Origin: an uncultured Prochlorococcus sp.
GTDB lineage: Bacteria; Cyanobacteriota; Cyanobacteriia; PCC-6307; Cyanobiaceae
Length of the DNA stretch: 64,000 nt
Direction: 5' to 3'
Assembly (NCBI RefSeq): GCF_902522795.1
Contig: NZ_CABYWZ010000006.1
Coordinates: 1 to 64,000 of the forward strand
Part shown: in pieces, positions 1 to 64,000 of the stretch
Layout of the letters: each line of letters starts with the position of its first letter
How positions within the stretch are numbered: position 1 is the stretch's first letter
Made by a program: the position numbers and the translations under genes
The notes under the pieces: model-generated
What the model was told of the DNA's origin: nothing
The model's database searches: none
Seen by the model: the letters and a program-made list of their open reading frames with translations, nothing else

Positions 1-156
1 GAAAAATTGTGGGCGACAATTTTTAAAGCTATAAATTTAAATTCTAAATCAATTATCTTATCTCACTTATCATTAGAAAGTTTTTATGATTTAGATGATG
101 ATAACTTGAGTATTAATATCAAAAAAATTAAAGAGGATTTTTCACTAGAAATTTAA
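1..156 (+). CDS. C-terminal fragment of an unidentified protein
   Basis: An open frame enters from the left edge and ends at TAA 154-156, giving the last 51 residues of a protein that starts outside the window. The fragment is rich in Leu, Ser, Asp and Lys and ends with SLEI. I recognise no motif. The pattern of Trp and Leu followed by a short acidic stretch faintly recalls the tail of a DnaX-like clamp-loader subunit, but this is too weak to name. The frame is uninterrupted and its codon use resembles the neighbouring genes, so a real gene end is likely. Confidence 0.5.
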   Translation, partial: EKLWATIFKAINLNSKSIILSHLSLESFYDLDDDNLSINIKKIKEDFSLEI

Positions 157-413
157 TAAGAAGATATACATTTTATTTTGAAGTAAGAATAATATGAGAA
201 GAAGGAGAAGGTAATAAAATTAAATTTCTAATTATGACTAATAAGAAAAAATTTAGTTATTCAAAAATGATTTAAATTACAAGATTTTTTTAAGATTTAA
301 TAACATCAAAATTTTCTTTCATATACTTCAATCAAAGTGAAAAATAATTTTTTCAAAATGAGTTTAGGCAAAAAAAAATATTAAGTTATATAATTTTTCT
401 TTTTAAGAAATTT
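157..413. other. Intergenic spacer, nothing recognised
   Basis: This 257-base AT-rich stretch separates the end of the partial gene from the 3' end of the leftward O-antigen ligase-like gene. The two genes converge, so a terminator would be expected, but I see no GC-rich hairpin with a T tract. No open frame here looks like a gene. Confidence 0.5.
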
Positions 414-1787
414 TTAAACTTCTTCTATTTTTTTTTTTTTTTTGAGTTGAGGTATTTCATCATTAAGGACTAAATTCTTTACTCCTGCAAGCAGTATCCA
501 ACCTGCTATGCTGATTCTTCCGTCAAAATATTGAATATCAACTAAATGCATTAGGATCAATAAGGTTAATGAGATTAACCAAGCTCGATCTAAAATAGAG
601 CTTTTATTAACATTTAACTTCACAAAAAATAACTTTAAATAGGCTTTAATTACTAAATATGTAGTTGGGATTAAGATTAATAAAGCTGCAGGTATTCCGT
701 AATTAACCATTAATTCTAGTGGCAGATTATGGGCGTGTCCTTTCCAAATCCCTGACTCAGCTAATAGGAGAGAAGTAAAAGATTTTGAACCATGTCCAAA
801 AATTGGACTTTCTGAAATAAAATTTAAAGCATATTTCCAAATACCTAATCGCGAAATATCTAAATTTGCATACTCAAGGTTAGTAAAATTTATCCAAATT
901 CCTCTGGGAATAATTTTTGCTATTAAATTTCTAAACTCTGATTCAAATAAAGATGAAGTCAAAAATAAAGTTATAAAAGATATTCCGGAAATAAAAGTTA
1001 AGATCCATAATTTAATTCTTTGTGCATAAATAATAAATATTGGTAGTAAAAGACATAGCCATCCAGCTCTTGAAGCAGTTAAGATTATAAGCAAAGAAAT
1101 TGAAAATATAAGAAGGATTTTAAATAGAATTTTTACTTTATTTTTATTATCGAAAAATATAAAAGCAAGAGAAAAAGGCCATATTAGATTTAACCAAGCA
1201 GCTAAATAGTTAGGATTGTTAAATAAACCTGTAATACCTGTAATACCATCAATTGGTCTTTGGTACCAAACGATCAAACCATAAAGAGTTTCCATAGGAC
1301 CAAACCAATTAAGAATAAATTGAGCAAAACACGAAAAAATTACAGGAATTGATCCAAAAATAAATATTAATATGCATTTTTTCCTATCATTGTTAGTTAA
1401 GAGATATTTCTGAAAACCAATAAAAGCAAAAATCAAAGGTACCCAGTTTAATAGTCCTATAAATATTAAAGATGAATTATTCGAGAGATTATTTATTGAA
1501 TTTTTATCAAAAAAATTAAAAAAAGCACTTATTAATAGTAAAAGACAACTTGTTACATAAATTAAATTGATCCTATCATTTATGAGTTTTCTTAGATCAT
1601 TCCAAAAACTAATAATTAAGGAAAATAGTAAAAAGATTATTGATAAAGCTATCGCAGATGGGAGTAGAAATAAACCAATAAAGAAAGAAAATTTACCCAA
1701 ATTCTCAGAACTTTTAAAAAATTTTTTATGTATTTTTCCCAAAAAATAATTGAAGGTATTAGTTGATTTGAAAAAGATAATTTTCAA
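414..1787 (-). CDS. O-antigen ligase/polymerase-like (Wzy/WaaL family) membrane protein
   Basis: This is a polytopic inner-membrane protein of about 457 residues with ten or more hydrophobic segments. The Wzy_C-type region lies near residues 325-370, with GHGS, then GHAHN and LPLELMVNYG. That His-containing loop followed by a helix is typical of O-antigen ligases and polymerases, which join or extend lipid-linked glycans at the periplasmic face. Two rightward sugar transferases at 16.6-19.5 kb may feed the same envelope pathway, but they are not adjacent. The start is uncertain: the frame opens at a TTG directly beside the tRNA gene, and there is no ATG in roughly the first 50 residues. The C-terminus is strongly basic, with a run of lysines. 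Ligase versus polymerase cannot be decided from sequence alone. Confidence 0.75.
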   Translation of the reverse strand: MKIIFFKSTNTFNYFLGKIHKKFFKSSENLGKFSFFIGLFLLPSAIALSIIFLLFSLIISFWNDLRKLINDRINLIYVTSCLLLLISAFFNFFDKNSINNLSNNSSLIFIGLLNWVPLIFAFIGFQKYLLTNNDRKKCILIFIFGSIPVIFSCFAQFILNWFGPMETLYGLIVWYQRPIDGITGITGLFNNPNYLAAWLNLIWPFSLAFIFFDNKNKVKILFKILLIFSISLLIILTASRAGWLCLLLPIFIIYAQRIKLWILTFISGISFITLFLTSSLFESEFRNLIAKIIPRGIWINFTNLEYANLDISRLGIWKYALNFISESPIFGHGSKSFTSLLLAESGIWKGHAHNLPLELMVNYGIPAALLILIPTTYLVIKAYLKLFFVKLNVNKSSILDRAWLISLTLLILMHLVDIQYFDGRISIAGWILLAGVKNLVLNDEIPQLKKKKKIEEV

Positions 1788-1861
<74 letters not shown>

Positions 1862-2257
1862 CGGAGGTTTTTGGGAAATTAGATTTAAGAACAGGTCGCA
1901 ATGATGAAATATCATACGATTTTGAAAGTTCTTAGCATTCCCAAATAACATCTTTACTATTTTAAAACAGCCCTGCACACTCAACAAGTAAATTTCTAAA
2001 TAGAAATACACTTATAAAAATTATTTCATTTGCATTAGAAATTTTAAATATCTTTTTAGTTGAAAAAATCATCAATATAAATGAAATGTTCTTAGGCGTT
2101 CTCTTGTTCTTTAATTTTATTTTTGAAATAGAACTTCTATTTCTAGAAAAATAAAAATTTCAATCCTGTTAACAGATGAAAAAATTATTAATTTATCATT
2201 TTTCGAAATAATACTCGGAAAGTTGGTAAAATCATAATCTATGGTAGATTATTTTTT
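1862..2257. other. 396-base spacer without a gene
   Basis: This AT-rich region lies between two divergent units, tRNA-Arg to the left and the HTH protein to the right. Both promoters must lie here. The open frames are short and unconvincing. The only clear structure is the inverted repeat at 2234-2252, listed separately. Confidence 0.5.
2234..2252. promoter_or_regulatory. Inverted repeat just upstream of the HTH gene
   Basis: Perfect 8-base arms ATAATCTA and TAGATTAT flank a 3-base spacer TGG. The repeat ends five bases before the GTG start of the HTH protein, so it overlaps the expected ribosome-binding or core promoter region. A dyad here could be an operator for the protein encoded next to it, or a hairpin in the mRNA leader. 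This is inference from position and symmetry. Confidence 0.4.
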
Positions 2258-2899
2258 GTGCCAAAAAAAGTATCACAAAAAAAAATAGAGGAAATCATTA
2301 ATGGATTTTTTAATGGTAAAACAATTGATGAATTATCCAAAGAATTTGATTGTACAAAAATAACTATTAATAGACATTTAAAAAAAAGTATTGATAAAGA
2401 GCAATATAAACAAACCTTACTTCAAAATAATAAGAGAAAAGCAATAGAAGTTAAAAAAGATAGTGACTCACAATTGCAAAAATTTAATGAAATATCTCAT
2501 AATAAATCAGATTTAATTAATTCATTATCTGATTCAACATTTGTGGAAATTGCACCTTTAAATTTTGAGATAGATAATGCTCCCCAAAAAGATTTATCAT
2601 CAATACCAATTTCTAAGGTAGATTTCCCTAAAATTGTCTATATGGTTGTTGATAAAAAAATTGAATTAGAAATTAAATTTTTAAAAGAATATCCAGATTG
2701 GCAGTTTCTCTCTCAGGAAGAATTAAATAGAAAAACAATTGAGATTTTTTTCGAATTAAAGGTTGCTAAAAGATTTTGTAATACAAATCAAAAAGTTATA
2801 AAAGTACCGAATACAGATGTCTTTAGGATCGCAGCACCCTTTCTATTAAAGAAAGGCATATCAAGAATAGTGGGTGATGATAAATTAATATCTTTGTAA
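2258..2899 (+). CDS. Helix-turn-helix (resolvase-type) DNA-binding protein, picocyanobacterial
   Basis: This 213-residue protein starts at GTG. Residues 7-42 form a compact helix-turn-helix: KKIEEIINGFFNGKTIDELS, then the turn, then CTKITINRHL as the recognition helix. This is close to the HTH of Hin-like resolvases. There is no recombinase catalytic domain, so it is not a recombinase. Residues 45-120 are polar and probably disordered, and residues 125-213 form a second folded region (KIVYMVVDKK, then EYPDWQFLSQEEL) that I recognise only as a conserved picocyanobacterial tail. A regulatory role is inferred. The perfect dyad at 2234-2252 sits immediately upstream and suggests autoregulation. 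Confidence 0.75.
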   Translation: MPKKVSQKKIEEIINGFFNGKTIDELSKEFDCTKITINRHLKKSIDKEQYKQTLLQNNKRKAIEVKKDSDSQLQKFNEISHNKSDLINSLSDSTFVEIAPLNFEIDNAPQKDLSSIPISKVDFPKIVYMVVDKKIELEIKFLKEYPDWQFLSQEELNRKTIEIFFELKVAKRFCNTNQKVIKVPNTDVFRIAAPFLLKKGISRIVGDDKLISL

Positions 2900-2904
2900 A
2901 TTTT

Positions 2905-3123
2905 CTATTCTTCAGTAGGATTCAGTGTTAAAAAGCTTCCAGCTAAAGTCCCACTTATAAAACTAATACCTATTATGAAACTAATAGGAAGCTCAATTGT
3001 ATTGCTCACAATTAGATTTACTTTCCTTTTACTTAGACTATTTTGAATCCCAATCATTAAAATTAAGAATAGTGTGATATTAAATGTAAAAGTAAAAATT
3101 ATTTTTTTTAATTGAGAAAACAT
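2905..3123 (-). CDS. LapA/DUF1049-like two-helix membrane protein
   Basis: This 72-residue protein has one hydrophobic helix at residues 8-28 and a second at 44-66. They are joined by a short segment with QNSL and VNLIVSN, and the second helix opens with ELPISFIIG. This layout matches LapA/DUF1049 domain proteins, which in enterobacteria assist lipopolysaccharide assembly. A role in cyanobacteria is not established. It lies between two converging genes, and its stop is five bases from the end of the HTH gene. The assignment rests on helix spacing and the QN...ELP pattern. Confidence 0.65.
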   Translation of the reverse strand: MFSQLKKIIFTFTFNITLFLILMIGIQNSLSKRKVNLIVSNTIELPISFIIGISFISGTLAGSFLTLNPTEE

Positions 3124-3142
3124 TCTAAATTCTTTTCTGATA

Positions 3143-4006
3143 TTAATACATATTATAAATTAAACTTTTTGATATATTGTTCTTTTTTGCTAGGTATTTA
3201 GAAGCTTGTGATAAAGATAAACCTGCTTCAACTAATTCATTGAGTTCTTTTTTTAATTCAAATTGATTGAATTCTGAATTTTTATTTTTTTTAACTCCTT
3301 TAATAACAATTGTGATTTCTCCAAGTACATCTCTTCCTTGAAAATATTCAATTACTTCGTTTATGTTTTCCCCAATATGCTGTTCAAATTTTTTTGTTAA
3401 TTCACGTGAAACTTTAACTTCTCGATCTCCGCCAAATATTTCCCTTAGTTCAATTAATAATTTTTTTAGACGATGTGGTGACTCATATAAAATAATAGTC
3501 TTGTCGCTTTTGCCTATTTCAAATAAAATTTTTTCTCTTTCATACTTTTTTCTTGGTAAGAAACCTTCAAAAGTGAATTTAGAGCTAGGAAATCCACTCG
3601 ATACTAGAGCAGTTGTAGCAGCACAAGGGCCTGGAATGCAAATAACCTTGATTCCTTTTGAAGTTGCATTTTTTATGAGTTCTTCCCCTGGGTCACAAAT
3701 ACTAGGCATACCAGCATCACTAACTATTGCAACAGATTTCTCAGAGTTTAATTCATCAATTAATCGCGAAGTTTTGTTATGTGAATTATTCTTGTTAAAA
3801 CTTGTTAGTTTGTTTGAAAATTCGTATTTGCTCATTATTTTTTTTGTTTGTCTAGTATCTTCACATGCAATTAATGAGACATTTTTAAGAATATTTAAAG
3901 CTCTTGGGGAAATATCATTTAAATTTCCTATGGGTGTACCAACAATATATAAAACACCACTTTCAGGTTCTTGGTTTTTATGAGAAGATGAGGATTTGAT
4001 ATTCAT
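3143..4006 (-). CDS. rsmI: 16S rRNA (cytidine-1402-2'-O)-methyltransferase
   Basis: RsmI methylates the 2'-OH of C1402 in 16S rRNA using SAM. The 287-residue protein shows the family blocks in order: LYIVGTPIGNLNDIS near residues 19-33, ACEDTRQTKK near 47-56, SDAGMPSICDPGEE near 96-109 and PGPCAATTAL near 125-134. Length is usual for the family. The first ATG adds about 16 polar residues before the conserved core, so the start could be slightly internal. It is divergent from cysQ with only three bases between the two ATGs, leaving no room for separate leaders at these starts. Confidence 0.95.
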   Translation of the reverse strand: MNIKSSSSHKNQEPESGVLYIVGTPIGNLNDISPRALNILKNVSLIACEDTRQTKKIMSKYEFSNKLTSFNKNNSHNKTSRLIDELNSEKSVAIVSDAGMPSICDPGEELIKNATSKGIKVICIPGPCAATTALVSSGFPSSKFTFEGFLPRKKYEREKILFEIGKSDKTIILYESPHRLKKLLIELREIFGGDREVKVSRELTKKFEQHIGENINEVIEYFQGRDVLGEITIVIKGVKKNKNSEFNQFELKKELNELVEAGLSLSQASKYLAKKNNISKSLIYNMY

Positions 4007-4009
4007 ATA

Positions 4010-4918
4010 ATGATTGAATTACCTTCTGGTATAGACATTAAGAATCTCGTAAATGATTTGAGGAGTTTCAGTTGGGAAGCCTCTGAGACATTACTCTATT
4101 ATGCCCAAATACTTAAAGATTCAAAAAACAAAAATGATATTTTAGAGAATGGCAATATAAATGATCCAGTAACTTTAGCCGATCTAAAAGTGAATGAGAT
4201 AATTATTAGCAAAATAAATGAAAAATACAGGAATGTTAATTGGAAAATATTAAGTGAAGAGAATGTGAAAAAAATACCATTTGAATCTGATCTTAATCAT
4301 GATTGGGTTTGGGTACTTGATCCTCTTGATGGGACAAAGGATTTTATTCAAGGAACCTCTAATTATGCAATGCATTTGGCTTTAAATTATAAAAATAAGC
4401 CATTTATAGGATTAGTACTAATTCCTGAAAAAGATGAATTATGGATTGCTTATGGAGAGGAGGTTTGGTGTGAAAGAAGGAATGGATCAAAATTAAAACC
4501 TAGTTTTTCTAAAACTAAAGATCTTAAAGATATGACTTTAGTGACTAGTAAGAATCATAGAAATGAAAATTTAAAAAATTTAATAAAGAAGATTGAATTT
4601 AAAGAAGTTATAATTATGGGAAGCATAGGTTGTAAAGTTACATCTATATTGAGGGGAGAATGTGATTTATATATTTGTATGAGTCTTCCAAATAAAAGTT
4701 CCCCAAAAGATTGGGACTTCGCTGCACCTGAGGCTATTTTGAAATCTAGCGGTGGAGCATTAACAAATTTGTACAACCAAGAATTAACTTATGGAAAATC
4801 AAATTTTGAACAAGGTGGAATTATTGTCGCATCAAATGATATTAGCCACCATGAAAATTTATGTTTAGAAATTAAAGATATAATTACGAAATATGATTTA
4901 TATCCTCTCCCTTTTTAA
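4010..4918 (+). CDS. cysQ: 3'(2'),5'-bisphosphate nucleotidase, CysQ-like (inositol monophosphatase family)
   Basis: This enzyme removes the 3'-phosphate from adenosine 3',5'-bisphosphate (PAP, and perhaps PAPS), the by-product of sulfate assimilation. Metal-binding motifs are clear: LSEEN at residues 81-85, DPLDGTKDF at 104-112, and [10 protein letters not shown] near 225-234. The length of 302 residues suits the family. The 3' end overlaps the end of convergent pnp by four bases. Other inositol-phosphatase family substrates cannot be excluded, but the WDFAAPEA block and the neighbourhood favour CysQ. Confidence 0.88.
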
Positions 4919-7080
4919 TTAAGAGGGGCAACTGGAGTCGGGGTTGGCTCGGGATAATTCATCCCATTATTTTGAGATACACCTCTTAATGTGAGGTTAA
5001 TTCTCCCCCTACTATCAATTTCTCTAACTCTAACGGTAACCTCATCACCTTGCCTTACTACATCTTCAACTCTCTCAACTCTTGCTTCGGATAGCTGGGA
5101 TATATGAACCATCCCTTCCTTCCCAGGGAGTATTTCTACAAATGCCCCTATTGGGATTATTCTTGTTACTACTCCTGAGAAAATTTCACCTTCATGGACT
5201 TTTCTAGTAAGACCCTCGATAATCTTTTGTGCTTCTTCAGCTGCTGCTCCATCATGAGAAGCAATTGTGACAATCCCTCCATCTTCTATGTCTATTTTTG
5301 TATTGGTTCTCTCAGTAATACCTTTAATAGTTCTGCCACCAGGGCCAATAACTGTTCCAATTAGTTCAGGATCAATCCTAAAGCTTAATAATCTTGGCGC
5401 GTGAGGAGATAGGGATTCTTGGGGTTTGTCAATTGCCTCCTGCATCTTTTCTAAAATATACAATCTTGCCGAACGAGCTTTTTTTATAGCATCAGAAATA
5501 ACTGAAACTGTTAGACCGGTAATTTTCATATCCATTTGCAAGGCAGTTATTCCTTTTTCAGTACCTGCAACTTTAAAGTCCATGTCACCAAGAAAGTCTT
5601 CTATTCCTTGAATATCTGTAAGAATTCGGACTTCTTTGCCTTCTTTTATTAAGCCCATAGCAGTACCACTTACAGGAGCTTTTAAAGGAACTCCCGCATC
5701 TAATAATGAAAGCGTGCTTCCACAAACAGACCCCATTGAAGTTGAACCGTTCGAACTTAAAACTTCACTAACAACTCTTAATACATAAGGGAATGTTTCT
5801 TTCCCAGGAAGAACAGGGATAATCGCTCTCTCAGCTAATGCCCCATGGCCAATTTCTCTCCTTCCTGGAGTTCTCATTGGTCTTGTTTCACCTACTGAAT
5901 ATGGAGGGAAATTGTAGTGATGGAGATAAGTTTTTTCAGTGCTTGGGTTGAGGTCATCCATTTCTTGGGCATCACTCGGTGTCCCTAAAGTCGTTGTGGA
6001 CAAAACTTGGGTTAAACCTCTTTGAAATAATGCAGAGCCATGAACTCTTTTTGGAAGAATTCCAGCAGATGCTGAAATTTTTCTCACTTCATCTAGTTCG
6101 CGCCCATCAACTCTTTTCCCATCATTTATTATTTGTGACCTCATTAATTTTTTTGTTAATTTTTTAAAGTCGGAACTTAATAATTTATCATTCTCTGAAA
6201 TAAGAACTTTTAATTGGTTGTCTTCTTTCAAAGAATCAATTTTATCTTGAGTCTCAACTTTTATTTTTTCGAGTTCAAGATCTCTCTCTTCCTTTGAAAG
6301 ATCAAATTTCTTTAAAACTAACTCAATCGGTTTTGTGCAATTTTTCTCTAAATAAGAGGGCAATGTTTGATCTTCTTCAGGGTCAGATGGCTTAATCTGT
6401 TTTATTCCTAAATCTTTTAGTAAATCTTCTTGCGCTTTAATAAGTTCAGTAACTGCTTCATAACCAAAATCTATAGCTTCGATAGTATCTTGTTCCGATA
6501 ACTGGTTAGCACCTGCCTCAATCATAACAATGCCTTCAGGTGAACCTGCAATAACAATGTCTAAATCTCCTTTTTCTATTTCTCTATAACTTGGATTTAA
6601 GATAAAATCATCTCCTATAAGACCAACTCTAACTGCAGCCATTGGTCCATAAAATGGTATTTCTCCAAGTAAAGTTGCTATTGAAGCTCCAGTAACAGCC
6701 AAAACATCTGCTGGAACCCTTTCATCTAAAGAAAGGCAAGAGGCAACAATTTGTATCTCATCTCTCATCCATGAGGGGAAAAGTGGCCTCATGGGTCTGT
6801 CAATTAGTCTTGCAATTAAAGTAGCTCTCTCTGGAGGGCGACCTTCCCTCCGCATAAAGCCACCTGGAATTCTTCCGGCAGCATATAGTTTCTCCTCATA
6901 GTCACATATTAGAGGTAGAAAGTCTGATGGGTCTTTTTTGGCAGTTTTTGTCGCTGTAACTAATAGAGAGGTGTCACCGCATTCAATCATTACTGATCCA
7001 TTTGCTTGAGGAGCATATAGTCCTGTAGTTAGTCGTATCTCTCGTCCGTCAAACGTGATCGACTTATTTTGTCCTTCCAC
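4915..7080 (-). CDS. pnp: Polyribonucleotide nucleotidyltransferase (PNPase)
   Basis: PNPase degrades RNA 3' to 5' by phosphorolysis and can add 3' tails. The 721-residue protein has two RNase PH-like domains (about residues 1-220 and 310-540), with the catalytic region [16 protein letters not shown] and [11 protein letters not shown] in the second. A KH domain ([14 protein letters not shown], about 570-630) and an S1 domain ([20 protein letters not shown], about 635-705) follow. The tail is short and proline-rich. It is last in a leftward block after rpsN, with a 169-base spacer holding a stem-loop at 7211-7243. Confidence 0.98.
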
Positions 7081-7210
7081 TTTTTAAATTATAAATCTAT
7101 ACATAATTTATTCTTACATTTAATAGGGACATATAGAGTAAATTATTTAGATAAGCTATAAAAATTTTTAAAAATGTCCTAAAAATGAGTTTAATTTCTA
7201 TAAGTACTAT

Positions 7211-7243
7211 TTTTTCTTAAGAAATATCGTACTTAAGGAAAAA
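7211..7243 (-). promoter_or_regulatory. Stem-loop between rpsN and pnp
   Basis: TTTTTCTTAAG at 7211-7221 is complementary to CTTAAGGAAAAA at 7232-7243 with a single bulged base and a 10-base loop. It lies just after the rpsN stop in the leader of pnp. No terminal T tract follows on the minus strand, so it does not look like an intrinsic terminator. By analogy with the RNase III-processed leader of E. coli pnp, it could be a processing or autoregulation site; this is inference. Confidence 0.35.
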
Positions 7244-7249
7244 CTTATA

Positions 7250-7552
7250 CTACCAACTTGATTTAACTACTCCAGGAAGTTCACCGTTATGAGCTCTTTG
7301 TCTTAACTGATTCCTGCAAAGACCAAAATCTCTATATACACCTCTAGGTTTACCAGTTGCCCAACACCTATTTCTTACTCTATTTGGTGCAGAGTTCCTT
7401 GGCAGACCTTGAATCTTTCTATGAATTTCTAATCTTTCCATTGGATCTTTTGCAGCATTAAATTCATCTAATAATGCTTTCCTTTTTGCAGCGTATTTTT
7501 TCACAAGTTTTTTGCGTTTAACTTCTCTCGCAATCATGGACTTTTTCGCCAT
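7250..7552 (-). CDS. rpsN: 30S ribosomal protein S14
   Basis: This 100-residue protein starts [13 protein letters not shown]. It has the basic C-terminal signature [20 protein letters not shown], then [15 protein letters not shown] and KSSW. It is the zinc-free long form, because the CxxC pairs of the short form are absent. S14 binds the 3' major domain of 16S rRNA in the small-subunit head. It is followed by pnp and preceded by rseP in a leftward run. Confidence 0.98.
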
Positions 7553-7616
7553 TTAGTCAGAATATTTAAAACTAATTACTATACTAACAGCTTGAAGAAC
7601 AGTTTTTGAAATTTAT

Positions 7617-8696
7617 TTATTGGTTTAATAGTCTTTGTACTATTAATAGTTGACTAGTATCTCTGATAATAAGTAGAACGCTTAGTCCAACTAAAAGAAA
7701 AAAACTGGACTGAGTAACAACCATTTGTACCTTGACTGGAACAGGTTTCCCCCTAAAACCTTCAATTAAAGTGAAAACAAGTTGTCCTCCATCTAATAAT
7801 GGTAAAGGTAATGAATTAAGTACTGCTAAATTAATAGAAATTAAAGCCGCAAATAATAATATACCTGTTCCACCTTGTTGAGATAATTGTGCACCGATTT
7901 CAACGATTTTTACAGGCCCACTTAATTGTTGAGCTGTTGAGGAGAAATTTGTTATTAAACCTTTATAACCTTGAATTGTTTTTACCAAAAGTGATGAAAA
8001 TTCATTATTAGTATATTTAAAAAGTTCGAAAACGTTTTTAGTCTTTTTAGTTTCTTTTCTTATATTAGGTTGCAATTGAGCACCTATTGTTCCTTTCCCA
8101 TCAATATTTTTTGGTACCAAAGTTAAATCTTTGAAACTCCCATCCCTTTCAATTTTTATTGAAATTGGTTCGCCTGATGAATTTTGAATTTCTTTTACTA
8201 AAGTGGAAACAGCTTGATCCCCAACTCCTAAGGCATTAGTTTCGATTTCTAATATTTTATCCCCTGGTTCTAAACCAGCAAGAAAGGCAGCCTTCTCAGG
8301 TTGAGTAGCCAAAACTAAAATGCCTGGTTCTGGATCAAATGGGATACCAATAGTAGTAACATTTATAATCAAAATTGAGTAAGCAAGTATCAAATTGGCA
8401 AATACTCCAGCGGAAATTACAATAACTCTTTGAATTATTGGCCTATTTTTTAAAAGATTTGGATCTTTAGGGTCAATATTATTTAGTTCTTCATCAGGGA
8501 AGGATACAAATCCTCCAAGAGGAAATGCTCTAAATGAATAAGTAATATCTCTAAACTTTTTTTGAATAATTGAAGGCCCAAAGCCAATTGAAAATCCATC
8601 AACATAAATACCTTGTAAAATGGCCGCAAGAAAATGCCCCATCTCATGAAAAAATATGAGGAATCCAAGTACTGTTATTGAGGTTAAAACATTCAT
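7617..8696 (-). CDS. rseP: RseP-type site-2 protease (membrane zinc metalloprotease, PDZ)
   Basis: This intramembrane protease cuts membrane-anchored regulators or remnant signal peptides. Zinc ligands HEMGH are at residues 17-21 in the first membrane helix. The third ligand is in LPLPLLDGGQL near residue 290, corresponding to the NPxPxLDGG motif. A PDZ domain lies at about residues 125-195 (AGLEPGDKILEIE). The length of 359 residues is typical of the cyanobacterial form with one PDZ domain. It is nine bases downstream of serS and probably cotranscribed. The substrate cannot be told from the sequence. Confidence 0.93.
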   Translation of the reverse strand: MNVLTSITVLGFLIFFHEMGHFLAAILQGIYVDGFSIGFGPSIIQKKFRDITYSFRAFPLGGFVSFPDEELNNIDPKDPNLLKNRPIIQRVIVISAGVFANLILAYSILIINVTTIGIPFDPEPGILVLATQPEKAAFLAGLEPGDKILEIETNALGVGDQAVSTLVKEIQNSSGEPISIKIERDGSFKDLTLVPKNIDGKGTIGAQLQPNIRKETKKTKNVFELFKYTNNEFSSLLVKTIQGYKGLITNFSSTAQQLSGPVKIVEIGAQLSQQGGTGILLFAALISINLAVLNSLPLPLLDGGQLVFTLIEGFRGKPVPVKVQMVVTQSSFFLLVGLSVLLIIRDTSQLLIVQRLLNQ

Positions 8697-8705
8697 CTTT
8701 TTATA

Positions 8706-9983
8706 CTAAGCAGTTTTTAAAAAATTTGATCCAAAATATGGAACCAGAGCATCTGGAATCTTAACGCTACCATCTTTTTGTTGGCCATTCTCTAGAATCG
8801 CTGCCATTGTTCTTCCTATAGCGAGACCACTGCCATTTAAGGTATGTATATATGTATTTTTTTTATCAATTTTTGATCTTATTGATGATCTACGTGCTTG
8901 AAAGTCAAGGCAATTACTGCAACTTGAAATTTCTCTATAACATTTACTACTTGGAAGCCAAACTTCAAGATCAAAAGTTCTACTAGAAGAAAAGCCTAAG
9001 TCTCCAGTACAAATATCTACTAATCTGTAGGGTAAGTTGAGCTTTTTTAAAATGCTTTCTGCATCAGAAGTAATCTTTTTATGAGCTTCTAAGGATTTAC
9101 TTGGATGGCAAAACCAATAGAGTTCAACCTTATTAAATTGATGAAGTCTTATTAAACCTTTAGTATCCCTTCCATAACTTCCAGCTTCTCTCCTAAAACA
9201 TGGACTATATGCAACATACTTAATAGGTAACTGCTTGGAATCAATAAGCTCGTTTCTATGAAAAGCAGTTAGTGGAACTTCAGCTGTTGGAGAAAGCCAT
9301 AAATCATCATTGGAACACTTAAAACTTTCATTTGAAAATTTTGGTAATTGACCAGATCCGGTAAGACTTTCTGAATTTACTAAAGCTGGCGGCATTAACT
9401 CCAAGTAACCATTTTTAGTATGAATATCGAGCATAAAATTAATTAATGCCCTTTCTAATCTGGCACCATTGCCTGTAAGAGTGATAAAACGACTTTTTGA
9501 TATTTTTGTTGATTTTACAGAGTCAAAAATATTAAGACTTTCTCCTATTTCCCAGTGTGATTTTATATTCTCTTTTATTAAAGGATCCCCCCAAGTTTTT
9601 ATTTGTAAATTATCACTTTCATCTTTCCCAATAGGCGCGTCTTTGCTAGGAAAATTTGGCAAATTATAAATCTCATCATCTACTTCTTTGTCTAATATTC
9701 TTTGTTTTTCTTCGAGTTCAGAAATTTTAATTCTATATTCGTTTCCCTTCTTTTTTAAAGAAATTAGTTCTGGAGAATCATTGTTTTTAGATTTGCTGAT
9801 TTCTTGACCAATTAATTTGCTTAACTTTTTGCTCTTAGATTGAAGACTGGTTATTTCTATATCAATATCTTTTTTCTTAACAGTTAATTCGTGAATGTGG
9901 GATATATTAAAAACTTTTCCTCTCAAGGATAAACTTTCTCCAACAGATGTTGGATTTTCTCTTATTAATTTTTGATCTAACAC
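8706..9983 (-). CDS. serS: Seryl-tRNA synthetase
   Basis: SerRS charges tRNA-Ser with serine. The N-terminal coiled-coil arm (about residues 30-105) is rich in Lys, Glu and Leu. Class II motif 2 is [15 protein letters not shown], and motif 3 lies in [16 protein letters not shown] near the C-terminus. I chose the GTG that starts the sequence [11 protein letters not shown], because the family usually begins at this point. An in-frame ATG six codons upstream (start 10001) gives a longer Lys-rich N-terminus and is the alternative. The gene precedes rseP by nine bases. Confidence 0.95.
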
Positions 9984-10103
9984 TCTTTTTTTTTTATACA
10001 TTAATTAAGATAGTTAATCACAATTAATTATTTGGTTTTTTTGATTAAAAATTAACTAAATTAATGATTCCTAACTTATGGAATATTTTAAAATTAAATT
10101 TGT

Positions 10104-11570
10104 TCACGATGCAGAGCGGGCTCGTCCTGTGGAGGACCATTCTTTTAGAAAGTCAATTTGCTCTTTAGCGGTTCTTGATAAAGGAACTAATTCAGAAACT
10201 GCCTTTATTAAATCTTTCTCCATAAGCTCTCTATTTTCAGAGAATGATATATGCATCCCCTCTATTACTGCTTGTTCAAGTTCTGCCCCTGAGAATCCAT
10301 CTGTTCTATCGATGATAGTAGATAGAGGAAAACTATAACTTGGTCTTCTTTTTTTTAGGTGCAAATCCAGAATACTTAATCTTTCTTCGGAATTTGGCAA
10401 ATCAAGAAAAAATATCTCATCAAACCTACCTTTCCTTAATAATTCAGCAGGAAGCTTATCTATAGCATTAGCGGTAGCAATTACAAATACGGCGGATTCT
10501 TTTTCAGCCATCCAAGTTAGCAAACTTGCCAAAACCCTCTGACTTGTTCCTCCATCGCTTCTAGCATCACCACCAAAGCCCTTGTCAATCTCATCGATCC
10601 ACAGGATACACGGAGACATTGCCTCAGCTCTTGAAATTGTTTCTCTAGTTCTTGCTTCGCTTGAACCAACGAGGCTAGAAAACAGTCTTCCAACATCTAA
10701 CCTAAGTAGCGGCATAGACCAACTCTTAGAAATTGATTTTGCGGTAAGCGATTTCCCTGTTCCTTGTGCCCCGACGAGTAAGACACCCTTGGGAATAGGT
10801 AATCCATAATCTCTAGCTTCTTTAGAAAAGGCCCTGTATCTTTGATTAAGCCAAACTTTTAAAACATTTAAACCACCAATATCATCTTGACTTGATTTAG
10901 CCTCGAAAAATTCTAAAATTTCACTTCTTGCGATCACTTGTTTTTTCTCTTCAAGAATATCTTTAATATCTTCTTTACTTATTTTTCCTCTTTGAGCAAG
11001 AGCCTTTGCAGTGACTTGCTTTAATTTTATTTCGGTAAGTCCACTCGAGGCTACAGAAAGCTCGTTTAAGTCTTTTTCCTCAAGATTTGAATTTGTATTG
11101 ATAGCAATTTTTTTTATTAGATTTTTCAATTCTTTTTGATCAGGTAAAGGAAGATTTAAAATTGTCATTAATTCATCCAGCTCTTCTGATGATGGAAATA
11201 AATGAGAACTAATTATTAAATTATGACTAGTTTTCTTAAGCGTTGAAGATAGTTCTTTAATAGTTCTATTGACAGATGGATCGTCATAAAATTTATGAAA
11301 ATCTTTTACTAGCAAAACAGTTGAGGCTTCAGAAGTTTGCTCTTTAAGCCAATTGAGCACTCCTAACGGATTGTTAGAAAATTTACCTTCTTCATTTATT
11401 AATCCTTTTATACCGCTAACACAATCCCAGCAAACGAATCTTTTTATATTTAGTCTTTCACAAGAGACATTAACCAGTTTTTCTAATCTTTCCTCTTCTT
11501 TAGTCCTGATCCAAATTAATGAGGTTCTTGATTTTATGAGCAATTCTAAATTTCTACACCAAGAATTCAT
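10104..11570 (-). CDS. AAA+ ATPase, Ycf46-like
   Basis: This 488-residue protein has an N-terminal region (about 1-220) related to Ycf46 proteins of plastids and cyanobacteria, followed by one AAA+ module. Walker A is GAQGTGKS at residues 267-274, Walker B is CILWIDEID at 321-329, and the arginine-finger region is RKGRFDEIFF. The C-terminal small domain contains GFSGAELEQAVIEG, the sensor-2 region. Ycf46 proteins have been linked to carbon or CO2 responses and photosynthesis regulation in cyanobacteria, but a molecular substrate is not settled. It lies 15 bases after yidC in the leftward block. Confidence 0.85.
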   Translation of the reverse strand: MNSWCRNLELLIKSRTSLIWIRTKEEERLEKLVNVSCERLNIKRFVCWDCVSGIKGLINEEGKFSNNPLGVLNWLKEQTSEASTVLLVKDFHKFYDDPSVNRTIKELSSTLKKTSHNLIISSHLFPSSEELDELMTILNLPLPDQKELKNLIKKIAINTNSNLEEKDLNELSVASSGLTEIKLKQVTAKALAQRGKISKEDIKDILEEKKQVIARSEILEFFEAKSSQDDIGGLNVLKVWLNQRYRAFSKEARDYGLPIPKGVLLVGAQGTGKSLTAKSISKSWSMPLLRLDVGRLFSSLVGSSEARTRETISRAEAMSPCILWIDEIDKGFGGDARSDGGTSQRVLASLLTWMAEKESAVFVIATANAIDKLPAELLRKGRFDEIFFLDLPNSEERLSILDLHLKKRRPSYSFPLSTIIDRTDGFSGAELEQAVIEGMHISFSENRELMEKDLIKAVSELVPLSRTAKEQIDFLKEWSSTGRARSAS

Positions 11571-11585
11571 TATGTAAGATTCAGA

Positions 11586-12728
11586 CTATTTTTTACTATT
11601 AGGTTCAAAAGGTAATCTTTTATCAGAGATCGTTGAAGGAGAAGTTGTTATAACTTCATTTTTGGCTAATAATTGTTGATCCAAAATTTTCTGTAAATTC
11701 TCAGGAAGAGCTTCTTTATTAAGCAGAAAAGTCTGAAATGCTTGGAAAATATTAGCAACAACCATATATAGTAAAACTCCTGCAGGTAGTGGGAAAAACA
11801 GAAACATTCCAGTAATCATTACTGGTGTAATTTTGTTTGCTGTTGATTGCTGTGGATTGGCAGGCATTCCCTGACTAGATAAAACTTGAGAGAGAAGGAG
11901 GGTTAATCCAAAGGCACCAACTAATGTCGCAATATCCCAATTAATTGCCCCATCCACATAAAAACCAACTTGACCAAGAGCCTTAATAAAAAGAAAACCA
12001 CTTTTAGCAGCTAGACCAGGGATTTTTGCCTCGATTGTTGCATCCCCAGGTTTAATCGCTGTAACTATACCTTCCTGGGAAACTTTAAGATTTTCTGATC
12101 CTTTAGAAACACTCCAAGTAGGGAGAAATTTTGAACCATTATCGTATTTAGATAAAACCTCCGAATAGCTATTACCATTTGTTGTTTGTAAATTTATTTT
12201 AATGGATTCTTCTGTTCCTAATTTTGTACCATTAGGGATGGTGGCAACTACAGGAAAATGTGATTTTTCTGTAATGAATATAGAATGTCTTGGGGATTTA
12301 TAAGGTTTTGGATCGATTGCTGCTACTTGATCCTGTGGAACTACCTTGAGATTTATGTTGTAGGGAACATCAGCAAATGGAGATCCCCTTAGGGTTGCAA
12401 ACAATGCAAAAAGCACAGGCATTTGTACAATCAAGGGAAGGCAACCTGCGAGGGGACTGCCAAACTCATTCATTAATTTTCCAAGTTCTTCTTGCTGTTT
12501 CTTTGGATCACCTGAAAACTTAGATTTTATTTCCGCTTGCCTTTTTTGCATTACTGGTTGAGCAATTTTCATTCTTCTTGCGCTTCTAATAGACCCAGCG
12601 CTAAGAGGAAAAAGTGCAATTCTTATTACGACTGTCAATGCAACAATCGCTAATCCATAACTGGGAACTAAACCGTAGAAAAAATCTAGAATCGGGATAA
12701 GTAATTTTTCAGAAATGAACCCTATCAC
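11586..12728 (-). CDS. yidC: Membrane protein insertase YidC/Oxa1/Alb3
   Basis: YidC inserts proteins into the plasma membrane and thylakoids. Core helices are visible near residues 20-45, 92-114, 265-285 and 300-340. The conserved basic residue lies in the first helix ([11 protein letters not shown]), and the cytosolic loop with [10 protein letters not shown] follows. Residues 118-250 form a long insertion between the second and third helices. Its second half (about 200-248) reads like a group 2 bacterial Ig-like domain, with PTWSVSKGS, then [19 protein letters not shown]. The gene belongs to the classic rpmH-rnpA-yidC cluster. Confidence 0.95.
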
Positions 12729-12800
12729 GATATTAAAAAGAGTGAAATTTTATTAGACATTTTATTTTACAGGAAAATAAGGTTTTTGTAATTAATTTAA

Positions 12801-13214
12801 TTAGGATTTAGTAGCAAATCCTTCTACCTCGTTGAGATTTGGAATTTGTGATCTTTTGTTTATATTTTCTTCAATAAATTTTTGCTTTTCTCTGAATATA
12901 GGTAATGATTTCATTTCAACCTTTGATCCGTCATTAAGAATAAGAACCATATCGCCATATGAACCGAATCCTCTTGGAATTGATCTGATTTCGTCGATGT
13001 TACTTAATGAAACTTGTGTTTTGTTTTTACCAAACCATCCGCCATCAATTGTAATTCTTTTGTTTGTAATTTTATATCTCAACCACAATGCTCTAACAAT
13101 TGCGGCAAAGGTAAAGGGTAAACCCAGAAGAGTTATAGCTGCAAGTAGATTTATTATTAAATCACTTTTTGCAGGCCCACCTTCATAAAAGATTTCTTCA
13201 TTCATGTTAATCAT
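12801..13214 (-). CDS. PH-domain membrane protein (bacterial PH family)
   Basis: This 137-residue protein has a short N-terminus, two closely spaced hydrophobic stretches at about 18-45, then a bacterial PH-like domain (LRYKITNKRITIDGGWFG, VSLSNIDEIRSIPRG, GDMVLILNDGS). Such proteins sit between rnpA and yidC in many cyanobacteria. The ATG overlaps the rnpA stop as ATGA, which supports this start and suggests coupled translation; a second ATG lies three codons in. A role in assisting membrane insertion is only inferred from its position. Confidence 0.8.
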   Translation of the reverse strand: MINMNEEIFYEGGPAKSDLIINLLAAITLLGLPFTFAAIVRALWLRYKITNKRITIDGGWFGKNKTQVSLSNIDEIRSIPRGFGSYGDMVLILNDGSKVEMKSLPIFREKQKFIEENINKRSQIPNLNEVEGFATKS

Positions 13215-13597
13215 TTGATTAGACGAGATTTGAACATTAAGTTTTGAAATTCCTCCAAAAGTCTACTTTTATCATTGCAGAAATCTCCAATTTTAAGGTT
13301 AACAAGTAACCAATATGGTTTGTGGTTATTAATTTTTTGAATGTTTGTTAATAACCACTCTTGAAGGATTCGCCTTAATTTATTTCTTTCTACAGCTTTT
13401 TTTGAAACTTTTTTACTAATAGCAATAGCAATCCTAAATTTGTTTGAGGTATTTGTTAGTTTATGGGTTAAGAGAATTTCTGGATTTGATCTTGCAACTT
13501 TAAATGTCATTAATTTTCCATAATATGTTGTGGAATTTTTATGAATGTAATTAAAAGTCCTATGACCTTTTAAACGCATTTCCTTAGGTAAGGCCAT
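13211..13597 (-). CDS. rnpA: Ribonuclease P protein component
   Basis: RnpA is the small basic protein that assists the RNase P ribozyme in removing tRNA 5' leaders. The 128-residue sequence begins MALPKEMRLKGHRTFNYIHK and carries the RNR-type signature AVERNKLRRILQEW, followed by Lys-rich segments. It starts 12 bases after the rpmH stop, the usual rpmH-rnpA order. Its stop overlaps the PH-protein start. Confidence 0.96.
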   Translation of the reverse strand: MALPKEMRLKGHRTFNYIHKNSTTYYGKLMTFKVARSNPEILLTHKLTNTSNKFRIAIAISKKVSKKAVERNKLRRILQEWLLTNIQKINNHKPYWLLVNLKIGDFCNDKSRLLEEFQNLMFKSRLIK

Positions 13598-13609
13598 TTA
13601 AAATAGAAG

Positions 13610-13747
13610 TTATACAGCTATTCTTTCTCTACCTTTTTGTCTTCTCGTTTTAATAACTCTTCTGCCTGTATGAGAACGCATTCTTACTCTAAAACCAGAT
13701 ACACGTTTTCTCTTTCTTGAAGTACCGCCAAAAGTTCTTTTTGTCAT
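13610..13747 (-). CDS. rpmH: 50S ribosomal protein L34
   Basis: This 45-residue, extremely basic protein reads [18 protein letters not shown], then [20 protein letters not shown] and GRERIAV. The pattern [12 protein letters not shown] followed by RMRTxxGRxVIxxRRxKGR is diagnostic of L34. It heads the rpmH-rnpA-PH-yidC unit. The gene is short and easily missed. Confidence 0.98.
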
Positions 13748-13777
13748 TTGTTTAATTATCCTTATTTAATTTATCAT

Positions 13778-14356
13778 TTAATCGATCACTATAGTCCAGC
13801 TTCCTAAATAACTTGAAAATGATTTTCCTTTAGGTTGCCCATATGAATGAAATTGATATAAACCTGATTTTTTTGGATTAAAGATTTTAAAGACAACTGC
13901 ATAATTGTCTTTATTAGATGGAATTGGGCTGTAGGGGTAAATATCTAGTGAACGTAAGCCTGATTCCTCAGTAGTAATTTCTAAATCAGCTGGAATATCT
14001 TCTAAACATTTTGTTCTAGTATCAAAACCGCCAATTCTTACTTTACAAAAACTAATTTTTTCACTTTTTAAAGTGGATTTAAAGGTTTTAGGAATTGCTA
14101 GATTAATTTTTAAGAGATCGGTTTTTCTATCAGATGGCCTTAAGAAAAAATAGAGTGTATTTCTTAATTTCCTTTTATCTTCTTTTTGAAACCACTTTAA
14201 TTGTCTGAAATTAGAGTCTTGATCCCATTGAAATTCTAACCCTGCTTTAACATCTTGGGTGTTATCAAAAAAAGGAGTTGAAACTAAAATTGTGGGAATA
14301 ATAAAAAATCTTAAAATTTTAAGATTAAAAATAAGTTTCTTTGTTTTTTTTAACAT
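13778..14356 (-). CDS. DUF2808 family secreted/periplasmic protein
   Basis: This 192-residue protein has a basic N-terminus, a hydrophobic segment at about 14-28 and an Ala-Gly cleavage-like site near residue 38 (DVKAGLEF), consistent with export. The rest matches the cyanobacterial DUF2808 family: RNTLYFFLRPSDRKTDLL, LAIPKTF, a Cys pair around GGFDTRTKCLE, and YAVVFKIFNPKKSGLYQFHS near the end. Function is unknown. It lies 30 bases upstream of rpmH in the same direction. Confidence 0.8.
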   Translation of the reverse strand: MLKKTKKLIFNLKILRFFIIPTILVSTPFFDNTQDVKAGLEFQWDQDSNFRQLKWFQKEDKRKLRNTLYFFLRPSDRKTDLLKINLAIPKTFKSTLKSEKISFCKVRIGGFDTRTKCLEDIPADLEITTEESGLRSLDIYPYSPIPSNKDNYAVVFKIFNPKKSGLYQFHSYGQPKGKSFSSYLGSWTIVID

Positions 14357-14427
14357 TGAGTAAATAAAATTTTAAAGGTTGAATTCGTGGAATTCAAATT
14401 TAAAGAGGAAAGATGGTTTTATTAAGA

Positions 14428-14811
14428 TTAACACCTATCTGTCCTTAATTTTGCAGCGCCTCTTAAATAGGGATGTTTTATTGGATTATTGAATGGCAAT
14501 AAAACTTGAGCCATTATTCTTATACAAAAATCAATATCATTAGGTACGTACATTTGTTGACAGTCTATAAATGCTACTGAATCAAGTCCATTAAATTTCC
14601 TTGCAATTGAAGCTGGGAAACATGCATCTAAATCTTTTGTTGCGGTAAATGTAATGGATAATATGTTCGTTTTAATCAATTTGTTGCGTGAAATTAGTTC
14701 ATCAATCAATTCCACTACCGCAACTTTTATTTCCCCAATAGAATTCCCAGATGCTGTTGTCGCACCACGAATAAATGTAATTTTATAATTATCATTCATT
14801 TTTTCATACAT
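14428..14811 (-). CDS. aroH: Chorismate mutase, AroH class
   Basis: AroH converts chorismate to prephenate for Phe and Tyr synthesis. The 127-residue size and motifs fit the Bacillus AroH fold rather than the AroQ helical type: FIRGATTASGNS near the N-terminus with the substrate-binding Arg, ATKDLDACFPA, and the C-terminal CIRIMAQVLLP with Arg. The start follows sppA by six bases. A second ATG four codons downstream is also possible. Confidence 0.92.
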   Translation of the reverse strand: MYEKMNDNYKITFIRGATTASGNSIGEIKVAVVELIDELISRNKLIKTNILSITFTATKDLDACFPASIARKFNGLDSVAFIDCQQMYVPNDIDFCIRIMAQVLLPFNNPIKHPYLRGAAKLRTDRC

Positions 14812-14817
14812 ATTGAT

Positions 14818-15627
14818 TTAAGGCCTATATAGCCAAAGTACTTTATTAGTTGAGTCAAACTCAAAAAATATGTTGTTGATAACTTTTTCAATCATTCTAC
14901 TTCCAGGGATTAATCCAAGTATTTTCTTCTTTTTCTTCCCAAATGTTAAGGGTTGAATTTTAGGATCAATATTAACCATTTTTGCTGCAAGTTCTCTAGC
15001 AACAATTTCATCTCCAACTTCATCAACAAGGCCAAGTTCTTTTGCTTGTGTTCCAGTGAAAATTCTTCCATCAGCAAATTTTCTTACTTCTTCAACAGGT
15101 AAATTTCTCCCTTCAGCAACAGCTTCAGTAAATTGTTTGTAACTTTCATCTATAAGCCCTTGTAGCAGACCTCTACCTTCCTCACTCAGAGGTTTATCTG
15201 GAGAAAGTATATCCTTAAATACACCGCTTTTGACAGTTTCAAATTTAATGCCGATTTTATCTAATAATTCAGATAAATTATTTCCTCTTATAATCACACC
15301 AATAGATCCTGTAATTGTGCCTGGATTTGCAACAATTTTGTCAGATGCAACACCAATGTAAACACCTCCTGACGCTGAGATGTTCCCAAAACTAGCAATG
15401 ACTTTACATCCTTTATCTTTTAGTCTTTTAATAGCTGAATATATTTCTTGGCTATCCCCAACAGTGCCACCTGGAGAATCAATTCTCACGATTAAAGTAG
15501 GAAATTCTCTATCCTCAATTTGTTTAAGAGCTTTAAGGACAGAAATTCTTGTAGAACTTGTAATAGGCTCATCTATTACTATACGAGCCATTCTTTTTTT
15601 TGACTTTCGTCTAAAAGGCCAAATCAT
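14818..15627 (-). CDS. sppA: Signal peptide peptidase SppA (short form)
   Basis: SppA degrades cleaved signal peptides with a Ser-Lys dyad. The 269-residue protein is the short type. The nucleophile serine is in SFGNISASGGVYIGVA near residues 79-94, and the general-base lysine region is VKSGVFKDILSP near 136-147. SPGGTVGDSQEIYSAI is the crotonase-fold oxyanion segment. There is almost no N-terminal membrane helix, only a basic WPFRRKSKKR start, so it may be cytoplasmic or peripheral. It is divergent from the EamA transporter. Confidence 0.93.
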   Translation of the reverse strand: MIWPFRRKSKKRMARIVIDEPITSSTRISVLKALKQIEDREFPTLIVRIDSPGGTVGDSQEIYSAIKRLKDKGCKVIASFGNISASGGVYIGVASDKIVANPGTITGSIGVIIRGNNLSELLDKIGIKFETVKSGVFKDILSPDKPLSEEGRGLLQGLIDESYKQFTEAVAEGRNLPVEEVRKFADGRIFTGTQAKELGLVDEVGDEIVARELAAKMVNIDPKIQPLTFGKKKKKILGLIPGSRMIEKVINNIFFEFDSTNKVLWLYRP

Positions 15628-15678
15628 TCTTTTAAGGTAAATTAAAAAACTACTTTAAAAAGACTATCAGCAGACCTA

Positions 15679-16620
15679 ATGAATTCAATCCTAAATTGGT
15701 TTTTAATGATACTCCCTTTTGCACTTTGGGGTACTTCAATGGCGGCCATGACTCCTTTAGTATCTAGTGCTGGGCCTGAGTTTGTGGCTTCTTTAAGATT
15801 ACTTCCTGCAGGGATTCTTGTTCTAATAACAACATATTTGTTTAAAAGAGATTTAAAAATTTACAAATGCGATATGAAGTGGTTTTTTGTTTTTACGATT
15901 GTCGATGCCTCTTTTTTTCAGTTGTTTTTAACTTATGGTATTGAAAAAACTGGAGCAGGCTTAGGTTCTGTCTTAATTGATTCTCAACCACTTTTGGTGG
16001 CCATCTTAGCGAGAGCAATTTTTGGAAATTTAATTAATCCAATAGGCTGGTTAGGACTACTTTTTGGCTTGGGTGGAATTATATTTTTAGGAGTGCCACA
16101 AGAACTTTTAGGAAATTGGTGGTTGATGTCTGATAAGTCTATAAATGATGTTGTTTTTAACTTTGGAGAACTTTGGATGCTTGCGGCTTCTCTAGCCATG
16201 GCTTTAGGAACAATTTTAATAAGATTCACTTGTACTAAAAGTGATCCAGTTGCCGTTACAGGTTGGCATATGGTTTTAGGGAGTTTGCCCTTAATTATAA
16301 GGCACTGTTTACAATCAAATTTCAAAATAATCCCAGACTGGTCAATAATTGATTGGGGACTTATGTCATTTGCAAGTATTTTTGGAGGAGCAATAGCGTA
16401 TGGTTTATTTTTTTACTTTGCCAATAATAAAGAAATAACTGGATTTAGTACTCTTGCATTTTTAACACCTGTATTTGCTCTTCTTAGTGGAGGTGTTTGG
16501 TTAGATGAAAGACTCACGATTGTGCAGTGGATAGGAGTGGTGTTTATTCTTATCTCGGTATTTTTTGTTAGCCAGAGAAAGAGTTTATGGGAAAATAAAA
16601 TTTCTGATACTACTATTTAA
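15679..16620 (+). CDS. EamA/DMT-family transporter
   Basis: This 313-residue protein has about ten hydrophobic helices arranged as two EamA repeats. Repeat one runs from about residue 7 to 140 (ALWGTSMAAMTPLVS, then EKTGAGLGSVLIDSQPLLVAI) and repeat two from about 165 to 300 (LWMLAASLAMALGT, then LTPVFALLSGGVWLDERL). DMT proteins export metabolites or drugs, but the substrate cannot be inferred. It starts 51 bases from divergent sppA and precedes the glycosyltransferases. Confidence 0.88.
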   Translation: MNSILNWFLMILPFALWGTSMAAMTPLVSSAGPEFVASLRLLPAGILVLITTYLFKRDLKIYKCDMKWFFVFTIVDASFFQLFLTYGIEKTGAGLGSVLIDSQPLLVAILARAIFGNLINPIGWLGLLFGLGGIIFLGVPQELLGNWWLMSDKSINDVVFNFGELWMLAASLAMALGTILIRFTCTKSDPVAVTGWHMVLGSLPLIIRHCLQSNFKIIPDWSIIDWGLMSFASIFGGAIAYGLFFYFANNKEITGFSTLAFLTPVFALLSGGVWLDERLTIVQWIGVVFILISVFFVSQRKSLWENKISDTTI

Positions 16621-16648
16621 TTAGTGTCTTTTTGTAAAAAGTCTAATA

Positions 16649-17725
16649 ATGCGAATAGTTTTGATTAGTACTCCAATAGGATTCTTGGGGAGTGGCAAAG
16701 GAGGTGGGGTTGAATTAACTTTAAATTCTTTAGTTTCAGGTTTAATTTCTTTAGGTCATTCTGTTGAGGTTGTAGCTCCAAAAAATTCTAAGTTACATGA
16801 AAGTAATGTAAAAGCAAAATTACATTTTGTGGAAGGTGAAGATCAAATTAGTTGGCAGCATCAAAATTACAATTCTCCTGTGGGAATCCCAGATAATTCT
16901 CTTTTAGTAGGAATGCTTGAAAAGGGATTAGATGTCGCCAAAAATGCAGATGTATTGTTGAACATGTCTTATGATTGGTTGCCTATTTGGATGACTCTAA
17001 ATTTAGAGATACCCATTGCACATATTATTAGTATGGGTTCTGAAAGTTTAGTAATTAGTAATTTAATATCTAAGGTATATGCTAGATATCCAAATAATTT
17101 TGCTTTTCATTCGAAAATGCAAGCTAATGATTATCCATTCATAAAAAAACCAACAATTATTGGGAATGGTTTTAATTTAGATAATTATATTTTTCAAGAT
17201 TCAGTGAAGGGCCCCTTGGGTTGGGTTGGTAGAGTGGCGCCGGAAAAAGGTTTGGAGGATGCAGTTTATGTGGCAAATGAACTTGGCGAAAAATTAAAAG
17301 TTTGGGGACTTATTGAAGATGAGATGTATGCGTCAAAGATAGAAAAATCATTCCCTCAAGGCACTATAGATTGGATGGGTTTTTTATCTACCGATCAATT
17401 ACAAAAAGAACTTGGTAAGTGCAGAGGGTTGCTAAATACTCCTAAATGGAATGAGGCATATGGGAACGTAGTTGTTGAAGCTTTAGCCTGCGGGGTGCCT
17501 GTTATAGCTTATAAAAGGGGAGGGCCCAGTGAAATTATTCAGCATGGGCAAACAGGTTATCTTGTCGATCCTGATGATAAAAAAAATATGCTTTCCTGTG
17601 TTGAGATTATTGAAAAAATAAAGCGTCAGAAATGTAGAGAATGGGTAGAAAAAAATGCCTCCTCAGATATATTTGCAAACAAGGTTGTGAACTGGCTTAA
17701 TGAGGTAATCATCGAATATAAATAA
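16649..17725 (+). CDS. Family 4-type glycosyltransferase (GT-B)
   Basis: This 358-residue protein has a GT-B fold. The N-terminal Rossmann part has IGFLGSGKGGGVELTLNSL, and the C-terminal part has GPLGWVGRVAPEKGLEDA near residues 188-205. The nucleotide-sugar-binding EX7E motif lies in NEAYGNVVVEALACGVPV near 270-287, followed by KRGGPSEII. It probably transfers a sugar to a lipid or glycan; donor and acceptor are unknown. A membrane sugar transferase follows 14 bases downstream, so the pair may work on the same envelope glycan. Confidence 0.9.
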   Translation: MRIVLISTPIGFLGSGKGGGVELTLNSLVSGLISLGHSVEVVAPKNSKLHESNVKAKLHFVEGEDQISWQHQNYNSPVGIPDNSLLVGMLEKGLDVAKNADVLLNMSYDWLPIWMTLNLEIPIAHIISMGSESLVISNLISKVYARYPNNFAFHSKMQANDYPFIKKPTIIGNGFNLDNYIFQDSVKGPLGWVGRVAPEKGLEDAVYVANELGEKLKVWGLIEDEMYASKIEKSFPQGTIDWMGFLSTDQLQKELGKCRGLLNTPKWNEAYGNVVVEALACGVPVIAYKRGGPSEIIQHGQTGYLVDPDDKKNMLSCVEIIEKIKRQKCREWVEKNASSDIFANKVVNWLNEVIIEYK

Positions 17726-17739
17726 AATTAATATATTAA

Positions 17740-19545
17740 ATGATTCTTCTGAACACAAACAAAAGACTTTTAAACTCAACAATAGTTTTAATTTCTGGGA
17801 TCATTATATTTATTTTGGGTTTAGGTACTACAGGACTGGTAGATGAAACCCCCCCCTTATTCGCAGCTGCGGCAAGGGCGATGAGTGAATCTGGTGACTG
17901 GATAACTCCAAAGGTGAATGGAATGTTCCGCTTTGATAAGCCTCCATTGATATATTGGCTAATGGGATTTTTTTACTCATTACCGAAAAATGAGATTTGG
18001 GATAGCTTCGGGACACTCTCAGCAAGACTCCCTTCAGCTTTAGGATCATTATTTTTAATGATGATGATTGGAGATACTTTATTTTGTTGGCCACAGAATA
18101 GTGATAGGCAATTCCTCACTCCAATAGTTGCATCATTAGGCTTTGCGTTATCTCCACTAATAATTATCTGGAGTAGAACTGCCGTTAGTGATGCCCTCTT
18201 AACTGGAACTTTGGGCATTAGCCTTCTTTTGTTTTGGAGAAGAATGGCAAGTGAAAAAAATGACCAATGTATTTCAGCGTGGGTATTTTTAGGTTTTGCA
18301 ATTTTAACTAAAGGACCTGTCGCATTTGTTCTGGCATTATTGACTATTACATCTTTCTTATTTAGTCAGAAAAATTGGAAAACTTTGCTCTGTAAAATAA
18401 GGCCTAAGAAAGGGTTTTTAATAACAATTCTTATCAGTGTTCCATGGTACATATTGGAACTCTTAAAAGAGGGAAAGCCTTTTTGGGACAATTTTTTTGG
18501 TTACCATAATTTTCAAAGATACACCTCAGTTGTAAATAATCATGCCGAACCATTCTGGTTTTTTCTTTACATAATGATATTGGCTTCTTTACCATTCACG
18601 CCTTTTTTGTATCACGGGATATTCAAAGCCTTTAAGGATTTATTTAAAAGTTCAAAACAAATTTGCAATTTCACTGAGACCCTCTATACCTATTCTCTAT
18701 GTTGGTTAACATCAGTTTTAGTTTTTTTTAGCCTTTCTGCTACAAAACTACCAAGCTATTGGTTGCCAGCAATTCCAGCAGCGGCAATTTTAATTAGTAA
18801 TAGCTTTATAAACTTAAAAAATTCAAGTAAAAGTTATCTATATTTATGGATTTTCAATATTTTAATTTTGTTTGGTGTTTCAATGGCATTCTTTTTCTCA
18901 AATAATTGGTTAAGTTCAATAAATGATCCTGAAATGCCTAATCTTGCATCTGAACTAATAAGCACTGGGATAATTTTTAAAGCCAAATTATTTTTCTCTT
19001 CATTTACACTTCTTGCAATAACTTTATTTTCTTTAAAATTAAAAAATATCCTTCTTTATCTTCAAATTTTACTTTTAATTGGACAATCTTTTTTGATGTC
19101 CCCAATAAGGAAATTAGCAGATACATCTAGACAATTACCTTTAAGGAATATCTCAAAATTAATTTTAGATATTCGGGAGGGGAGGGAAACTTTAGCAATG
19201 ATCGGGATAAGAAAACCGTCATTACACTATTATTCGAGGCAAATAGTTTTTTATGAACCGAACACTGAGGAGGGATTAATAAATCTTTCAGAAAGGCTAA
19301 ATAATGATAGAAGAGAAAATTATGAGGATCAACCCGATTATGAATACAAATCTCTTTTGGTTGTGATAGATGAAGTCTCTTCTCGTCGAAAACAATGGTT
19401 AAAAATTAATCATCAAAAATTAGGCAAATTTGGGATTTATAATTTATGGCGAATTCAAAAAAGTGATCTAAATAAGTATTCGAAATTTCTAGTAAATAGT
19501 GGTTATAAATCTGACTGGAAAAATAGAAAAGTTGAAAAATTCTAA
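17740..19545 (+). CDS. ArnT/PMT-like membrane glycosyltransferase
   Basis: This 601-residue protein has a GT-C layout. The first helix is at about 10-28. The first periplasmic loop carries DETPPLFAAAARAMSESGDW and RFDKPPLIYWLMG, which are conserved acidic and substrate-binding elements of ArnT and PMT proteins. Many helices follow, then a C-terminal globular part (about 460-601). These enzymes use lipid-phosphate sugars to modify lipids or proteins outside the membrane. The 3' end overlaps the convergent ribbon-helix-helix gene by four bases. The acceptor is unknown. Confidence 0.88.
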   Translation: MILLNTNKRLLNSTIVLISGIIIFILGLGTTGLVDETPPLFAAAARAMSESGDWITPKVNGMFRFDKPPLIYWLMGFFYSLPKNEIWDSFGTLSARLPSALGSLFLMMMIGDTLFCWPQNSDRQFLTPIVASLGFALSPLIIIWSRTAVSDALLTGTLGISLLLFWRRMASEKNDQCISAWVFLGFAILTKGPVAFVLALLTITSFLFSQKNWKTLLCKIRPKKGFLITILISVPWYILELLKEGKPFWDNFFGYHNFQRYTSVVNNHAEPFWFFLYIMILASLPFTPFLYHGIFKAFKDLFKSSKQICNFTETLYTYSLCWLTSVLVFFSLSATKLPSYWLPAIPAAAILISNSFINLKNSSKSYLYLWIFNILILFGVSMAFFFSNNWLSSINDPEMPNLASELISTGIIFKAKLFFSSFTLLAITLFSLKLKNILLYLQILLLIGQSFLMSPIRKLADTSRQLPLRNISKLILDIREGRETLAMIGIRKPSLHYYSRQIVFYEPNTEEGLINLSERLNNDRRENYEDQPDYEYKSLLVVIDEVSSRRKQWLKINHQKLGKFGIYNLWRIQKSDLNKYSKFLVNSGYKSDWKNRKVEKF

Positions 19546-19793
19546 CAAAGTCTTTTTTTTAGCAGAGCGTTTTTTAGATCATCAAGGCTGCACTTGCTGG
19601 GAATGTCGATATTATTCAAATCTTCCATTAATTCAAGATCGATTACAGAATCTTCGGCTAAAAAACTAAAAACTTCATTAATACTTACTCCCATATCTTG
19701 AGCCATTTCCGAGATAAGCCGTAGAGTATCCCTTCTCACAGAAATCCTGAGATCTAAAGGGATATATTCATTTTCAGGGTTTGCTGACTTCAT
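19542..19793 (-). CDS. Small ribbon-helix-helix-like protein
   Basis: This 83-residue protein contains LDLRISVRRDTLRLISEMA, then QDMGVSINEVFSFLAEDS. A short strand, a helix and a second helix of this kind resemble a CopG/Arc-type ribbon-helix-helix domain. The C-terminal third is acidic, then basic. No toxin partner lies beside it. The likely role is DNA binding, but this is inference from pattern. The stop overlaps the end of the convergent glycosyltransferase by four bases. Confidence 0.6.
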   Translation of the reverse strand: MKSANPENEYIPLDLRISVRRDTLRLISEMAQDMGVSINEVFSFLAEDSVIDLELMEDLNNIDIPSKCSLDDLKNALLKKRLC

Positions 19794-19884
19794 AACCTAA
19801 ATCTTAAGACATTATTTATTTATCAGGATATAATCTTTACAATATTCATTAATCATGCTTAAAATTTTATGCTTTTTTCAGCTT

Positions 19885-20673
19885 TTAAATAAATAAACTC
19901 ATAAATATTTTTAATAGGGGAATTGTAATTATTGAAATTAAAGTTGTAGTAAAAAGAATTTTTGAAGCGATTTGTTGTTTTACACCATAAGCCTCTGCCA
20001 TTAATATCGTTGAGATTGCTGTTGGGGTTCCTGCCTGAAGAATTACTGCTGATGATTGATAGAAATTAAAATTTAAAGATTTGCATACTAAAAAAATGAT
20101 AAAAGGAAGAATAAATAACTTTAATAAAATTGAAAATTTAATTTCTGCATTTAGATCCAAAATCCTTTCCTTTTGATTTGTGATTATTCCAAGTCTTGTT
20201 CCCACAATTACTATTGCCAAAGCAATAACTATTCTTGAAGGAATCCAAAGATAATTTCCTAAGATTTCATCTATTTGGAAAAGATATGCAAGAAGTACAC
20301 CAATAATCCCTCGCGATGCAGGACTATTTATCAATGCATCTAAAAGTCCTTTGATGTTTGGGATTTTATCACTGCTGAATTTTTTTTGAAGAAAAAAAGG
20401 TCCAAATATCCATGCGAAAAGTGTTGTTCCTAAGTCAAATCCAATAGTGAAATTTATAGTAGTTGAAGGTAAAAGAGCTAGCGCAATTGGTATTCCAAGA
20501 AATGATGTATTACCTATTAGGCCCGCTAGCTGCAATGTGTAATTTGGAAGTCTCTTATTAAATATTGGGATTATATTTATTAAAGTTATTAAAAATCCAA
20601 TTACCGAGAATGCTAAAAATGCACTTTTAATTAGGTTTATATCAATGCCTTCCTTTAATAAGAGACCCATCAC
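19885..20673 (-). CDS. AEC (auxin efflux carrier) family permease, N-terminus unresolved
   Basis: The recognisable start (GTG at 20673, followed by ATG) gives 262 residues, short for AEC transporters of about 300. The sequence has paired helices with LIGNTSFLGIPIALALLP and QAGTPTAISTILMAEAYG, typical of the two AEC halves. The same frame stays open upstream to a stop at 20827-20829. It encodes a plausible missing first helix (LFINIIPFLILGFLIGKK, then RPLIRFGIPLSVMGLLL), but contains no ATG, GTG or TTG before 20673. So either an unusual start codon is used, there is a frameshift near 20815, or the gene is truncated. Substrate is unknown. Confidence 0.8.
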   Translation of the reverse strand: MMGLLLKEGIDINLIKSAFLAFSVIGFLITLINIIPIFNKRLPNYTLQLAGLIGNTSFLGIPIALALLPSTTINFTIGFDLGTTLFAWIFGPFFLQKKFSSDKIPNIKGLLDALINSPASRGIIGVLLAYLFQIDEILGNYLWIPSRIVIALAIVIVGTRLGIITNQKERILDLNAEIKFSILLKLFILPFIIFLVCKSLNFNFYQSSAVILQAGTPTAISTILMAEAYGVKQQIASKILFTTTLISIITIPLLKIFMSLFI

Positions 20674-20874
20674 ACTTAGTGGAATGCCAAATCTTATTAG
20701 AGGTCTTGCAATATATTTTGAAATCCTTGGATTTTTTTTTCCGATAAGAAAACCAAGGATTAAGAAAGGGATAATATTTATGAAAAGTGAGTAGATAGTA
20801 TTATTTAAATATTCATTAAAGCAATATTAACTTGCCATAGTGCAGTCAAAAAGTTTTTTTAATTCATTTAGGAT

Positions 20875-21105
20875 TTAAATTATTTTCCAGATTGCTTTGT
20901 CAGGAATTAAAGGAGATTTATATAAATTTTCTGGTTCTTTAGTTAAAACTCTCCAAGAAGGAACCCGACAAGTTACATAAGCAGGACTTTCTATTAAAAC
21001 TCCCGGTTTCTCATCAAAAGTACAAGAAAATCCTTCTTTCCAATATCCACCATTATTAAGGCTACCTTTAAACCAAACCCAGCATTTTGAAGTTTTCAAT
21101 ATCAA
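20875..21105 (-). CDS. Conserved hypothetical protein, 76 residues
   Basis: This small soluble protein is rich in Trp and Pro: CWVWFKGSLNNGGYWKEG, then CTFDEKPGVLIESPAYVTCR and VPSWRV. It has three cysteines and no membrane segment. Composition and codon use are those of a real gene. I recognise no family. It lies between the AEC gene and the SemiSWEET gene, all leftward. Confidence 0.6.
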   Translation of the reverse strand: MILKTSKCWVWFKGSLNNGGYWKEGFSCTFDEKPGVLIESPAYVTCRVPSWRVLTKEPENLYKSPLIPDKAIWKII

Positions 21106-21175
21106 CTAATTATTTTTTTCTATTTTAATAAAGATTTAAATAAATCTAAAATTTATTAATTAAAAAATTTTTTTC

Positions 21176-21439
21176 TTATTTTAATTTTTTTGAAAAATAT
21201 ATTTTAGAAATTAATATTAATAGATTTAAGATCAGGGTAATTAAATTTGCAATTAATATAGGTTTAGAAGAAATCTTATAACCATAAATAATCCAAGACA
21301 AAACTCCAATAATAAACATTATTAATGTTGTCAAAGAAACATCATCTGCTTTTTTTGTTTTTAAAGTTTTTATCAATTGAGGTAGAAATGCCGTTGTTGT
21401 TAAAATTGCTGCAAAATAACCAAATATATCTACATTCAT
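21176..21439 (-). CDS. SemiSWEET/PQ-loop sugar transporter
   Basis: This 87-residue protein has three membrane helices. The first contains the PQ-loop FLPQLIKTLKTKKADDVSL, with Pro and Gln in the expected place, followed by LTTLIMFIIGVLSWIIYGY and a third Leu-rich helix. SemiSWEETs work as dimers and move sugars along their gradient. It follows the peroxiredoxin-like gene after 18 bases, and both are leftward. Confidence 0.88.
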   Translation of the reverse strand: MNVDIFGYFAAILTTTAFLPQLIKTLKTKKADDVSLTTLIMFIIGVLSWIIYGYKISSKPILIANLITLILNLLILISKIYFSKKLK

Positions 21440-21457
21440 AAAAATATTTTTTAAGAA

Positions 21458-22192
21458 CTATTCTTTAATTAAATCAGATAAAAATCCTAAAGGATTTCTC
21501 ATGTTTGATGAATATCCAAGAACATCACTTGAAAAAAATTTATAAATAACTTGATTTTGATTATTTAATAAGAAGGAAGCTCCTCTTTGAGGAAGGTATT
21601 TTTCATTAAGAATATAATCACTCCAATTTTGGATTATTTCATTCATATTGTTTAATCTAAATGTTGCTAATTCAAATGGTCTTAAATAACCATCTCCGAA
21701 AACCTGTTTAAATGAATTACCTGAAAATTTTAGAAATTTTAAAACATCAATTTTGTCAAATTCTGAATAGATTTGCTTTGCTTTTTGATCGCCGGTGTAA
21801 CCTCTAATAACTTCTTTAATTGTTTTAAAAGAATTTATTCCAGATAGCATCAAAAGCATATTGACCCAACCTCCTAAACCTATATTTAATCCTCTTGAAA
21901 TTTTAAGATTGTTATGAATATGGTTATTAGAAACAACTATTAAATTTTCTTTACGAAAGCCAGTAAATTTGCAAAATTTTTCTTTTCCATTTTGGTTCCC
22001 AATAGCAATTGCAAAAATATCTAAATTTTCATCTTGATTATTATCGATAAAATTTCTCAAATTTATTGCATATTCAAAGCTATCAAAATCTCCCAATAAA
22101 CCAAATAAAACAATTAATTTGAATTTTTTCTGCCCATTAAAGTTGAATTCTTCAACAAGATTTTTAATACCATTTTGAAATTTGTCAATCAC
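21458..22192 (-). CDS. AhpC/TSA-like (Prx-like) protein without a CxxC
   Basis: This 244-residue protein resembles the thioredoxin-fold AhpC/TSA-like proteins of cyanobacteria. It has VLFGLLGDFDSFEYAINLRN where a redox motif would lie, then AIAIGNQNGKEKFCKFTGF, then RGLNIGLGGWVNMLLML. There is no CxxC, and the only cysteine is in KFCKFTGF, so classical peroxidase activity is doubtful. Function is unknown. It is divergent from flavodoxin with 141 bases between, and SemiSWEET follows downstream. Confidence 0.7.
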   Translation of the reverse strand: MIDKFQNGIKNLVEEFNFNGQKKFKLIVLFGLLGDFDSFEYAINLRNFIDNNQDENLDIFAIAIGNQNGKEKFCKFTGFRKENLIVVSNNHIHNNLKISRGLNIGLGGWVNMLLMLSGINSFKTIKEVIRGYTGDQKAKQIYSEFDKIDVLKFLKFSGNSFKQVFGDGYLRPFELATFRLNNMNEIIQNWSDYILNEKYLPQRGASFLLNNQNQVIYKFFSSDVLGYSSNMRNPLGFLSDLIKE

Positions 22193-22333
22193 GATGATTT
22201 AAATGTTTTATAAATTATTCTCAAAAAAATTTTTCATACCTTGATTAGTATAAAATTTTACATGAAAAAGTCTTTTTTGGAGAAATTTTTCGTTTGTTTG
22301 TTTCTATTATTTTAAAGAAAACAATTTAAATTT

Positions 22334-22858
22334 ATGACAGTAGGAATTTATTACGCAACTACAACTGGAAAAACTGAAGATGTCGCAGATCGTCTTCACA
22401 ACTTTATTCCTTCAGCAGAATCACCAAAAGATGTATCAGATGTTGATGATCTTTCAGAATTTGAAAATCTTGAAGGTATTATTTGTGGCCTGCCAACTTG
22501 GAATACTGGAGCGGACGAGGAGAGATCTGGAACTTCGTGGGATTCAATATTAGAAGATATAGGCAAACTAAATTTATCAGGAAAAAAAGTAGCAATTTTT
22601 GGTTTAGGAGATTCTTCTACCTATACTGAAAATTATTGTGATGCAATGGAAGAACTTCATAGCTACTTCACAAAAGCAGGCGCTGAAATGGTCGGTTACG
22701 TAGATAAATCTTCTTATACATTTGATGAATCTAAAAGTGTTATAGGGGAAAGCTTTTGTGGATTACCTCTTGATGAGGATAGTGAATCTGATTTGACCGA
22801 TTCGCGTCTTGAGGCATGGGCTTCTCAGCTTAAAGGTGAAATCCCCTCTTTGGCTTAA
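22334..22858 (+). CDS. isiB: Flavodoxin (long-chain)
   Basis: Flavodoxin carries electrons from photosystem I in place of ferredoxin, especially when iron is scarce. The 174-residue protein starts MTVGIYYATTTGKTEDVADR, whose TxTGxT loop binds the FMN phosphate. GLPTWNTGADEERSGTSWD provides the aromatic residue stacking on flavin, and the long-chain insertion and YTENYCDAMEELH follow. A 141-base upstream region must hold the promoter; I cannot identify a Fur box with confidence. The symbol isiB/fldA depends on convention. Confidence 0.95.
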   Translation: MTVGIYYATTTGKTEDVADRLHNFIPSAESPKDVSDVDDLSEFENLEGIICGLPTWNTGADEERSGTSWDSILEDIGKLNLSGKKVAIFGLGDSSTYTENYCDAMEELHSYFTKAGAEMVGYVDKSSYTFDESKSVIGESFCGLPLDEDSESDLTDSRLEAWASQLKGEIPSLA

Positions 22859-22962
22859 ATTTTTGACAAAAAACCTAAAAAAATAGTCAATTTAATAAAT
22901 TAAAACTTTCTATCCCAATTAGAGATGCCTTTTTGTATGATTGCTTGTAAATCTTAAAAATA

Positions 22963-23616
22963 ATGAAAAATTTAAAAGAACAGAGTTGCAAAGATATTTT
23001 TAAAAATGCTTATGAAAAAAGATATACATGGAATACTGATTTCAAAGGCTATAAAGGCAAGTGTACTTATTTATTTGAAGATAATTCTTATGAGGGTGAG
23101 TTCTTATTAGGTGAAGACTTTAAACCTGAGATTAAAAATATAGATGAAGAAAACATAAAGAAAAGTATTGCTTCTCAATTGTTTGAAGTGTGTATTCACA
23201 GGGTAAAAAGAGAATTTAATTCAGTTCATTCAGAAAATAATTTTAATTTACTTAAAAGTTCTGAAAATGGGATTGAAATGAATGTTTCTGGGAGAAATGA
23301 AGGAGATAAGTATAGGGTTAAAGATGATTGTATTAATATGGTTTATAGAAAAATTCATGGAACAATTATTGAGATTTTTGTTGAGGAATTTTTTGATACT
23401 GGAGTTGGTTTTCTTAGTAAGAAATATACTAGTCAACAAATTAATCCAAAAACCCTAGAATCAAATTCTCAAAAAATTGAATACAAAGATGAATTTATAA
23501 ATATAGGTAAAAAAGATTATTGGATTTTAAATTCGAGATCAATAAAATATTTAAACCAAAATCAAGAAGAAGAAATACAAAAGTTTGTTTTCGAGGATTT
23601 AAGTTTATTGAAATAA
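22963..23616 (+). CDS. DUF3386 family protein
   Basis: This 217-residue protein begins with SCKDIFKNAYEKRYTWNTDF, followed by FKGYKGKCTYLFED, the opening pattern of the cyanobacterial DUF3386 family. The middle has GIEMNVSGRNEGDKYRVKD and the end DYWILNSRSIKY. It has no signal peptide or membrane helix. Function is unknown. It is 104 bases after flavodoxin and may be transcribed with it or separately. Confidence 0.72.
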   Translation: MKNLKEQSCKDIFKNAYEKRYTWNTDFKGYKGKCTYLFEDNSYEGEFLLGEDFKPEIKNIDEENIKKSIASQLFEVCIHRVKREFNSVHSENNFNLLKSSENGIEMNVSGRNEGDKYRVKDDCINMVYRKIHGTIIEIFVEEFFDTGVGFLSKKYTSQQINPKTLESNSQKIEYKDEFINIGKKDYWILNSRSIKYLNQNQEEEIQKFVFEDLSLLK

Positions 23617-23621
23617 GTTTT

Positions 23622-23867
23622 TTATTCAACCAATCTAAATCCTTTATCAAGTAGTTTTTGATAAAGAAGTCTTGCTCTGAAGGCTAAAATTTGTTCTTCA
23701 TTTTCATTACTAATTACATGAAAATAATTATTGTCTAATTTGTTTTTGCTAAAACACACGTTTGCTTCACCTAATCTTAAAGTCCAGTTTTCTTCTTTAG
23801 CTAATTGTTGATTAGGTCCTAGATCCCAAGGGCATTTTTCAGGATATTTTTCTCTTTTAGAGCCCAT
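23622..23867 (-). CDS. Conserved hypothetical protein, 81 residues
   Basis: This small soluble protein starts MGSKREKYPEKCPWDLGPNQ and contains LAKEENWTLRLGEANVCF, then ILAFRARLLYQKLLDKGFRL. A short helix appears to end the protein. No family is recognised. It converges on the DUF3386 gene with five bases between the stops. The high Trp, Cys and Arg content and the clean ATG make it a credible gene. Confidence 0.6.
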   Translation of the reverse strand: MGSKREKYPEKCPWDLGPNQQLAKEENWTLRLGEANVCFSKNKLDNNYFHVISNENEEQILAFRARLLYQKLLDKGFRLVE

Positions 23868-23963
23868 ATTTTTAATATTATCTATCCAATATTAGTAAAA
23901 ATTTAAAAGTATGGCTATAGATCTTTGTTCAAAGCTTTATCTGAAATGCAGTAAAGGTATTAT

Positions 23964-24602
23964 TTACTTTTTACTTGCAATCAAGCAATAAAATGGGTCT
24001 TTACTAAAAAAATTGAAGATATTTTGGACTGGTTCATTAAACTTTTTAATTATTCTTGGCTCATTAAATCCGTTTGATATTAAGACTTTTCTTACATATT
24101 TAATTCTCTCTTCTTCAGTGGATGAAGTCCAAATGTTGGGAGCCTTATGCCAAAATGCTCTATTTGAAAAAGATATTATAAACTTGCCATCATTACTCAA
24201 AATTCTTACGATTTCTCTAGATAAATTTTCTGGGTATTGTAAATATTGCCAAGCTGCGACCATTAAACAGAAATCAACACTTTCATTACCTAAAGGAATT
24301 TCTTGATTTAAATTGAAATTTTGTATCCAATAAGTATCAAAAATTTTATTTTTCTCAAGTTCTTGTTTGTTTAATCCATGCCCAATAACTTTTTTATATT
24401 TTTTCTCTTGAGGTAAGTAACTATCCCAGCTGGACATTAAATCTAGGACAGTTGAATTGTCTGAAATTTCTTTTTTATAAACATTTGATAGATATTGCCT
24501 GAAGTTCGCATCTAAATGATAAACAAATTTTGGGTCAGAATAAAATTCTTCATCATTGCTCTCATCAAGTTTTTTTCTTTGATAATTATTTAGAACTTCC
24601 AA
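23964..24602 (-). CDS. SAM-dependent methyltransferase-like protein
   Basis: This 212-residue protein has a class I methyltransferase core. STVLDLMSSWDSYLPQ stands where the glycine-rich SAM loop would be, followed by KKVIGHGLNKQELEKN, then GNESVDFCLMVAAWQYLQYP and the post-core NDGKFIISFSNR. The LMSSW variant of motif I occurs in a plant and cyanobacterial subfamily, so SAM binding is plausible although the GxGxG is absent. Substrate is unknown. Confidence 0.72.
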   Translation of the reverse strand: MEVLNNYQRKKLDESNDEEFYSDPKFVYHLDANFRQYLSNVYKKEISDNSTVLDLMSSWDSYLPQEKKYKKVIGHGLNKQELEKNKIFDTYWIQNFNLNQEIPLGNESVDFCLMVAAWQYLQYPENLSREIVRILSNDGKFIISFSNRAFWHKAPNIWTSSTEEERIKYVRKVLISNGFNEPRIIKKFNEPVQNIFNFFSKDPFYCLIASKK

Positions 24603-24754
24603 AACGATTATTAAGTGATCTAATTCAAATTTAATAAATAGTTATTCATATTGTGATTCAGAAATATATTTTGCATTTAATTAATTAAAGATTTTTAAAA
24701 AAGCTAGACATCTATTAAAAAAAAGTTAAATTAATAATTAATAATTTTGTAAAA

Positions 24755-24925
24755 ATGATTGAATTCAAAAGGAGCAAAAAAAGTAGATCTAAAAATGCCC
24801 TTTTCAATCCCTATAAAAACGGAATAAGTCAATACGATATGGCATATCTTTCATCAAAAAAAGTTTTAAAAAATAAAACTTTTAATCTACAAAATGATTT
24901 TCAAAAAGATAATTTAGCTGCATAA
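24755..24925 (+). CDS. Small basic hypothetical protein (56 residues)
   Basis: ATG at 24755 opens a frame of 56 codons ending two bases before the tautomerase ATG, so the two are probably cotranscribed. The protein is rich in Lys, Ser and Asn (MIEFKRSKKSRSKN, then PYKNGISQYDMAYLSSKK), soluble and basic. The purine-rich stretch at the start of the frame encodes Lys and Arg. No family is recognised. The tight spacing and open frame in an otherwise empty 325-base stretch support it. Confidence 0.55.
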   Translation: MIEFKRSKKSRSKNALFNPYKNGISQYDMAYLSSKKVLKNKTFNLQNDFQKDNLAA

Positions 24926-24927
24926 AT

Positions 24928-25260
24928 ATGCCTTATATTAATGTTTCTACTTCAGCAAAAATAGAGGATAAGAAGAAATTACTTGAAGAAATTTCAATAT
25001 TAGTCGCGTCTTTAACAAATAAATCAAAAAGATTTGTTATGGCTAAGTTAGATGATAATTTAGAAATGTATTTTGATGATGAAAGACCTTGTTGTTTTTT
25101 AGAAATTAAGTCGATAGGCTCTTTAAATCCTTCAGAGATGGCAAAGCAAATATCTAATTTTGTTTATGAAAAAATTGGAATTCCAATAGATAAAATTTAT
25201 ATTTCTTTCGAGGATGTGCCCGCTTCATTATGGGCTTGGAATGGAAGAACCTTTGGTTAA
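24928..25260 (+). CDS. MIF/tautomerase-like protein
   Basis: This 110-residue protein starts MPYINVSTSAKIEDKKKLLE. The proline after the initiator Met becomes the catalytic N-terminal Pro of the tautomerase superfamily once Met is removed. FVMAKLDDNLEMYFDD and CCFLEIKSIGSL follow, and the C-terminus VPASLWAWNGRTFG matches the macrophage migration inhibitory factor fold. Likely activity is keto-enol tautomerisation of phenylpyruvate-like compounds; the physiological role is unknown. Confidence 0.88.
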   Translation: MPYINVSTSAKIEDKKKLLEEISILVASLTNKSKRFVMAKLDDNLEMYFDDERPCCFLEIKSIGSLNPSEMAKQISNFVYEKIGIPIDKIYISFEDVPASLWAWNGRTFG

Positions 25261-25287
25261 TAATTTATTATTTTAGGTACTAATTTA

Positions 25288-25674
25288 ATGGAAATAAATA
25301 AATTAGCTGATTTAAACAGTCTTAGAACTGCTCCTCATTTAAGCAGTAGTCAAGAAAAAAAACTATTAATAGAATTAGAAACTAATATTTATAATGCCGA
25401 TTGGATAACAATAGGAATAATGGCAGCTTCTGATACCAAAGCTATTGAAGCACTGAAATCAATTTCTAATAAATATTCCTCAATAAAATTTGGTAATTTA
25501 GATTCGCTTCATGCTGATGGATATGTTTTTTTAAAAGGCAACCAAAAAACTGGTAATGTTTTTGTTAGATCTGAGAATGGTCTGGGAGAAGGAATTTTAA
25601 TAACTTGCCAATATGATGAAGATGCAGAAGAATCTAATACTTTTGGACCTTTGCCATTAGATTTTTTTTCATGA
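25288..25674 (+). CDS. DUF1824 family protein
   Basis: This 128-residue soluble protein has NADWITIGIMAASDTKAIEA near residues 32-51, then FGNLDSLHADGYVFLKGNQK and GEGILITCQYDE near the end, matching the cyanobacterial DUF1824 family. Function is unknown. It follows the tautomerase by 27 bases in the same direction. Confidence 0.75.
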   Translation: MEINKLADLNSLRTAPHLSSSQEKKLLIELETNIYNADWITIGIMAASDTKAIEALKSISNKYSSIKFGNLDSLHADGYVFLKGNQKTGNVFVRSENGLGEGILITCQYDEDAEESNTFGPLPLDFFS

Positions 25675-25829
25675 TTAATTTCTAATTTATGTTTATATTG
25701 GATTAAGTTTTATGCTATCCAAATACCAGATAATGCTTCTCAGAAATTAGAGTTAAAAATATTTTTTGTTTTAAGTTTTGTTATTATGTTTAATGGCATT
25801 GATCTAAATTCTAAACTTCTTAAAATTTG

Positions 25830-26696
25830 ATGTTTTTTCAGGATATAATTCAAAATTTAAATAATTTTTGGTCCAAAGAGGGTTGTTTAATTATGCAGCC
25901 ATATGATTCTGAAAAGGGTGCTGGTACAATGAGTCCTCATACTTTTTTGAGGGCAATTGGACCCGAACCTTGGTCTGTTGCATATGCTGAGCCATGTAGA
26001 AGACCCACAGACGGAAGATTTGGTGATAACCCTAATCGTGCACAACATTATTTTCAATATCAAGTAATAATTAAGCCTTCCCCAGATGGGATCCAAGAAA
26101 AATATTTGAAATCTCTGGAATCTCTTGGAATAGAGGCTAAAAATCATGACATAAGATTTGTTGAAGATAATTGGGAGTCGCCAACTCTTGGAGCTTGGGG
26201 CGTAGGTTGGGAAGTATGGCTAGACGGAATGGAAGTTACTCAATTCACTTATTTTCAACAATGCGGGGGAGTTGATTGTCAACCAATACCAATTGAAATT
26301 ACATACGGTTTAGAGAGAATTGCAATGTTTTTGCAGGATAAAGAAAGTATCTGGGACTTAAATTGGAATAAAGATCTGAAATACAGCGATATTTGGCTTG
26401 AATTTGAAAAAGATCAATGTTCATATAATTTCTCTGAATCAAATCCTGAAAATCTCAGAAAATTATTTGAGATATATCAAGATGAAGCAAATTCATTAAT
26501 TGAAAAGAAGCTAACTTACCCCGCGCTTGATTATGTTTTAAAGTGTAGTCATAGCTTTAATTTGCTTGATGCTAGAGGCGTAATATCAGTAACTGATCGT
26601 GCCCATTATATAGAAAAAATCAGAAAGTTAGCTAGAGAAGTCGCGTCTTCATGGATACTAGAGAGGGAACGCATGGGCTTTCCCTTAGTAAAGTAA
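25830..26696 (+). CDS. glyQ: Glycyl-tRNA synthetase alpha subunit
   Basis: GlyQ is the catalytic subunit of the alpha2beta2 glycyl-tRNA synthetase. Highly conserved blocks are present: [59 protein letters not shown] and [20 protein letters not shown]. The length of 288 residues is usual. I chose the ATG at 25830 rather than the TTG three bases upstream. The beta subunit gene is not nearby. Confidence 0.97.
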
Positions 26697-26828
26697 GATT
26701 TATATCTCGAAAGTATCAGAATGTTATTTCCTAAGGTAAAGAAATATACATGACAAAGTGATTTTTTATTTTTGGATTATTTCTACCAAATTTTTGTTGT
26801 AAGGTAACAAAAATAACAATTTTAATAA

Positions 26829-27857
26829 ATGAAATTAAAGAATTATTTAAAAAAGCTATTTTTTACTTCAGTGACATTATCGCTACTTCTAAATAATCAA
26901 CATGTAAATTCTGCAGAGAAAGAGGTTAGGTTATTTTCTGGTAGACATTACAATACAGATAAAGAGGTTTATCAAAAATTTCAAGAACAAACTGGCATCA
27001 AAGTTAGATATATAGAAACAGATGGAAAAGCTATAATTGAGCGCTTAAAAAGAGAGGGTAAAAATTCTCAGGCTGATTTAGTAATTCTTGTTGATGCAGC
27101 AAGAATTGAAAATGCATCAAAGGCAAATTTATTTCAAAAAATTAATTCAAATATTCTAGAAAATAGTGTTCCAAATAATTTAAGAGATCCTAGAAATAAA
27201 TGGTTTGGCCTTACTAGGCGATTAAGGGTAATCATCACAAATCCGGATATTGTGGATATTACAAAAATCAAAAATTTTGAGGATCTAACCAATCCTTCTT
27301 TTAAAGGAAAAGTATGTCTAAGAAATAGAAAAAGTCCTTATAATCAATCTTTGGTTTCTAATCAAATAGCAAAGAAAGGCGTTGGCCAAACAAAAATTTG
27401 GCTTAAGGGTTTGATATCAAATGTCTCCACTACCTATTTTTCTGGAGATTCTTCATTAATAAGAGCTGTAGGGCAGGGAACGTGCGGTATTGGAATCGTT
27501 AATCATTATTATGTCGCAAGGATGCTTGATGGAGTTAAAGGCCCAAGAGATGCTTCTTTAGCAGAAAAAATAAAATTAATAATACCCAATCCTGCGCATG
27601 TAAATATAACTGCTGGGGGCGTATATAAATATGCAGAAAACAAGACTGAGGCTATTAAACTTCTTGAATATTTAGCTTCTAGTGAAGGTAGTCAAGGTTT
27701 AGCTAATAAAACTTATGAGCACCCTTTAAAGGAATCAAGTCAAAATAGAATTGTTAGTAAATTTGGAGATTTCACTCCAGATAATGTGACTATAAAAGAA
27801 ATTGGCAAATTCAATAGTAAGGCAATAGAAATAATGAAAGAAACTGGTTGGAATTAA
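26829..27857 (+). CDS. futA: Iron(III) ABC transporter substrate-binding protein, FutA/IdiA type
   Basis: This periplasmic protein binds ferric iron for an ABC importer and may protect photosystem II in some cyanobacteria. A signal peptide covers about residues 1-29 (a Lys-rich start, LFFTSVTLSLLLNN, then VNSAEK). The mature part has FSGRHYNTDKEVYQKF with an iron-ligand Tyr, and GIVNHYYVARM with the Tyr pair used by FutA proteins. The length of 342 residues is typical. The permease and ATPase genes are not in the window. Confidence 0.93.
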   Translation: MKLKNYLKKLFFTSVTLSLLLNNQHVNSAEKEVRLFSGRHYNTDKEVYQKFQEQTGIKVRYIETDGKAIIERLKREGKNSQADLVILVDAARIENASKANLFQKINSNILENSVPNNLRDPRNKWFGLTRRLRVIITNPDIVDITKIKNFEDLTNPSFKGKVCLRNRKSPYNQSLVSNQIAKKGVGQTKIWLKGLISNVSTTYFSGDSSLIRAVGQGTCGIGIVNHYYVARMLDGVKGPRDASLAEKIKLIIPNPAHVNITAGGVYKYAENKTEAIKLLEYLASSEGSQGLANKTYEHPLKESSQNRIVSKFGDFTPDNVTIKEIGKFNSKAIEIMKETGWN

Positions 27858-27911
27858 CAAAAATCTAAATATATTTTTAGTATAAATTTTTTAATTTATA
27901 TTTTAAATATG

Positions 27912-27996
27912 GGAGAGGTGGCTGAGTGGTCGAAAGCGAACGACTCGAAATCGTTTAATAGGTAACTATTCGTGGGTTCGAATCCCACCCTCTCCG
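27912..27996 (+). tRNA. tRNA-Ser (anticodon CGA)
   Basis: Acceptor arms GGAGAGG and CCTCTCC pair perfectly, with G as discriminator. The anticodon stem AACGA/TCGTT encloses CTCGAAA, giving anticodon CGA. A long variable arm is present, as expected for class II serine tRNA. The T arm is GTGGG-TTCGAAT-CCCAC. CCA is not encoded. Confidence 0.97.
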
Positions 27997-28020
27997 TTAA
28001 AAATAGTTTCTAGAAATCCC

Positions 28021-28164
28021 AAAAATAAAATAAGAGGGCATTTATTTGCCCTCTTCGAGTCTTCTGCACCTCGTTGTCCACAAAGTCGATGAAGTGCTTT
28101 TGACTCCTGAATTATTTCTACTCCTACTGAATGAGAAAAGATAGTCGCGACAACCACAAAGCAC
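28021..28164 (-). ncRNA. Minus-strand transcript candidate with terminator (small RNA or 40-residue ORF)
   Basis: A perfect 9-bp hairpin, AAGAGGGCA/TGCCCTCTT (28032-28055), is followed on the minus strand by a T-rich tract, so it looks like a terminator for leftward transcription. Upstream on the same strand a GTG at 28164 opens a 40-codon frame (VLCGCRDYLFSFSRSRNN, then STSSTLWTTRCRR) whose stop falls in the hairpin loop. A different frame from ATG 28157 is also open and runs into tRNA antisense. Two overlapping open frames on GC-richer DNA suggest the conserved unit may be an RNA rather than a protein. It lies between tRNA-Ser and the CP12-like gene and is divergent from the latter. Confidence 0.4.
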
Positions 28165-28241
28165 TAATACTCGGGTATTAATACTCTATTAATTTCAATT
28201 GAATAGGAGGATAATTAAGGGGTAGAGATATAGGAGGTTTT

Positions 28242-28406
28242 ATGTTTATGAGACTCACCACTCCATTCACTGCCCTAAAAAATGCAACTTCAGATATTTG
28301 GAGAATGCATGATTTTAATTATCAAATGCCAAAAGATCCAAGACAAGATTATTGGGAGAAAGAGTGTATAGATCACCCAACAAGTTCTCATTGCAAAGTT
28401 TACTAA
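28242..28406 (+). CDS. CP12 C-terminal-like mini-protein (54 residues)
   Basis: ATG at 28242 (a second at 28248) follows a perfect Shine-Dalgarno AGGAGG at 28232-28237. The product ends DYWEKECIDHPTSSHCKVY. The last part matches the C-terminal CP12 signature: two cysteines separated by eight residues, with Pro in the middle and CxVY at the end. CP12 uses this disulfide loop to bind GAPDH and, with PRK, to switch off the Calvin cycle in the dark. Here the N-terminal cysteine pair and PRK-binding helix are absent. A GAPDH-binding role is inference. Such a strong ribosome-binding site suggests high expression. Confidence 0.6.
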   Translation: MFMRLTTPFTALKNATSDIWRMHDFNYQMPKDPRQDYWEKECIDHPTSSHCKVY

Positions 28407-28496
28407 AGGTAATATAAATTCAAGACATTAAAAAACTTTTGAGGTTATTTTCTTCTAAGTAAGCAGATATTCTTTTAGTATAAAACTAAAGAAAGT

Positions 28497-29102
28497 ATGG
28501 CTATTAATAATTCAATATCTAAATATGACTGGCAGTTTCTTGCAACAGGATTTTTTTTAATTTCAGTTTATATTTTTACAGATTTAATTGGCGTCATTGA
28601 TAAAGAATATTTTTACTTTGTACCTAGATTAATTAGTGATCAACCCCATAGGATTTTCACATCAATTTTAATCCATGCAGATCTAAATCATTTATTAAGT
28701 AATCTTGGAGGAATAATCATTACTAGATATTTTTTGATGAAACTTGGAATCGAAAGCAGATTTTTTTATCTGAAATTTATTTTTATTTGTTCTTTTATTA
28801 ATTTCTTTATTATTTGGGTTTACGAAAAGATTTTATCGTACTTTCTTAATTTCTATCCCAAATATGCTGCTTTAGGATTTAGTGGAATAATTTATGCTTT
28901 ATTTGGATTCATACTATTAAGCTCTTTTTATGGAAAGAAATATTTTTTAGGTAAAAAAATCGGTTTTAAGTCCAATTATGAAGTTCAGAAAATGTCAAAA
29001 ACAATATGCTTTATAGGTTTGATTTTCTCCTTTTTGCCAGGGGTAAGTTTATTAGGTCATTTAAGTGGTTTTATTGCAGGGTGTTTTTTATTCTTGATCT
29101 AA
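28497..29102 (+). CDS. Rhomboid-family intramembrane serine protease
   Basis: This 201-residue polytopic membrane protein has the rhomboid signatures in order. HADLNHLLSNLGG near residues 61-73 is the HxxxN oxyanion element in the second helix, ALGFSGIIYALFGF near 124-137 carries the nucleophile Ser in GxSG, and GHLSGFIAGC near the C-terminus carries the catalytic His. About six helices are visible. Substrates are unknown. A full dyad is present, so an active enzyme is likely. Confidence 0.88.
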   Translation: MAINNSISKYDWQFLATGFFLISVYIFTDLIGVIDKEYFYFVPRLISDQPHRIFTSILIHADLNHLLSNLGGIIITRYFLMKLGIESRFFYLKFIFICSFINFFIIWVYEKILSYFLNFYPKYAALGFSGIIYALFGFILLSSFYGKKYFLGKKIGFKSNYEVQKMSKTICFIGLIFSFLPGVSLLGHLSGFIAGCFLFLI

Positions 29103-29168
29103 ATAAGATAATTCTTTATTGATCAAATTAATATAGATATTCACCCAGATATTCAACTTTTTTTAAAA

Positions 29169-29270
29169 TTATTTACTTTTAAACTGATCAATTTTGATAT
29201 CGAAAGTAACTACTATTCCAATACTTATAAGGAGTAGTCCAATCGCAATTTGGGGTGAAGGTAATACCAT
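29169..29270 (-). CDS. Possible one-helix membrane peptide (33 residues)
   Basis: On the minus strand ATG at 29270 opens 33 codons: MVLPSPQIAIGLLLISIGIV, then a short polar tail ending KSK. One hydrophobic helix with a small charged C-terminus resembles the many low-molecular-mass thylakoid proteins, but I cannot match it to a known Psb, Psa or Pet subunit. It is in an otherwise empty 261-base gap. Short length makes chance possible. Confidence 0.45.
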   Translation of the reverse strand: MVLPSPQIAIGLLLISIGIVVTFDIKIDQFKSK

Positions 29271-29363
29271 ATTAGAATTATTTACAGCAACTCTATCGAA
29301 TCTTTACCAGTTACTAAGAAAGATTGAGTAATATTAACTTTGAATAAAGTATCACCTTAAAAA

Positions 29364-29558
29364 ATGGCAAAAGTAGAAAATGATCTTGATATATATTATG
29401 CAGTTGGAAATGCAAATACTCAAAGACAAGAAAACGAACTTGCAGCAATTATGAAAAAACGTAATTCTGCAGGATGGAAGTTGATCTCAACAAGTAGCGC
29501 AATAGTAGATACTAAAAACCAGTTTTCAAATCTTTATCTATTTTGGGAAAAAAATTAG
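29364..29558 (+). CDS. Small conserved protein, DUF4177-like
   Basis: This 64-residue soluble protein contains NELAAIMKKRNSAGWKLIST, then SNLYLFWEKN. A helix with a Glu-Leu start, a GWKL turn and a strand ending in a Phe-Trp motif resembles DUF4177-type small proteins. Function is unknown. It stands alone between the rhomboid gene and the small RNA. Confidence 0.6.
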   Translation: MAKVENDLDIYYAVGNANTQRQENELAAIMKKRNSAGWKLISTSSAIVDTKNQFSNLYLFWEKN

Positions 29559-29772
29559 TAATTAATATTGTAGATACTTTATGTGTTTCCCCAGTAAGTT
29601 TTACAAATTAGAAACTCTTCGCACGTTAATCTCTTATAAGTAAATCCCCTTCTCTCTGAATTAGAGTGATTTTTCTTTATGTCCACAAATGGGAAACTGT
29701 CACATGTGACAGTTAAGTAACATTACATTCAGCGCTTCCACAAAATAGAATTTAATGGCATAGTTTATATAT
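29559..29772. other. Upstream region of the small RNA
   Basis: This stretch has no convincing open frame. It contains a perfect 20-bp palindrome at 29695-29714, and an AT-rich -10-like segment near 29761-29771 just before the small RNA. Confidence 0.5.
29695..29714. promoter_or_regulatory. Perfect 20-bp palindrome upstream of the small RNA
   Basis: AACTGTCACA and TGTGACAGTT form a gapless perfect inverted repeat. With no loop it cannot make a stable RNA hairpin of full length, so a binding site for a dimeric regulator is more likely. The core TCACATGTGA has the CRP half-sites in the reverse order to the CRP consensus, so a cyclic-AMP receptor site is not a good match, and it does not fit the NtcA GTAN8TAC pattern either. 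It lies about 60-80 bases upstream of the probable start of the Yfr2-like RNA. Confidence 0.55.
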
Positions 29773-29868
29773 GTGTGAAGGAGTGGATTTACTGAAGCAG
29801 TGGAAACAAGGAAACACTTGTTTTGGTAGAACCATAAAAGACCCAATTATCAGGGGTCTTTTTTTTTT
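29773..29868 (+). ncRNA. Yfr2/Cyano-1-type small RNA
   Basis: The sequence carries the family hallmark of two tandem GGAAACA elements (GTGGAAACAAGGAAACACT, near 29800-29818). It ends in an intrinsic terminator. Near the 5' end is GTGTGAAGGAGT (29773-29784), which except for one extra A is the complement of ACTCCTCACAC, the conserved core of the sRNA Yfr1. Published work on Prochlorococcus reports that Yfr1 and Yfr2-type RNAs can interact; that this copy does so is inference. The 5' end is set from a TAGTTT -10-like box at 29761-29766 and is uncertain by several bases. Confidence 0.75.
29838..29868 (+). terminator. Intrinsic terminator of the small RNA
   Basis: AAGACCC (29838-29844) pairs with GGGTCTT (29854-29860) across a 9-base AT-rich loop, followed by a run of T to 29868. 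This is a standard rho-independent terminator on the plus strand and fixes the 3' end of the Yfr2-like RNA. Confidence 0.85.
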
Positions 29869-29914
29869 GCAAATTCTTTGCTTCTAATTACTTTCATGTC
29901 GTTCCAAGGATTTC

Positions 29915-30043
29915 TTATAAAAAATTTGATATTTGATAAAATGAGTTACTTTCTAAATATTCCCTGTTTGTTTCTATAATTTCCCCTGTAGGAAAAGATG
30001 TTATTTGCCCTCTACGTTTTTGATAATCATCATTAATGTTCAT
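29915..30043 (-). CDS. Small hypothetical protein (42 residues)
   Basis: ATG at 30043 on the minus strand opens 42 codons: MNINDDYQKRRGQITSFP, then TGEIIETNREYLESNSFYQ. The polar, well-mixed composition looks like a coding sequence rather than AT-rich noise. It is head-to-head with the VTT-like gene, with five bases between the two ATGs. No family is recognised. Confidence 0.5.
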   Translation of the reverse strand: MNINDDYQKRRGQITSFPTGEIIETNREYLESNSFYQISNFL

Positions 30044-30048
30044 CTAAT

Positions 30049-30591
30049 ATGAATAAAAAAGATCTAAATTTTAAATCAGTAATTTTTAAAATATTTTTTA
30101 CCTATTTAGGGGTTTATTTTCTTGCTCTAATATTCAAGTATGCCTATGATCTTGAGTCCCTATTTAATAATATTCAATACAAATATTTGATTGCTTTAAA
30201 TATAGTTTCTATATTTTTAGGCCTTCCTTTATCAATTATTTTTGATTTTATCTTAATAAAGATTTATGGGTTGAAATATGTTTTATTCTTTTCTCCTGCT
30301 TTAACCATTTTAAGTGTAATTCAAGTTCTTATTCTGAGGAAAATTAAATTTAAATTTTCTAGAAATATATTATTTTTAAAAAACCCAGAAAAAAATAATC
30401 TTTATAAATTTTTTGACAATATTACTTTCAAATCTTTTTATATTTTAATCATAAGATCTTTCCCAATACTACCTCATGTTTTGGGTAGCTATATCATTGC
30501 CTCGTCAAAAATTAAAAAGAAAGTTATTCTATTAAACACATTTTTGGGATCATTTTTTTACTATGTTTTCCTTTATCTAATAATTAGGTAA
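30049..30591 (+). CDS. TVP38/VTT-domain-like membrane protein
   Basis: This 180-residue protein has about five hydrophobic segments. Near the C-terminus IRSFPILPHVLGSYIIASS, then NTFLGSFFYYVFLYL match the pattern of VTT (SNARE-associated, DedA-related) proteins, where an Arg-x-x-Pro and a Pro-rich turn precede a re-entrant loop. Members are lipid scramblases or transport-like proteins in other organisms; no specific role is known here. It is shorter than usual for the family. Confidence 0.65.
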   Translation: MNKKDLNFKSVIFKIFFTYLGVYFLALIFKYAYDLESLFNNIQYKYLIALNIVSIFLGLPLSIIFDFILIKIYGLKYVLFFSPALTILSVIQVLILRKIKFKFSRNILFLKNPEKNNLYKFFDNITFKSFYILIIRSFPILPHVLGSYIIASSKIKKKVILLNTFLGSFFYYVFLYLIIR

Positions 30592-30603
30592 TCTTTAGTG
30601 AAA

Positions 30604-30858
30604 TTATTTTTCCCAAAAGGGGTCTGTAGTTAAAGAAACCCTTAATGTAGATTCTTTATAATTTTTAATTTCACTGATACAAGCCCTCACTGTTTCACCA
30701 TTTACATCTATTTCACAGGCTCCACAACTTCCTGTGAGGCAGCCAGTAGGGATATCTAAACCTGCTTTTTCAGCAGAAGAAAACCAGTCATCACCATCTG
30801 AAACAAATGTTTCTTTATCGTTTGGCCATATTACTTTTATATTTTTTTTCTCTTTCAA
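30604..30858 (-). CDS. [2Fe-2S] plant-type ferredoxin-like protein
   Basis: This 84-residue protein has the cluster-binding pattern CLTGSCGACEIDVNG, that is Cys-x4-Cys-x2-Cys, with the fourth Cys in ETVRACISEI about 13 residues on. This is the adrenodoxin and plant-type fold. The sequence FVSDGDDWFSSAEKAG precedes it. The start overlaps the cobQ stop by four bases (ATGA), so it is probably translated together with cobQ. The electron-transfer partner is unknown. Confidence 0.9.
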   Translation of the reverse strand: MKEKKNIKVIWPNDKETFVSDGDDWFSSAEKAGLDIPTGCLTGSCGACEIDVNGETVRACISEIKNYKESTLRVSLTTDPFWEK

Positions 30859-32384
30859 CTTAAAAATGATTTGAGATTTAAATGTTTGTGGAATTCATTC
30901 GCAAGATTATCAATAATGGATTGTCTCTTCTCTTTATAAGATATTGACTTTTTATTTAATATTGGTAGATTTTTACTCTTCCTTATTAAATTAATATATT
31001 GTGCTCTCCAACTGTCATTTTCAAAGATCCCATGAATGTAAGTTCCTGCAATAGTTCCTCCTTTATTATTTTCTTTGTACCAACCAAGATCTGAATCTTC
31101 AAAAATAGGATTAATCTTTAATGAACTTTGGATTTCATCTAATACAGTTTGACCATTATGAATTTCAAATCCATTAATTTCTGATTGGCACGGCCATATA
31201 GATTTAGAGTTAATTTGACGTGTTAATTTTTTTTTAAAGAAAGTCGTTTTTAATGGTAGTAATCCAATACCTTTAATTTTTTGTTCAGAATAATTTTTGG
31301 ACCCCTCTTTGAAATGCGGATCTTCAAGTGTAGTTCCTAACATTTGTAAACCTCCACATATTCCAATAATATTTCCTTCGCTTTTTGAATAGTCCCTTAT
31401 GTCTTGAGATAAGCCAGAATTTTCAAGAAATATTTGATCTTTAATCGTTTGTTTGCTGCCCGGCAGAATAATGAAGTCATACTTACTTAGGTTTTGTGAT
31501 TTTCTAATCCATTCCATTAAAATTGTTTCTTCATTTTCTAGGGGATCAAAATCCGAGAAGTTACTAATAGATGGTAATTTTATAATTCCAACTTTGATTT
31601 CAGGATTTTTAGAAAGTGATTTTTTTTCTATTAAATCTAAAGAATCCTCTGGAGGAAATGAATCATTTAACCAAGGAATAATTCCAATAACAGGGATTTG
31701 AGTTTTATTCTCTATCCATTTTTTTCCATTTTCAAATAATGAAAGGTCTCCTCTGAATCTATTTATAATAATTCCCTTAATAAGTTTCTTTTCTTCAGGC
31801 TTCATTAATTCAAGAGTACCAATTATTTGTGCAAATACACCTCCCCTTTCAATATCAGTAACTAATATGCAATTTGCATTTAAATATTTTGCAATTCTTA
31901 AATTAGTAAGGTCTCTATGAATTAAATTCATTTCTACTGGACTGCCAGCCCCTTCGATAATTAAGCGGCAATTCGGATTCCTTTCGTAAATAGAATTTAA
32001 ACTTTTTTTAATTACTTTCCAGCCTGGAATAAACCAATCTTTATAGTAATTTTGTGCGGTTGTGGTGCCTATGCTTTTGCCAAGGTGAATCACCTCGCTT
32101 ACTGAGTTTCCTTGTGGTTTTAATAAAATGGGATTCATCTCTGCAGAGGGATTAATACCACAAGCAAAAGCTTGAAGTGCTTGTGAATATGCCATCTCTC
32201 CACCTTCCCAATCAACCCAAGCGTTGTTACTCATATTTTGTCCTTTAAAAGGTATTGGTTCTTCTCCTAAATTTTTAAGAATCCTGCAAATAGCAGTAAC
32301 CGTTAACGATTTCCCTGCTCCACTGGAAGTACCTAAGACCATTATTGGTTGCCTTATTTCATGTAATTTTGCTTCTAACTCCAT
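30855..32384 (-). CDS. cobQ: Cobyric acid synthase
   Basis: CobQ amidates side chains b, d, e and g of adenosyl-cobyrinic a,c-diamide in cobalamin-type synthesis. The 509-residue protein has the N-terminal ATPase domain (VLGTSSGAGKSLTVTAICR, near residues 16-34, with FKGQNMSNNAWV near 49-60) and a C-terminal class I glutaminase domain (GNIIGICGGLQMLG with the nucleophile Cys, and a conserved His in TYIHGIFEN). Prochlorococcus makes pseudocobalamin, so the product feeds that pathway. It is divergent from maf. Confidence 0.95.
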   Translation of the reverse strand: MELEAKLHEIRQPIMVLGTSSGAGKSLTVTAICRILKNLGEEPIPFKGQNMSNNAWVDWEGGEMAYSQALQAFACGINPSAEMNPILLKPQGNSVSEVIHLGKSIGTTTAQNYYKDWFIPGWKVIKKSLNSIYERNPNCRLIIEGAGSPVEMNLIHRDLTNLRIAKYLNANCILVTDIERGGVFAQIIGTLELMKPEEKKLIKGIIINRFRGDLSLFENGKKWIENKTQIPVIGIIPWLNDSFPPEDSLDLIEKKSLSKNPEIKVGIIKLPSISNFSDFDPLENEETILMEWIRKSQNLSKYDFIILPGSKQTIKDQIFLENSGLSQDIRDYSKSEGNIIGICGGLQMLGTTLEDPHFKEGSKNYSEQKIKGIGLLPLKTTFFKKKLTRQINSKSIWPCQSEINGFEIHNGQTVLDEIQSSLKINPIFEDSDLGWYKENNKGGTIAGTYIHGIFENDSWRAQYINLIRKSKNLPILNKKSISYKEKRQSIIDNLANEFHKHLNLKSFLS

Positions 32385-32450
32385 TAGTAATTTATATTAA
32401 TTTTAAAATTTATTAATTATTAAATTGAATTATAATTTGGTAAAAAATTT

Positions 32451-33062
32451 GTGTTAATTCTAGCCTCTGCTTCTCAATCTAGAAAGAAATTACTAGAAAA
32501 TTGTCAAATCGAATTTATCCAAATAGCAAGTAAATTTGATGAAACTACTATTCAAGAAAAGAATATATTTAATTTAGCTTTGGAATTATCTTTTCAAAAG
32601 GCTAATAGTTTATCTGAAAATATCCAAAACTTATCATTGCCCGAAGAATTTAATTATGGAACTATGGAAATACTTGGGTGCGATTCAATTTTTGAATTTA
32701 AAGGAGAAGCTTATGGAAAACCATCTAATAAAGAGGAGGCATTTATTAGATGGAAAAAAATGTCTGGAGAATTTGGATTTTTACATACTGGTCATACTCT
32801 AATAATTGGGAATTTTGATTCAACTTCCAATATTTTTAAAATCACTGAAATAATAAAAAAAACAGTAAGTTCAAGAGTTTATTTTTCTAATTTGGAGGAT
32901 TGGGAAATCAAGAGTTATGTAGATACAAATGAACCTTTATATTGCGCAGGAGGATTTGCCTTGGAAGGTATTGGTGGTAAATATATAAAAAAAATAGAGG
33001 GTTGTTTTAGTAATGTAATGGGTTTAAGTTTGCCATGGCTCAGAGAAAATTTATATAGATAA
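32451..33062 (+). CDS. Maf-family nucleotide pyrophosphatase
   Basis: Maf proteins hydrolyse non-canonical or canonical nucleoside triphosphates to monophosphates. The 203-residue protein starts at GTG and reads [17 protein letters not shown], the family opening with the SxSxxR segment. [16 protein letters not shown] carries the acidic residue and Lys, and [13 protein letters not shown] the later block. The C-terminal [12 protein letters not shown] is also typical. A bidirectional terminator separates it from convergent psbC. Confidence 0.9.
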
Positions 33063-33082
33063 TAAAATTGAGCAAAAAAAAA

Positions 33083-33107
33083 CCCTATCTAAAGATAGGG
33101 CTTTTTT
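33083..33107. terminator. Bidirectional intrinsic terminator between maf and psbC
   Basis: CCCTATC (33083-33089) and GATAGGG (33094-33100) form a 7-bp stem with a 4-base loop. It is preceded by a long A tract and followed by C and a T6 tract, so it can end transcription from both sides. It serves the rightward maf gene and the leftward psbD-psbC transcript. Confidence 0.85.
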
Positions 33108-33123
33108 AAAGATGAAATAGAAA

Positions 33124-34506
33124 TTAATCTAGATCAGGCATTTCTAGAGCTGGTTCACTCTTTCTGTCGATTCCTTTCTCGAAACCAGCAGCGGCAGCTC
33201 TAGCACGTCCAGCATGCCAAAGATGACCGATAAATGTAAACCATCCTAGGAAGAATTGAGCTGCAGCTAACCATTGTCTTAAGTTAACGAAGTTAACAGC
33301 ATTTGGCTCTGTAATGATTCCACCAACAGAGTTGATAGAAGCGTTAGGAGCATGAGTCATATATTCAGCTGCTCTTCTTACCTGCCAAGGCTGAATATCA
33401 TTTTGAATTTTCTCAAGGCTCAATCCATTAGGACCTCTTAAAGGCTCTAACCATGGACCTCTGAAATCCCAAAATCTCATTGTTTCACCACCAAATATAA
33501 TTTCACCAGTAGGAGATCTCATGAGATACTTACCTAGACCTGTTGGTCCCATTGTTGAACCTACGTTAGCTCCAATTCTTTGGTCTCTCACAAGGAAAGT
33601 AAAGCTTTGAGCCTGTGAAGCTTCAGCATTTGTTGGGCCATAAAATTCTGAAGGGTAAGCAGTATTGTTAAACCAAATGAATGTTGAAGCAATGAAACTT
33701 GCTACACAAATTCCACCAAGAGCATAACTTAAAAGTCCTTCACCATTCCAGATGAATGCTCTTCTTGCCCATCCAAAGGGTTTAGTGAAGATATGGAATA
33801 TTCCTCCAATAATTGCAGTAATACCCACGTAAACGTGTCCACCAACAATATCTTCAATGGAGTTGACTCCGATTATTGAACCAGCTCCTCCCCATGGAGA
33901 TCTAAATAGATAACCAAGAATAACTCTCGGATCTAAAGTTGGATTAACAAGTCTGACTTCACCACCACCAGGTGCCCATGTGTCATATGCACCGCCAATA
34001 AAACACCAGTTAACAGACCATGCTAATGCACCTACACCCAATACAATCAAATGATATCCAAGAATATTTGTCATCTGATTTTTATCTCTCCAGTCGGTAG
34101 AGAAAAATGGAAAATCTTCTTCAAGTTTTTCTGGGCCTGCTAATGAGTGGTAAATACCACCAAAACCAAGAACAGCAGAAGCTATCAAATGAACCACGCC
34201 TGCTTGGAAGAAAGGCATGATATCAGTAACTTCACCACCTGGGCCAATCCCGTAGCCAAACATTGCAACGTGTGGCATACAGATTAAACCTTGCTCCCAC
34301 ATTGGTTTATCAAAAGTGAAATGATTAACCTCAAAGAGCATCATTGCTCCCGCCCAAAAGACTATGAGTCCAGAGTGAGCAATGTGAGCTCCTAATAAAC
34401 GTCCAGATAAATTGATTAATCTAGCATTACCTACATACCAGGCATAACCAGTTTCCTCAATACTTTGGTTTGGAGCTCTTAATAGATTATTAAAGGGCGT
34501 TTCCAC
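33124..34506 (-). CDS. psbC: Photosystem II CP43 chlorophyll apoprotein
   Basis: CP43 is an inner antenna of photosystem II, with six membrane helices and a large lumenal loop. The 460-residue product from GTG at 34506 starts [10 protein letters not shown]. The lumenal loop has GPTGPTG-type residues and [20 protein letters not shown], whose Glu and Arg contact the oxygen-evolving cluster. I chose this GTG because a perfect AGGAGG lies nine bases upstream inside psbD and psbC commonly starts this way; a TTG nine codons upstream also opens the frame. It overlaps psbD by 17 bases. Confidence 0.98.
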
Positions 34507-35566
34507 GTGGAAGAACCTCCTCAGGGAATACAAAGTTTTCGTGTGGTTGATCCACAGAAGACATCCATGCTCGCATACCTTCGTTCAAAAGTATATTTTT
34601 TGTATAGAAAGTTTCAAATTCTGGATCTTCTGCTGCACGGATTTCTTGGCTTACGAAATCATAAGCTCTTAAGTTTAGTGCTAAGCCTACAATACCAATT
34701 GAAGATGTCCACATACCCATAACAGGTACAAATAGCATCAAGAAATGTAAGAAACGCTTGTTTGAGAAAGCAATACCGAAGATTTGACTCCAGAATCTAT
34801 TCGCTGTAATCATTGAATAAGTTTCTTCTTCTTGAGTTGGGTCAAAAGCTCTAAATGTTGAACTTTGAACCTTACCATCTGTGTAAATACTTGTATCTTC
34901 ATACAAAGTGTTTTGAACTGTAGCTCCATGAATAGCGCAAAGTAGAGCACCACCAAGAATTCCAGCAACACCCATCATGTGGAATGGATTTAAAGTAATA
35001 TTGTGAAAACCTTGAATGAACAGAATATAACGGAAGATTGCTGCAACACCGAATGAAGGTGCGAAGAACCAACTATGCTGTCCTAAAGGATAAATAAGGA
35101 AAATACTTGTAAATACTGCAATTACTGCTGAAAATGCTAAAGCATTGTAAGGTCTAATTCCAACAAGGCCAGCAATTTCAAACTGACGAAGCATAAAACC
35201 AATTAGGCCAAATACTCCATGTAATGCAACGAAGTTCCAAAGACCACCAAGCTGTAGCCATCTTACGAAACTACCTTGGGCTTCAGGACCCCATAAAAAT
35301 AGAAGACTGTGTCCCATGGCATCACCAGGGGTACTTACAGCTGCTGTTAAAAAGTTACAACCTTCAAGGTATGAGCTTGCAACTCCATGTGTGTACCAAG
35401 AGGTAACAAATGTTGTTCCGACGAACCAACCACCTATAGCAAGATATGCACAAGGAAGTAGAAGTAGTCCGGACCAACCAATAAATACAAAGCGGTCGCG
35501 CTTCAACCAATCATCGAGGACATCAAACCATCCTCTTTGTGGGGCGCTACCAACTGCGATCGTCAT
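34490..35566 (-). CDS. psbD: Photosystem II D2 reaction-centre protein
   Basis: D2 pairs with D1 to hold the photosystem II pigments, quinone QA and part of the electron chain. The 358-residue protein starts [20 protein letters not shown]. Visible hallmarks include [18 protein letters not shown] with chlorophyll and pheophytin contacts, [20 protein letters not shown] with the iron- and QA-site His, and the C-terminal [12 protein letters not shown]. psbC follows in an overlapping frame. The 182-base upstream spacer holds the promoter. Confidence 0.99.
34504..34521 (-). promoter_or_regulatory. Shine-Dalgarno and GTG start of psbC inside psbD
   Basis: AGGAGG (minus strand, 34521-34516) precedes GTG (34506-34504) by nine bases, all within the last codons of psbD. 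It decides the psbC start over the upstream TTG. Few genes in this window have such a strong ribosome-binding site. Confidence 0.8.
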
Positions 35567-35748
35567 GAGAAATCGTTTTTAGCTTCGGGATACGCAGTGA
35601 CTGTAACAAAGATTGAGAGTAATGTGGGGAAATATTTGTATATCTGAAATGCCTTGTAAAGCTTTCCTGACTTTTTTATTAAAAATTAGGTAAGAATACT
35701 CCCTTAGTTTGTTAAATTATCTGAATTAGGCTCTAAAAAAAGATAAAA

Positions 35749-36306
35749 ATGAATTCAGACCTCACGTCATTCGATAAAATCGAACAAAAAATTGGTGGAT
35801 CAAGAAAAATTTCAAATTATATTATTGGAGGAATGTTGACTATAGGAGGTATTGGTTTTCTTTTGGCCTCTATATCTAGCTACACAGGAAGGGATTTATT
35901 ACCTTTAGGAAATCCTTCAACTTTGTTGTTTATCCCTCAAGGAATAATAATGGGAGCATACGGAGTAATAGCTAATTTATTAAATTTTTACTTGTGGTAT
36001 TTGGTTTACATAAACTTTGGTTCAGGAAGTAATTATTTTGATAAATCCTCAAAATCTGTAGAAATAAAAAGAAAGGGATTATTTAAAGATGTTGAAGTTA
36101 AATTAAATTTTGATGAAATTAAATCTGTTAAGTTGGATATAAGTGAGGGATTTAATCCTAGAAGAAGAATTGCTCTAGTATTAAAAGGTAGAAAAAAACC
36201 TCTCCCTTTAAGCGGTGCAGGTGAACTAAAACCATTGCTTCAAGTTGAAGAAGAAGGAGCTCGTCTAGCTAAATTTTTAGACGTTAATTTGGAGGGCCTA
36301 AAATAA
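35749..36306 (+). CDS. ycf4: Photosystem I assembly protein Ycf4
   Basis: Ycf4 helps assemble the photosystem I complex on thylakoids. The 185-residue protein has two membrane helices at about 25-45 and 60-95 (ISNYIIGGMLTIGGIGFLLA, then FIPQGIIMGAYGVIANLLNF), followed by a soluble C-terminal part with EGFNPRRRIALVLKGRKKPL. It is divergent from psbD. Its stop overlaps what appears to be the AUA start of the next gene. Confidence 0.96.
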   Translation: MNSDLTSFDKIEQKIGGSRKISNYIIGGMLTIGGIGFLLASISSYTGRDLLPLGNPSTLLFIPQGIIMGAYGVIANLLNFYLWYLVYINFGSGSNYFDKSSKSVEIKRKGLFKDVEVKLNFDEIKSVKLDISEGFNPRRRIALVLKGRKKPLPLSGAGELKPLLQVEEEGARLAKFLDVNLEGLK

Positions 36307-36959
36307 AAAAAAAATATTATTTAAAAACATTATCTTTTATACAGGTTTTGTTTTTGGTTCAAGCTTGTAGTTATAAAAGTAAGATTGATCCAAATTATTA
36401 CTGCCAAAAACTTAAATTTAGTTGTATTAAGAGTAATAAAGTAGTCAATTTTAAAACTTCAAAAGGTGATTTTGTGGTAAAATTATTTGGTAAAGATAAC
36501 CCAGTAACAGTATCAAATTTTCTGGAAAACATAGAAAATAATATTTATGTAAATCAAAAATTTTATAAAATAATAAACTATCCCCAAATAAGATTTATAC
36601 ATGGCGGCGTTAATCCAGAAAATAAATCTTATAAAGAACGAATACAAAACCTGAATAAGACAAGTCCAACAATACCTTTAGAAATAAAATTCATAGAAGA
36701 AGTAAAACCGAGATATAACTATCAAATAAAAAATCCTAGTGAAACAGTAAATTTAGTTAATACTTTTGAGAGTGGATCAATCGCTATGGTTAAAAGCGGT
36801 AAGGATAAGTCTTCATCTACTGAATTTTTTTTTGTAACGACTAAGATCCCAGAACTTGATGGAAGATATTCGATTTTTGGAAAGATTATTAAAGGGTTAG
36901 ACGTACTCGAAAAAATCAATAAAGAAGACTACATTAAGGAAGTCCAGATTTCTAATTAA
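36303..36959 (+). CDS. Cyclophilin-type peptidyl-prolyl isomerase, probable lipoprotein with AUA start
   Basis: The cyclophilin core is clear: [38 protein letters not shown], then the active-site-like region around [10 protein letters not shown] and [20 protein letters not shown] with [10 protein letters not shown]. The first usable TTG (36348) would leave a chopped signal peptide, [11 protein letters not shown]. Reading the same frame upstream gives [22 protein letters not shown], a complete lipoprotein-type signal. It begins at ATA overlapping the ycf4 stop as ATAA, with GGAGGG seven bases before. I therefore place the start at 36303, as an ATG changed to ATA. The enzyme would act in the periplasm or lumen. 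Confidence 0.8.
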
Positions 36960-37480
36960 ATTTCTAGAGAATATTTATTTATTTTTAACATTTCTGTATT
37001 AACTCCTGAAGAGCGTTTAAGAGCTACCTTACCAGTCCTCGCTATTTCAAGTATGCCGTATGGCTCGAGTAATTTCTCTAGAGCAACTAACTTCCCAGGA
37101 TCTCCAACCACCTCGAGAGTTAAGGCCATATCTGATACGTCAACAACTTTTGCACGGAAGATCTGCACTATATCAAGGATATTACTCCTAGTATCTTCTT
37201 TCGATGAAACTTTTAGTAACATCAATTCCCTTTCAACAGCTGCGAGATTAGTAAAATCTACGACTCCCAGAACATTAAATAACTTATTAAGTTGCTTAGT
37301 CATTTGTTGAAGAGTTTCATCATCACCTTCTACTACCATTGTTAACCTTGAAATCCCTTTAGATTCTGCAGGTCCTACTGCAAGGCTATCTATGTTGAAT
37401 CCCCTTCTGGCGAAGAGACCTGAGATTCTACTCAAGGCTCCCGATTCATCTTCTACAAGAACTGATAATGTATGTTTCAT
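36956..37480 (-). CDS. ilvH: Acetolactate synthase small (regulatory) subunit
   Basis: IlvH binds valine and regulates the catalytic subunit in branched-chain amino acid synthesis. The 174-residue protein begins with an ACT domain, [20 protein letters not shown], then [19 protein letters not shown], and the C-terminal domain includes [19 protein letters not shown]. The stop overlaps the end of the convergent cyclophilin gene by four bases. The catalytic subunit gene is elsewhere. Confidence 0.96.
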
Positions 37481-37483
37481 ATT

Positions 37484-38425
37484 TTAAAAGGTTTTTAAAT
37501 CTCTAATCCATTCATAAGAAATTCTATTGAATACTGAAGGGTCTTCATCATGGATACAATGCCCTGAATTGGATACTATTTTTAATTTTACCCATCTATG
37601 GAAATTTGCAATCTTTTTACCAACAAACAAAGGTATGAAATTATCTTTTTCGCCCCAAATTAATAAAAAAGGAACTTTTTTTGAGGCGCTAAGTTTTCTC
37701 AAAAGGTAAGAAGCTTTAAATTTTTCATCTCTAGAAGACATTCCAATACACATTGCTCTTAATGATCTAGCTGAACTTCTCCTTAAAACTGGTTTTGTTA
37801 CCAAATCTATTAGTTCTCGATCAATATTATCTTTTTTAAAATAGGCAGAATTTAGTCCAAGTTTAATAACCCCTAATTTAGTTATTAAAAATAAAATAAT
37901 CTCCAAAGGGAAAAACAAAAAAAATATTGTTATGAATCTATCTTGAAATTTCTTAAAAAATGATTTTTTTGTTATGGACTTTTTATTTTCTTGAATTTGA
38001 TCTGGCAAAGGCGATGCAATAACTGTTGCAATCTGATCCTCTAATGAAACAGCACATGTTAAAGCAACTAGTGATCCAAGGGAATTGCCAATAAGAATTA
38101 CTTTCTCAGAATTCTTTGGTTTTATTACCTGTGCAATAAAGTCTTTCACTTGATCACACCAAATCTCATTATTTAATTTTCCAATTTGTCTAATCCCGGG
38201 TTGATCTGAATCCCCAAATCCTATTAAATCCAAAGAATAAGAGGCAAAATTCTTTTTCGCAAAATACTCTAAATTGTTTCTCCAATGTTTTCGACTTGCT
38301 CCAAATCCATGGAGAAAGATAATTGGAACCTCATTTTCTTCGCCTGTAACACTCCAACAAATTTTAAAACCATTCCAATTCCAGTAGTTAGGAATGTTTA
38401 TATTTTTTTTAAAATTATTATTCAT
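37484..38425 (-). CDS. Alpha/beta hydrolase
   Basis: This 313-residue protein has the fold's key elements: VPIIFLHGFGASRKHW for the oxyanion loop, VILIGNSLGSLVAL with the nucleophile Ser in GNSLG, LLIWGEKDNFIPL with the acid, and SNSGHCIHDEDP with the catalytic His. A hydrophobic cap lies around residues 160-200. The substrate is unknown; related cyanobacterial proteins are often linked to pigment or lipid esters. ilvH follows three bases downstream. Confidence 0.88.
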   Translation of the reverse strand: MNNNFKKNINIPNYWNWNGFKICWSVTGEENEVPIIFLHGFGASRKHWRNNLEYFAKKNFASYSLDLIGFGDSDQPGIRQIGKLNNEIWCDQVKDFIAQVIKPKNSEKVILIGNSLGSLVALTCAVSLEDQIATVIASPLPDQIQENKKSITKKSFFKKFQDRFITIFFLFFPLEIILFLITKLGVIKLGLNSAYFKKDNIDRELIDLVTKPVLRRSSARSLRAMCIGMSSRDEKFKASYLLRKLSASKKVPFLLIWGEKDNFIPLFVGKKIANFHRWVKLKIVSNSGHCIHDEDPSVFNRISYEWIRDLKTF

Positions 38426-38496
38426 ATATTCAAAAAATTTTCAAGATATTTGAATTATCTACATTTTTAACAAATAAATGTATTTTGAATGTAAAT

Positions 38497-38502
38497 TATA
38501 GT
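38497..38502 (+). promoter_or_regulatory. Likely -10 box of petM
   Basis: TATAGT lies 17 bases before the petM ATG, preceded by TTGAAT at a shorter than usual distance. It would start a very short leader. This is a pattern match in AT-rich DNA and could be chance. Confidence 0.35.
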
Positions 38503-38519
38503 AATCACTTAATTTTACT

Positions 38520-38618
38520 ATGGCTAAAGAAATTTTTAGTATTGCAGCAGTTTTTTGGATACTGATACCAATAGGATTAGTTGGTGGTGCTTTGTTATTA
38601 AAGTTTCAGGGAGACTGA
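38520..38618 (+). CDS. petM: Cytochrome b6f complex subunit VII (PetM)
   Basis: This 32-residue one-helix protein reads [20 protein letters not shown], then [12 protein letters not shown]. The sequence [21 protein letters not shown] is the PetM signature. It is a small subunit at the edge of the cytochrome b6f complex in thylakoids. It is too short for ordinary gene finders and lies alone before ycf39. Confidence 0.96.
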
Positions 38619-38675
38619 TTCTCACGGATACATCACAATTTGAGTTATGGTCTTAAAGTTAAGTAAATCTTAAGT

Positions 38676-39638
38676 ATGAAGATTCTTTTAGTAGGAGCAA
38701 CAGGGACACTTGGTAGACAAATAGCAAAGCAAGCTATAGAAGAGGGACATGAAGTAAGATGCTTTGTAAGAAATCCAAGAAAAGCTTCCTTTCTACAAGA
38801 ATGGGGTTGTGAGCTAACAAAAGGTAATTTATTAAATTCTTCTGATATCGAATATGCATTGCAAGATATTGAAGTAGTTATTGATGCAGCGACTAGTAGG
38901 CCAGATGATCCTAAAAGTATTTATGAAATTGATTGGGATGGAAAACTTAACTTATTCAATGCTTGCGAATCTTTAAACGTAAAAAGGGTAATATTCCTTT
39001 CTATCCTCCTAACAGAAAAGTTTAGAAATGTTCCTTTAATGGACATTAAATTTTGCACTGAAAAACTTCTTGAAAAATCTGACTTAGACTACACAATTTT
39101 CAAATGTGCAGCTTTTATGCAAGGAGTTATTGGTCAATTCGCAATCCCAATATTGGATAGTCAAGCAGTGTGGATGAGTGGAACTCCAACTAAAATTGCT
39201 TATATGAATACGCAAGATATGGCGAAAGTTGTTGTAGCAGCAGTAAATAATCCAAAAACTCACAGAACATCATTGCCATTAGTAGGTCCCAAAGCATGGG
39301 ATTCAAATGAAGTTATATCTTTATGTGAAAAATTTAGTGAAAAAAAGGCAAAAATTTTTAGAGTTTCCCCTTTCCTTATTAGTGTCACTCAAAAAGTAGT
39401 TTCCTTTTTCCAAGATTCTCTTAATGTTGCTGAGCGATTGGCTTTTGCTGAAGTAACTAGTAGTGGTGAATCATTAGATGCTGACATGAGCAAAACTTAC
39501 GAAATATTGGAAGTTAAAAAAGAAGATATGACCTCACTAGAGAGTTATATAAAGGAGTATTATCAACAAATACTTAAAAGATTAAGGGAGATGGAAGCAG
39601 ATCTTAATATTGAAGAAAAAAAGAGATTACCTTTTTAA
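38676..39638 (+). CDS. ycf39: Ycf39/HCF244-type photosystem II assembly protein
   Basis: This atypical short-chain dehydrogenase binds early D1 assembly intermediates, in other cyanobacteria together with high-light-inducible proteins, and aids chlorophyll delivery. The 320-residue protein starts MKILLVGATGTLGRQIAKQA with the GxTGxxG nucleotide loop. RPDDPKSIYEIDWDGKLNLF and VKRVIFLSILLTEKFRNVPL follow. The usual YxxxK is not evident, as in its relatives. The presence of four hli genes in the same window fits the known partnership but is not adjacency. Confidence 0.93.
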   Translation: MKILLVGATGTLGRQIAKQAIEEGHEVRCFVRNPRKASFLQEWGCELTKGNLLNSSDIEYALQDIEVVIDAATSRPDDPKSIYEIDWDGKLNLFNACESLNVKRVIFLSILLTEKFRNVPLMDIKFCTEKLLEKSDLDYTIFKCAAFMQGVIGQFAIPILDSQAVWMSGTPTKIAYMNTQDMAKVVVAAVNNPKTHRTSLPLVGPKAWDSNEVISLCEKFSEKKAKIFRVSPFLISVTQKVVSFFQDSLNVAERLAFAEVTSSGESLDADMSKTYEILEVKKEDMTSLESYIKEYYQQILKRLREMEADLNIEEKKRLPF

Positions 39639-39693
39639 TATTGCAATTTTAGAATCAGATAGTATATTTGTACTATATAAATATTATTGACCT

Positions 39694-39906
39694 ATGTCTG
39701 TTTCTAAGTCTAAAAACCTTGAACGAAAACTAGATAATTTTGCAACAGAAGCAAAAAATGAATTGAATAATGTTTGCGGATCTTCATTATGGGAAAGCCT
39801 TGGGTTTGTTTTTTTTGATCAGTTAGAAGATTCTGAAAAAATTGCGAAAGCAAATTTTTACTATGGACAACTTCAAATAATTAATGAAATTAAATTTTCA
39901 ATTTGA
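39694..39906 (+). CDS. Conserved hypothetical protein, 70 residues
   Basis: This small soluble, helical protein has NLERKLDNFATEAKNELNNV, then CGSSLWESLGFVFFDQLEDS and KANFYYGQLQI. It may form a short helical bundle. No family is recognised. It lies between ycf39 and infA on the same strand. Confidence 0.6.
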   Translation: MSVSKSKNLERKLDNFATEAKNELNNVCGSSLWESLGFVFFDQLEDSEKIAKANFYYGQLQIINEIKFSI

Positions 39907-39998
39907 ATTGAATTGCATATTTTTACGTATGTAATTTTTTTTAAATCAATTTTGGCCAATCTTTTTCTGATAATATGTACTTAGTAAAAGATTAATTA

Positions 39999-40265
39999 AT
40001 GATTGAAACTTCAGGTGTAATAGAAAAAGAGCAGGGGAATGGATTTTATTTGGTTACCTTAGAACAACCTGAAGGACATCAATGTTTATGTAGAGCTGCA
40101 GGTAAATTGACTAAATTTAGAATTAAATTATTAGCTGGAGACAAAGTGTTAGTTGAGATAAGTCCTTATGATCTTTCTAGAGGGAGAATAACTTATAGAG
40201 AGAGGAATGCAGGCAATGCTAAACCTACTACTAATAAAAATAATCCCAAGAGAAATAATAAATAA
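39999..40265 (+). CDS. infA: Translation initiation factor IF-1
   Basis: IF-1 is an OB-fold protein that occupies the ribosomal A site during initiation. The 88-residue protein has SGVIEKEQGNGFYLVTLEQP, then CRAAGKLTKFRIKLLAGDKV and LVEISPYDLSRGRITYRER, the standard IF-1 motifs. The C-terminal extension after residue 70 is Asn- and Lys-rich and probably disordered. Confidence 0.93.
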   Translation: MIETSGVIEKEQGNGFYLVTLEQPEGHQCLCRAAGKLTKFRIKLLAGDKVLVEISPYDLSRGRITYRERNAGNAKPTTNKNNPKRNNK

Positions 40266-40273
40266 AAGTTACT

Positions 40274-41650
40274 TTAGATAATATTTTTTATCGCTTCTTT
40301 AAACTCACTTCTTTGTTTAACACCTTGCCATTGTTTTTTTAATAATTTTTCTTTAAAAAGTTGAACTGTTGGTGTGCCATTAATACCAGCTTGTTTTGCA
40401 ATATCTTGATCTTTATCAATATCTATTTCAACGCCAAGAACTGCACCATCAAGTTCTTTAATTACCCTTTTTAACTGAGGTTTTAAAACATGACATGGGC
40501 CGCAACTTGGAGAACTAAAAATTACTAAGATAGGTTTTTTGCTCTCGTGATAAAGTTTCCTTAATGCATAACTGCCTTTTTGCCATTCAGAATTTGAATC
40601 GAAAGTATCTTCATTAACTTCTTCTTCATTAAAATCTGATGAATTAAGTTTTTTTTCTGGTTCTGGTGTTTCTCTGACTATAGTTTTTGCTAAGTTTTTC
40701 TCGGCTAGCCACCTTTCGGTAGCTAATGCTGCCATGCACCCAGTTCCTGCAGCGGTAACTCCTTGTCTCCACTCAGAATCGACAACGTCACCTGCTGCGA
40801 AGATTCCTTCAATAGATGTTTCTGGCCTTCCTGATTTGCAAGCAATATATCCTTTATTATCTAAATCAATTTTGTTGCCTAAGAACTTCGTATTTGGTGT
40901 GTGCCCTATCGCGTAAAAAAGACCTTTTATATTGATTTCCTCTTTACCTTCTAGAGAGTGAATAGTTTCTATTTTCTCAAGCCATTCAGAGCCATCCGCT
41001 TTATTAACTTTTGTGTTCCAATGAATTTCTATCTTTGGATTAGCTTTTACTCTATCTACCATTGCTGCGCTAGCCCTTAATTTTTCTGATCTAACAATCA
41101 AATGCACTTTGCTTCCATACTTTGTGAGATATGCTGCTTCTTCACATGCAGAGTCGCCCCCTCCAATAACAGCTAATTCTTCACCTCTAAATTGTGGGGT
41201 CGCTCCATCACATATTGCACAAGCACTTATTCCTTTACTCCAGAATTTATCTTCATTTATCACGCCTAATCTATTTGCACTTGCTCCAGTTGCAATAATA
41301 ATTGAGTTAGATTTTATAGTTCCTTCTAAAGTTTTTAATTCAAAGGGATGTGAATCAGTATTTATTGAGACAACATCACTTTCGTATAAATTAGTGCCCC
41401 ATCTTTCTGCTTGAGCTTTCATTAGATCCATTAATTCAGGACCAAGTACACCATCTGGAAAACCTGGATAATTTTCAACAAATGTTGTGGTCATTAATTG
41501 CCCACCAGGGATTCCACCAGAATTAAATCCTGTAACGAGCAATGGTTGAAGATTTGCTCTTGCGGCATAAATTGCAGCTGTATATCCTGCAGGACCTGAA
41601 CCAATAATTACAACATTTTCTACATTTGAAGTGTTCTCTTTATTCTCCAT
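40274..41650 (-). CDS. ntrC-type (trxB-trxA fusion): NTRC: thioredoxin reductase-thioredoxin fusion
   Basis: NTRC uses NADPH to reduce its own thioredoxin domain, which then reduces peroxiredoxin and other targets. The 458-residue protein has FAD-binding VVIIGSGPAGYTAAIYAARA (13-32) and the redox pair Cys144 and Cys147 in ACAICDGA. The NADPH loop is GGGDSACEEAAYL, and FAAGDVVDSEWRQGVTAAG binds FAD. A linker of about 50 polar residues leads to a thioredoxin domain with VIFSSPSCGPCHVLKPQLKR, containing the CGPC redox pair, and GINGTPTVQLF. It is convergent with infA, eight bases apart. Confidence 0.95.
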   Translation of the reverse strand: MENKENTSNVENVVIIGSGPAGYTAAIYAARANLQPLLVTGFNSGGIPGGQLMTTTFVENYPGFPDGVLGPELMDLMKAQAERWGTNLYESDVVSINTDSHPFELKTLEGTIKSNSIIIATGASANRLGVINEDKFWSKGISACAICDGATPQFRGEELAVIGGGDSACEEAAYLTKYGSKVHLIVRSEKLRASAAMVDRVKANPKIEIHWNTKVNKADGSEWLEKIETIHSLEGKEEINIKGLFYAIGHTPNTKFLGNKIDLDNKGYIACKSGRPETSIEGIFAAGDVVDSEWRQGVTAAGTGCMAALATERWLAEKNLAKTIVRETPEPEKKLNSSDFNEEEVNEDTFDSNSEWQKGSYALRKLYHESKKPILVIFSSPSCGPCHVLKPQLKRVIKELDGAVLGVEIDIDKDQDIAKQAGINGTPTVQLFKEKLLKKQWQGVKQRSEFKEAIKNII

Positions 41651-41729
41651 TTATTTGCTAATTTCAATATTAATAATAATAAACTAACCCAAATAATGTA
41701 GGGCGGATTTCACTCGATAGATTTATTAC

Positions 41730-41954
41730 TCAATCGTTGACTTTCTGATCTAATAACTTTTTTAATTCCTTTGGGAAGTTTAAAACAGAATCTTTTAAAT
41801 TTTCGTTCTTTTCTCCGATATGTAATATCCACTCTCTAAATTCTTCAGCGATTGCATAACTGTCTTCATACCTTTCTAAAGTGTCCATTGCAGAAATTCT
41901 ATTGGTTGCCCAACAGGTCGCTATGTCGATCCTTTTTCTAATGAAATTGTCCAT
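41730..41954 (-). CDS. Conserved hypothetical protein, 74 residues
   Basis: This small helical soluble protein has IDIATCWATNRISAMDTLER, then YEDSYAIAEEFREWILHIG and FPKELKKLLDQKV. No family is recognised. It is a clean ORF with an ATG between two intergenic gaps and probably has its own promoter. Confidence 0.6.
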   Translation of the reverse strand: MDNFIRKRIDIATCWATNRISAMDTLERYEDSYAIAEEFREWILHIGEKNENLKDSVLNFPKELKKLLDQKVND

Positions 41955-42108
41955 TGAAACTTAAAAGTTGTATATAGATAAACACACCAGAGAACATATG
42001 TATTGTCTAATAAGTTACAACTTTGTACTTCCAAACAATAATTTAATCTTTAATTTATATTTGAGCCGATTTTCGAAGGAATTATAAAAAAAATATAAAG
42101 AAATAGAG

Positions 42109-42687
42109 TTAAACCGCTTCGCTGTGATTGGCAAGTAATCTTTCAACTTCCTCAAAACCCTCATTAGCTGAATTTATTGCAAGTTCCTCACTAACTTTTT
42201 CTTCTGAAATTAATTTTGCGGATATTTTCTTTAAAAGAGATTCTTTCTTTTCTCTTAGTGAAATGACAATTTCCTCTTCAATGATAGATTTTATTGCTTT
42301 AGAAATTATTTTTTTGTCATTTGCCTCCTCAAATGTGCCCTGGACTAATTCCTGAATAAATAATCGATGCACCTCACTACTTCTAAGAAAGCTTTCAGTG
42401 GCATTAATAATTCCTTCAACAAGAGCCTCATCAGGTTCAGAATCATTTTCTGCGAGCTTAAATTCCCAATCTAAATGTCTTCTTTGCCAACCTGCTGAGT
42501 GGAGACTAGGCATGACTGTCTGTGAATAAGTATCAACCGACATTTCATAAATTCTCTCTGCTAATTTTTCGCACCAGTCCTTACCATGCTTTTCTAGATT
42601 TTTCTGCATAGCTTGCCTTGGAACAGCATGACCACCATGATGACTGTGACATACCCCATCTGGACATTCGATTGCTTTTATACTCAT
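42109..42687 (-). CDS. Conserved cyanobacterial protein with His/Cys-rich N-terminus
   Basis: This 192-residue helical soluble protein begins MSIKAIECPDGVCHSHHGGH, a Cys and His cluster that could bind metal. AMQKNLEKHGKDWCEKLAER and MPSLHSAGWQRRHLDWEFKL follow, then a C-terminal charged helix region. I do not recognise a named domain. It is divergent from the transhydrogenase operon. A metal-binding role is only suggested by the N-terminus. Confidence 0.6.
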   Translation of the reverse strand: MSIKAIECPDGVCHSHHGGHAVPRQAMQKNLEKHGKDWCEKLAERIYEMSVDTYSQTVMPSLHSAGWQRRHLDWEFKLAENDSEPDEALVEGIINATESFLRSSEVHRLFIQELVQGTFEEANDKKIISKAIKSIIEEEIVISLREKKESLLKKISAKLISEEKVSEELAINSANEGFEEVERLLANHSEAV

Positions 42688-42814
42688 TTGAATATTTAGT
42701 ACCTATATATTCTAGATAGCTATTTTTTATAGAAAAGAAAATATATTTTTAACAAAAATCCAAGACTTTTGACTTTCTTCAATTTATATTTAGTATGTTA
42801 AAAAAATAAATAAA

Positions 42815-43945
42815 TTGACAAAGATACTTATTCCTTCCGAAACAAGCTCTGGTGAAAGGAGAGTTTCAGCTACTCCAGAAGCGGTAAAGAAATTAAAAAG
42901 CCTTGGATGTGACGTTTATATTGAAAGTTTAGCGGGAAAATTATCAGGATTTAGTGACTTGTCATATGAAGAATCGGGTGGAAAAATAATAAGTAACTTA
43001 GATCAGAAAATTTGGGGTGAAGCTGACCTAATATTTTGTGTTCAAACTCCATCAGAGGATAATTTAACTAAATTAAAGAAAGGTGCAGTTCTTCTAGGTC
43101 TTCTTAACCCATATGGTAATAAGGAACTTCTCAAGATTATAAATAGTAATAAGATTTCAGCTTTATCACTAGAATTGCTTCCGAGGATTAGTAGAGCCCA
43201 ATCGTCTGATGTTCTTTCTTCACAGGCCAATATCGCTGGATATAAAGCAGTTCTTTTAGCTGCAAGTGAGTTAGATAGATATTTCCCAATGCTTATGACT
43301 GCAGCAGGCACAGTTCAACCTGCGAAAGTAGTGGTTCTTGGTGGTGGAGTTGCAGGATTGCAGGCAGTTGCGACAGCAAAAAGACTTGGTGCAATAGTAT
43401 TTGTATCTGATATTAGACCTGCTGTTAAAGAACAAGTAGAGTCCCTCGGAGCAAGATTTATAGAACTTCCTGAAGTGGATGAAAAACCTGGAGAAGCTGG
43501 GGGTTATGCAAAAGCTGTAACACCCGAGTTCCTTTCAAAACAGAAGGCTACTTTAACTAAATATTTATCTGAAGCCGATGTTGCTATATGTACTGCGCAA
43601 GTTCTAGGTAAAAAGGCCCCTGTTTTAATAGACGCTCCCATGATTGAAAAAATGAGACCTGGTGCAGTAATTATTGATTTAGCAGTTTCTCAGGGAGGGA
43701 ACTGTGCAGGAACAAAATCAAATGAAACTATTATCAAAGATGGGGTAAAACTTATAGGAGCGGGCGAATTACCCTCTTCAGTTCCTAATGATGCAAGTTC
43801 ACTTTATGCTAAGAACTTAACATCTTTGATTACACCATTTATAAAAGATGGTGTAATTAAATTAGATAAAGAGGATGAACTCATTTCTGGATGTTTATTA
43901 AGCGATGAAGGAGTTGTTCTTCAAAATAAAGTTTTTGAAAATTGA
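42815..43945 (+). CDS. pntAA: NAD(P) transhydrogenase subunit alpha, part 1
   Basis: This is the soluble NAD(H)-binding domain of the proton-translocating transhydrogenase. The 376-residue protein starts at TTG and has ILIPSETSSGERRVSATPEA, SRAQSSDVLSSQANIAGYKA and VVVLGGGVAGLQAVATAKRL, the GxGxxG loop for NAD. The subunit is split here into PntAA and PntAB, as in cyanobacteria. pntAB follows 12 bases downstream. Confidence 0.95.
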   Translation: MTKILIPSETSSGERRVSATPEAVKKLKSLGCDVYIESLAGKLSGFSDLSYEESGGKIISNLDQKIWGEADLIFCVQTPSEDNLTKLKKGAVLLGLLNPYGNKELLKIINSNKISALSLELLPRISRAQSSDVLSSQANIAGYKAVLLAASELDRYFPMLMTAAGTVQPAKVVVLGGGVAGLQAVATAKRLGAIVFVSDIRPAVKEQVESLGARFIELPEVDEKPGEAGGYAKAVTPEFLSKQKATLTKYLSEADVAICTAQVLGKKAPVLIDAPMIEKMRPGAVIIDLAVSQGGNCAGTKSNETIIKDGVKLIGAGELPSSVPNDASSLYAKNLTSLITPFIKDGVIKLDKEDELISGCLLSDEGVVLQNKVFEN

Positions 43946-43957
43946 GGTTTTAAAATT

Positions 43958-44251
43958 ATGTCTTTTATAAGTCTTCTTTGGGTTCTTTTACTTGGTAGTT
44001 TATTAGGCCTCGAGTTAATTGGAAAAGTTCCCCCTACCCTTCACACACCTCTGATGAGTGGAGCAAATGCAATTTCAGGAATAACAATGCTTGCAGCCTT
44101 AACTTTAATTGTAAAAGCAGAAGGTAATGTACCACTTTTAATCATTGGTTCAGTTTCTCTTGGATTTGCTCTTTTCAACGTTGTAGGCGGTTTCTTTGTA
44201 ACTGATCGAATGCTCTCGATGTTTAGTCGTAAACCATCAAATAAGAAGTAA
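43958..44251 (+). CDS. pntAB: NAD(P) transhydrogenase subunit alpha, part 2 (membrane)
   Basis: This is a 97-residue membrane part with three helices: LLWVLLLGSLLGLELIGKVP, then THTLHTP-like PTLHTPLMSGANAISGI with the conserved His and Asn, and SLGFALFNVVGGFFVTDRML. It forms part of the proton channel together with PntB. It is between pntAA and pntB with short gaps. Confidence 0.95.
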   Translation: MSFISLLWVLLLGSLLGLELIGKVPPTLHTPLMSGANAISGITMLAALTLIVKAEGNVPLLIIGSVSLGFALFNVVGGFFVTDRMLSMFSRKPSNKK

Positions 44252-44259
44252 TTTTTAAC

Positions 44260-45699
44260 ATGAATCTACCTGTAATCATTAAATTCGTTATTGACCTTCT
44301 AGCAGTACTTTTACTGGCTTTGGGAATAAAAGGGTTGTCAAAAGTAAAGTCAGCTAGGGATGCAAATAGATTAGCTGCATTTGCAATGTCGCTATCAGTA
44401 GTAGGATTACTTTCTTATTATTTAGGCACTTCTGGAATTGCTATTCAGTCTTGGATTTGGATAATAATTGGGTCAATCATAGGTAGTTTATTCGGATCAA
44501 TTCTTGCAAAAAAAGTACCTATGACCTCCATGCCTGAAACAGTGGCATTGTTCAATGGTTGTGGAGGAATGTCATCGCTTTTAGTGGCCTTAGGAGTAGC
44601 TATTTTCCCTATATCTAGTGGCCAAGAAAATTTTGATTTTTTTAAGTCACTTATTAACGAAGTTTCAATATCTGTTTCTATATTTGTTGGTGCCATAACT
44701 TTCACGGGTTCAATTGTGGCGATGGCAAAGTTACAGGGTTTGTTGTCAACTCCAGGATGGACTCAGAGCAAAGTTAGACATTTTGTAAATATTGTTTTTG
44801 CAGTTGCTTCCTTGATAGCCTTTCTTGATTTGATAAACGGCAATACAAGCTCTATTTGGCTTTTAGTTATAGTTTCTTCTTTATTAGGTATTGGAGTTAC
44901 TTTGCCAATTGGTGGAGCAGATATGCCAGTCGTTATATCTTTATTAAATAGCTATTCAGGGATTGCAGCAGCAGCAGCAGGTTTCGTTGTAGATAGTCAG
45001 CTTTTGATAGTAGCAGGCGCAATGGTTGGAGCGGCAGGTCTAATACTTACTCAAGTAATGTGCAAGGGTATGAATAGATCATTGGTCTCAGTTCTTTTTG
45101 GAGGATCTTTATCTGCACAAAGTACAGCCTCTTCTGGTTCAGGAGAATATACAAATATAACTTCTTGCAGTGTTGAAGAATGCGCATTGACTTTAGAGGC
45201 AGCCAACAAGGTAATTATTGTTCCTGGTTATGGTCTGGCAGTAGCTCAAGCTCAACATACTTTAAGGGAAGTGACAAAAAAACTAGAGCAAAATGGTATT
45301 GAAGTTGTTTACGCAATTCATCCTGTAGCAGGGAGGATGCCTGGACATATGAATGTACTTTTAGCAGAAGCTGATGTTCCTTACGAACAACTTAAAGAGA
45401 TGGACGTTGTAAATCCTGATTTTCCAGCAACGGATGTTGTTTTAGTTTTAGGAGCAAATGATGTAGTAAATCCTCAAGCTAAAAATGATACCTCTTCTCC
45501 TTTATATGGCATGCCAGTTCTTGATGTGCAGGAAGCAAGAACGGTATTTGTAATTAAACGTGGTATGAGTGCAGGTTACTCTGGAATAAAAAATGATTTA
45601 TTTGATCTGCCAAATACCTCAATGGTCTTTGGGGACGCAAAAAAAGTACTGAATGATTTGATTGGAGAATTAAAGGATCTTGGAGTTGGGGAGAAATAA
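44260..45699 (+). CDS. pntB: NAD(P) transhydrogenase subunit beta
   Basis: The 479-residue protein contains eight or more membrane helices in the first 270 residues and a C-terminal NADP(H)-binding domain. IIVPGYGLAVAQAQHTLREV, then AIHPVAGRMPGHMNVLLAEA, then VLVLGANDVVNPQAKND are diagnostic of the NADP-binding dIII domain. The complex uses the proton gradient to reduce NADP with NADH. The next gene starts inside the last 20 bases. Confidence 0.96.
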   Translation: MNLPVIIKFVIDLLAVLLLALGIKGLSKVKSARDANRLAAFAMSLSVVGLLSYYLGTSGIAIQSWIWIIIGSIIGSLFGSILAKKVPMTSMPETVALFNGCGGMSSLLVALGVAIFPISSGQENFDFFKSLINEVSISVSIFVGAITFTGSIVAMAKLQGLLSTPGWTQSKVRHFVNIVFAVASLIAFLDLINGNTSSIWLLVIVSSLLGIGVTLPIGGADMPVVISLLNSYSGIAAAAAGFVVDSQLLIVAGAMVGAAGLILTQVMCKGMNRSLVSVLFGGSLSAQSTASSGSGEYTNITSCSVEECALTLEAANKVIIVPGYGLAVAQAQHTLREVTKKLEQNGIEVVYAIHPVAGRMPGHMNVLLAEADVPYEQLKEMDVVNPDFPATDVVLVLGANDVVNPQAKNDTSSPLYGMPVLDVQEARTVFVIKRGMSAGYSGIKNDLFDLPNTSMVFGDAKKVLNDLIGELKDLGVGEK

Positions 45700-46765
45700 T
45701 AGTATATCTTTTAGTTTTTCAGATTACGCAAAAAATAAGCCATTTCGAGAAGTCTTACCTTGGATAGGTGGCGACTTACAAACTTTGAGAGATACTTTTG
45801 TTATTGATTTTGGTAAATCAAAAAAAAATAAAAAAATATTCTTTCCGATTAATAAAATTCTTTCTAAAAAATTTGAATGTGATTATCTTCTAGGGTTTTT
45901 AGAATTACCTGAAAACTTAGACTCACTTAGGGGTTTTGTAATCGTTACACATGGTTTAGGGGGCTCAACTAAACGGTTTGGTTTAAGAAGAATCTCTAGA
46001 AAATTAGCAAATAATGGTTTTGGGGTTCTTAAATTAAATCTAAGAGGATCTGGATCTGCGAGATATTTAGCTAAAGGAAATTATTGTGCTAGATGCTCCA
46101 GTGATGTTATTTCAGCAATTAATTATTTTAAAAAATTCATTTATTTAGAGTTTAAAGATCTCATTAAGATAAACAATCCTCCAATTTACGGAGTTGGATT
46201 ATCTTTAGGCGGAACAATTCTTTTAAATGCCTGCTTAGATTACGATGAAAACAAAGGAAAAAAACTTTTAGATGGCCTAGCCTGTGTGAGTAGCCCTTTA
46301 GATTTATCATCATGCAGTCTCTGTATTGAAAAATCTAGAAATTATATCTACCAAAAATGGTTACTTCACCGCTTAAAAAATCAGTTATGGGAGGGATTTA
46401 ATGATGAAGGCAAACTCCTTGATAACGAGAAATTAAGAATAAAAATTAGAAATTTAAAAAGTATAAGAGAATTTGATAAGAAATTTACAGCTCCTAGTTG
46501 GGGATTTAATTCTTTAGAGGATTATTATATTAAAGCTTCTCCAATATTTAGAATCCAAAACTCAATAAAAAAATTACCTCAAATGCTTTTTATTCATGCC
46601 AAGGATGATCCATGGGTTCCATATACGGATACTTTGAATTTAAGAAAAGAATCTATTGATAAATTCACTATTTTTATAACTGAAAAAGGAGGTCATAATG
46701 GTTTTCATTCGATTAATGGCTGCTGGTCAGACGAAGTTGTAAAAAACTGGTTTATGAGTATCTAG
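45680..46765 (+). CDS. Alpha/beta hydrolase, YheT-like
   Basis: This 361-residue protein has FVIVTHGLGGSTKRFGLRRI, then GVGLSLGGTILLNACL with the nucleophile Ser in GxSxGG, FIHAKDDPWVPY with the acid, and ITEKGGHNGFHS with the catalytic His. WIGGDLQTL near the start is the YheT opening. It starts at TTG inside pntB by a 20-base overlap. Substrate is unknown. Its end overlaps the convergent ferredoxin-like gene by 14 bases. Confidence 0.85.
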   Translation: MELGRNNSISFSFSDYAKNKPFREVLPWIGGDLQTLRDTFVIDFGKSKKNKKIFFPINKILSKKFECDYLLGFLELPENLDSLRGFVIVTHGLGGSTKRFGLRRISRKLANNGFGVLKLNLRGSGSARYLAKGNYCARCSSDVISAINYFKKFIYLEFKDLIKINNPPIYGVGLSLGGTILLNACLDYDENKGKKLLDGLACVSSPLDLSSCSLCIEKSRNYIYQKWLLHRLKNQLWEGFNDEGKLLDNEKLRIKIRNLKSIREFDKKFTAPSWGFNSLEDYYIKASPIFRIQNSIKKLPQMLFIHAKDDPWVPYTDTLNLRKESIDKFTIFITEKGGHNGFHSINGCWSDEVVKNWFMSI

Positions 46766-47096
46766 GACTATTTAAAAATGGAGTTTTTTTGAAAATCCAT
46801 TTTTCTATTGGCTTGCCGTTAATAATATGTGAGGTAAAAATTTCAGAAATTTTTTCTGGAGAAACTTTCTCATACCAAATACCATCAGGCCAAATAAGAA
46901 GAATTGGACCGTTCTTACATATTCTTAAACAGTCAGCTTTTGATCTTAATATATGAACGTTTTTTGTAGAGGGATCATTCTCAAATTTTTTTAAAGTCTT
47001 TTTCAGACATTCCCATGTTTTTTGACCTTCATTGCCTTTAAAGCATTTCTGTTTTGTGGGTGTTGCGCATAGTAGAAGATGTTTTTTTATATTCAC
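46752..47096 (-). CDS. Thioredoxin-like [2Fe-2S] ferredoxin
   Basis: This 114-residue protein has the thioredoxin-like ferredoxin pattern. The first cysteine pair is in HLLLCATPTKQKCFKG, and the second pair is four residues apart in ADCLRICKNGPILLIWPDGI. The final WPDGxWY sequence is common in the family. Its electron partner is unknown. dxr lies two bases upstream, so the two genes are probably one transcript. Confidence 0.85.
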   Translation of the reverse strand: MNIKKHLLLCATPTKQKCFKGNEGQKTWECLKKTLKKFENDPSTKNVHILRSKADCLRICKNGPILLIWPDGIWYEKVSPEKISEIFTSHIINGKPIEKWIFKKTPFLNSPRYS

Positions 47097-47098
47097 TT

Positions 47099-48328
47099 TT
47101 ATCCAATACTTACATATTTTTTCCCTTTTTTAATTTCTTGCTCAACAAAAAGTCTGGCCCAATTGTCTACTTCAAGAATATCCTCCAATTCGGGACTCAA
47201 ATTCAAATTCTCAATATGTGATTCACAAGCTTTACTTATAAATGTTGGAATTTCTTGAAAAGAAATTTTTTCCTTGAGGAATTGTTCAACAGCCATTTCA
47301 TTAGCAGCATTTAAGACTGCAGGCATAGTCCCAGAAGATTTTCCTGCAGCATAGGCAAGTCCCATGCATGGATATTTAAACTCGTCTGGCTCTTTAAAAG
47401 TTAATTTTCCAATTTCACTTAGGTTTAATCTTTTCCAATTTGTTTTAAATCTTTCAGGCCAACTCATCGCATATAAAATGGGTAGTTTCATATCTGGCCA
47501 ACCTAATTGAGCTAATACTGAAGAATCTTCCATCTCAATCATTGAATGAATAATACTTTGAGGGTGGATAACTATTTCGATATTTTCGTAAGAGGTCCCA
47601 AATAAATAATGGGCTTCTATAACTTCTAATCCTTTATTCATAAGAGTTGCAGAATCTACAGTTATTTTTTTTCCCATATCCCAATTAGGATGTGAAGTCG
47701 CATCTTCCACTGTGACATACTTTAAATCCTCAACGGCCCAATCTCTGAAAGCACCACCAGAAGCTGTTAAATGTATGGCTTTTAAACCCTTAGGCATCTC
47801 TCCTGTTGAAAAATCTGCATTTTCATAATTAGGTAATCCTTGTAAACATTGAAAGATAGCAGAGTGTTCTGAATCAGCAGGTAAAAGCCTACTATTATTT
47901 TTCTTTAATGCAGGAATAACAATTGGTCCTGCCGCAATTAAAGTTTCTTTGTTAGCAAGTGCAATATTTTTCCCCGCATTAATTGCTGACATTGTTGGAA
48001 TTAATCCTGCACAGCCTACTATCCCTGTCACCACAGTATCTGCCTTATCCCATGCTGCAACTGCGTTAATGCCCTGCTTTCCACCTAAAACCAAGGGAGT
48101 ATCATCCAAATCTAAGTTATTAATATTATCTTTTAAATCTTCTATAAGACTTTCATCCTCAATTGCAACTACCTCTGGTTTATGTGTTTTAACTTGTTCA
48201 GTTAATAAATTAATATTTCTTCCTGCAGAAAGAGCTACGGCTTTAAACTTATCAGGCTGCTCACTAGCTATTTCGAGAGTTTGAGTCCCTATTGAACCAG
48301 TAGAACCGAGCACAGTAATGTATTTCAA
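47099..48328 (-). CDS. dxr: 1-deoxy-D-xylulose 5-phosphate reductoisomerase
   Basis: Dxr converts DXP to MEP using NADPH, the committed step of the non-mevalonate isoprenoid pathway that feeds carotenoids and the phytyl tail of chlorophyll. The 409-residue protein starts with NADPH-binding [20 protein letters not shown]. It has metal- and substrate-binding blocks [53 protein letters not shown] and [15 protein letters not shown]. It is complete. Confidence 0.97.
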
Positions 48329-48410
48329 TTTTCTCTGATATTTCTAATATCTTCCCATTTAAAGGTGTATTTAAAAAACAAAAATTTCAAATTGGTTTTT
48401 TTCTTAAAAT

Positions 48411-49880
48411 TTAGACCCTTATCCATGTTGTTATTTCCTTTGTTTGATCAATAAGTTCAATACCTTTTTCTTTCAACAAATTCCTGATTTTATCGGCCTT
48501 CGCATAATTCTTTTCCATTTTTGCTTTCAATCTTTCATCGATTAGCGATGATATTTCGTCTTCTTTTATTTTACTTTCTTTTACTAAAACCTCTCTTTTT
48601 AGACCAAGTACCTCAGTCAACTTTTCAAGAGTTTTAAAATTCTCAAGTAGAAAGAATTTTTCATTTAGGTCTATTTTAAAACCTTCAACCCTTTGAAATT
48701 GGTTTAAAAAGTTTTTTAATGGTTTCGCTAAATCGTAAATAATTGCAATAGCACCTGCTGTATTAAGGTCATTTCCAAGAGCCTCAGTAAATTTAAGCTT
48801 TTTTTGAGATAATTCAAATCTTATTTTCTCTTTGTATTCTTCTTCGAGAGATTCATTTTTATCAATAGATCTAAAAGCACCTTTTGTAAGGTCCATAAAA
48901 GAAAGTGCTACATTAATGTTTTTCCAAGCTTCTGAAGCACTCCTTAAAGCTTCTTCAGTAAAATCAAGTGGTTTTCTATAATTCACAGTCATAACAAAAT
49001 ATCGCAAAGTCATAGGGCTTATACCTGACTTAATTAGTTCTCTTATAGTTTTAAAATTTTTAAGGGATTTACTCATCTTTTGTCCATTTACATTGACCAT
49101 CCCATTGTGTAACCAATAGTTCGCAAGCTTTTTGCCATTGGCTGCTTCTGATTGGGCGATTTCATTCTCATGATGCGGAAAAATCAAATCAGAACCACCT
49201 AAATGGATATCAATAGTATCTCCTAATTCATCTTTAACCATCGCCGAACATTCAATATGCCATCCTGGCCTACCTTTACCCCATGGCGAATCAAAAAATG
49301 GTTCATCATCTTTAGCTTTTTTCCATAGCGCAAAATCTTGCGGATTAAGTTTTTTACTATTTTCCTCATTAACCATTCTTCCTTGCTGATTGATATTTTG
49401 TTCTTGTAAATTTTGATTACTTAGCTTTCCATAATTTTTATTTTTAAAAACAGAATAATAAACGTCTCCATCCCTAGAGTATGCATAACCTTTGTCCTCA
49501 AGGATTGTTATGAAGGAACAGATATTGCATATATGATTCGTTGCTCTTGGCATGCTATCCGGACGCATTATCCCTAAAGAATCCATATCTTTGTGAAATT
49601 CAATGATATTCTTTTCAGATACTTTCTTCATTGAACTGCTTTCTTCTTTCGCTCTTTTTAAGATCTTGTCATCAATATCTGTAAAATTTTGAACATACTT
49701 CACTTTGAAATCACTGTAAATTAAAAATCTTCTCAATACATCCCAAGCGATATAACTTCTAGCATGACCAAGATGACATAAATCATAAACAGTTACCCCA
49801 CAACAATAAATTTTTACTACATCATCAATAGGCTTAAAAACCTCAACTTTTTTGCTTAAAGTATTAAAAAGTTTGATCAT
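48411..49880 (-). CDS. cysS: Cysteinyl-tRNA synthetase
   Basis: CysRS charges tRNA-Cys. The 489-residue protein has VKIYCCGVTVYDLCHLGHAR with a zinc-ligand Cys and the HIGH-like HLGH, GRPGWHIECSAM with a second zinc ligand, and the class I loop KMSKSLKNF. Its C-terminus has the helical DALR-type region. dxr lies 82 bases downstream and polA 24 bases upstream, so this is a leftward cluster of housekeeping genes. Confidence 0.97.
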   Translation of the reverse strand: MIKLFNTLSKKVEVFKPIDDVVKIYCCGVTVYDLCHLGHARSYIAWDVLRRFLIYSDFKVKYVQNFTDIDDKILKRAKEESSSMKKVSEKNIIEFHKDMDSLGIMRPDSMPRATNHICNICSFITILEDKGYAYSRDGDVYYSVFKNKNYGKLSNQNLQEQNINQQGRMVNEENSKKLNPQDFALWKKAKDDEPFFDSPWGKGRPGWHIECSAMVKDELGDTIDIHLGGSDLIFPHHENEIAQSEAANGKKLANYWLHNGMVNVNGQKMSKSLKNFKTIRELIKSGISPMTLRYFVMTVNYRKPLDFTEEALRSASEAWKNINVALSFMDLTKGAFRSIDKNESLEEEYKEKIRFELSQKKLKFTEALGNDLNTAGAIAIIYDLAKPLKNFLNQFQRVEGFKIDLNEKFFLLENFKTLEKLTEVLGLKREVLVKESKIKEDEISSLIDERLKAKMEKNYAKADKIRNLLKEKGIELIDQTKEITTWIRV

Positions 49881-49904
49881 CTTAAAATAAGTATTTCATA
49901 AGGT

Positions 49905-52835
49905 TTATTTTGTCTCCATCCAATTGTCTCCAATTCCAACATCAACTAAAAGAGGCACATTTAATTTTACACAATCTTCCATAGTCTTCTTTACTAATTT
50001 CGTCGTAATTTCTAAAGAATCTGGTTCAACTTCAAACAATAATTCATCATGTACTTGTAAAAGCATTTTTGCTGGAACATTCATTTCTATGAATTTTTTA
50101 TTTAGTTGAACCATTGCAATTTTAATAATATCTGCACTTGAACCCTGAATTGGGGCATTGGCTGCGGCTCTTAGTGACTGTGCTTCCATGCCAGCTCTTC
50201 TTGCCGCTTGCAAATCAATTTCGTAAGGATCTTTTCCTAGTAATCTTCCAAGTCCATTTTTATCAAACTTAAATTCTCTCTTTCTACCAAAAATTGTTTT
50301 TACATAGCCTTTTGATAAGGCAAGCCTTTCTTGAAGTTCAAGAAATTTGAAAATTTTTGAATATCTTTCTTTGTATTTTATTAGGAATTCTTTTGCTTCT
50401 GGAGTACTTACTCCTGTAGAACGTGCAAACTTTTTAATTCCCATACCATAGATAACTCCGAAATTTATTGTTTTCCCAACTCTCCTCTCATCAGAGGAAA
50501 TTTCTTCTTTCTCAAAAATTAATCTTGCAGTCAAAGAATGAATGTCTTCATTTTTATGAAATGCATTTATCAGTATTTCTTCATCCGCAAAATGAGCGAG
50601 TATTCTTAATTCGATCTGAGAATAATCAGCTGATAAAAGTTTCCAATTTTTTTCAGGCAAGAATGCTTTTCTGATTCTTCTACTAAATTCAGTCCGAACC
50701 GGGATATTTTGAAGATTAGGATTACTACTACTTAGTCTCCCAGTCGCTGTAGCAGCTTGATTAAAGTTTGTATGAACTCTTCCTGTTTTTTCGTTAATAA
50801 GATTTGGAAGAGCATCAATATAGGTGCTAAGTAATTTGCTAAGAGTTCTATGTTTTATTAAATGTTGGATTATTTCATGTTCGTCGACTAATCTTTCCAG
50901 AACTACTGCATCTGTACTCCATCCTGTTTTTGTTTTCCGTGATTTTTTCTTATCCAAATTTAATTTTTCAAACAAGATCTCACCAAGTTGTTTTGGTGAG
51001 GATAGATTGAAACTTTCCTCTGCTAACTCATAAACTTTAGTTTCAATATCTTCTAAGGTACTTTTTAATTCTTTTGAGAGTTTATCTAAATAAGGGATAT
51101 CGATCGTAATTCCATTCATTTCCATTTGGGACAATACCGGCTCTAAAGGCAGCTCGATTTCTTCGAACAATTTGATTAATTCATCTTTTTCCTTTGAAAA
51201 ACTTTCTTTAAAAATTTTGACAATCTTAAAAGTTAGAAAAACATCATAACCGCAGTAAATACTTGCTTCATCAATATCAACAAATGAAAAGTCTTTATTT
51301 TTTCCAACTGTCTCCTTAAATGAAGGAGGCTTAAATCCAAATAATCTAAAACTAATTTCACTTAACCCATGTTTCTCCTGATTATTAAGAAGGTAGTCTG
51401 CTAACAAGGTGTCAAAGGTTACGCCTTTAAGACCCAGTCCATGATTAAAAAATATTTGCCTATCAAATTTAGAATTTTGGAGTGCCTTTTCTTTTTTTGG
51501 ATCTTCTATCCAATTTCTTAGCTTTGAGAAAACATCTTCAATTGATAATTGATTGGGGGTCTCCTTTTTTGTTTGATGACCAAGAGGTATATAAAATAAA
51601 TCATCATTTTCTTCTCCAAGACATAACCCTATCCCAACAAGTTCCGCATCGATTGGATTCAAACTATTGGTCTCTGTATCTAAAGAAACTATTTGATTAG
51701 TCTTGTCTAATCTTTGAATTAATTTATCAAGTAATTCGAAATCATTTACAACAGTTACCTTGATTTTAGGGATTTTATTTTGACTATTTTCTAATTCACT
51801 TTTACTTGATCCCTTTTGATCTTTCTCCTCCTCTTTAGCTACATTATTTTTGTCAAAACCACCTTTGCTGAAAGTTGAATTGAAAATATCAATTTGTCTA
51901 AGTAGTGTTGATAGTTCTAATTTTTTCAGTGACTCTGAAAGTAGTTCTTGATTTATATTTTTTAATTCATAACCGTTACTTAAAATTAAAGGCACCTCAG
52001 TATTTATTTTTGCTAGATCCCTTGAAAGAAAAGCATTATGTTTATCGTTTCTGAGCTTTTCTATAACTGAACCTTTGATGAATCCTTTATATTTCTTATC
52101 GTTGTTCTGCTGAATCTTGTCCAAAGCTTGATAGATTCCATCAAGCGTATCGTTCTCTTTTAGTAGATTAATTGCAGTTTTTGGACCTACCCCCTTAATA
52201 CCTGGAATATTATCAGAACTATCACCAGTTAGGGCTTTGAGATCAACTACTCTTTCTGGCGCAACACCTAATTTTTCTTTTACTCCATTTTCATTCATAA
52301 GAGTTGGATTTCCACTTTTCGCATATGGACCCCCACCCATATAAAGTACATAAATATCTTTTTGATCATCTACTAATTGAAATAAGTCCCTATCTCCAGA
52401 AAGAATATTTACACACCATCCTTTAGAAGAAGCATCATTTGCAATTGTGCCTAGGAGATCATCTGCTTCGTATCCTGGAGATTTAAAAATTGGTAAATTA
52501 AGGCTTTCTTCTAAAATGATTTCTAGTTGTTCAATATCCTGAAAAAAAACATCTGGTGCTACATCTCTATTGGCCTTGTAATTTGGATCTAATTCATGTC
52601 TGAAAGTAGGTTTTTCTGTATCAAACGTAATACAAACACCCTCAGGACTAATAGTTTTACAATTATCCAGAAGGCTTTTTAGAAATCCATAAGTGACACT
52701 TGTTGGAAATCCCTCTTTAGTGGTTAAACCTCCATCAATCCCTTTGCTAAATGCATAGAAACTTCTAAAAGCAAGTGAGTGGCCATCGACTAAAAGTAAA
52801 ATTGGTTTTTTAGAGTTTTCAGATTTTAAACTCAT
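49905..52835 (-). CDS. polA: DNA polymerase I
   Basis: The 976-residue protein has three domains. The 5'-3' nuclease is at about 1-300 (LLLVDGHSLAFRSFYAF, YEADDLLGTIA, GVGPKTAINLL). The 3'-5' proofreading exonuclease is at about 355-560 with all catalytic motifs: SLDTETNSL, NSKFDRQ and YCGYDVFLT. The polymerase is at about 600-976 with motif A DYSQIELRILAHF, motif B RRVGKTINFGVIYG and motif C LQVHDELLFEV. So proofreading appears intact. The start overlaps the end of the upstream HlyD gene by four bases. Confidence 0.98.
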   Translation of the reverse strand: MSLKSENSKKPILLLVDGHSLAFRSFYAFSKGIDGGLTTKEGFPTSVTYGFLKSLLDNCKTISPEGVCITFDTEKPTFRHELDPNYKANRDVAPDVFFQDIEQLEIILEESLNLPIFKSPGYEADDLLGTIANDASSKGWCVNILSGDRDLFQLVDDQKDIYVLYMGGGPYAKSGNPTLMNENGVKEKLGVAPERVVDLKALTGDSSDNIPGIKGVGPKTAINLLKENDTLDGIYQALDKIQQNNDKKYKGFIKGSVIEKLRNDKHNAFLSRDLAKINTEVPLILSNGYELKNINQELLSESLKKLELSTLLRQIDIFNSTFSKGGFDKNNVAKEEEKDQKGSSKSELENSQNKIPKIKVTVVNDFELLDKLIQRLDKTNQIVSLDTETNSLNPIDAELVGIGLCLGEENDDLFYIPLGHQTKKETPNQLSIEDVFSKLRNWIEDPKKEKALQNSKFDRQIFFNHGLGLKGVTFDTLLADYLLNNQEKHGLSEISFRLFGFKPPSFKETVGKNKDFSFVDIDEASIYCGYDVFLTFKIVKIFKESFSKEKDELIKLFEEIELPLEPVLSQMEMNGITIDIPYLDKLSKELKSTLEDIETKVYELAEESFNLSSPKQLGEILFEKLNLDKKKSRKTKTGWSTDAVVLERLVDEHEIIQHLIKHRTLSKLLSTYIDALPNLINEKTGRVHTNFNQAATATGRLSSSNPNLQNIPVRTEFSRRIRKAFLPEKNWKLLSADYSQIELRILAHFADEEILINAFHKNEDIHSLTARLIFEKEEISSDERRVGKTINFGVIYGMGIKKFARSTGVSTPEAKEFLIKYKERYSKIFKFLELQERLALSKGYVKTIFGRKREFKFDKNGLGRLLGKDPYEIDLQAARRAGMEAQSLRAAANAPIQGSSADIIKIAMVQLNKKFIEMNVPAKMLLQVHDELLFEVEPDSLEITTKLVKKTMEDCVKLNVPLLVDVGIGDNWMETK

Positions 52836-53893
52836 TTTCTCTTCTTAGCCCAAGGTGGGATGTCAATAAAGATTTTCTCTCCAGGTTCTAATCCATCAAT
52901 TACTGCAGTTTTATTTCCACTACTTATCCCAATTTCGATTTTTTCAAACTTGGGAGAATTGTTTTTATCAACTTTCAAAATTCCTTTTTCACCTTTTTCA
53001 GTGACAATAGAAACTGTTGGAACTAGGATTTTTTCTTCATTACCTTTGACTCTAAATTCAAGATCTGCAGTCATTCCAATTTTGATTTCTTCAGAAATAT
53101 CTTTAAAATTTAAAGTTACTTCGAATGAGGTTACATTATTATCTTTTACAGCTCTTGTAGCTATTTTTTTAACTATGGCACTATATTTTTTTGAGGGGTA
53201 AGCCTCAATTCTTACTGAGGCTTCTTGACCTATTTTTATTCTGCCAATGTCACTCTCAGGAACTTTAGCAACAATCTCTAGGCCCTCTGATAATTCAAAA
53301 ATAAAGTTTTTGGTTTTAGGGTCAGAACTTAAGTTTGTACTTGGTGTGACATAAGATCCTATCTCAGCATATTTTGCAGTTATCTTTCCTCCATAAGGAG
53401 CTTTAATAAGATAGAAACTTTTTTCAGCTTTTGCATCATTAAGTTTTGCGCTACTAATGTTGTAGTTATTTTTATAACTTTCGTAGTCTTCTTTACTTAC
53501 CGCACCTTCTTGATATAAATATTCCCTTCTTAAAAATTCAGATTTTTGTTTTTCTACATTTAATTCAAGTTCTTCAATTTTATAGATAAAGTCATCATCA
53601 TCAAGAGAAGCTAAAATCTGATCTTTTTTAACAAGATCGCCCTCATCTACTTTGATTTCTTTTATTAAGCCTTGCTTCCGAGGCCCAATATTGCTTGTCC
53701 TTATTGCTTTTACTTCACCACTCGTATTAATTGAATCTGAAAGGATTCCTTTTTCAACTTGAACTACAAAATCAGAAATGTCTTTTGATTTATTTTTCTT
53801 GAAGGAATTGGTTATGAAAACGAAAAATATAGTTAAAAAAAGTAATATAATTCCACTTCTTAGATTTATATTTTTTTTTATTAAATCAAGCAT
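52832..53893 (-). CDS. HlyD/RND-type membrane fusion protein
   Basis: This 353-residue periplasmic adaptor has an N-terminal membrane anchor at about residues 12-30. It then has a lipoyl-like half (VKAIRTSNIGPRKQGLIKEI, with KVDEGDLVKKDQILASLDDD), a helical hairpin around 95-150 (Lys- and Glu-rich, AVSKEDYESYKNNYN), and a beta-barrel part (AKVPESDIGRIKIGQEASVR). Such adaptors link an ABC or RND pump to an outer-membrane channel. The pump gene is not adjacent. Its stop overlaps polA. Confidence 0.88.
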   Translation of the reverse strand: MLDLIKKNINLRSGIILLFLTIFFVFITNSFKKNKSKDISDFVVQVEKGILSDSINTSGEVKAIRTSNIGPRKQGLIKEIKVDEGDLVKKDQILASLDDDDFIYKIEELELNVEKQKSEFLRREYLYQEGAVSKEDYESYKNNYNISSAKLNDAKAEKSFYLIKAPYGGKITAKYAEIGSYVTPSTNLSSDPKTKNFIFELSEGLEIVAKVPESDIGRIKIGQEASVRIEAYPSKKYSAIVKKIATRAVKDNNVTSFEVTLNFKDISEEIKIGMTADLEFRVKGNEEKILVPTVSIVTEKGEKGILKVDKNNSPKFEKIEIGISSGNKTAVIDGLEPGEKIFIDIPPWAKKRK

Positions 53894-54037
53894 TTCTTTT
53901 GAAAAAAAGTAATTGAGAATATTTGGGAACTAAATAAATATTCAAGTCGATTATAAATAACTTATCCAAGATTGGTTAAGTAAATACTATATTACTAGAA
54001 GATGTTTTCTGAATAGTTTTTCCATAAATTTTTTCAA

Positions 54038-55129
54038 ATGTTAAAAGCCGGTATTATTGGATTACCAAATGTTGGAAAATCAACTTTATTTAATGCACTT
54101 GTAGAAAATGCTAAAGCTCAAGCGGCTAATTTCCCCTTTTGTACGATAGAACCTAATAAAGGCATAGTTTCTGTCCCAGATCAAAGATTACAAGAGCTAG
54201 GTAATTTAAGTTCTAGCCAAAATATTATCCCAACAAAAATTGAATTTGTAGATATTGCAGGATTAGTAAAAGGAGCCAGTAAAGGTGAAGGTTTGGGAAA
54301 TAAATTTTTGTCAAATATCAGGGAGGTTGATGCAATAGTTCATGTTGTAAGGTGCTTTGAAGATAGTGACGTAATTCATGTTTCCGGTAAGGTAGATCCC
54401 TTGGATGACATTGAAATAATTAATCTGGAATTGAATTTAGCTGATTTATCTCAACTCCAAAAAAGAAGAGAAAGAATTAAAAAACAGGTTAGAACTAGTA
54501 AAGAGGCAGCAAAAGAAGATAACTTACTGGAAAAAATTGAAGAAGAGCTACAGAAAGGACTTTCAGTTAGATCAATATCTTTGAGTGAAGAAGAAAATTT
54601 AATAATTAAGCAACTAGGCTTCCTTACTGCTAAACCAATCATTTACGCAACAAATTTGAATGAAAATGATTTAGCTGAAGGTAATGATTTCTCATCAAAA
54701 GTTCAGAGTTTTGCAAGAAATGAAAATACAGAATGTATAAAAATATCAGCGCAAGTCGAATCTGAATTAATAGAGTTAGAACCAGAAGATAAAATAGACT
54801 ACCTTATTGGCTTAGGAGTAGAAGAAGGGGGATTAAGTTCATTAATTAGATCAACATATAAATTATTGGGATTAAAAACTTATTTCACTACCGGAGAAAA
54901 GGAGACAAAAGCTTGGACAATAAAAGATGGGATGACTGCGCCACAGGCAGCAGGAGTAATTCATACTGATTTTGAAAAAGGATTTATAAGAGCTCAGACT
55001 ATTTCGTATCAAAATTTAATTGATTCAGGTTCAATTGCCAATGCAAAAACTAAAGGTCTTTTAAGAAGTGAAGGTAAGGAATATATTGTTAACGAAGGTG
55101 ATGTAATGGAGTTCTTATTTAACGTTTAG
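54038..55129 (+). CDS. ychF: Obg-like ATPase YchF
   Basis: This 363-residue translation-linked ATPase has P-loop GIIGLPNVGKSTLFNAL and G3 VDIAGLVKGASKGEGLGNKF. ATNLNEND stands in place of the NKxD motif, the reason these proteins prefer ATP. A coiled-coil lies at about 130-190 and a C-terminal TGS domain includes HTDFEKGFIRAQTI. Divergent from the HlyD gene. The next genes converge on it. Confidence 0.96.
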   Translation: MLKAGIIGLPNVGKSTLFNALVENAKAQAANFPFCTIEPNKGIVSVPDQRLQELGNLSSSQNIIPTKIEFVDIAGLVKGASKGEGLGNKFLSNIREVDAIVHVVRCFEDSDVIHVSGKVDPLDDIEIINLELNLADLSQLQKRRERIKKQVRTSKEAAKEDNLLEKIEEELQKGLSVRSISLSEEENLIIKQLGFLTAKPIIYATNLNENDLAEGNDFSSKVQSFARNENTECIKISAQVESELIELEPEDKIDYLIGLGVEEGGLSSLIRSTYKLLGLKTYFTTGEKETKAWTIKDGMTAPQAAGVIHTDFEKGFIRAQTISYQNLIDSGSIANAKTKGLLRSEGKEYIVNEGDVMEFLFNV

Positions 55130-55137
55130 TAAGTCTC

Positions 55138-55296
55138 TTAAGGCTTACTATTTTGCTTTTTGATTTTAAATTCAAAAAATGAAATTAATAAAATTAAGAT
55201 ACATCCTAAGCAACTTCCTATTAACCCAAAAACAATGGTTGTAAAGCCATCATCGTAGCCATATTGTAGTTGTGGTAAGTGAGGGGGTATTGGCAT
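55138..55296 (-). CDS. Small one-helix membrane protein (52 residues)
   Basis: On the minus strand the ATG at 55296 shares one base with the stop of the upstream small ORF (TAATG). The product reads MPIPPHLPQLQYGYDDGF, then TTIVFGLIGSCLGCILILL and a basic tail. The single hydrophobic helix at about residues 20-41 and the Pro-rich N-terminus suggest a thylakoid or plasma-membrane peptide. No family is recognised. Coupled translation with the next ORF supports it. Confidence 0.6.
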   Translation of the reverse strand: MPIPPHLPQLQYGYDDGFTTIVFGLIGSCLGCILILLISFFEFKIKKQNSKP

Positions 55297-55457
55297 TATT
55301 TTTCAACAGAATTTTCAATATCTTCCATTAAATGTTTAGTTGATCTACTAAAACCATTAGTTTTTAGATAGTTTTGAGCCTCTCTAAATTTTTCAGCTAC
55401 TCTTTTTGCATATGGAGTATTCATGGAATTTTGAGTCATGTTGAAAATGCGACTCAT
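55296..55457 (-). CDS. Small soluble hypothetical protein (53 residues)
   Basis: ATG at 55457 opens 53 codons: MSRIFNMTQNSMNTPYAKRV, then AEKFREAQNYLKTNGFSRST and HLMEDIENSVEK. It is helical and soluble, with near-balanced charge. Its TAA overlaps the ATG of the following membrane ORF, so the two form a leftward pair. A second Met at residue 7 or 12 could be the start. Confidence 0.55.
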   Translation of the reverse strand: MSRIFNMTQNSMNTPYAKRVAEKFREAQNYLKTNGFSRSTKHLMEDIENSVEK

Positions 55458-55599
55458 TTTATAATCTGATTTAGGTAACCCCTTGATAAGTATTCAAAAA
55501 TACAAGAATATAAAAATAGGATTTTTTACTTACTAAGAAATTTATTGTGAAAGTTCTTGATTCTCCAAATAAAGTTTTTTCAAATTAGAGAAATTGACA

Positions 55600-55884
55600 A
55601 TGACAAATATATTATTAATTCTTTTTTTTATACTTTTATTTTTATTACTTTTTTATTCAAAAAGAAATAGAGGGTTAGCCCAAAAAACAACAATTAGTCC
55701 AACTTATGTACCTTTCTTAAAAGAACAAGAATTTAATCCTGACATAAGTACTGATAATTGGGATTTACACAAACTTAGATTAGATAAATTTAAAAGATCA
55801 CAATATAAGGGATTAACTTTCTTCGTAAGTTCAGAAAATAAAATTTACTATCTTTCTGAAGAAGGGGATAAGGTTTATTGCTAA
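55600..55884 (+). CDS. Membrane-anchored hypothetical protein (94 residues)
   Basis: From ATG 55600 the product has one membrane helix (TNILLILFFILLFLLLFYSK), then a soluble part with FLKEQEFNPDISTDNWDLHK, then YKGLTFFVSSENKIYYLSEE. A TTG two codons upstream is less likely to be used. No family is recognised. Divergent from the two small ORFs on the left. Confidence 0.6.
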   Translation: MTNILLILFFILLFLLLFYSKRNRGLAQKTTISPTYVPFLKEQEFNPDISTDNWDLHKLRLDKFKRSQYKGLTFFVSSENKIYYLSEEGDKVYC

Positions 55885-55937
55885 CAGGTGAAATTAATTT
55901 TATAAATAATAAAAGCCAATAGAAATTAATAATATTA

Positions 55938-56189
55938 ATGAAGTATTTTTTTTTATTATCAGAAAAGTTCTATAAGTTTATCGAATGGGAGTGGAATACT
56001 TTAAAAAATCTAAGAAGAACAAAAAGAAAGAATTTTTTTCTAAGAGGATCATTTGCGGTATTTAGTTTATTCTCTATTCTTTTTGTAATATTTTCTCCTC
56101 CTATCGCTTTTGGATTGTTATTTGGTGAGGGATTGAAATTTAGTACTTTTTTTATTTGGATATGGATTTTAAATTTGAAGTTTTTTTGA
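55938..56189 (+). CDS. Small membrane hypothetical protein (83 residues)
   Basis: The protein has a helix-forming N-terminus (LLSEKFYKFIEWEWNTLK), a basic LRRTKRKNFFLRG segment, then two hydrophobic stretches (FSLFSILFVIFSPPIAFGLL, then FSTFFIWIWILNL). No family recognised. Follows the previous gene by 53 bases. Confidence 0.55.
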   Translation: MKYFFLLSEKFYKFIEWEWNTLKNLRRTKRKNFFLRGSFAVFSLFSILFVIFSPPIAFGLLFGEGLKFSTFFIWIWILNLKFF

Positions 56190-56247
56190 AAATGTATAAT
56201 TTATTTCCCGAGATTATTTAAAATTAATAATATAAAAAATTTATTTT

Positions 56248-56463
56248 ATGCCAAAAATATTCAAACAAAATAGGTTCGCTTTGTTGGGAGCTAATATATT
56301 AATAATTTTACTTTGGGTAACTATATCTTCCTTTTTTATGAATTTATTTCAAAGTGAAAATGCCCCATTTTATATGTATAAAATTTCTTTTTTAATCAGA
56401 TTCCTTCCTCCTATTTGGGTTACATGGTTCCTTTGGATAAAAAGAGGTGGTTTAAAAAGATAA
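56248..56463 (+). CDS. Small membrane hypothetical protein (71 residues)
   Basis: Two hydrophobic segments (LLGANILIILLWVTISSFFM, then FLIRFLPPIWVTWFLWIK) and a basic C-terminus (RGGLKR) make a two-helix membrane protein. No family is recognised. It lies 58 bases after the previous small membrane gene in the same direction and may share its transcript. Confidence 0.55.
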   Translation: MPKIFKQNRFALLGANILIILLWVTISSFFMNLFQSENAPFYMYKISFLIRFLPPIWVTWFLWIKRGGLKR

Positions 56464-56611
56464 ATTACAAAACCATTTTTACGGATTTATTATAAAAATA
56501 AATCAGTTAAGCTCAGAAAGCTTACTTGGAATTTTCATGTAAGAATTAGGTAATTGAGAAATTGTTTTTAGCTAAGATATAATCTTTTTTTTTTACAAAT
56601 ATTTGTCTCAT

Positions 56612-56648
56612 AAAAAAGTGCTTGTCAGTATCCCTATTGACAAACACT
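56612..56648 (-). terminator. Intrinsic terminator of the leftward hli unit
   Basis: AGTGTTTGTCA (minus strand) and TGACAAGCACT pair over 11 positions with one mismatch and a loop of about 10 bases. A T6 tract follows at 56617-56612 on the minus strand. It lies just downstream of the leftward small ORF and hli genes and should end their transcript. Confidence 0.65.
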
Positions 56649-56670
56649 CATGACGATCATTTTTTAAAAA

Positions 56671-56850
56671 TTAAACAGGCAATCTATTATCAATTTCTAC
56701 TACTCCAGAATCCATAAGACGGCCGATCTTAATAACTAAAGCCATATCTAACCTTGAAAATTCAGATTGATGGTTAGTTATCCAATCAAGTTCAGAAAGA
56801 GTTATAACTCCCAAAGTATTTACTTTAAGAAAAAGTAAGCCTAAATTCAT
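56671..56850 (-). CDS. Small conserved protein after hli (59 residues)
   Basis: ATG at 56850 opens one base after the stop of the upstream hli gene. The product reads MNLGLLFLKVNTLGVITLSE, then LDWITNHQSEFSRLDMALVI and KIGRLMDSGVVEIDNRLPV. It looks like a small winged-helix or all-alpha fold, without a membrane helix. No family is recognised. Tight spacing to hli suggests a shared function in light stress; this is inference. Confidence 0.65.
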   Translation of the reverse strand: MNLGLLFLKVNTLGVITLSELDWITNHQSEFSRLDMALVIKIGRLMDSGVVEIDNRLPV

Positions 56851-56851
56851 T

Positions 56852-56980
56852 TTAAAAAATACCTGGGATTATCCATCCGAACAAGCCATAATTTACAACT
56901 AATGCAAATAAGCCCATCATTGCCATTCTTCCATTAGTTCTTTCGGCGTTTTGCCAATAAGTTGGTTTTGAATTTTCCAT
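56852..56980 (-). CDS. hli: High-light-inducible protein (Hli), 42 residues
   Basis: The 42-residue one-helix protein reads MENSKPTYWQNAERTNGRMA, then MMGLFALVVNYG and FGWIIPGIF. The chlorophyll-binding motif ExxNxR is in AERTNGRMAMMG. The usual TGQIIPG end is changed to FGWIIPG. Hli proteins bind chlorophyll and carotenoid, quench excitation and help assemble photosystems. First member of the leftward unit with the 59-residue ORF. Confidence 0.93.
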   Translation of the reverse strand: MENSKPTYWQNAERTNGRMAMMGLFALVVNYGLFGWIIPGIF

Positions 56981-57015
56981 TTTTCTGATTTGTAGAAATG
57001 ATAAATAGTAGGTTT

Positions 57016-57276
57016 TTAAACGAAACCAGGAATTATTTGACCTGTTGTTAGGTATGCTCCAACAGCAGCAATTAATCCAAGCATTGCGAATCTGCCGTTA
57101 AGAGTTTCAGCAACAACTTTTTCTTTTTCGATTGTTTTGACTTTTGTGTTTGTGTTTTTCATTTGATTAGAAGATGAATAGTTTAAATTTTCGTTTTGAA
57201 ATTGCTTGGTTAAATAAGCAACGAGGATGGCTGTAAAGAATACAATTACGGCTAAGAAACCTGAAAGTGGACTCAT
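57016..57276 (-). CDS. hli: High-light-inducible protein with an extra N-terminal helix (86 residues)
   Basis: ATG at 57276 overlaps the stop of the upstream hli gene as TAATG. The first segment, MSPLSGFLAVIVFFTAILVA, is an added membrane helix. A polar linker of about 35 residues follows, then the Hli core AETLNGRFAMLGLIAAVGAY and LTTGQIIPGFV with ExxNxR. So this is a two-helix Hli rather than a one-helix one. The open frame extends upstream of this ATG in an unlikely sequence, so I start at 57276. Confidence 0.9.
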   Translation of the reverse strand: MSPLSGFLAVIVFFTAILVAYLTKQFQNENLNYSSSNQMKNTNTKVKTIEKEKVVAETLNGRFAMLGLIAAVGAYLTTGQIIPGFV

Positions 57277-57482
57277 TAAAAAATGCCAGGAATAATTTGT
57301 CCGGTTGAAACGTAAGCACCTACTAACGCAACAAGGCCAATCATTGCCCAACGACCGTTAACTTTTTCTGCATTTTGTGGGTAGCTGTCGTAAGAAACAG
57401 ACTCATCTATGTAAGGACGTGTCTCAGTAGGAAACATATTCTGTCTGCCGCCTGATTCAGTAGTAACGTTTGAATTAGCCAT
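57276..57482 (-). CDS. hli: High-light-inducible protein (Hli), 68 residues
   Basis: The 68-residue protein has a polar N-terminus (MANSNVTTESGGRQNMFPTE, then ESVSYDSYPQN), then the helix AEKVNGRWAMIGLVALVGAY and VSTGQIIPGIF. ExxNxR is intact. It is first in a leftward pair with the two-helix Hli, linked by TAATG. The 116-base upstream gap should carry the promoter. Confidence 0.94.
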   Translation of the reverse strand: MANSNVTTESGGRQNMFPTETRPYIDESVSYDSYPQNAEKVNGRWAMIGLVALVGAYVSTGQIIPGIF

Positions 57483-57598
57483 TGAAGTTATGTAATTGTT
57501 AATTAATGTAACACTACTATTAACAAATGTAAAGTATTAAGCCCAAATTAAGTTATTTTCAAGATATTTACTACATTTATGTATCATAACCGTGACAT

Positions 57599-57820
57599 AT
57601 GTCTTTAAATAGTCGTTTTTTGGGATTGCTTTTTTTATTTTCTTGGCAATCTCCTGGGTTGTATTTTATTGGTTTGCCTTGGCTTTATACATGGGGCTCA
57701 GGACGTTTTTGTGAAGTAAAAGATGATGCAAACTTTTTAGCGGATATTATTTCATTGAGATCAAATAAATCAGCTGCTGCTAAAGAAATGCTGGAGTGCA
57801 AAGCTCTTTTAGGTTCTTAA
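57599..57820 (+). CDS. Conserved hypothetical protein, 73 residues
   Basis: The protein has a hydrophobic N-terminal half ([20 protein letters not shown], then [13 protein letters not shown]) and a helical C-terminal part ([20 protein letters not shown]). It may be a peripheral or short membrane protein. No family is recognised. It lies between two hli loci and reads rightward, as the last hli gene does. Confidence 0.55.
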
Positions 57821-57954
57821 ACTTCTAGTACTAATAAATAAAAAGTAAATTAAAAATTAAATTCTAAGAAAAAAAGTGATTTAGGTATGAAACACTACAA
57901 CATTTAACTTTTGGGAATAATTAATTTAAAGATATAAATCTATTTCGAATAATT

Positions 57955-58083
57955 ATGGAATTCGCAAAAAAAATCATGACCGAAAAAGCTGAAAAGCTCA
58001 ATGGTAAAGCAGCAATGCTTGGAATGTTTGCTCTTGTGGGAGCTTATTATTTTACTGGTCAAATTCTTCCAGGTATTTTCTAG
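57955..58083 (+). CDS. hli: High-light-inducible protein (Hli), 42 residues, Lys variant
   Basis: The 42-residue product reads MEFAKKIMTEKAEKLNGKAA, then MLGMFALVGAYYFTGQILP and GIF. The ExxNxR core has Lys in place of the Arg (AEKLNGKAAM). In the light-harvesting fold this Arg forms an ion pair with Glu to hold a chlorophyll ligand, and Lys may partly replace it. It is followed by an intrinsic terminator at 58110. Confidence 0.92.
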   Translation: MEFAKKIMTEKAEKLNGKAAMLGMFALVGAYYFTGQILPGIF

Positions 58084-58109
58084 TAAAAATCCTTTTTTTA
58101 ATTTTTTCA

Positions 58110-58132
58110 GGGCTTTATCAAGCCCTTTTTTA
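58110..58132 (+). terminator. Intrinsic terminator after hli
   Basis: GGGCTT (58110-58115) pairs with AAGCCC (58120-58125) across a 4-base loop, followed by six or more T. It ends the rightward hli transcript and lies before the convergent GATase gene. Confidence 0.8.
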
Positions 58133-58151
58133 CTGGATTATTATTCTCTTT

Positions 58152-58889
58152 TTAATTATCTAATAATTCAAATAATTTACTTATTAGAAGCTTTCTTTTA
58201 AAAAAAGTTTTATCAATATATTTTTTATTCTCTTCCTTTAAAATTTCCTGACCATTTAAGCCTAATCCTTTAATGACAAACTCTTTATCTTCTTTAATCC
58301 AGTTATTTATCATTTCCCCCGTCGTCTCTATATGGAATTGTAATCCGTAAGCAAAATTACCAATCCTAAAAAACTGTTCCTTACAACGTGCACTACTAGC
58401 AATGAGTACTGCTTTATTAGGTAATAAAATCCTATCTCCATGCCAATGTAGTACATGAAAAGGGTCTTCAAAAAGTGCTTTAAAGTCTTTATTCGATTTG
58501 TCTATAAAAATTTGAGACCATCCAATTTCTGGTAATGCTTTTGGAGTTGATCCATATTTAAGAATTTCTACATCTCCCCCAGCAGCACTCGCAAGCAACT
58601 GAGCACCTAAGCAAACACCGACTATAGGTCTCTCATTTTCTAATTCTTTTTTTATAAAATCTCTTTCTAACTTAAGCCATGGATATTTTTTGCTTCCAAT
58701 ATCTTTAACACCCATTGGTCCACCCATAATTAAAATTAAGTCACCTTTTTTTGTTTGCGGAAGAGCATTTTTATTATCTAAACGAATAATTTCTATTTTT
58801 AAATCTCTTTCTTTAGCAAATTGTTCAAAAAGACCAGGCCCCTCTATTTCTAAATGCTGCAAAACTAATAGGCGTTTTATTTCCTTCAT
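58152..58889 (-). CDS. Class I glutamine amidotransferase-like protein (GMP synthase GATase-like)
   Basis: This 245-residue stand-alone GATase domain has LILIMGGPMGVKDIGSKKYP, then ERPIVGVCLGAQLLASAAGG with the nucleophile Cys in CLGAQ, then HVLHWHGDRILLPN and the catalytic His in YGLQFHIETT with Glu following. The acceptor of the ammonia is unknown, and such stand-alone proteins act in varied pathways. Its start overlaps the upstream 98-residue gene by four bases. Confidence 0.88.
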   Translation of the reverse strand: MKEIKRLLVLQHLEIEGPGLFEQFAKERDLKIEIIRLDNKNALPQTKKGDLILIMGGPMGVKDIGSKKYPWLKLERDFIKKELENERPIVGVCLGAQLLASAAGGDVEILKYGSTPKALPEIGWSQIFIDKSNKDFKALFEDPFHVLHWHGDRILLPNKAVLIASSARCKEQFFRIGNFAYGLQFHIETTGEMINNWIKEDKEFVIKGLGLNGQEILKEENKKYIDKTFFKRKLLISKLFELLDN

Positions 58890-59182
58890 TCACTTTCCAT
58901 TATTTCAGCTGATTCAGAACAGACATTAACGCTAAACCACTTCATTGCCGACCAAGTATCTTTTTGGTATGTACCTGCTGCAATACTCACAAAACAATCA
59001 TTTTCATACCAACTTCGATAACTGGGAGTTACTCCCGTTCCTTTTAATCTATTTTCTAAGCCTTTTCCATATTTTTTAATAACAAGATTTAAAGCTTCAT
59101 TCTCAATTTCTCTTTGCTTTTCATCAGCAAAACCTCCTAGTGGAGTAAAAAAAAGAATTGAAGCAATAAGTAAACGTATCAT
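58886..59182 (-). CDS. Secreted hypothetical protein (98 residues)
   Basis: The N-terminus MIRLLIASILFFTPLGGFAD is a signal peptide with probable cleavage after FAD or GFA. The mature part, KGTGVTPSYRSWYENDCFVS, then GTYQKDTWSAMKWFSVNVCS, has two cysteines that could form a disulfide. No family is recognised. It is translationally coupled to the GATase gene, since the stop overlaps the GATase ATG. Confidence 0.6.
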   Translation of the reverse strand: MIRLLIASILFFTPLGGFADEKQREIENEALNLVIKKYGKGLENRLKGTGVTPSYRSWYENDCFVSIAAGTYQKDTWSAMKWFSVNVCSESAEIMESE

Positions 59183-59194
59183 TGAGTCTTTAGT

Positions 59195-59485
59195 TTATAT
59201 GTAGCTAATTTCATATCGATTAATTAATTTTTTAAAATCATCTACTCTATTTTTTCCATTTTTTAATGGTCTTGAGGAGTCAAGTACGGCTGCACAACAT
59301 AATTGCCAGCAAGATTTTTCATCTAGTCCCAATTTCTTGCATATATTTTTTGGGGCTTTGATAACTGTATTTATTTCTGCAATATGTTGAGTGGTTTCCC
59401 ATAATTCTCCTTCAAGAAAATCAATTTCAATACTTGATAATAATTCTGTAGCAACGTAATCCTTAATTAGCTCAGTTAATTCCAC
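59195..59485 (-). CDS. Conserved hypothetical protein (96 residues), paralogue of the gene at 63527
   Basis: This soluble, mostly helical protein reads LIKDYVATELLSSIEIDFLE, then APKNICKKLGLDEKSCWQL, CCAAVLDSSRP and KNGKNRVDDF. The pattern IC-x2-L-x-L, then W-x2-C-x-A, LD, P-x-K-x-GK is shared with the 99-residue protein at 63527-63826. Function is unknown. It lies 12 bases before the secreted protein gene in a leftward run. Confidence 0.62.
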   Translation of the reverse strand: MELTELIKDYVATELLSSIEIDFLEGELWETTQHIAEINTVIKAPKNICKKLGLDEKSCWQLCCAAVLDSSRPLKNGKNRVDDFKKLINRYEISYI

Positions 59486-59598
59486 GATATTTTATTAAAG
59501 CAGAGAAGTTAAATAATCTCTTAGTATTTTTTATAGCAGGATAAAAAAAAAGGAACTAGTTTCCACCTCATCTTGAATATCCTGTAGATTTTAAGAGA

Positions 59599-59736
59599 CT
59601 ACATCATTTCGTATTGATCAAGTTTGGTTTTTAATTTTGTTGCTTGCTTAATCAATGACAAAGCTTCTTTTCTGCCAGTTGAATTATTAGCCTGGACTGT
59701 AAGATTGGCATATTTCTTTGCGATTTTTTTTTCCAT
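59599..59736 (-). CDS. Small basic helical protein (45 residues)
   Basis: ATG at 59736 opens 45 codons: MEKKIAKKYANLTVQANNST, then GRKEALSLIKQATKLKTKLD and QYEMM. It is basic and helical and has no membrane segment. No family is recognised. The composition is far from AT-rich noise and the gene fills an otherwise empty gap. Confidence 0.55.
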   Translation of the reverse strand: MEKKIAKKYANLTVQANNSTGRKEALSLIKQATKLKTKLDQYEMM

Positions 59737-59960
59737 AATTTAATATATATAAGTACCGTTTTTGAATCTAGAAACTAGCGAGTCACAACTAGAAGTAGAT
59801 AAGGAGTCAACGGTTAAAACCTCAGAGTCAACAAATTGGAACGGGTTAACTCGTATTTTTAATTTATAATCAATTAATAAAAAAGCTGTTGGTATCTACG
59901 ATAACATTGTTTTCAAACCCTTAAGCTCATAGAAATAATAGCTTTTTTGGGCTGGATCCC
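59737..59960. other. Structured spacer with repeats
   Basis: The 224-base spacer contains three GAGTCA repeats (59780, 59804 and 59825) about 21-24 bases apart, and a GGTTAACTC near 59845 that is partly complementary to them. It also contains a 9-bp inverted repeat AAAAAAGCT (59879-59887) and AGCTTTTTT (59940-59948) that could end transcription on either strand, suitable for the leftward DUF1651 gene. I see no convincing gene here. Confidence 0.5.
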
Positions 59961-60230
59961 TTATCCGTAATTATGAGATACTTCTGTCCATCCTTTTTGG
60001 TGTAGTTCGTGCCACTTTTCCCAGGCTGAATCTATGTTGAGTTTTTCAGAGGATTTGTACCCTCCAGGTTCTCCGAGGTGATTTGTGTAGAAAAGATGAG
60101 TATGAATTTTAAAATTAGGTTTAGGAGAGTTTTTGCATTCTTCGAAAAAGATAATTCTGCTGCCTTCGGGATTTAGTAGGCATCCGTTAGGTTTGCTAGT
60201 GCTACAACCAAATGAGTACTTAGGATCCAT
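59961..60230 (-). CDS. DUF1651 family protein (89 residues)
   Basis: The sequence has PNGCLLNPEGSRIIFFEECK, then FKIHTHLFYTNHLGEPGG and IDSAWEKWHELHQKGWTEVS. The GSRIIFF and W-x2-L-x2-KGW elements match the picocyanobacterial DUF1651 family. These genes are typical of Prochlorococcus and Synechococcus and often occur in variable regions. Function is unknown. Confidence 0.72.
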   Translation of the reverse strand: MDPKYSFGCSTSKPNGCLLNPEGSRIIFFEECKNSPKPNFKIHTHLFYTNHLGEPGGYKSSEKLNIDSAWEKWHELHQKGWTEVSHNYG

Positions 60231-60379
60231 ACTTTACCTTTAATCGACCGGTTAATTATTGATACGTTTGTACTATAAATTATATTCTCCTTGTTTTGCT
60301 GTCAATCCTTTTAAGGTTAAGTACTTATTTACTAATAATTATTTTGTTTTTTAATAAATAAGATAATTTTTTTAAGTTT

Positions 60380-60562
60380 ATGAATTACAGGGAAGATCTA
60401 GAAATCAAACTACAAAAAGTAACACTTGCAATGCAGGAAGTTGTAGATGATATCCATAAAACTGAACCTGAGAAGCAAAGAATAATTTCCAAACTTATTG
60501 AATTTAAAGAAGCAATCATTTCAAAGGGAATTGAACTTAACATTGAATTAGAGGCAGCCTAG
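60380..60562 (+). CDS. Small hypothetical helical protein (60 residues)
   Basis: The product is a single long amphipathic helix pattern, NYREDLEIKLQKVTLAMQEV, then DDIHKTEPEKQRIISKLIEF, consistent with a coiled coil. No family is recognised. It is preceded by a 149-base spacer with a GATACGTTTG-TACTATAAAT element near 60261 that may be its promoter. Confidence 0.58.
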   Translation: MNYREDLEIKLQKVTLAMQEVVDDIHKTEPEKQRIISKLIEFKEAIISKGIELNIELEAA

Positions 60563-60635
60563 AAATATTTAATATCTCATGAATGTTTAATAACTTTTAG
60601 AATAATGTTATTAACAAAGAAGGGTTATTTATCAA

Positions 60636-60797
60636 ATGCAGCCTGGAACTTTTGAATTATTGATTCTAGTATTTATCTTTTTAGGTCTTCAAGCTTGGTG
60701 GATCATCCCAATAGTTATTAAGAATAATAAATTAAATAAGAGAGGTAAGGATTTAAGAGAGGAAATTAAGCAATTAGAAAAGTTATATAAAAAATAA
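60636..60797 (+). CDS. Small one-helix membrane protein (53 residues)
   Basis: ATG at 60636 opens 53 codons: MQPGTFELLILVFIFLGLQA, then WWIIPIVIKNNKLNKRGKDL and a Lys/Glu coiled-coil-like tail. One membrane helix at about 7-28. No family is recognised. Codon use and the sharp hydrophobic-to-charged change suggest a real small membrane protein. Confidence 0.6.
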   Translation: MQPGTFELLILVFIFLGLQAWWIIPIVIKNNKLNKRGKDLREEIKQLEKLYKK

Positions 60798-60850
60798 ATT
60801 AGTTTTTTATTTTTGCAAACTACCTATTATTAGTGAAACTCAAATATCTA

Positions 60851-61273
60851 ATGAAATTAAAAAAATTTATTCCAGTTTGCCTCCTCTTTATTGGGTTTTT
60901 AGCTTTACCACAATCTTCTCTTGCAGAAGAAAAGATTGAAGTTATACCTATTATTCAAAGTTCAAAAGGACTAAGTGGTAAAAATTTTAATTATCTCGAG
61001 GGTAAGCCTGAATTAAGACTCTTAAAAGTAAAAATTCCAGTTGGCTTGAAAACTCCAATTCATACTCATCCTTCCCCAATGTTGATTCATGTCACCAGAG
61101 GAAGATTAAAGCATGTGAGGGGTGAAGAAATTAATTTCTTTAAAGCAGGTGATGCATTTATAGAGAGTAATAATGGGCCCCCCCACTATGTGAAAAATGT
61201 TGGGAAGAAGCCGGCCATACTTCACGTGGGAGTTGTATCAGTAGTTGGAATGCCTACGGCCATAAATAAATAA
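60851..61273 (+). CDS. Secreted cupin-domain protein
   Basis: From ATG 60851 the product is 140 residues: a signal peptide (MKLKKFIPVCLLFIGFLALP, cleavage near SSLAEE) followed by a single cupin barrel. Metal-binding cupin motif 1 reads PVGLKTPIHTHPSPMLIHVT with HTHP, and motif 2 is PHYVKNVGKKPAILHVG. It probably acts in the periplasm and binds a metal; substrate is unknown. A GTG 18 bases upstream is less likely because it would precede the signal peptide. Confidence 0.82.
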   Translation: MKLKKFIPVCLLFIGFLALPQSSLAEEKIEVIPIIQSSKGLSGKNFNYLEGKPELRLLKVKIPVGLKTPIHTHPSPMLIHVTRGRLKHVRGEEINFFKAGDAFIESNNGPPHYVKNVGKKPAILHVGVVSVVGMPTAINK

Positions 61274-61315
61274 GATTTTTCTCAAAGTTGTTCTATCAGT
61301 ATGAGGATTAAACTT

Positions 61316-63019
61316 TTATGAAGAACAGCTGTAGTGAGATACTCCTCCATAGTTAAAATACTGGCTTGGCTTTAGTCGATTATATTTTTGATCTATTTCT
61401 GAGGATTGTTCTATATATGGATTGCTAAAGACATCCTGTAACTCTTTTATTTTTTTGTAATTTCCTTTTTCAGCTTCTTCATATGCGGGAACGACCATCC
61501 ATTCGCGCCAAGTATAGACTGGATTAAGGGATTTCATTGATGCTGATTTCGCTTTAATATTTCCTTCTTTCTTCAAGATTGATTGCCAGTTTTGAAGCCA
61601 TACTTCCCACCTATTATTGAGCTCATCATTAATTGGTAAATAAAAACTGTCTTTTAAAGAATCTAAGTTATCAGGTATTTCAGAGAGTTTGCGGAACAAA
61701 ATTGTATAGTCTGCTTTTGAAATGACCATGAGATTAAAAAATTCATTAATTAGAGTTTCGTTGTAATGTTCTAAACCAAGCTTGTTTGCCCACATTTTCA
61801 TCAATTCCTTATTCATTAATTCGGAAAAGTCCTTTTCGATTTGATCTAACTTTTCTTGAGCTTGTTTGCTTTCTGAAAATAACGGACTAAGGGAGGAACA
61901 GAATGTTTTAAAATTGATTGCCGCAGCAGAAGGTTGGTTAAAAAATGAGAAATGTTCACCTCCACCTGTCCATGGTTGAAATCTTGGATCAAATAATTCA
62001 CAGAATCCAAAGGGGCCATAATCCAAGGTATAACCTCCAGCAGCACAATTATCACTATTGAAGTTACCTTGGCAATAACCAACTCGCATCCAGTTGGCTA
62101 TTAGTGATATCAATCTAGATCTATATAAACAAGCTAGTTTTATTACCTTACTTTCAAGTGAAATCTCATTTTCGATTTCATCTCTATAGTTTCTATCAAT
62201 AAGATGTTGAACTATCATCTTTAGTTCACTAAGAGCTTCATCATAAGCATTATTGCGAACTCGTCTTGCAAAAAGTTCAAGCTGTCCTATACGTAAAAAA
62301 GACGGAGCGACTCTTGTAGTAATTGCCGCTTGATTATCAATCATGATGTCAGGTTCAAAATTCCTGGACCCTTTGGAGTACCATGGCCTCCTAACTTTTT
62401 CTGATTGTGAGACAAAAAGTGTTAAAGACCTTGAGGTAGGAATTCCCAAGGCATCCATTAATTCCTGTGCAAGAAATTCTCTAACGCTAGATCTTAAGAC
62501 AGCCCTACCATCTGCTCCACGACAGTAGGGAGTTTGACCTCCTCCTTTTAATTGCATCTCCATTCTTGTCCCATTGAATAAACCTTCAAAAACAGAAATT
62601 GCTCTGCCATCGCCATAACCATTGCCAGTACCAAAGGGACATTGTTGAGTATATTCAGTTCCATAAATTGATAATGCATAACCTGTTGCCCAACCAACAG
62701 GACTCATTGGGTAATTAGCAACAGAAATATCACCTGAGAAAAAACGACAAAAATTATTGTCTTTAGTAAGATCTGAGCTTAGTCTTAGTTCTTTAAAAAG
62801 TTTGTTGCTATGGGTAACATATTCTGGTTCTGGAATAGCAGTTGGAACAACTGGTACGTAATGACCTGAATATACTGAACGCGGCTTATGATCATTTCCA
62901 TCTTTTGTTGATTGAGGATCTGCCTTAAGATAATTCATAAAAGAATAGTCAGATAGTTGAGAAAATTCAGAAAAATTTTCTATAAGCTTTCCTTTTAATG
63001 AATCAGATTTGGTTGACAT
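61316..63019 (-). CDS. SelO/YdiU-type protein (pseudokinase AMPylase)
   Basis: SelO family members transfer AMP to Ser, Thr or Tyr of proteins in redox-linked stress responses. The 567-residue protein has GTGNGYGDGRAISVFEGLFN, then MEMQLKGGGQTPYCRGADGR and AVLRSSVREFLAQELMDALG, which are SelO blocks. SPVGWATGYALSIYG precedes them. It ends HYSCSS, the C-terminal Cys position that is selenocysteine in vertebrate SelO. I chose ATG 63019; a TTG one codon upstream is also in frame. Confidence 0.88.
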   Translation of the reverse strand: MSTKSDSLKGKLIENFSEFSQLSDYSFMNYLKADPQSTKDGNDHKPRSVYSGHYVPVVPTAIPEPEYVTHSNKLFKELRLSSDLTKDNNFCRFFSGDISVANYPMSPVGWATGYALSIYGTEYTQQCPFGTGNGYGDGRAISVFEGLFNGTRMEMQLKGGGQTPYCRGADGRAVLRSSVREFLAQELMDALGIPTSRSLTLFVSQSEKVRRPWYSKGSRNFEPDIMIDNQAAITTRVAPSFLRIGQLELFARRVRNNAYDEALSELKMIVQHLIDRNYRDEIENEISLESKVIKLACLYRSRLISLIANWMRVGYCQGNFNSDNCAAGGYTLDYGPFGFCELFDPRFQPWTGGGEHFSFFNQPSAAAINFKTFCSSLSPLFSESKQAQEKLDQIEKDFSELMNKELMKMWANKLGLEHYNETLINEFFNLMVISKADYTILFRKLSEIPDNLDSLKDSFYLPINDELNNRWEVWLQNWQSILKKEGNIKAKSASMKSLNPVYTWREWMVVPAYEEAEKGNYKKIKELQDVFSNPYIEQSSEIDQKYNRLKPSQYFNYGGVSHYSCSS

Positions 63020-63166
63020 CAAATTTGTTATCTATTCTTTTAGGTGCTCTAATTTCTTTATATTAATCACCTAAACGTATTTTATATAGATTCTATTAGG
63101 GATGGTTTTTGCCGATACGTTTGAGATTTATTATAAGTTAAAATTTAATACTTAATTAAAAACAGG

Positions 63167-63189
63167 GTCCGCGGTAGGACATTTTTTTT
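63167..63189 (+). terminator. Terminator-like hairpin upstream of the DUF3764 gene
   Basis: GTCC (63167-63170) and GGAC (63177-63180) form a short GC stem with loop GCGGTA, then A and T8 (63182-63189). This is a weak but plausible intrinsic terminator on the plus strand. It lies 41 bases before the DUF3764 ATG. It could end an RNA starting near 63095-63140 or act as a leader attenuator. Confidence 0.4.
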
Positions 63190-63229
63190 GCAAAAAGATT
63201 TAAAATCTAAAAAATATCTTATTATTGCT

Positions 63230-63511
63230 ATGACTATTGAAACGACTATTCTAGATTTTCAACTAAGTAATACGTTTGAACAATATGAATCTCATATGAA
63301 TGCTGAGGAACAGCAGTCGATGTTTAAAGAAATGGGAGTTAAAACATTTTATATTGGTAAATCTTTAGATGATCCTCAAAGGGCAACTGTAATTTTTCAA
63401 GGACCAGAAAATGTTCTATACGATATTTTTATGAATCCTGAAACAAAACCTATTGTTGAAGCTTCAGGTCATATTTATGCGGGGACAAAAATAACTCGAT
63501 GGGTTTCTTGA
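63230..63511 (+). CDS. DUF3764 family protein (93 residues)
   Basis: From ATG 63230 the product reads MTIETTILDFQLSNTFEQYE, then SHMNAEEQQSMFKEMGVKTF, YIGKSLDDPQRATVIFQGPE and AGTKITRWVS. It resembles an antibiotic-biosynthesis-monooxygenase-like ferredoxin fold and matches the cyanobacterial DUF3764 family. Function is unknown. An in-frame TTG at 63188 sits inside the T tract of the hairpin and is unlikely to be the start. Confidence 0.72.
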   Translation: MTIETTILDFQLSNTFEQYESHMNAEEQQSMFKEMGVKTFYIGKSLDDPQRATVIFQGPENVLYDIFMNPETKPIVEASGHIYAGTKITRWVS

Positions 63512-63526
63512 AAAAATAAATCTTTT

Positions 63527-63826
63527 ATGAATTATCAACTTTTAATTGAATCATACTCCTTTGGGACATCCCTTTCTGAGCAAGAAATAGAACTCTTAAG
63601 TCTGGAACTTGAAACTCAAATTATGAACATTAATATATCAACAGAATTTGGCTGTTTTAAATCTGCCCCCACGCATATTTGCGAAGGTTTAAATTTAAAA
63701 AAAGATACATATTGGATAATGTGCCTTGCTGAAATATTAGATTTACATAAGCCTCCTAAATTTGGGAAAACGAAAAGCGTGGAGGTTTTCGATTTACTTC
63801 TTGAAAAAGGACTTGTTATTGGTTAA
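63527..63826 (+). CDS. Conserved hypothetical protein (99 residues), paralogue of the gene at 59195
   Basis: This soluble protein has LIESYSFGTSLSEQEIELLS, then SAPTHICEGLNLKKDTYWIM, CLAEILDLHKPP and KFGKTKSVEVFDLL. It shares with the 59195-59485 protein an LIxxY start, EI-x2-L-x2-EL, AP-x2-IC-x2-L-x-L, W-x2-C-x-A, LD, P-x-K-x-GK and V-x2-F. Function is unknown. It follows the DUF3764 gene by 15 bases. Confidence 0.62.
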   Translation: MNYQLLIESYSFGTSLSEQEIELLSLELETQIMNINISTEFGCFKSAPTHICEGLNLKKDTYWIMCLAEILDLHKPPKFGKTKSVEVFDLLLEKGLVIG

Positions 63827-63924
63827 TTGTTTAATTATTTGAGTATCAAAAAAATAAATTGTTTCTTCTTTATTCTGGTAGCATTAATTTAGTTTCAGAT
63901 TTATAAAAGAAAGATACTAATGAA

Positions 63925-64000
63925 TTGATATTGGGAAATATTATTAAGCTTAAGAGATCAAGTGAAAAGAAATTTCAGTTAGGAAATTTTAAAGGGCAAT
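63925..64000 (+). CDS. Possible start of a gene running off the window
   Basis: TTG at 63925 opens a frame that continues to the end: LILGNIIKLKRSSEKKFQLG, then NFKGQ. The basic N-terminus is gene-like, but a TTG start and only 25 codons make it uncertain. Nothing can be said about function. Confidence 0.3.
   Translation, partial: MILGNIIKLKRSSEKKFQLGNFKGQ

Follow-up and report, generated by a model that had tools for sequence, protein, structure and literature searches.

The yfr10-yfr2 locus and its palindrome

The window analyzed here is a stretch of 64,000 nucleotides from the genome of an uncultured Prochlorococcus sp. Rfam models place two small RNAs on one strand of it, Yfr10 and a Cyano-1/Yfr2-family RNA, with a palindrome between them. 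The first-pass annotation described this palindrome as lying in DNA with no gene. That description does not hold, since the dyad adjoins Yfr10 (29607-29687) on its upstream side and the Cyano-1 match (29769-29838) on its downstream side. Yfr10 genes upstream of Yfr2 genes are a known arrangement in high-light Prochlorococcus (PMC6778093). The transcription start of the window's Yfr2 was taken to be 29773, by homology with the RACE-mapped start of MED4 yfr2 at 346828 (gene 346828..346921; PMC1242208). By RNA folding, the Yfr2 terminator hairpin and T run reach approximately 29868. The features of the locus are listed below.

29607..29687, plus strand: Yfr10 small RNA, the upstream neighbor of the dyad (Rfam, 57.2 bits)
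29695..29714, no strand: perfect dyad AACTGTCACATGTGACAGTT, picocyanobacterial consensus AACTGKCAC-N1..2-GTGMCAGTT, proposed CGRE1-type PlmA operator (sequence, conservation, and PMC6778093)
29695..29703, plus strand: distal half-site AACTGTCAC, with symmetry variable at base 29700 (21 orthologs)
29706..29714, plus strand: promoter-proximal half-site GTGACAGTT, held at a fixed position of about -63 relative to the Rfam start (promoter comparison)
29715..29726, plus strand: conserved block AAGTAACATT(C/A)C immediately 3' of the dyad (0.93-0.98 per 10 bases, ortholog alignment)
29735..29750, plus strand: conserved block CTTCCACRAAAWAGAA, -38 to -23 region (ortholog alignment)
29759..29764, plus strand: putative -10 element CATAGT (promoter alignment; position relative to the mapped MED4 start)
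29769..29868, plus strand: Yfr2-family small RNA, +1 by homology at 29773 (Rfam Cyano-1 at 29769-29838, 65.7 bits)

The sequence confirms that AACTGTCACATGTGACAGTT at 29695-29714 is a gapless, fully symmetric 20-bp dyad. The bases just outside it (29694 A / 29715 A) are not complementary, so that the dyad is exactly 20 bp long. No other copy is present in the window at up to three mismatches, and no second full dyad occurs elsewhere in the assembly; i.e., the copy at 29695-29714 is the sole one. The length of the palindrome by itself is weak evidence of function. Under a first-order random model, 0.25 perfect palindromes of at least 20 bp are expected in the 64 kb of the window; a further one, the AT-rich AATCTTAAAATTTTAAGATT at 14307-14326, is present, near that expectation. 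Thus, the length of the dyad alone is not striking, and it is conservation that decides. For palindromes with at least 8 G/C, the expectation is only 0.017.

Relative to the Yfr2 start at 29773, the dyad spans -78 to -59 (center -68.5), in agreement with the 60-80 bases first estimated. The dyad sequence matches neither the NtcA site GTAN8TAC nor the CRP site TGTGAN6TCACA, and both assignments were rejected; that NtcA does not fit, and that the half-sites are reversed relative to those of CRP, had been recognized in the first-pass annotation and follows directly from the sequence.

Two further Rfam matches were noted in the window. One is the small RNA Yfr19, at 56520-56599 (plus strand). The other is a strong match to IsrR (151 bits) at 33909-34092 (plus strand), on the strand opposite to an open reading frame, 33124-34533, that looks like psbC (CP43). 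Because IsiA is a relative of CP43, homology between the coding sequences may account for this match, and not an isiA antisense RNA.

Conservation, symmetry and position of the element

The conservation of the dyad was assessed in 21 distinct orthologous promoters. Identity within the dyad is 0.96 per base (0.94 in the left half and 0.98 in the right), versus 0.81 for the 35 bases upstream (29660-29694). That is, the dyad is conserved across strains while its upstream flank varies, as the first-pass annotation had proposed for an operator. Beyond the dyad, conservation is next highest in two blocks, 29715-29726 and 29735-29750. Base 29700 is the only freely varying base of the dyad, with G in 12 orthologs, T in 8 and A in 1, while its partner, base 29709, is A in 21 of 21. 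Since one member of this pair varies and the other is constant, the perfect symmetry seen in the window is incidental, namely one state of a degenerate position, and not the feature that is conserved.

The geometry of the element was examined in 198 yfr2 promoters collected across the genus and the family, using 250-bp upstream regions and defining a full dyad as the consensus above with at most three mismatches. Because many of these promoters are mutually related, the following counts do not represent independent events: full dyads are found in 62 of the 198 promoters, with a spacer of 2 bases (n=35), 1 base (n=26) or none (n=1), and 22 of the 62 are symmetric at the variable pair; 53 are centered between -57.5 and -65 from the Rfam start, and the remainder lie nearer to it, at about -21 to -36; the proximal half-site (at most one mismatch) occurs 119 times in the interval -68..-55, versus 11 times elsewhere in the 250-bp regions; and 149 of 196 promoters contain a relaxed half-site within -70..-48, versus 12.5 in shuffled sequences. 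The distal half of the element is variable or missing in many yfr2 copies, while the proximal half is kept. The second yfr2 copy of the window's own genome, at the start of another contig, has only a half-site, CATGTGACAGTTAAG, which lies equally far from the start of its RNA. The enrichment of the half-site at a fixed distance, together with the lone half-site of this second copy, identifies the proximal half as the anchor of the element; it alone is near-universal and locked in position. As the distal half is missing from many copies, another protein could use the half-site as well.

A different placement is seen in MIT9313, whose yfr2 lies at complement 1667304..1667390 (PMC1242208). There, the dyad is centered at about -30, inside the core promoter, and the same arrangement is found in other genera. 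Counted from where the Rfam match to yfr2 begins, the center in MIT9313 and several other genera falls between about -21 and -36, rather than at about -60 (L102, L103, L108, L109, L111, L178, L204 and L250).

Occurrence in other genomes

An unbiased search for the degenerate pattern AAYTGKCAYATGTGACARTT in 84,980 species genomes matched at least 119 stretches. Removal of duplicates left at least 118 distinct sites, of which at least 88 are at yfr2, at least 15 at one small envelope-protein gene, at least 2 between both, and at least 13 elsewhere. Among the matches listed, all 105 Prochlorococcus sites with complete flanks are located at yfr2, at the envelope-protein gene, or between both; the 13 sites elsewhere comprise 4 Prochlorococcus sites at the end of a stretch, with incomplete flanks, 8 sites in unrelated bacteria, and 1 in Cyanobium. 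The number of matches expected by chance, estimated at about 7-8 in 257 Gb, agrees with the 8 sites in other phyla among these matches.

In MED4, dyads with at most one mismatch occur only at 346756 and 383315, i.e., at yfr2 (center -65.5) and yfr4 (center -67.5). Its yfr5 has only a half-site, and the promoter of yfr3 has neither dyad nor half-site; yfr3 is the lowest-expressed among the RNAs reported earlier (PMC2518516). The Rfam match to MED4 Yfr10, 346661-346738, coincides with the published coordinates (PMC2518516).

The product of the second gene preceded by the dyad is a protein of 146-148 amino acids that appears to carry a signal peptide and has a glycine-zipper-like domain at its C terminus. 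Its match to the Pfam family Rick_17kDa_Anti (E = 0.014) is below the cut-off of that family, and a search of NCBIfam returned no match. Among 115 genomes searched, the dyad is centered 100-103 bp before the ATG in 17 of the 17 high-light Prochlorococcus genomes with an ortholog, and in most of these 17 the leader starts with the Yfr2-like sequence TGTGTGAGTGAG. In some strains (L053, L307, L366), a single dyad is shared by this gene and a divergent yfr2. Two Cyanobium-like genomes (L131, L130/L410) likewise have the dyad ahead of a protein whose C-terminal domain is related. Perfect or near-perfect dyads in this group, at 1501-1516 in L130 (Cyanobium sp. Morenito 9A2) and at 1501-1516 and 2169-2184 in L131, lie before glycine-zipper genes and neighboring secreted-protein genes. 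For most other genera, the stretches analyzed around glycine-zipper relatives contain no dyad, so that the association with this second target is not a general one. A search of the assembly to which the window belongs gave no match to the gene; it extends the candidate regulon, without bearing on the window itself.

Assignment to a regulator

Conservation, geometry and restriction to particular promoters together support well the notion that the dyad is the operator of a small-RNA promoter for a dimeric regulator, as had been surmised from the palindrome. In the first-pass annotation this regulator was described as unidentified, and that part of the proposal is unsupported, because a published candidate exists. 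According to PMC6778093, the GntR regulator PMM1637 (PlmA) binds the CGRE1-bearing promoters of yfr2 homologs; it regulates two of the four homologs in MED4, and CGRE1 is absent from the rest of that genome. As described there, CGRE1 (Lambrecht et al. 2018, via PMC6778093) and the dyad are alike in their distribution: both belong to the yfr2 family, both are found at two of the four MED4 homologs, and both are found nowhere else in MED4. The comparison is thus one of distribution, rather than of printed sequence. From this match we infer that the dyad is CGRE1 and most likely a PlmA operator. A GntR dimer as the binder of this element of picocyanobacterial yfr2 promoters would also suit the dyad form. 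Our preferred reading, to which we assign a probability of about 85%, is therefore that the palindrome serves as a DNA operator within the Yfr2 promoter, most likely CGRE1 bound by a dimer of PlmA. The dyad also goes beyond CGRE1 as PMC6778093 describes it for MED4, in that other strains and Cyanobium carry it before the envelope-protein gene.

PlmA is reported to be universal in cyanobacteria and exclusive to them (PMC5083789); it has been tied to PII-PipX and to thioredoxin, and its regulon has been called undefined (PMC6243067). The genome from which the window derives has one GntR gene (G000:C7:62731), which encodes 328 amino acids and scores 49.6 bits against PF00392, relative to a cut-off of 27. 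By its length, its uniqueness and the published universality of PlmA, this gene is most likely plmA. The general operator consensus of GntR regulators is NyGTNxACNy, with the FadR, HutC and YtrA subfamilies distinguished (PMC4494728). Like these operators, the dyad is an inverted repeat, and the copy in the window, in which the variable base is T, fits the consensus as GT-N8-AC. Most of its orthologs, however, have GG instead of GT, with G replacing T in 12 of 21, and the spacer between half-sites is 1 or 2 bases. GT and AC are farther apart than in operators of the FadR or HutC subfamilies; in YtrA, a subfamily near PlmA, GT and AC are far from the center, and in the GntR family single sites are often not strictly symmetric (PMC4494728).

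A yfr2 operator could also be recognized by a dimeric regulator other than PlmA, e.g., a Prochlorococcus regulator of the Crp type or the MarR type, or one of its response regulators, with CGRE1 being an adjoining block instead. CGRE1 is known here by its distribution and not by its sequence, the blocks at 29715-29726 and 29735-29750 are conserved besides the dyad, and only the T variant of the dyad satisfies the GntR consensus. These flanking blocks, however, are also present at MED4 yfr3, and so they fit the distribution given for CGRE1 in PMC6778093, i.e., two of four homologs and nowhere else, less well than the dyad does. We thus regard another regulator as unlikely. Visual inspection also raised the idea that the flank may resemble an HLR1 site of RpaB.

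An RNA hairpin, acting as the terminator of Yfr10 or as a processing site in a Yfr10-Yfr2 precursor, is far less probable still. A 270-nt precursor of this kind was reported in MED4 (PMC2518516, Table 1), so that the dyad can be transcribed, and as RNA it forms a stem of 8 bp closed by a CAUG loop. Yet among 20 distinct 20-bp dyads, pairing is retained at 83.8%, versus 84.4% in shuffles, with one change on both sides, and pair 6 of the stem is broken in 15 of the 20; the outer pair is broken in 48 of 62 dyads. There is no T run after the dyad and no terminator was found there, and the dyad also precedes a protein gene that lacks Yfr10. With neither compensatory pairing nor a T run, a hairpin or terminator was rejected. 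As to a chance palindrome or a mobile repeat, such as the relic of an attachment site or transposon end, the 0.25 palindromes of this length expected per window give it some initial plausibility. It is refuted, however, by conservation at a fixed promoter distance across the genus and in other genera, and by the specificity of the element: among the matches listed, the full-flank Prochlorococcus sites are all at yfr2 or at one other promoter type. We consider its likelihood to be negligible.

If the dyad is indeed the operator of PlmA, one subunit of the dimer would occupy each AACTGKCAC half-site. Anchoring would be provided by the proximal half, whose distance from the start is fixed, and binding would be strengthened by the distal half. 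A dimer centered at about -66 to -68 would be in the position of a class-I activator, from which PlmA probably raises Yfr2 transcription in high light and under nitrogen starvation. Both conditions are known to induce Yfr2 (PMC6778093). The placement of the dyad at about -30 in other genera does not suit activation, and for promoters of the MIT9313 type, in which it falls within the core promoter, repression is predicted.

With somewhat less than even confidence, we also suggest that the PlmA regulon is wider than published for MED4. It would include the glycine-zipper envelope-protein gene in many high-light Prochlorococcus and in Cyanobium, sometimes through one operator shared with a divergent yfr2, and, through the shift from about -66 to about -30, yfr2 of MIT9313 and some relatives would be regulated in the opposite direction. 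The consensus AACTGKCAC-N1..2-GTGMCAGTT provides a candidate PlmA operator at base level across picocyanobacteria. Such a definition would make the PlmA regulon searchable, and it predicts one new family of target genes as well as a clade-dependent sign of Yfr2 regulation. The details added here are the locked proximal half-site, the incidental nature of the symmetry, the placement at about -30 in MIT9313 and some relatives, and the envelope-protein gene. In one relative (G264, contig 1, 1376587-1388451), several dyad-bearing copies of yfr2 are interleaved with glycine-zipper genes within approximately 12 kb.
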